From: Pseudomonadota bacterium
GTDB taxonomy: Bacteria; Bdellovibrionota_B; Oligoflexia; Silvanigrellales; Silvanigrellaceae
Direction of reading: 5' to 3'
DNA: 12,768 bases
NCBI GenBank assembly: GCA_027490595.1
Contig: JAIXXU010000085.1
Location: 1-12,768, forward strand
Positions within the stretch are counted from its first letter, which is position 1. Each line of letters opens with the position of its first letter. Below the pieces are notes generated by a model. The model had not been told where the DNA came from, searched no databases, and saw only the letters and a list, made by a program, of their open reading frames with translations. Below are positions 1 through 12,768 of this stretch, one piece after another. The translations under genes were made by a program, and so were the position numbers.

Positions 1-781
1 CCCTGCGAAAACAGCTTGACCATGCGTGGAATTTTTTAGGCAAATCGGACGCAGAAAGAATTTCATTCTGGTGGTAGCTCGCCAAAGAAACTTCGGATGT
101 TCCTACAAGCCACATGTCATCCTTTTCAATGAAATAAGCTTGATCTGCGCCGCCAGGAAGGTATCCAGTTCCCTCCATGGCAGAAGTTCTTACAAGAACA
201 GGGACACTCATTTGTTGGAATCCTCTTTGTTTTAGGAGGTCAAGCGCCAAAGAGTGCACGGCCCTTTCCAATTCGGCGCCCAGGCCTGTGAGAAAATAGC
301 TGCGAGTGCCTGAGATTTGTGTGCCCCTTTCAAAATCGATAATGCCATGGAGTTTGCCCAGTTCCATGTGATCTTTTGGGGTAAACGAGAATTGAGGAAT
401 TTGGCCTATTTTATAAAGTTCTTGATTGTCTGCATCGGAGGCGCCTTGGGGCGTATCATGAGATGGTATGCTTGGAATGGAGAGCAAGAGTGTTTGGAAT
501 TCTGCTTCAGTGTCTTTCAATTTTTTTTCGAATTGTTCCAAAGCTACTCCGACTTCTTTCATCTCTGAAACCAAAACGTCTCGTTCTTCTTTGGAGCTTG
601 CTCTTTTAACTTTTTCTGAGCCAGCATTGCGGCGGCTTCGTAGTTCTTCTGTTTGCTTGATAAATTCATTTCTTTTTTCGTAAAGTTCGGTGAAAAGCTC
701 TGGTGAAAAAGGAAAGCCTTTTGATTTTGCACCGTACACTACTTTATCAAGATTATCGCGTATAAATTTAGGATCTAGCAT
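1..781 (-). CDS. serS: Seryl-tRNA synthetase, 5' part (runs off window start)
   Basis: Class II aminoacyl-tRNA synthetase that charges tRNA-Ser (and tRNA-Sec) with serine in the cytoplasm. Reading the minus strand from the ATG at 781 gives 260 uninterrupted codons beginning MLDPKFIRDNLDKV, the usual start of the family. Residues about 28-105 are the charged antiparallel coiled-coil arm that grips the tRNA long variable arm (EELRSRRNAG is typical). The catalytic domain follows: the motif 1 region SVPVLVRTSAMEGTGYLPG, the serine-binding TSE at about 228-230, and the first residues of motif 2 (CFRR) at the window edge. The family is about 420-430 residues, so roughly 60% is present. An AAAGG-like ribosome site lies about 11 bases upstream of the ATG. 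The gene is divergent from grpE across 171 bases. No frameshift is seen in the visible part. Confidence 0.97.
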   Translation of the reverse strand, partial: MLDPKFIRDNLDKVVYGAKSKGFPFSPELFTELYEKRNEFIKQTEELRSRRNAGSEKVKRASSKEERDVLVSEMKEVGVALEQFEKKLKDTEAEFQTLLLSIPSIPSHDTPQGASDADNQELYKIGQIPQFSFTPKDHMELGKLHGIIDFERGTQISGTRSYFLTGLGAELERAVHSLALDLLKQRGFQQMSVPVLVRTSAMEGTGYLPGGADQAYFIEKDDMWLVGTSEVSLASYHQNEILSASDLPKKFHAWSSCFRR

Positions 782-824
782 ATCTATTCTAGCCTTTCTT
801 TTGGACTTAGTGTAAATATGGTTC

Positions 825-855
825 ATTATCAGATTTTGTGTTTTCAGGGAATCAA
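825..855 (-). promoter_or_regulatory. Possible serS promoter
   Basis: On the minus strand TTGATT (855-850) is followed after 19 bases by GATAAT (830-825), a five-of-six match to the sigma-70 -10 box. The spacer is longer than ideal. It lies 44 bases upstream of the serS ATG in the serS-grpE divergent region. On the plus strand of the same gap TTGACT (861-866) could be a -35 box for grpE, but no convincing -10 box sits at the right distance. Confidence 0.3.
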
Positions 856-952
856 AACCATTGACTGAACTAATATCCGCTTAAATTCATTTCACGCAAA
901 GACGTACTAGTTACCTTGCGCTGTCTTCCGCTTTCATCGAGAGGTTATAAAT

Positions 953-1564
953 ATGTTTTTTTCCAATGTTAAACTTTGTCTTTCTCAGGCTGATGATTCT
1001 GTGCCCTCATGTGAGAATCAGCAGGAAGCTTCCAAAGAATCTTGCAAAAATAGTGCTGAACTTTCGCCCCTAGAAGTTGTGGAAAAAGAACTAGCTGAAA
1101 TGAAGGCAAAATACGAGGAAACCTACGATCGTATGTTGCGCATTGCGGCAGAAGCAGAGAACACCCGTAAGCGTCTTGAAAAAGAAAAAATGGATACACG
1201 CCATTATTCTATTGCGGATTTTGCTAAAGATCTTCTTCCTGTGGTTGATGCTTTTGATAAAGCTATGGCTACAATTGATGAAACAGTTGCAGCCTGCGGC
1301 CAAGATTTTGATCCCAAAATGGGCGCCATTGTTGAGGGTGTTCAGCTGGTCACGAAGACTTTCCAAGATGCTATTAAAAAACACGGCATTGAAAGACTTC
1401 CAGGGAAAGGAGAGCCTTTCAATCCTATGTATCATAATGCCATAGCTAAGATCGTTGATCCTTCTTTAAAAGACGAAACAGTTGTGGATGAGTTTATGGC
1501 TGGCTACAAAATTTCTGAGCGCGTATTACGAACAGCGATGGTACGGGTGGGCGCTCCTGAGTAA
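953..1564 (+). CDS. grpE: Nucleotide exchange factor GrpE
   Basis: Co-chaperone that releases ADP from DnaK in the DnaK/DnaJ/GrpE folding cycle; acts as a cytoplasmic dimer. The 203-residue product is the usual length. Residues 1-40 are variable and polar. About 41-80 form the long dimerising helix (EKELAEMKAKYEETYDRMLR, then AEAENTRKRLEKE), and the C-terminal beta domain carries the family signatures GEPFNPMYHNAI and the terminal VLRTAMVRVG. The ATG at 953 is preceded by GAGAGG at 939-944, eight bases away. It is the first gene of a plus-strand run with hslO (51-base gap) and sfsA, so two stress-protein genes are adjacent. I looked for a sigma-32 type heat-shock promoter upstream and did not find a good one. 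No dnaK is in the window. Confidence 0.96.
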   Translation: MFFSNVKLCLSQADDSVPSCENQQEASKESCKNSAELSPLEVVEKELAEMKAKYEETYDRMLRIAAEAENTRKRLEKEKMDTRHYSIADFAKDLLPVVDAFDKAMATIDETVAACGQDFDPKMGAIVEGVQLVTKTFQDAIKKHGIERLPGKGEPFNPMYHNAIAKIVDPSLKDETVVDEFMAGYKISERVLRTAMVRVGAPE

Positions 1565-1615
1565 GTAAATCTTTGCCCTTCTTCCTGCCTTTTTTTCTTC
1601 CTTAAGGAACATAAC

Positions 1616-2503
1616 GTGTTTCAAGATTATTTGTTTTTTGGTTCAGACAATAATGTTATTTATACATATAGAATGTTGCATTTAAGTCATTTGGTAGAAT
1701 CTGTGAGAAAGCAGCATGGTTTGAATTTTGCCCGTGGAATTTATCTATCTGATGCTATACTTTCCAGCATGCTTTTAGCTTCTTTGCTGGAGGATGAAGA
1801 GCGGATCAACTTGCGTGTTCAAGGTGGTCAGCATTTTTCTATTGGGGCAGAAACAACCTCACAAGCAAGCACTCGAGGATATATTGACTGTGATGAGGAC
1901 TCTGATGTCATTAAAGCTCTCGATGCTGGCAAAGATCCCCTCATTAACTATGTGGTTAGAACTGTTCGTTCTCAAAAAAAAACAAACAAGCTATTTGAAG
2001 GTGTGACGGCACTTTTGACAAATTCTCTGGAAGAAGCTGTGAACGATCATTTAGCAATAAGCTATCAGATGAATACAAAATTGAAGGTTTCCAGCTGGGT
2101 TGATGAAGGTTCACAAACTTTGCGTGCTTTTGGTTTTATTTACCAAGAGTTGCCAAACATACCTCAAGAAGTTTCTGAGGAAATGTCTACTCATTTTTAT
2201 AATCTTAGGTCTCTTCGTGAGCTTTATGAACAAAACTCTGACCCAGATGTGCTCTCGCAATGTTTAATTCCTCATCAAACAAAAGCTTTAAAAAGTTTAA
2301 ACCCCAAGTTTGAGTGCTCCTGTTCTATAGAAAAAAGTGTGGATGCTATCCGTATTTTCCCTTTGGCAGATATAGAAGATATGTGTCGTAAAGGTGAAGA
2401 TTTATCGGTTCGTTGTCACTATTGCAGTAAAATACATACAGTCTCAGTTGAAAAAGTCCAAGAAATATTTTCTAATCTTTCTCTTGAGAAACGGATAAAT
2501 TAA
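1616..2503 (+). CDS. hslO: Hsp33 redox-regulated chaperone
   Basis: Hsp33 is a cytoplasmic holdase chaperone kept inactive by a C-terminal zinc centre; oxidation forms disulfides, releases zinc and activates binding of unfolding proteins. The 295-residue product keeps all four zinc ligands: C-x-C at 234/236 (FECSCS) and C-x-x-C at 267/270 (RCHYC). The N-terminal part has the family TRGYIDC region around 86-92. It starts with GTG at 1616, supported by AAGGAA at 1604-1609 six bases upstream; no ATG gives a sensible N-terminus. The gene lies 51 bases after grpE and two bases before sfsA, so it is probably cotranscribed with both. Pairing with grpE makes sense, since Hsp33 hands clients to the DnaK system. 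Nothing looks degraded. Confidence 0.95.
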   Translation: MFQDYLFFGSDNNVIYTYRMLHLSHLVESVRKQHGLNFARGIYLSDAILSSMLLASLLEDEERINLRVQGGQHFSIGAETTSQASTRGYIDCDEDSDVIKALDAGKDPLINYVVRTVRSQKKTNKLFEGVTALLTNSLEEAVNDHLAISYQMNTKLKVSSWVDEGSQTLRAFGFIYQELPNIPQEVSEEMSTHFYNLRSLRELYEQNSDPDVLSQCLIPHQTKALKSLNPKFECSCSIEKSVDAIRIFPLADIEDMCRKGEDLSVRCHYCSKIHTVSVEKVQEIFSNLSLEKRIN

Positions 2504-2505
2504 TC

Positions 2506-3276
2506 ATGCTTCTGTTGCCTTATGACGCCCCATTGCGTCAAGGTCTTTTCTTAAAACGAGAAAAGCGATTTATGGTTCACGTAGAGCTTTCTGATGGCAC
2601 TACGGACATTGTTCATTGTCCCAATAGTGGCAGTATGAAAAGTTGTCTGGATTACGGTTGTGCTGCCTACACGCTGCTTTCTCCCAATCCAGATAGGAAG
2701 CTAAAGCATACGTTGGAACTGTTGCAATTGCAGGATGGCTTAGCATGCTTGAATACCGGCCAAGCCAATCATTTTGTCTATCGTTTGCTTGAAGAAACTA
2801 TTGGAAAGCCAATTCAAAATTCTTTTCAAAATATTGGATTCCCTTACGAAAAATTTCAAAATTATACTTGTTTTAGTCGCGAGGTGAAATACAACGTTCA
2901 CACGCGATTTGATTTTTGTTTAACGACACCAAGCAGTCCTAAGAAATGTTGGATTGAAGTAAAAAGCGTTACCTTACGTCGCGACGATGGTTCTTATGCA
3001 TTTCCAGATGCCGTCACCACCAGAGGTCAAAAACATCTTGAAGAACTGATGCACGCAAAGCGCAATGGGGATGATGCCTATTTGTTTTTTGTGCTTATGC
3101 GTGGTTCCAATGTGGAAGCGGAGTCTATTGCCACTCATTTCTCAGCTTGCTCAGAAATTGATCCTGTTTATGCTGAATTATTAGTGCAAGCAAAACATCA
3201 TGGGGTGGGTGTTTGTATTTTAGTTCCAAGCATTAGCGTCCATGGATTTTCGTTGCGGTTATTTCATTGGGGTTAG
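2506..3276 (+). CDS. sfsA: SfsA family protein (sugar fermentation stimulation protein homologue)
   Basis: SfsA is a conserved protein with an N-terminal OB-like nucleic-acid-binding domain and a C-terminal PD-(D/E)xK nuclease-like fold; its physiological role remains poorly defined. The 256-residue product is slightly longer than the common 230-240. Visible signatures are CPNSGSM near residue 38, RFDF at 134-137, WIEVKSVTL at 149-157, and FPDAVTTRGQKHL from 166. D136, E151 and K153 sit where the nuclease-like catalytic residues are expected, so the core appears intact. The ATG at 2506 lies two bases after the hslO stop with no good Shine-Dalgarno of its own, which suggests translational coupling. 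A short hairpin overlaps its stop codon. Confidence 0.93.
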   Translation: MLLLPYDAPLRQGLFLKREKRFMVHVELSDGTTDIVHCPNSGSMKSCLDYGCAAYTLLSPNPDRKLKHTLELLQLQDGLACLNTGQANHFVYRLLEETIGKPIQNSFQNIGFPYEKFQNYTCFSREVKYNVHTRFDFCLTTPSSPKKCWIEVKSVTLRRDDGSYAFPDAVTTRGQKHLEELMHAKRNGDDAYLFFVLMRGSNVEAESIATHFSACSEIDPVYAELLVQAKHHGVGVCILVPSISVHGFSLRLFHWG

Positions 3277-3286
3277 CAATAACCTC
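3269..3286 (+). terminator. Weak hairpin over the sfsA stop codon, possible terminator
   Basis: GGGGTTA / TAACCTC form a seven-pair stem (one G-U pair) closed by a GCAA tetraloop of the stable GNRA class. The sfsA TAG lies inside it. A run of five T occurs ten bases after the stem, too far for a textbook intrinsic terminator, so this may be only a 3'-end-protecting hairpin. It fits the apparent end of the grpE-hslO-sfsA unit. Confidence 0.3.
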
Positions 3287-3379
3287 AAGTTCGAAATTTT
3301 TCATGTTTACGCAAGAGATTCTATGGTTTTTAGTAAAAAAGTACTTGAAGTTTTGGTTATTTATAAGGAACAATGTTGA

Positions 3380-3754
3380 TCGTATTTCCTGCAAGACCTC
3401 GTTGACAAATATCGTGTGATAGCTCGTGATAAATTATCTGATTTTTGGCTGACATGGCCACTACAATGGCCGCTTAGTTTTCTTGTCACAGATTCCTACA
3501 GTCCAGAATCCTATATTCAAGAAATAAAAATTCCTAAGATATTTATTCACAGCAAACAAGATAAAGTTGTACCTTACTATTTGGGAGAAAAGCTTTATAA
3601 TTTGGCTTCGCAGCCCAAAGAACTCTGGGTAGTGCCCTGGGCTGGGCATGCCAACGCGTTATCAACCTCTCAACCTCAGTTTAGAATAAAATTTGTTCAG
3701 CGATTATGTGATTCTTTGGTGGATAAAAGCAGTATTTGTCCTTTAGACCCATAA
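3380..3754 (+). pseudogene. Alpha/beta hydrolase remnant, C-terminal part with internal deletion
   Basis: The open frame from just after a TGA at 3377-3379 to TAA at 3752-3754 encodes about 124 residues; the only available initiators are weak (GTG at 3416). The C-terminal half resembles serine hydrolases of the Bem46-like alpha/beta type. It has IPKIFIHSKQDKVVPYYLG with the likely catalytic Asp, and WVVPWAGHANAL with the likely catalytic His. The beginning, YFLQDLVDKYRVIARD, looks like the strand before the family's DYRG turn, and then jumps directly to DFWLTWPLQWPLSFLVTDSY, which normally lies after the nucleophile elbow. Roughly 100 residues, including the Gly-x-Ser-x-Gly nucleophile, and the whole N-terminus are therefore missing. 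A catalytic product is not expected. No ribosome-binding site supports the short frame. The hydrolase match is by eye. Confidence 0.65.
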
Positions 3755-3840
3755 ATTCTAGAGCAGCAGTTGCAAAAATAAGAACCTTTTTCAATTATTC
3801 CTTTATCATCTTTGCCTTTAGAAGTTTTGATTTCTTTTTT

Positions 3841-6129
3841 TTACAAACTCATCTGGGTTGCTTTTTCTTTAAGCTCAAACTTACTAAGAGGGTAAGAAAA
3901 CCAATTTTCTGGTTTACTGTTTAAATCTAGTATTGCCTTGGTTTTAATAACATTCTCGGAATTAATTGTGAAAATGAAATGGCGCGGTTGTTCCATGAAT
4001 TCTCGACAAGTTTTACCTTTTTCTTTGAGATTATTCATGTGTGCTTTGTATTTATCTTTTAATTCAATAGAAATATTATCACTTTGAATTTTTTTGATAA
4101 TTCGTTCAATATCTTCTTTTTGATATTGAATATACTTATCAGTCAGTTCTTTAATGTGTTCATTTGGCTTTTGGATTTCATTTTTATCAATTTCCTCTTG
4201 TTTTTGTTTTAAAAAAAAAAAAAAAAACAAAATACCTGCGAAAGGAATTAGTCCAATGAATGCGCTAATAACATTCTCTGTAACAAGTCTAATGGTATTT
4301 GAGCTAGAAAATTGATCATAATTTTCAATAATCCAAGTGAACAAAAAGCCGAAGTTGTCTACAATGGCGTCTCCTACAATAAATGTAGGAAGAAAAGAAT
4401 AGTGAAGAGCTTTTGCTTTCCATGAGCGTCTGTTGCCCGCTAACACCAAGGAAAAAACCATAATATGTGACTGAATATATTTTTTTAGGCAATCATAGTT
4501 ATCTGAGGCATGTAAATTATTTTCTGAAGGTGTTTCAGGACTTAATTCTGGCATTTGGGTTTCGAGGTAGTTTTTGGAAATTTCTTCACTCAGTTGAAAA
4601 ATATCCAGTTGAATTTTTTCAAGTTCACCTTCATTTAGTTCATCAGAACAATTCGTGAGTTTGTGAGCTAAATTGAGTAGTTTGCCAGTAGGTAATTCTC
4701 GTTGATTTATTGCAACTGTTTTAAAGAACTCGCTAATGTGAGTTTTGTTGTGTGTTTCCTGGGATTGGCCTTCTGGCTTTGCTTTGATAGCTTCGATTTT
4801 TTTAAAAATAACGTTTTCTTTGAGGTTTTTGTTTTGTGAAATGAATTCTTTTGCATTGTCTATTTCTTCTTTTGTTATTTTATCTTTCAGGAAATAGTTT
4901 TCTTTAGAAATATTGATTGGTTTTTGGGTTACGCCCTTATTGTTGCTACGAATTTTGTTATAGCTTGGAACTTCGGTGGATTTTTCGTCTGCAACTCTTA
5001 TGGGATAAGTGCTTTTTTCTTCAGTGGTATTTTGTTGTGTGAAATTCAAGATATTATTTGATATCAAAGAGCGAATATGATTGTCAGAATCTTTGCGAAT
5101 ATTTTGGGTAGCGTGGCTAAAGGCAGCATCTACGCATTTGTCAAAGGCATAGTTTATGACAAAGCTAAATATACCTCCAATAATAATGAGCAAAGGGATG
5201 GCAGCAGCTGTGACAAGTACGCCAGATAACAAGGGAACCATATAAAAATCATTCAAGCAGGAGACCATATTATTCAGAATATAAGCCAGTGGAATAAATG
5301 CTCTTTTTACTGCAAAAAGAATTTTTTGACCTATAGATTTTTGTTTGTAGATCATCAATAGGGCTGATTGAGAAACTGCATTAGCAAATAATGATGTAAA
5401 TTGGTGATAACCCTCTTGCTCTTCTTGAATTCCTAAACTTTCAAAAATGAGGTTTAGAAAAATTTCGCAATTTTGGGAGAAGGCATTGATCGAGTTTCTA
5501 TAGATATCAATTCTGTCGTGTGAAATATTAATGAATTCTGCTCCGTGAATAATCATTTCGTTCAAAGTGAGCATGGCAGAATTTTTATTTTCTGAATCAT
5601 CAATAAGAGAAAGAAGTTTTTGAAAAAAATCGTTGGTGGTTTCTCGAATATTGTTTTTAGGATTGGAAGAAGATGAAAAAAGAGATTCACAGTAACTGCT
5701 GACAATTGATATCAGTGTTTGAATTTTTGGATTATTGTTATTTTGATCTAAAAATGTTTTGGCAAATTGTGCGTTGAGTTGAGTAGAGGGTGTTAATTGA
5801 AGATTCTTTTTTAAAATTGTAATGGCTTGATTTTCGTTGAGCTCTTTTTTCCCATTTTGGATACCATGATAAAATTTACCAATTAAGTTCCTGTTGGCGT
5901 TATTATAAAATTCTTTACGCCGTGTGGCGTTCAGTTTTTTGCAGAACCCTTCTTGTTTCGTAAAATCCTGGCTATCGATGCCGGTATGGTAAACTTTGTT
6001 TTCTGTTTCTAAGCATTGAAACCATGTTTGTGTTTCTTTTTCCTGTTTTATATCAAGCTGTCTTGGTGCTGGAGAAGTTGTGCCATGAAGAATAATATTT
6101 GAAGGTGTGGGTAAAGTAAGCGTATCCAT
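3841..6129 (-). CDS. Orphan 762-residue bi-lobed membrane protein under a Fur box
   Basis: I do not recognise this family. The ATG at 6129 is preceded by AAGG seven bases upstream. There is no signal peptide; residues 1-250 are polar, Asn/Ser/Lys-rich and mostly helical in character. The first hydrophobic region is about 275-327, with a very hydrophobic stretch at 297-327 (VPLLSGVLVTAAAIPLLIII). Residues 345-545 are charged and partly disordered, with Glu/Lys-rich helices. The second hydrophobic region is about 552-640, ending in GLIPFAGILFFFFFLK. A charged tail with probable coiled coil follows (645-762). The layout is soluble-hydrophobic-soluble-hydrophobic-soluble, and the two hydrophobic regions may be related. 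The FFFFF stretch is encoded by 17 consecutive T. A Fur-box palindrome lies at the promoter, so iron-repressed expression is likely. It is a single-gene unit beside a decayed hydrolase. An inner-membrane protein or a secreted effector that inserts in host membranes are both possible; neither is shown. Confidence 0.8.
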   Translation of the reverse strand: MDTLTLPTPSNIILHGTTSPAPRQLDIKQEKETQTWFQCLETENKVYHTGIDSQDFTKQEGFCKKLNATRRKEFYNNANRNLIGKFYHGIQNGKKELNENQAITILKKNLQLTPSTQLNAQFAKTFLDQNNNNPKIQTLISIVSSYCESLFSSSSNPKNNIRETTNDFFQKLLSLIDDSENKNSAMLTLNEMIIHGAEFINISHDRIDIYRNSINAFSQNCEIFLNLIFESLGIQEEQEGYHQFTSLFANAVSQSALLMIYKQKSIGQKILFAVKRAFIPLAYILNNMVSCLNDFYMVPLLSGVLVTAAAIPLLIIIGGIFSFVINYAFDKCVDAAFSHATQNIRKDSDNHIRSLISNNILNFTQQNTTEEKSTYPIRVADEKSTEVPSYNKIRSNNKGVTQKPINISKENYFLKDKITKEEIDNAKEFISQNKNLKENVIFKKIEAIKAKPEGQSQETHNKTHISEFFKTVAINQRELPTGKLLNLAHKLTNCSDELNEGELEKIQLDIFQLSEEISKNYLETQMPELSPETPSENNLHASDNYDCLKKYIQSHIMVFSLVLAGNRRSWKAKALHYSFLPTFIVGDAIVDNFGFLFTWIIENYDQFSSSNTIRLVTENVISAFIGLIPFAGILFFFFFLKQKQEEIDKNEIQKPNEHIKELTDKYIQYQKEDIERIIKKIQSDNISIELKDKYKAHMNNLKEKGKTCREFMEQPRHFIFTINSENVIKTKAILDLNSKPENWFSYPLSKFELKEKATQMSL
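4211..4227. repeat. 17-nt mononucleotide tract inside a coding region
   Basis: Seventeen consecutive A on the plus strand, hence T17 in the sense strand of the 762-residue gene. It encodes five Phe and the start of a Leu codon (residues 635-640). The reading frame is open with the length as given. A gain or loss of one base would end the protein near residue 640 and remove the last 120 residues. It is the longest homopolymer I saw in the window. Confidence 0.95.
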
Positions 6130-6157
6130 AGTTTTACCTTAAAAGAATAAAGTTGAA

Positions 6158-6176
6158 AATGAGAATCATTCTCATT
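6158..6176. promoter_or_regulatory. Fur box (ferric uptake regulator operator)
   Basis: AATGAGAATCATTCTCATT is a 9-1-9 inverted repeat, perfect apart from the central base. It matches the classical Fur operator (7-1-7 form TGATAATNATTATCA) with one symmetrical change per half (TGAGAAT). It ends 28 bases before the ATG of the orphan membrane-protein gene and lies just downstream of a candidate -35/-10 pair, so Fur bound with ferrous iron should block transcription. The gene on the other side also points toward this site and ends at 6212, so only the 3841-6129 gene can be the target. Confidence 0.85.
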
Positions 6177-6182
6177 GTGCTC

Positions 6183-6211
6183 TAAATACCTTTGCTAAGA
6201 ATTTGGGTCAA
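6183..6211 (-). promoter_or_regulatory. Candidate promoter of the orphan membrane-protein gene
   Basis: On the minus strand TTGACC (6211-6206, five of six to the -35 consensus) is followed after exactly 17 bases by TATTTA (6188-6183, a weak -10). The expected start of transcription falls near 6176, the first base of the Fur box, giving a leader of about 47 bases. The geometry fits Fur repression at the start site. The -10 box is only three of six, so the call rests partly on spacing. Confidence 0.4.
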
Positions 6212-6919
6212 CTACTTTTTTACCTTAATTTCTGACTGCAACGTAAGATAAACAAAGCCATTGGAAAAACGGCATTCTTCAATGCTGAGCTGTTTTAAAT
6301 AAGGTATTGAAGATTCTATGAGCTCTGGAGCGCCTACCCCCCCAATAAGAACTGGGCTGATTGTCAAATAGAGTTTATCAACCAAATTGTGCTGCCAGAA
6401 CAATCCATTGAGCTGACCTCCTCCAAAAAGAGCTGCCTTTTTTGCGCCCCTTTGAGAAAGATAAAGGTAAAGTCCATTTATGTTCCCTTCCAGGAAAGGG
6501 AATTCGTTTTCTTTGATTACTTTGCTTTCAACGGATAGTTGGGGTTTTGAGCTTAAATTGAAATCAGTGCATTTGAAGATTATTTTTGGAATATGATTTT
6601 GATCCCAAAAATGATTGTCAGGGTAAACCTGTCCGCTTTGTGTAAATATCACCCAAAAAGGGTCTGGGGGGAGATTTTTATTCTTGCGCATGTGAGCCAC
6701 GCTAAAGGCGCCTTTTTCTGAGCCCATAGAGCGGTTGCCAATAAAGACGGCATCGCTTTCGCTTACTATGCGTTCCATGAGGGCAAAATCTTCGTCGCAT
6801 GTGATTCCTTGTTCATGACGAGTTGGTGTGGACTCAGAGCGAGTGCGTCCAATTTTCCCGTTCAACGAACACAAATTGATATTGACAACCTCAATGGGGT
6901 TTTTTGGATAAATAGTCAT
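6212..6919 (-). CDS. Stand-alone RibD C-terminal (DHFR-like) reductase domain protein
   Basis: The 235-residue product resembles the reductase domain found at the C-terminus of RibD, which reduces the ribosyl group of the pyrimidine intermediate in riboflavin synthesis with NADPH. Visible family features are VVNINLCSLNGKIG near residues 11-24 (usually SLDGKIA; the Asp is Asn here), SESDAVFIGNRSM at 53-65 (usually ADAVLVGxxT), and ALFGGGQLNGLFWQHNLVDK at 163-182 followed by LYLTISPVLIGG, the cofactor-binding end of the fold. The deaminase half of RibD is absent. The ATG at 6919 lies one base after the map stop with no Shine-Dalgarno, so translation is probably coupled to map as the last gene of the fabD-map unit. 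Stand-alone members of this family act on varied pteridine or folate-like substrates, so the substrate is not assigned. Confidence 0.78.
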   Translation of the reverse strand: MTIYPKNPIEVVNINLCSLNGKIGRTRSESTPTRHEQGITCDEDFALMERIVSESDAVFIGNRSMGSEKGAFSVAHMRKNKNLPPDPFWVIFTQSGQVYPDNHFWDQNHIPKIIFKCTDFNLSSKPQLSVESKVIKENEFPFLEGNINGLYLYLSQRGAKKAALFGGGQLNGLFWQHNLVDKLYLTISPVLIGGVGAPELIESSIPYLKQLSIEECRFSNGFVYLTLQSEIKVKK

Positions 6920-6920
6920 T

Positions 6921-7751
6921 TTATTTTTTACTTGTAAGTGTAGGCCAAAGAATATTGGCGCCTAGTTCTTGAGCTCTTAAGGCAATAGGATCGTCTTCAA
7001 GTGCAGTTAGTATTTCTACACCATCACCCACAATAGCGAATGTATGTTCAAATTGGGCCGACGGTTTTCCATCTAATGTTTTTGCTGTCCAGCCATCTTT
7101 CATGAGTTGGGCGCGCCAATCGCCTCCATTTATCATGGGTTCAATGGTAAATATCATTCCTCTTGTAATTTTTAAGCCCGTGCCCGCCTTTCCAAAATGA
7201 GGAATTTGTAAGTCTTTTTCATGGAAGACTTTACCAATGCCGTGGCCAACAAAATCACGAACCACGCCGCAGCCTTCTTTCTCCGCATAAGATTGAATAG
7301 CATGGCCGATGTCCCCAATACGATTTCCGTGCTTAGCGGTTAAAATAGCTCTAGCAAGGCTTTCTTCAGCAACTCTAGTCACTTTCAACCGATCTTCTGG
7401 AATGTGTTCCCCAACAAAAAAAGTTCGAGAACAATCGCCAAAGTACCCATCTAAAGTAGCGGTGACGTCAATATTGATAATGTCTCCCTCTTTTAAAATT
7501 TCTTTTGAGCTGGGGATTCCATGGCAAATAACATCATTAATACTTGTACAAACAGATTTGGGATAACCTCGGTATTGAAGCGGGCTGGGGTAGGCTCCGT
7601 GGGATACAATGAATTCATGAACAATTGTATTAAGTTCTTCTGTGCTGACGCCTGGTTTTACGAACTGACCCACATGGCGCAATGTTTGTGCGGCAAGCCG
7701 TCCGGCATTTCGCATCTTGAGAATATCTTCTTGTGATTTTAATTTTGGCAT
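6921..7751 (-). CDS. map: Methionine aminopeptidase, type I
   Basis: Metalloprotease that removes the initiator Met from nascent proteins at the ribosome. From the ATG at 7751 the product is 276 residues. The catalytic and metal-binding residues fall at almost the same numbers as in E. coli MetAP: His77 (CHGIP), Asp95 and Asp106 (NIDVTATLDGYFGDC), His170 (VGHGIGKVFHE), Glu204 (FTIEPMI) and Glu235 (FEHTF). A longer reading begins with TTG at 7787 and overlaps fabD. I prefer the ATG because it starts MPKLKSQEDILKMRNAG like the family, has AAAGG about ten bases upstream, and lies 14 bases after the fabD stop. It is the middle gene of fabD-map-reductase. No zinc-finger extension is present. Confidence 0.97.
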   Translation of the reverse strand: MPKLKSQEDILKMRNAGRLAAQTLRHVGQFVKPGVSTEELNTIVHEFIVSHGAYPSPLQYRGYPKSVCTSINDVICHGIPSSKEILKEGDIINIDVTATLDGYFGDCSRTFFVGEHIPEDRLKVTRVAEESLARAILTAKHGNRIGDIGHAIQSYAEKEGCGVVRDFVGHGIGKVFHEKDLQIPHFGKAGTGLKITRGMIFTIEPMINGGDWRAQLMKDGWTAKTLDGKPSAQFEHTFAIVGDGVEILTALEDDPIALRAQELGANILWPTLTSKK

Positions 7752-7765
7752 AGGAAAAAAGCCTT

Positions 7766-8716
7766 TTATTGATGAAGTTGTAGGCAACGATTGAGGGATT
7801 CAAGGTTGTTTGTGGTGTGGCATTCCACGTCAGGCAGGGTCTTGTTGACAAGGCCCTGAAGAACGCGCCCTGGGCCAACTTCTATCATTGACCACGGAGT
7901 GTTGTTCATTAGTTTTTCCATGGTGCTCAGCGTTTGAGTCCAAAGAACTGGGCTTGCAATTTGTTGTACGAGCATTTTTTTATTGTAGGAGTTTTCGTCG
8001 TAAAACTTGGCGTCAACATTGGCTATAATTCCCTTATTAAAGCTTTTTAGGGGCACTTGGTTTAACTGTGTTTCCATTTCGAGTGCTGCGGGCTTCATCA
8101 AGGAGGAATGAAAAGGGGCGCTTACCGGAAGTCTTATAGCTTTTCCTAGTTTTTTTTCTGCGATGGCAAGACAGCATCGTTCGACGGCATCTTTGTGTCC
8201 ACTAAGGACAAGCTGTCCTGAGGAATTAAAATTAACAACCTCAACTATGGAGTCTGGTTGTGACAAAGAGTGACAAAGATCCGGAATTTCATTGACCTTT
8301 GGACCTAAATACGCAGCCATGGACCCTACGCCAACTGGCACCGCTCGTTGCATGGCCTGCCCGCGAAAATAAACAGCTTTTAAGGCAACTGAAAAATCAA
8401 ACGCTCCAAGGGCAACTAACGCTGAATATTCTCCTAAACTATGACCTGCAACAACATTGAATGGTATTTCTGCTTGTTTTTGCAGAATCCGAAATATCGC
8501 TGTGCTTACAGTTAAAATCGAAGATTGAGTATATTGTGTCAAAGAAAGCTGAGCTTCGGGGTCTTCAAAGCATAATTTTTTCATGTCAAAGCCAAGTGTG
8601 TCTGAAGCTTCTTCAAATGTAAGTTTTGCTTCCAGAAACTCAGCTGTGATGTCTTTGCACATGCCACAAGATTGGCTTCCTTGGCCGGGAAAAACAAGAA
8701 TATAAGTATGAGACAT
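7766..8716 (-). CDS. fabD: Malonyl-CoA:ACP transacylase FabD
   Basis: Transfers malonyl from CoA to acyl carrier protein, supplying the extender unit for type II fatty acid synthesis in the cytoplasm. The product from the ATG at 8716 is 316 residues, typical of the family. Active-site residues are present: the oxyanion-hole Gln12 in FPGQGSQ, nucleophile Ser93 in GHSLGEYSAL, Arg118 in the YFRGQAMQ region that binds the malonyl carboxylate, and His203 in APFHSSLM. The frame is open for 16 codons further upstream, but MSHTYILVFPGQGSQ is the usual N-terminus and AGGA lies nine bases before this ATG, so I start here. It heads the minus-strand fabD-map-reductase unit and is divergent from ffh. The usual partners fabH, fabG and acpP are not in the window. 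Confidence 0.97.
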   Translation of the reverse strand: MSHTYILVFPGQGSQSCGMCKDITAEFLEAKLTFEEASDTLGFDMKKLCFEDPEAQLSLTQYTQSSILTVSTAIFRILQKQAEIPFNVVAGHSLGEYSALVALGAFDFSVALKAVYFRGQAMQRAVPVGVGSMAAYLGPKVNEIPDLCHSLSQPDSIVEVVNFNSSGQLVLSGHKDAVERCCLAIAEKKLGKAIRLPVSAPFHSSLMKPAALEMETQLNQVPLKSFNKGIIANVDAKFYDENSYNKKMLVQQIASPVLWTQTLSTMEKLMNNTPWSMIEVGPGRVLQGLVNKTLPDVECHTTNNLESLNRCLQLHQ

Positions 8717-8734
8717 GTTTGTAAATCCTAGTTT

Positions 8735-8748
8735 ATTTGTTAACAAAT
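8735..8748. promoter_or_regulatory. 14-bp palindrome upstream of fabD
   Basis: ATTTGTTAACAAAT is a perfect inverted repeat 18 bases upstream of the fabD ATG, between fabD and ffh. It could be an operator in the fabD leader or promoter, but it matches no fatty-acid regulator site I know (FadR, FabR, FapR). In AT-rich DNA such a palindrome can occur by chance. Confidence 0.25.
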
Positions 8749-8804
8749 GATTTTTTTGTAACACGGTTTTTTTAAACCCGCAAACTTTATGCGCTCATGA
8801 GTGG

Positions 8805-8834
8805 TTGACCTTCATTGCAGCACAAAGGTATACA
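8805..8834 (+). promoter_or_regulatory. Candidate sigma-70 promoter of ffh
   Basis: TTGACC (8805-8810) and TATACA (8829-8834) are separated by 18 bases. The matches are five of six and four of six to the consensus. Transcription would start near 8841, about 35 bases before the ffh ATG, which independently argues against the longer upstream reading of ffh that begins at 8801. Confidence 0.5.
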
Positions 8835-8862
8835 TCAGGCCGTACCATTCAGGAAGACTTAG

Positions 8863-8870
8863 AAAGGTGG
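8863..8870 (+). promoter_or_regulatory. Strong ribosome-binding site deciding the ffh start
   Basis: AAAGGTGG lies five bases before the ATG at 8876. The same octamer precedes the ATG at 12440 at nearly the same distance. It selects 8876 as the ffh start over the in-frame codon at 8801, which would add 25 unlikely residues. Confidence 0.75.
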
Positions 8871-8875
8871 GATTT

Positions 8876-10456
8876 ATGGTTTTTGATACAGTTTCTCAAG
8901 GTTTTAAAGACGCTCTGTTAAAAATAAAAGGCCAAACAAGACTGACAGAAGAGAATACAGCTGAAGCCTTCGACGCAATAAAAAAATCTTTGTTAAATGC
9001 TGATGTGGATTTAAACGTTGTAAAACAATTTTTAGAAAATGTTCGTAAAAAAACTATTGCTGACGTTGTCACTTTAAAGTCAAAATCTGGTCAAAAAGTA
9101 ACTGCTGACGATTATTTTATCAAAGCTTGTCATGATGAGTTAGTGGAGCTTCTTGGTGGTAATACCCCAGAGATTACAAAAAATACAAAGGGGCCAACGG
9201 TAATTTTACTCGTAGGTTTGCAAGGTGCTGGTAAAACAACTCATGCTGCCAAGCTTGCAAAACATTTGGCTCAAACTCAAAAAATGCGTCCATTGCTGGT
9301 AGCTGCAGATATCTATCGTCCTGCAGCCCGTGAACAGTTAAGGCTTCTGGGTCAAAAAATCGATGTGCCAGTGTTTACTTTAGAGTCACAAGATGCGGTA
9401 GAAATAGCTCGCAAAGGGTTAGAACATGCGCGTTCTGAATGGCTTGATTTAGTCATTATTGATACAGCAGGTCGCTTGGCAGTGGATGAAACGCTTATGA
9501 GCGAGCTTGAAAATATGAAGCACGCTGTTTCTCCGCAAAATATTCTTCTTGTGATTGATTCTATGATTGGTCAGGATGCCGTGCGCACAGCATCGGCCTT
9601 TGACAATCGTTTGGGTTTGTCTGGGGTTATTCTGACAAAATTAGATGGTGATGCTCGAGGTGGCGCAGCGCTTTCTGTGAAGAAGGTTACTGGTAAAAAT
9701 ATTTTATTTGTTGGAACGGGAGAAACTCTCGATAAACTGGAAGATTTTAGACCAGAAGGTATGGCCAGCCGCATATTGGGAATGGGCGATATCGTTGGTT
9801 TAATGACTGACTTTGAAAAGGTAGTTGACAAAGAAAAAGCGCAAAAAAGTACAGCTAGGTTTTTGGAAGGTCATTTCGACTTTAATGACTTCCTAGATAT
9901 GTTTGGTACCATTGGAAAAATGGGTCCAATAAAAGATATCTTGGCAAAAAGCCCTCTGGCAGGACAAATGCCTTCGGCGGAGCTTGATAAGGTGTCGGAT
10001 AAAGACTTCACAAGAAAGTCAGCTATTGTCCAATCTATGACTATCCAAGAACGAACACAACCTGAACTTCTCATTTCTAAATCTACTTCTGCCAGAAGTC
10101 GCATTGCTCGCATTGCAAAAGGTTCTTCCCATTCAGAAAAAGACGTTAAAGATTTGGTGGAACAGTTTTTTAAAATGAAATCTATGGTTCAAATGATGGG
10201 TGGTTTGGGCTTGGGTGGAGATTTTTCTTCTAAAATTCCTGGTCTTGGTCAATTAAAGCAAATGGCTAATATGGCAAAAATGGCTAAAATGATGGGTGGA
10301 GGCGGTTTGGGCGGCCTAGGAAATATGTTTGGTGGACTTGGTGATTCTGTCGGCGGGAATTCCCCTGGTGGTCTTTCGGCTTCAGATATGGCTGAGATCA
10401 ACAGACTCAAAAAAAAGAAAAAAGAAGAAAAGCAAAAGAAACAAAAAAAGCGATAA
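8876..10456 (+). CDS. ffh: Signal recognition particle protein Ffh (SRP54)
   Basis: GTPase that with 4.5S RNA binds signal sequences on ribosomes and delivers them to the receptor FtsY and the SecYEG channel. The product from ATG 8876 is 526 residues, longer than the common ~450. Order: N helical domain (1-105); G domain with GLQGAGKTT (114-122), DIYRPAAREQL (145-155), DTAGR (196-200) and TKLDGDARGG (254-263); then the M domain from about 320, with RIARIAKGSS and a Met-rich segment (FFKMKSMVQMMGG). The extra length is a Gly/Met-rich stretch (MANMAKMAKMMGGGGLGGLG) and a tail of about 20 mostly Lys residues at the very end. GTPase motifs all look intact. It is divergent from fabD and followed after 17 bases by miaB, with no terminator between. 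The 4.5S RNA gene is not seen here. Confidence 0.97.
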   Translation: MVFDTVSQGFKDALLKIKGQTRLTEENTAEAFDAIKKSLLNADVDLNVVKQFLENVRKKTIADVVTLKSKSGQKVTADDYFIKACHDELVELLGGNTPEITKNTKGPTVILLVGLQGAGKTTHAAKLAKHLAQTQKMRPLLVAADIYRPAAREQLRLLGQKIDVPVFTLESQDAVEIARKGLEHARSEWLDLVIIDTAGRLAVDETLMSELENMKHAVSPQNILLVIDSMIGQDAVRTASAFDNRLGLSGVILTKLDGDARGGAALSVKKVTGKNILFVGTGETLDKLEDFRPEGMASRILGMGDIVGLMTDFEKVVDKEKAQKSTARFLEGHFDFNDFLDMFGTIGKMGPIKDILAKSPLAGQMPSAELDKVSDKDFTRKSAIVQSMTIQERTQPELLISKSTSARSRIARIAKGSSHSEKDVKDLVEQFFKMKSMVQMMGGLGLGGDFSSKIPGLGQLKQMANMAKMAKMMGGGGLGGLGNMFGGLGDSVGGNSPGGLSASDMAEINRLKKKKKEEKQKKQKKR

Positions 10457-10473
10457 TTACATAGGTCTGGATT

Positions 10474-11901
10474 ATGCAACAACAAAATCAGTATTTAAAA
10501 AAAGTTTACGTACAAACCTGGGGCTGCCAGATGAATGTGGCAGACACAGAGCGAATGCTAGCTCACCTAGGTACATGCAATTACAAACCTACAGATGAAG
10601 TCAATGAAGCTGATTTTATTCTTCTCAATACCTGCCATATCAGGGAAAAAGCTCGTCATAAATTAGTAAGTAGGTTGGGTGAATTAAAGCCTCTCAAGGA
10701 AAAAAATCCAGATGTGATTTTAGCTATTGCAGGCTGTGTGGCTCAAGCTGAATCAGAAGCCCTGGCAAAAGAAGTTCCTTTTGTCGATATGATTATTGGT
10801 CCAGATCAAATTGAGCAACTTCCTTCTCTTTTAGAAGAAGTTGTCCGGAAACACGAGGCTTCAAAAGGTATCGTTGACTCCTTTCACAATAGTTTCTCTC
10901 CATTTGTTCTCACCAAGTTTGATGGAAAAGAAAAAGGTTACTCTATTCCCATAGATGTTGTGCCTCCGTTTTATGACGAAATAAAAAATGAAGTAAGTCG
11001 TTACGTAAATATTATCAAGGGATGCAATAATTTTTGTACTTTTTGTGTGGTGCCATACACAAGAGGTCGTGAAAAGAGCCGTCTCCAAGAAGAAATCCTT
11101 CAAGAGGTAAATCATCTTGTAAGTAAAGGAGTGAAGGAAATCATTCTGTTGGGTCAAAACGTGAATTCCTATGGCCTAGATTTGATTGGTGCAACAGATA
11201 TTCACTCCTCAGGAGGAAAAATGCCGTTCTCTGATCTTCTTTACGAAGTGAGCAACGTGCAGGGTGTTGAGCGCATTCGCTTTACAACGTCAAATCCTCA
11301 TGATTTTACGCCGACACTTGCAAAAGCATTTGAGGATCTTCCTAAGGTTACAAATTCATTTCATTTAGCCGTTCAATCGGGAAGCGATCGTATTTTAGAT
11401 CGCATGAACCGCCAATATACTAGAAACGAATACTTAGAGCGTGTTGGATGGATTCGTAAAGTAAGACCTCAGATTGCTTTTAGTACTGACATTATTGTTG
11501 GGTTTCCTGGTGAGTCTCAACAAGATTTTGAAGATACTTTATCGTTGGTAGAGGAAATGAAGTATGCCTTTATTTATGCCTTTAAATATTCTATTCGAAA
11601 AGGCACCCCTGCCACCAGATTTCATGATCAAGTTCCAGAAGAAATCAAAGATAAACGATTACAGCTTCTTCTTGATGTTCAAAAAAAAGAAACACTCAAA
11701 CAAAATTTAGCTGAAATAGGGTCTGTTCGCGAGGTGTTAATTCTATATAAAAACAGGAAGGAAGAGGACAGCTGGTACGGACGAACCAACGAAGGTCGCC
11801 TGGTAAAAGTTCAAACCTCTATGCCCTGTATTGGTTTTACATTATCGGTAAAAATTGAGGATGCAAACCTTATTGCTTTGGTTGGACGTGTTTGCCAGTA
11901 A
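10474..11901 (+). CDS. miaB: tRNA-2-methylthio-N6-dimethylallyladenosine synthase MiaB
   Basis: Radical-SAM methylthiotransferase that adds a methylthio group to i6A37 of tRNAs reading UNN codons. The 475-residue product has the three-part family layout. The N-terminal domain has Cys18 (QTWGCQMN), Cys54 (LNTCHIREKA) and Cys88 (AGCVAQAE) for the auxiliary cluster. The radical-SAM core has Cys184, Cys188 and Cys191 (KGCNNFCTFCVVPYTRGRE). The C-terminal TRAM domain (about 410-475) starts near VREVLI. The distance between the auxiliary and SAM cysteines is slightly enlarged (around 140-178), and LAVQSGSDR replaces the usual LPVQSGSDR. The second half has a small insertion before MPFSDLLYEV. The start 17 bases after ffh suggests cotranscription. 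It converges with secG, the stops being only 20 bases apart. Confidence 0.97.
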   Translation: MQQQNQYLKKVYVQTWGCQMNVADTERMLAHLGTCNYKPTDEVNEADFILLNTCHIREKARHKLVSRLGELKPLKEKNPDVILAIAGCVAQAESEALAKEVPFVDMIIGPDQIEQLPSLLEEVVRKHEASKGIVDSFHNSFSPFVLTKFDGKEKGYSIPIDVVPPFYDEIKNEVSRYVNIIKGCNNFCTFCVVPYTRGREKSRLQEEILQEVNHLVSKGVKEIILLGQNVNSYGLDLIGATDIHSSGGKMPFSDLLYEVSNVQGVERIRFTTSNPHDFTPTLAKAFEDLPKVTNSFHLAVQSGSDRILDRMNRQYTRNEYLERVGWIRKVRPQIAFSTDIIVGFPGESQQDFEDTLSLVEEMKYAFIYAFKYSIRKGTPATRFHDQVPEEIKDKRLQLLLDVQKKETLKQNLAEIGSVREVLILYKNRKEEDSWYGRTNEGRLVKVQTSMPCIGFTLSVKIEDANLIALVGRVCQ

Positions 11902-11921
11902 TCAAAAAAAAATACTTTAAA

Positions 11922-12317
11922 TTATTTATGTTCTCCATTTGGATTGGTGGGGTGAGGAACTGGAGTTGGTGCAGGTGTGGGACGAATGGGCGATACCGGC
12001 ACGGAATTTAAAGGTGAATTTGTTTTGAGAGCTCGAGGAGCAAGCAATTGCTTCTCTAAGTTACTTTTTACTGCGTAATGCTCCCGGGTTTTTGTCCAAG
12101 CTGCACTCATTGCTAAGACAAAAAATAAGACACCACATATCCATGTCGCTCTTATAATTCCCTGAACTCCTCCACTAGCACCAAAAAAACCTTGTGAATT
12201 ACCGCTGCCCAGGGAGCTGCTCATGCCTCCTTCATTTCCTTGTTGCAGAGCAACTACAAGAAAAATAAGAACAAGAGAGTCAATAACAAGCAGTGTTGTC
12301 AGAAGTGTAGAAATCAT
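11922..12317 (-). CDS. secG: Protein translocase subunit SecG with Pro-rich tail
   Basis: Small inner-membrane subunit of the SecYEG export channel that helps SecA-driven translocation. The product from ATG 12317 is 131 residues: membrane segment 1 at about 3-24, the conserved cytoplasmic loop (LQQGNEGGMSSSLGSG, 24-39, then GFFGASG), membrane segment 2 at about 54-73, and a hydrophilic tail rich in Pro, Thr and Asn (100-131), a kind of extension often seen in alphaproteobacterial SecG. The frame is open for 27 more codons upstream, but the hydrophilic extension would spoil the N-terminal segment, and AAAGGA sits about nine bases before this ATG. It is divergent from the gene at 12440 across 122 bases and convergent with miaB. 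Confidence 0.94.
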   Translation of the reverse strand: MISTLLTTLLVIDSLVLIFLVVALQQGNEGGMSSSLGSGNSQGFFGASGGVQGIIRATWICGVLFFVLAMSAAWTKTREHYAVKSNLEKQLLAPRALKTNSPLNSVPVSPIRPTPAPTPVPHPTNPNGEHK

Positions 12318-12427
12318 TCTGGTATTCCTTTGTTTATGTGATATGAAGAGGGGCAAAGAAGGCGTTAGACGTTTCTTTGTAATTAATTTACATGACATAG
12401 CAAAGTTTTGTTTTCAAGTCTCTTCCC

Positions 12428-12435
12428 AAAGGTGG
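12428..12435 (+). promoter_or_regulatory. Ribosome-binding site of the gene at 12440
   Basis: AAAGGTGG stands four bases before the ATG at 12440, the same octamer that precedes ffh. It supports this as a real start although the encoded protein is not recognised. Confidence 0.7.
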
Positions 12436-12439
12436 TTCT

Positions 12440-12768
12440 ATGGCAAAGGTACGTGCTTCTAAAAAGGAAAATGTTCAAATGGAAAATCAAGAAGTCATTT
12501 TAGAAAGTGAAGCCAAGCCCAAAAAAAAAGCAAAATCACCTCTCAAAGAGTCCGATGAGTCCGTAAAGGTGAAAAAAACACCCGCAAAGTCATCTAAAAA
12601 ATCAAAGCCTTCACCAAGTGAGCCTGTGCTTGAGAACGAATTGCCCAAAGAAACTCCTGAAGAAGGGCCCGTTCCAGAATATTCCTTAGGTTTGGAGCAG
12701 GAAAATACTCAAAATACAGAAGTTAAAGTTCCTTTATCGAAAGTGCTCCCTTTAGAAGCTGTGGTAAC
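12440..12768 (+). CDS. Unidentified protein with Lys-rich disordered N-terminus (partial)
   Basis: An open frame of 109 codons from the ATG at 12440 runs off the window end. The visible part is strongly charged: Lys/Ser/Pro-rich with repeats of the type KPKKKAK, VKKTPAKSSKKSK (residues about 26-58), then an acidic Glu/Pro-rich part (62-95), ending KVPLSKVLPLEAVV where a folded domain may begin. There is no signal peptide or membrane segment. This composition is typical of disordered N-terminal extensions on nucleic-acid-binding proteins, but the domain that would identify it lies outside the window, so no function is given. In many proteobacteria pyrG neighbours secG, yet the N-terminus here does not resemble CTP synthase. 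It is divergent from secG. Confidence 0.75.
   Translation, partial: MAKVRASKKENVQMENQEVILESEAKPKKKAKSPLKESDESVKVKKTPAKSSKKSKPSPSEPVLENELPKETPEEGPVPEYSLGLEQENTQNTEVKVPLSKVLPLEAVV

Follow-up and report, generated by a model that had tools for sequence, protein, structure and literature searches.

This locus raises the question of what a perfect 19-bp palindrome is doing in the short space ahead of a large gene of no recognisable family, and whether it says anything about when that gene is used. The palindrome lies within the 82 bases (6130-6211) that separate the end of a gene for a RibD_C-domain protein from the ATG of ORF762, and stands 28 bases from that ATG. The window – here always the whole stretch of DNA that was analysed, 12,768 nucleotides in length – contains the following features of relevance:

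3841-6129, minus strand: ORF762, an orphan of 762 aa with a GC content of 32.6%, characterized by open reading frame, profile and homologue searches
6158-6176, no strand assigned: putative Fur-type operator, the perfect 9-1-9 inverted repeat AATGAGAATCATTCTCATT, evaluated using shuffles, the published consensus and relatives
6160-6174: 7-1-7 core of the operator, TGAGAATCATTCTCA
6183-6211, minus strand: weak, inferred candidate promoter TTGACC-17-TATTTA (8/12), from promoter scoring
6212-6919, minus strand: RibD_C-domain protein, the upstream neighbour of ORF762, from a domain match

The palindrome described in the earlier note is real and, as was claimed there, solitary. No other perfect 9-1-9 inverted repeat occurs in the window, and no match to the 19-mer was found in 200 dinucleotide shuffles of the window (0/200) with up to three mismatches allowed; another perfect 7-1-7 repeat, at 10085, is of unrelated sequence. 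Across the 1.50-Mb assembly it is the sole match at two or fewer mismatches, and allowing three mismatches adds three further places, a number equalled by a reversed-pattern control. Because the box is flanked by two genes on the same strand it can serve only ORF762, as had been proposed.

Its description as a classical Fur box is also borne out, both by a published consensus and by iron-uptake genes in relatives that have the same motif before them. Fur-regulated genes of Xanthomonas campestris share a 19-bp 9-1-9 Fur-box consensus, AATGAgAATcATTctCATT, as given in an excerpt of PMC1790865; all 19 letters of the site agree with it, and the boxes there likewise stand before start codons. According to the same excerpt (PMC1790865) those boxes are upstream of TonB-dependent receptors and fecI, whereas the operator here precedes an orphan gene in Bdellovibrionota. 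The Bacillus and Shewanella Fur consensus quoted in that excerpt (PMC1790865) has the same 9-1-9 frame and the 7-1-7 core TGA-AATnATT-TCA, but with T/A replacing G/C at the fourth position of the core and at the position mirroring it. The 19-mer contains one 7-1-7 core, the kind occupied by a single Fur dimer in the feoAB1 complex of M. gryphiswaldense, as presented in an excerpt of PMC11353095. The site has the form of a Fur-type inverted repeat at both the 19-bp (9-1-9) and 15-bp (7-1-7) scales, and the most likely reading is a Fur operator that keeps ORF762 repressed as long as iron is abundant. The box itself is genuine and of an ordinary, known kind, and the unfamiliar part is the gene behind it.

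The alphaproteobacterial setting assumed in the earlier note did not hold up. The Map protein encoded in the window has its best match in Fluviispira multicolorata (Silvanigrellaceae, Bdellovibrionota), to which it is 84% identical; an alphaproteobacterial or Holosporales reading was therefore dropped, and what the note says about Irr and RirA has no bearing here. The relatives used for comparison, which appear to be Silvanigrellaceae, contain 31 near-copies of the 19-mer (at two or fewer mismatches) in nine of 13 genomes, and the reversed pattern is found at none of the places searched across 14 genomes at the same threshold. All 31 were inspected, and the motif stands before iron genes of the lineage, with 18 sites lying within 350 bases upstream of iron, heme or respiration genes. 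These include the siderophore genes IucA/IucC (two sites; L035 scanned, L039 by eye), the periplasmic binding protein Peripla_BP_2 (L060), FeoA (L033) and imelysin (L031) – the latter two scoring below the curated NCBI model cut-offs – and an MFS gene (L051) with a presumed link to iron. The others precede cbb3 oxidase genes (five; L040, L042, L049, L058, L061), multiheme cytochrome c genes matching under the model cut-off (five; L037, L038, L044, L046, L052), and CBS with an SdhC-like gene (two; L043, L056, with SdhC named by eye). In the cbb3 and cytochrome groups one member each was scanned, and the rest were assigned by eye from having the same N-terminal sequence. Of these 18 sites 17 are outside ORFs of at least 80 aa, L031 being the exception; the other 13 sites have no iron or respiration link, nine being inside ORFs and four outside.

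The cytochrome and oxidase sites recur in five of seven congeners and are not found in the two smallest, one of which has no site at all and the other a single site inside an 80-aa ORF. With boxes of Fur type upstream of both the multiheme cytochrome c and the cbb3 oxidase genes of five Silvanigrellaceae genomes, respiration in the family may be under iron control.

A search for a fur gene, proposed in the earlier note as a check, was positive in 13 of 13 relatives but found no Fur-family gene in the source assembly (1,497,840 bases in 303 contigs, 72.5% complete), which is the chief argument against a Fur operator here. PF01475 is present in all 13 relatives, including all 12 with at least 90% completeness, and each of the seven congeners has two or three Fur-family genes. 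For the main type of Fur-family protein in the relatives the nearest solved structures are those of Fur (6d57, E 1.9e-27; one protein tested), and its nearest NCBI model is Fur, at 109 bits and under the cut-off of 146. In the three relatives listed, fur adjoins genes for an S41-type peptidase and a pyruvate-kinase-like protein (names assigned by eye). The pyruvate-kinase-like gene, directly downstream of fur in the relatives, is represented here by its last 66 aa only, at the start of contig C109, and because it is cut by the contig end fur may sit in a gap. A full-length homologue of the peptidase (38%) lies among other neighbours and lacks an adjacent fur, which also speaks against a Fur operator; a further, incomplete peptidase match is at the start of contig C267. 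Comparison of four relatives' Fur proteins with the three contig stretches gave nothing significant (best E 4.3). Thus fur falls in a gap of the assembly, has moved elsewhere or has been lost; we infer that the organism possesses it. The genus also has a second Fur-family protein (L089, 926-1366) whose best model is Leptospira PerRB (159.7 bits; cut-off 250), which fits an excerpt of PMC8638851 in which the nearest homologues of that Leptospira protein are placed in Silvanigrella aquatica.

In the assembled part of the genome ORF762 is the sole convincing Fur target seen, because the three other places with one mismatch to the 15-base core are all inside ORFs. At two or fewer mismatches the core occurs at 74 places in the assembly, and 48 distinct ones were located; four of these are outside ORFs of at least 80 aa, the site in the window being the only one with fewer than two mismatches.

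The earlier note put the box at the expected transcription start. A promoter reading that fits this can be found, TTGACC-17-TATTTA, which would set the start on the first base of the box; however, it scores 8/12, in a tie of seven arrangements within that stretch, and no arrangement there reaches a threshold of 9/12. A transcription start at the box is plausible but weak as a prediction from sequence.

The map-ribD order is conserved in all eight relatives with a match to the RibD_C-domain protein, and in seven of these ribD is followed by an MFS-like gene (by eye), whose place is occupied here by ORF762; the gene after ribD in L075 is a different one. No box remnants were found around the end of ribD in these eight genomes, the best candidates having six to nine mismatches. 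A 112-aa ORF at 3416-3754 resembles alpha/beta-hydrolase models in their C-terminal part alone, at scores under the cut-off, and is probably a 5′-truncated gene remnant. A pair of inverted repeats around the ORF762 region (3333-3348 and 6208-6223) was set aside as probably coincidental, the sequence being A/T-rich.

The one homologue found for ORF762 is a full-length public copy that is 99% identical (four of 762 residues differ), and the existence of such a near-identical copy argues for a real and intact frame. Searching 5.8 billion proteins with the whole protein and with residues 440-762, and scoring the best 7992 candidates in the first search, gave no homologue beyond this copy among the candidates scored; a further 14 genomes from the order have none, and there is no match to PDB sequences or to NCBIfam. 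The view that it belongs to no recognisable family is therefore sustained, there being no match above a curated cut-off. The weak matches from Pfam, PHROGs and PADLOC were taken as chance, as most lie over hydrophobic stretches; ORF762 has two long stretches of this type (residues 295-331 and 615-642). DUF4112 (PF13430) matches 56 residues (584-639) weakly (E 5.3e-4), but at 20.6 bits this is below the curated cut-off of 23.3, and the remaining protein is unmatched; the match may be due to a hydrophobic stretch. The structure modelled from the single sequence was of unusably low quality (mean pLDDT 39, pTM 0.26). The GC content of ORF762, 32.6% compared with 36.8-42.8% in the window's other genes, suggests a late arrival. 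Its product is lineage-specific and probably membrane-associated.

A run of 17 A is present inside ORF762 at 4211-4227, and at this point (residues 636 and 639) the near-identical copy is not the same. L022 (one) and L030 (two) also have A runs of 16-17, giving four in 147,986 bases of the assembly (some of which overlap), and no A run longer than 11 was found in 329,254 bases of the relatives. The 17-A run is probably an assembly artefact, or else a slippage tract.

We consider it quite probable, from the sequence comparisons, that the palindrome is a Fur operator through which iron-loaded Fur represses ORF762. The operator would lie over the ORF762 transcription start, where an iron-loaded Fur dimer on the 7-1-7 core would block RNA polymerase; when iron falls Fur would come off the operator and ORF762 protein would be produced. 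Repression as the sign of regulation is likewise what we infer, and the most likely setting for ORF762 is a response to iron shortage. What supports this is the sequence of the site, which is found once in the assembly and is identical to the Fur consensus, and the motif before iron genes in fur-carrying relatives. The roles in host entry or virulence raised in the earlier note drew no support from these observations.

A different account, in which this reduced genome has lost fur and retains the palindrome as a relic – or gained it along with ORF762 – with no regulator, is unlikely, although several observations lean its way: the assembly has no Fur-family gene compared with two or three in congeners, no second convincing Fur site was seen (the three other core places with one mismatch lie inside ORFs), and no cbb3 oxidase match was found in the source assembly, in a search run without a positive control. 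Against a relic, all 19 of 19 positions are intact, and with 72.5% completeness and the fur-downstream gene cut at the start of C109 the regulator may be in a gap. The regulator could instead be another member of the family, PerR-like or Zur-like, given that the relatives have PerRB-like and further paralogues; we regard this as improbable. Siderophore, ferrous-iron and periplasmic-binding-protein genes follow the relatives' sites. Scored on the motif of the relatives, the site reaches 31.0, a PerR-type palindrome 8.2 and an Irr-type one 11.1, in a comparison that is partly circular because the relatives' sites were chosen by their likeness to the 19-mer. The E. coli 19-mer scores -19.2 on this motif in the same frame, from which it is offset by three bases according to an excerpt of PMC1790865.

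It is very improbable that the palindrome acts as a hairpin ending ribD transcription rather than as a protein-binding site. The 19-mer RNA can form an 8-pair stem (-5.5 kcal/mol alone and -7.3 in a 38-base context), but this has only two G-C pairs and no long T run and is absent from a listing of terminator-like structures, the fold of a 96-base context is no more stable than those of shuffled sequences (z -0.58), and the relatives' copies of the palindrome precede genes and sit between divergent genes.

Returning to a Fur operator ahead of ORF762, a more specific picture is of a shrunken Fur regulon in a reduced Silvanigrellaceae lineage, where one strong operator drives a recently acquired, lineage-specific membrane protein. 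We think this doubtful; if true, ORF762 would represent a novel type of iron-shortage protein, functioning in uptake or in action on a host. Our search of the open-licence literature found nothing on an Oligoflexia ferric uptake regulator or on Silvanigrellales siderophores, which does not prove absence from print. For an otherwise unreadable orphan of 762 aa the Fur box provides a testable condition, that of iron shortage. For the family, the comparisons indicate that the classical Fur motif is in use in Silvanigrellaceae, within Bdellovibrionota, ahead of genes for siderophores, ferrous iron and respiration.
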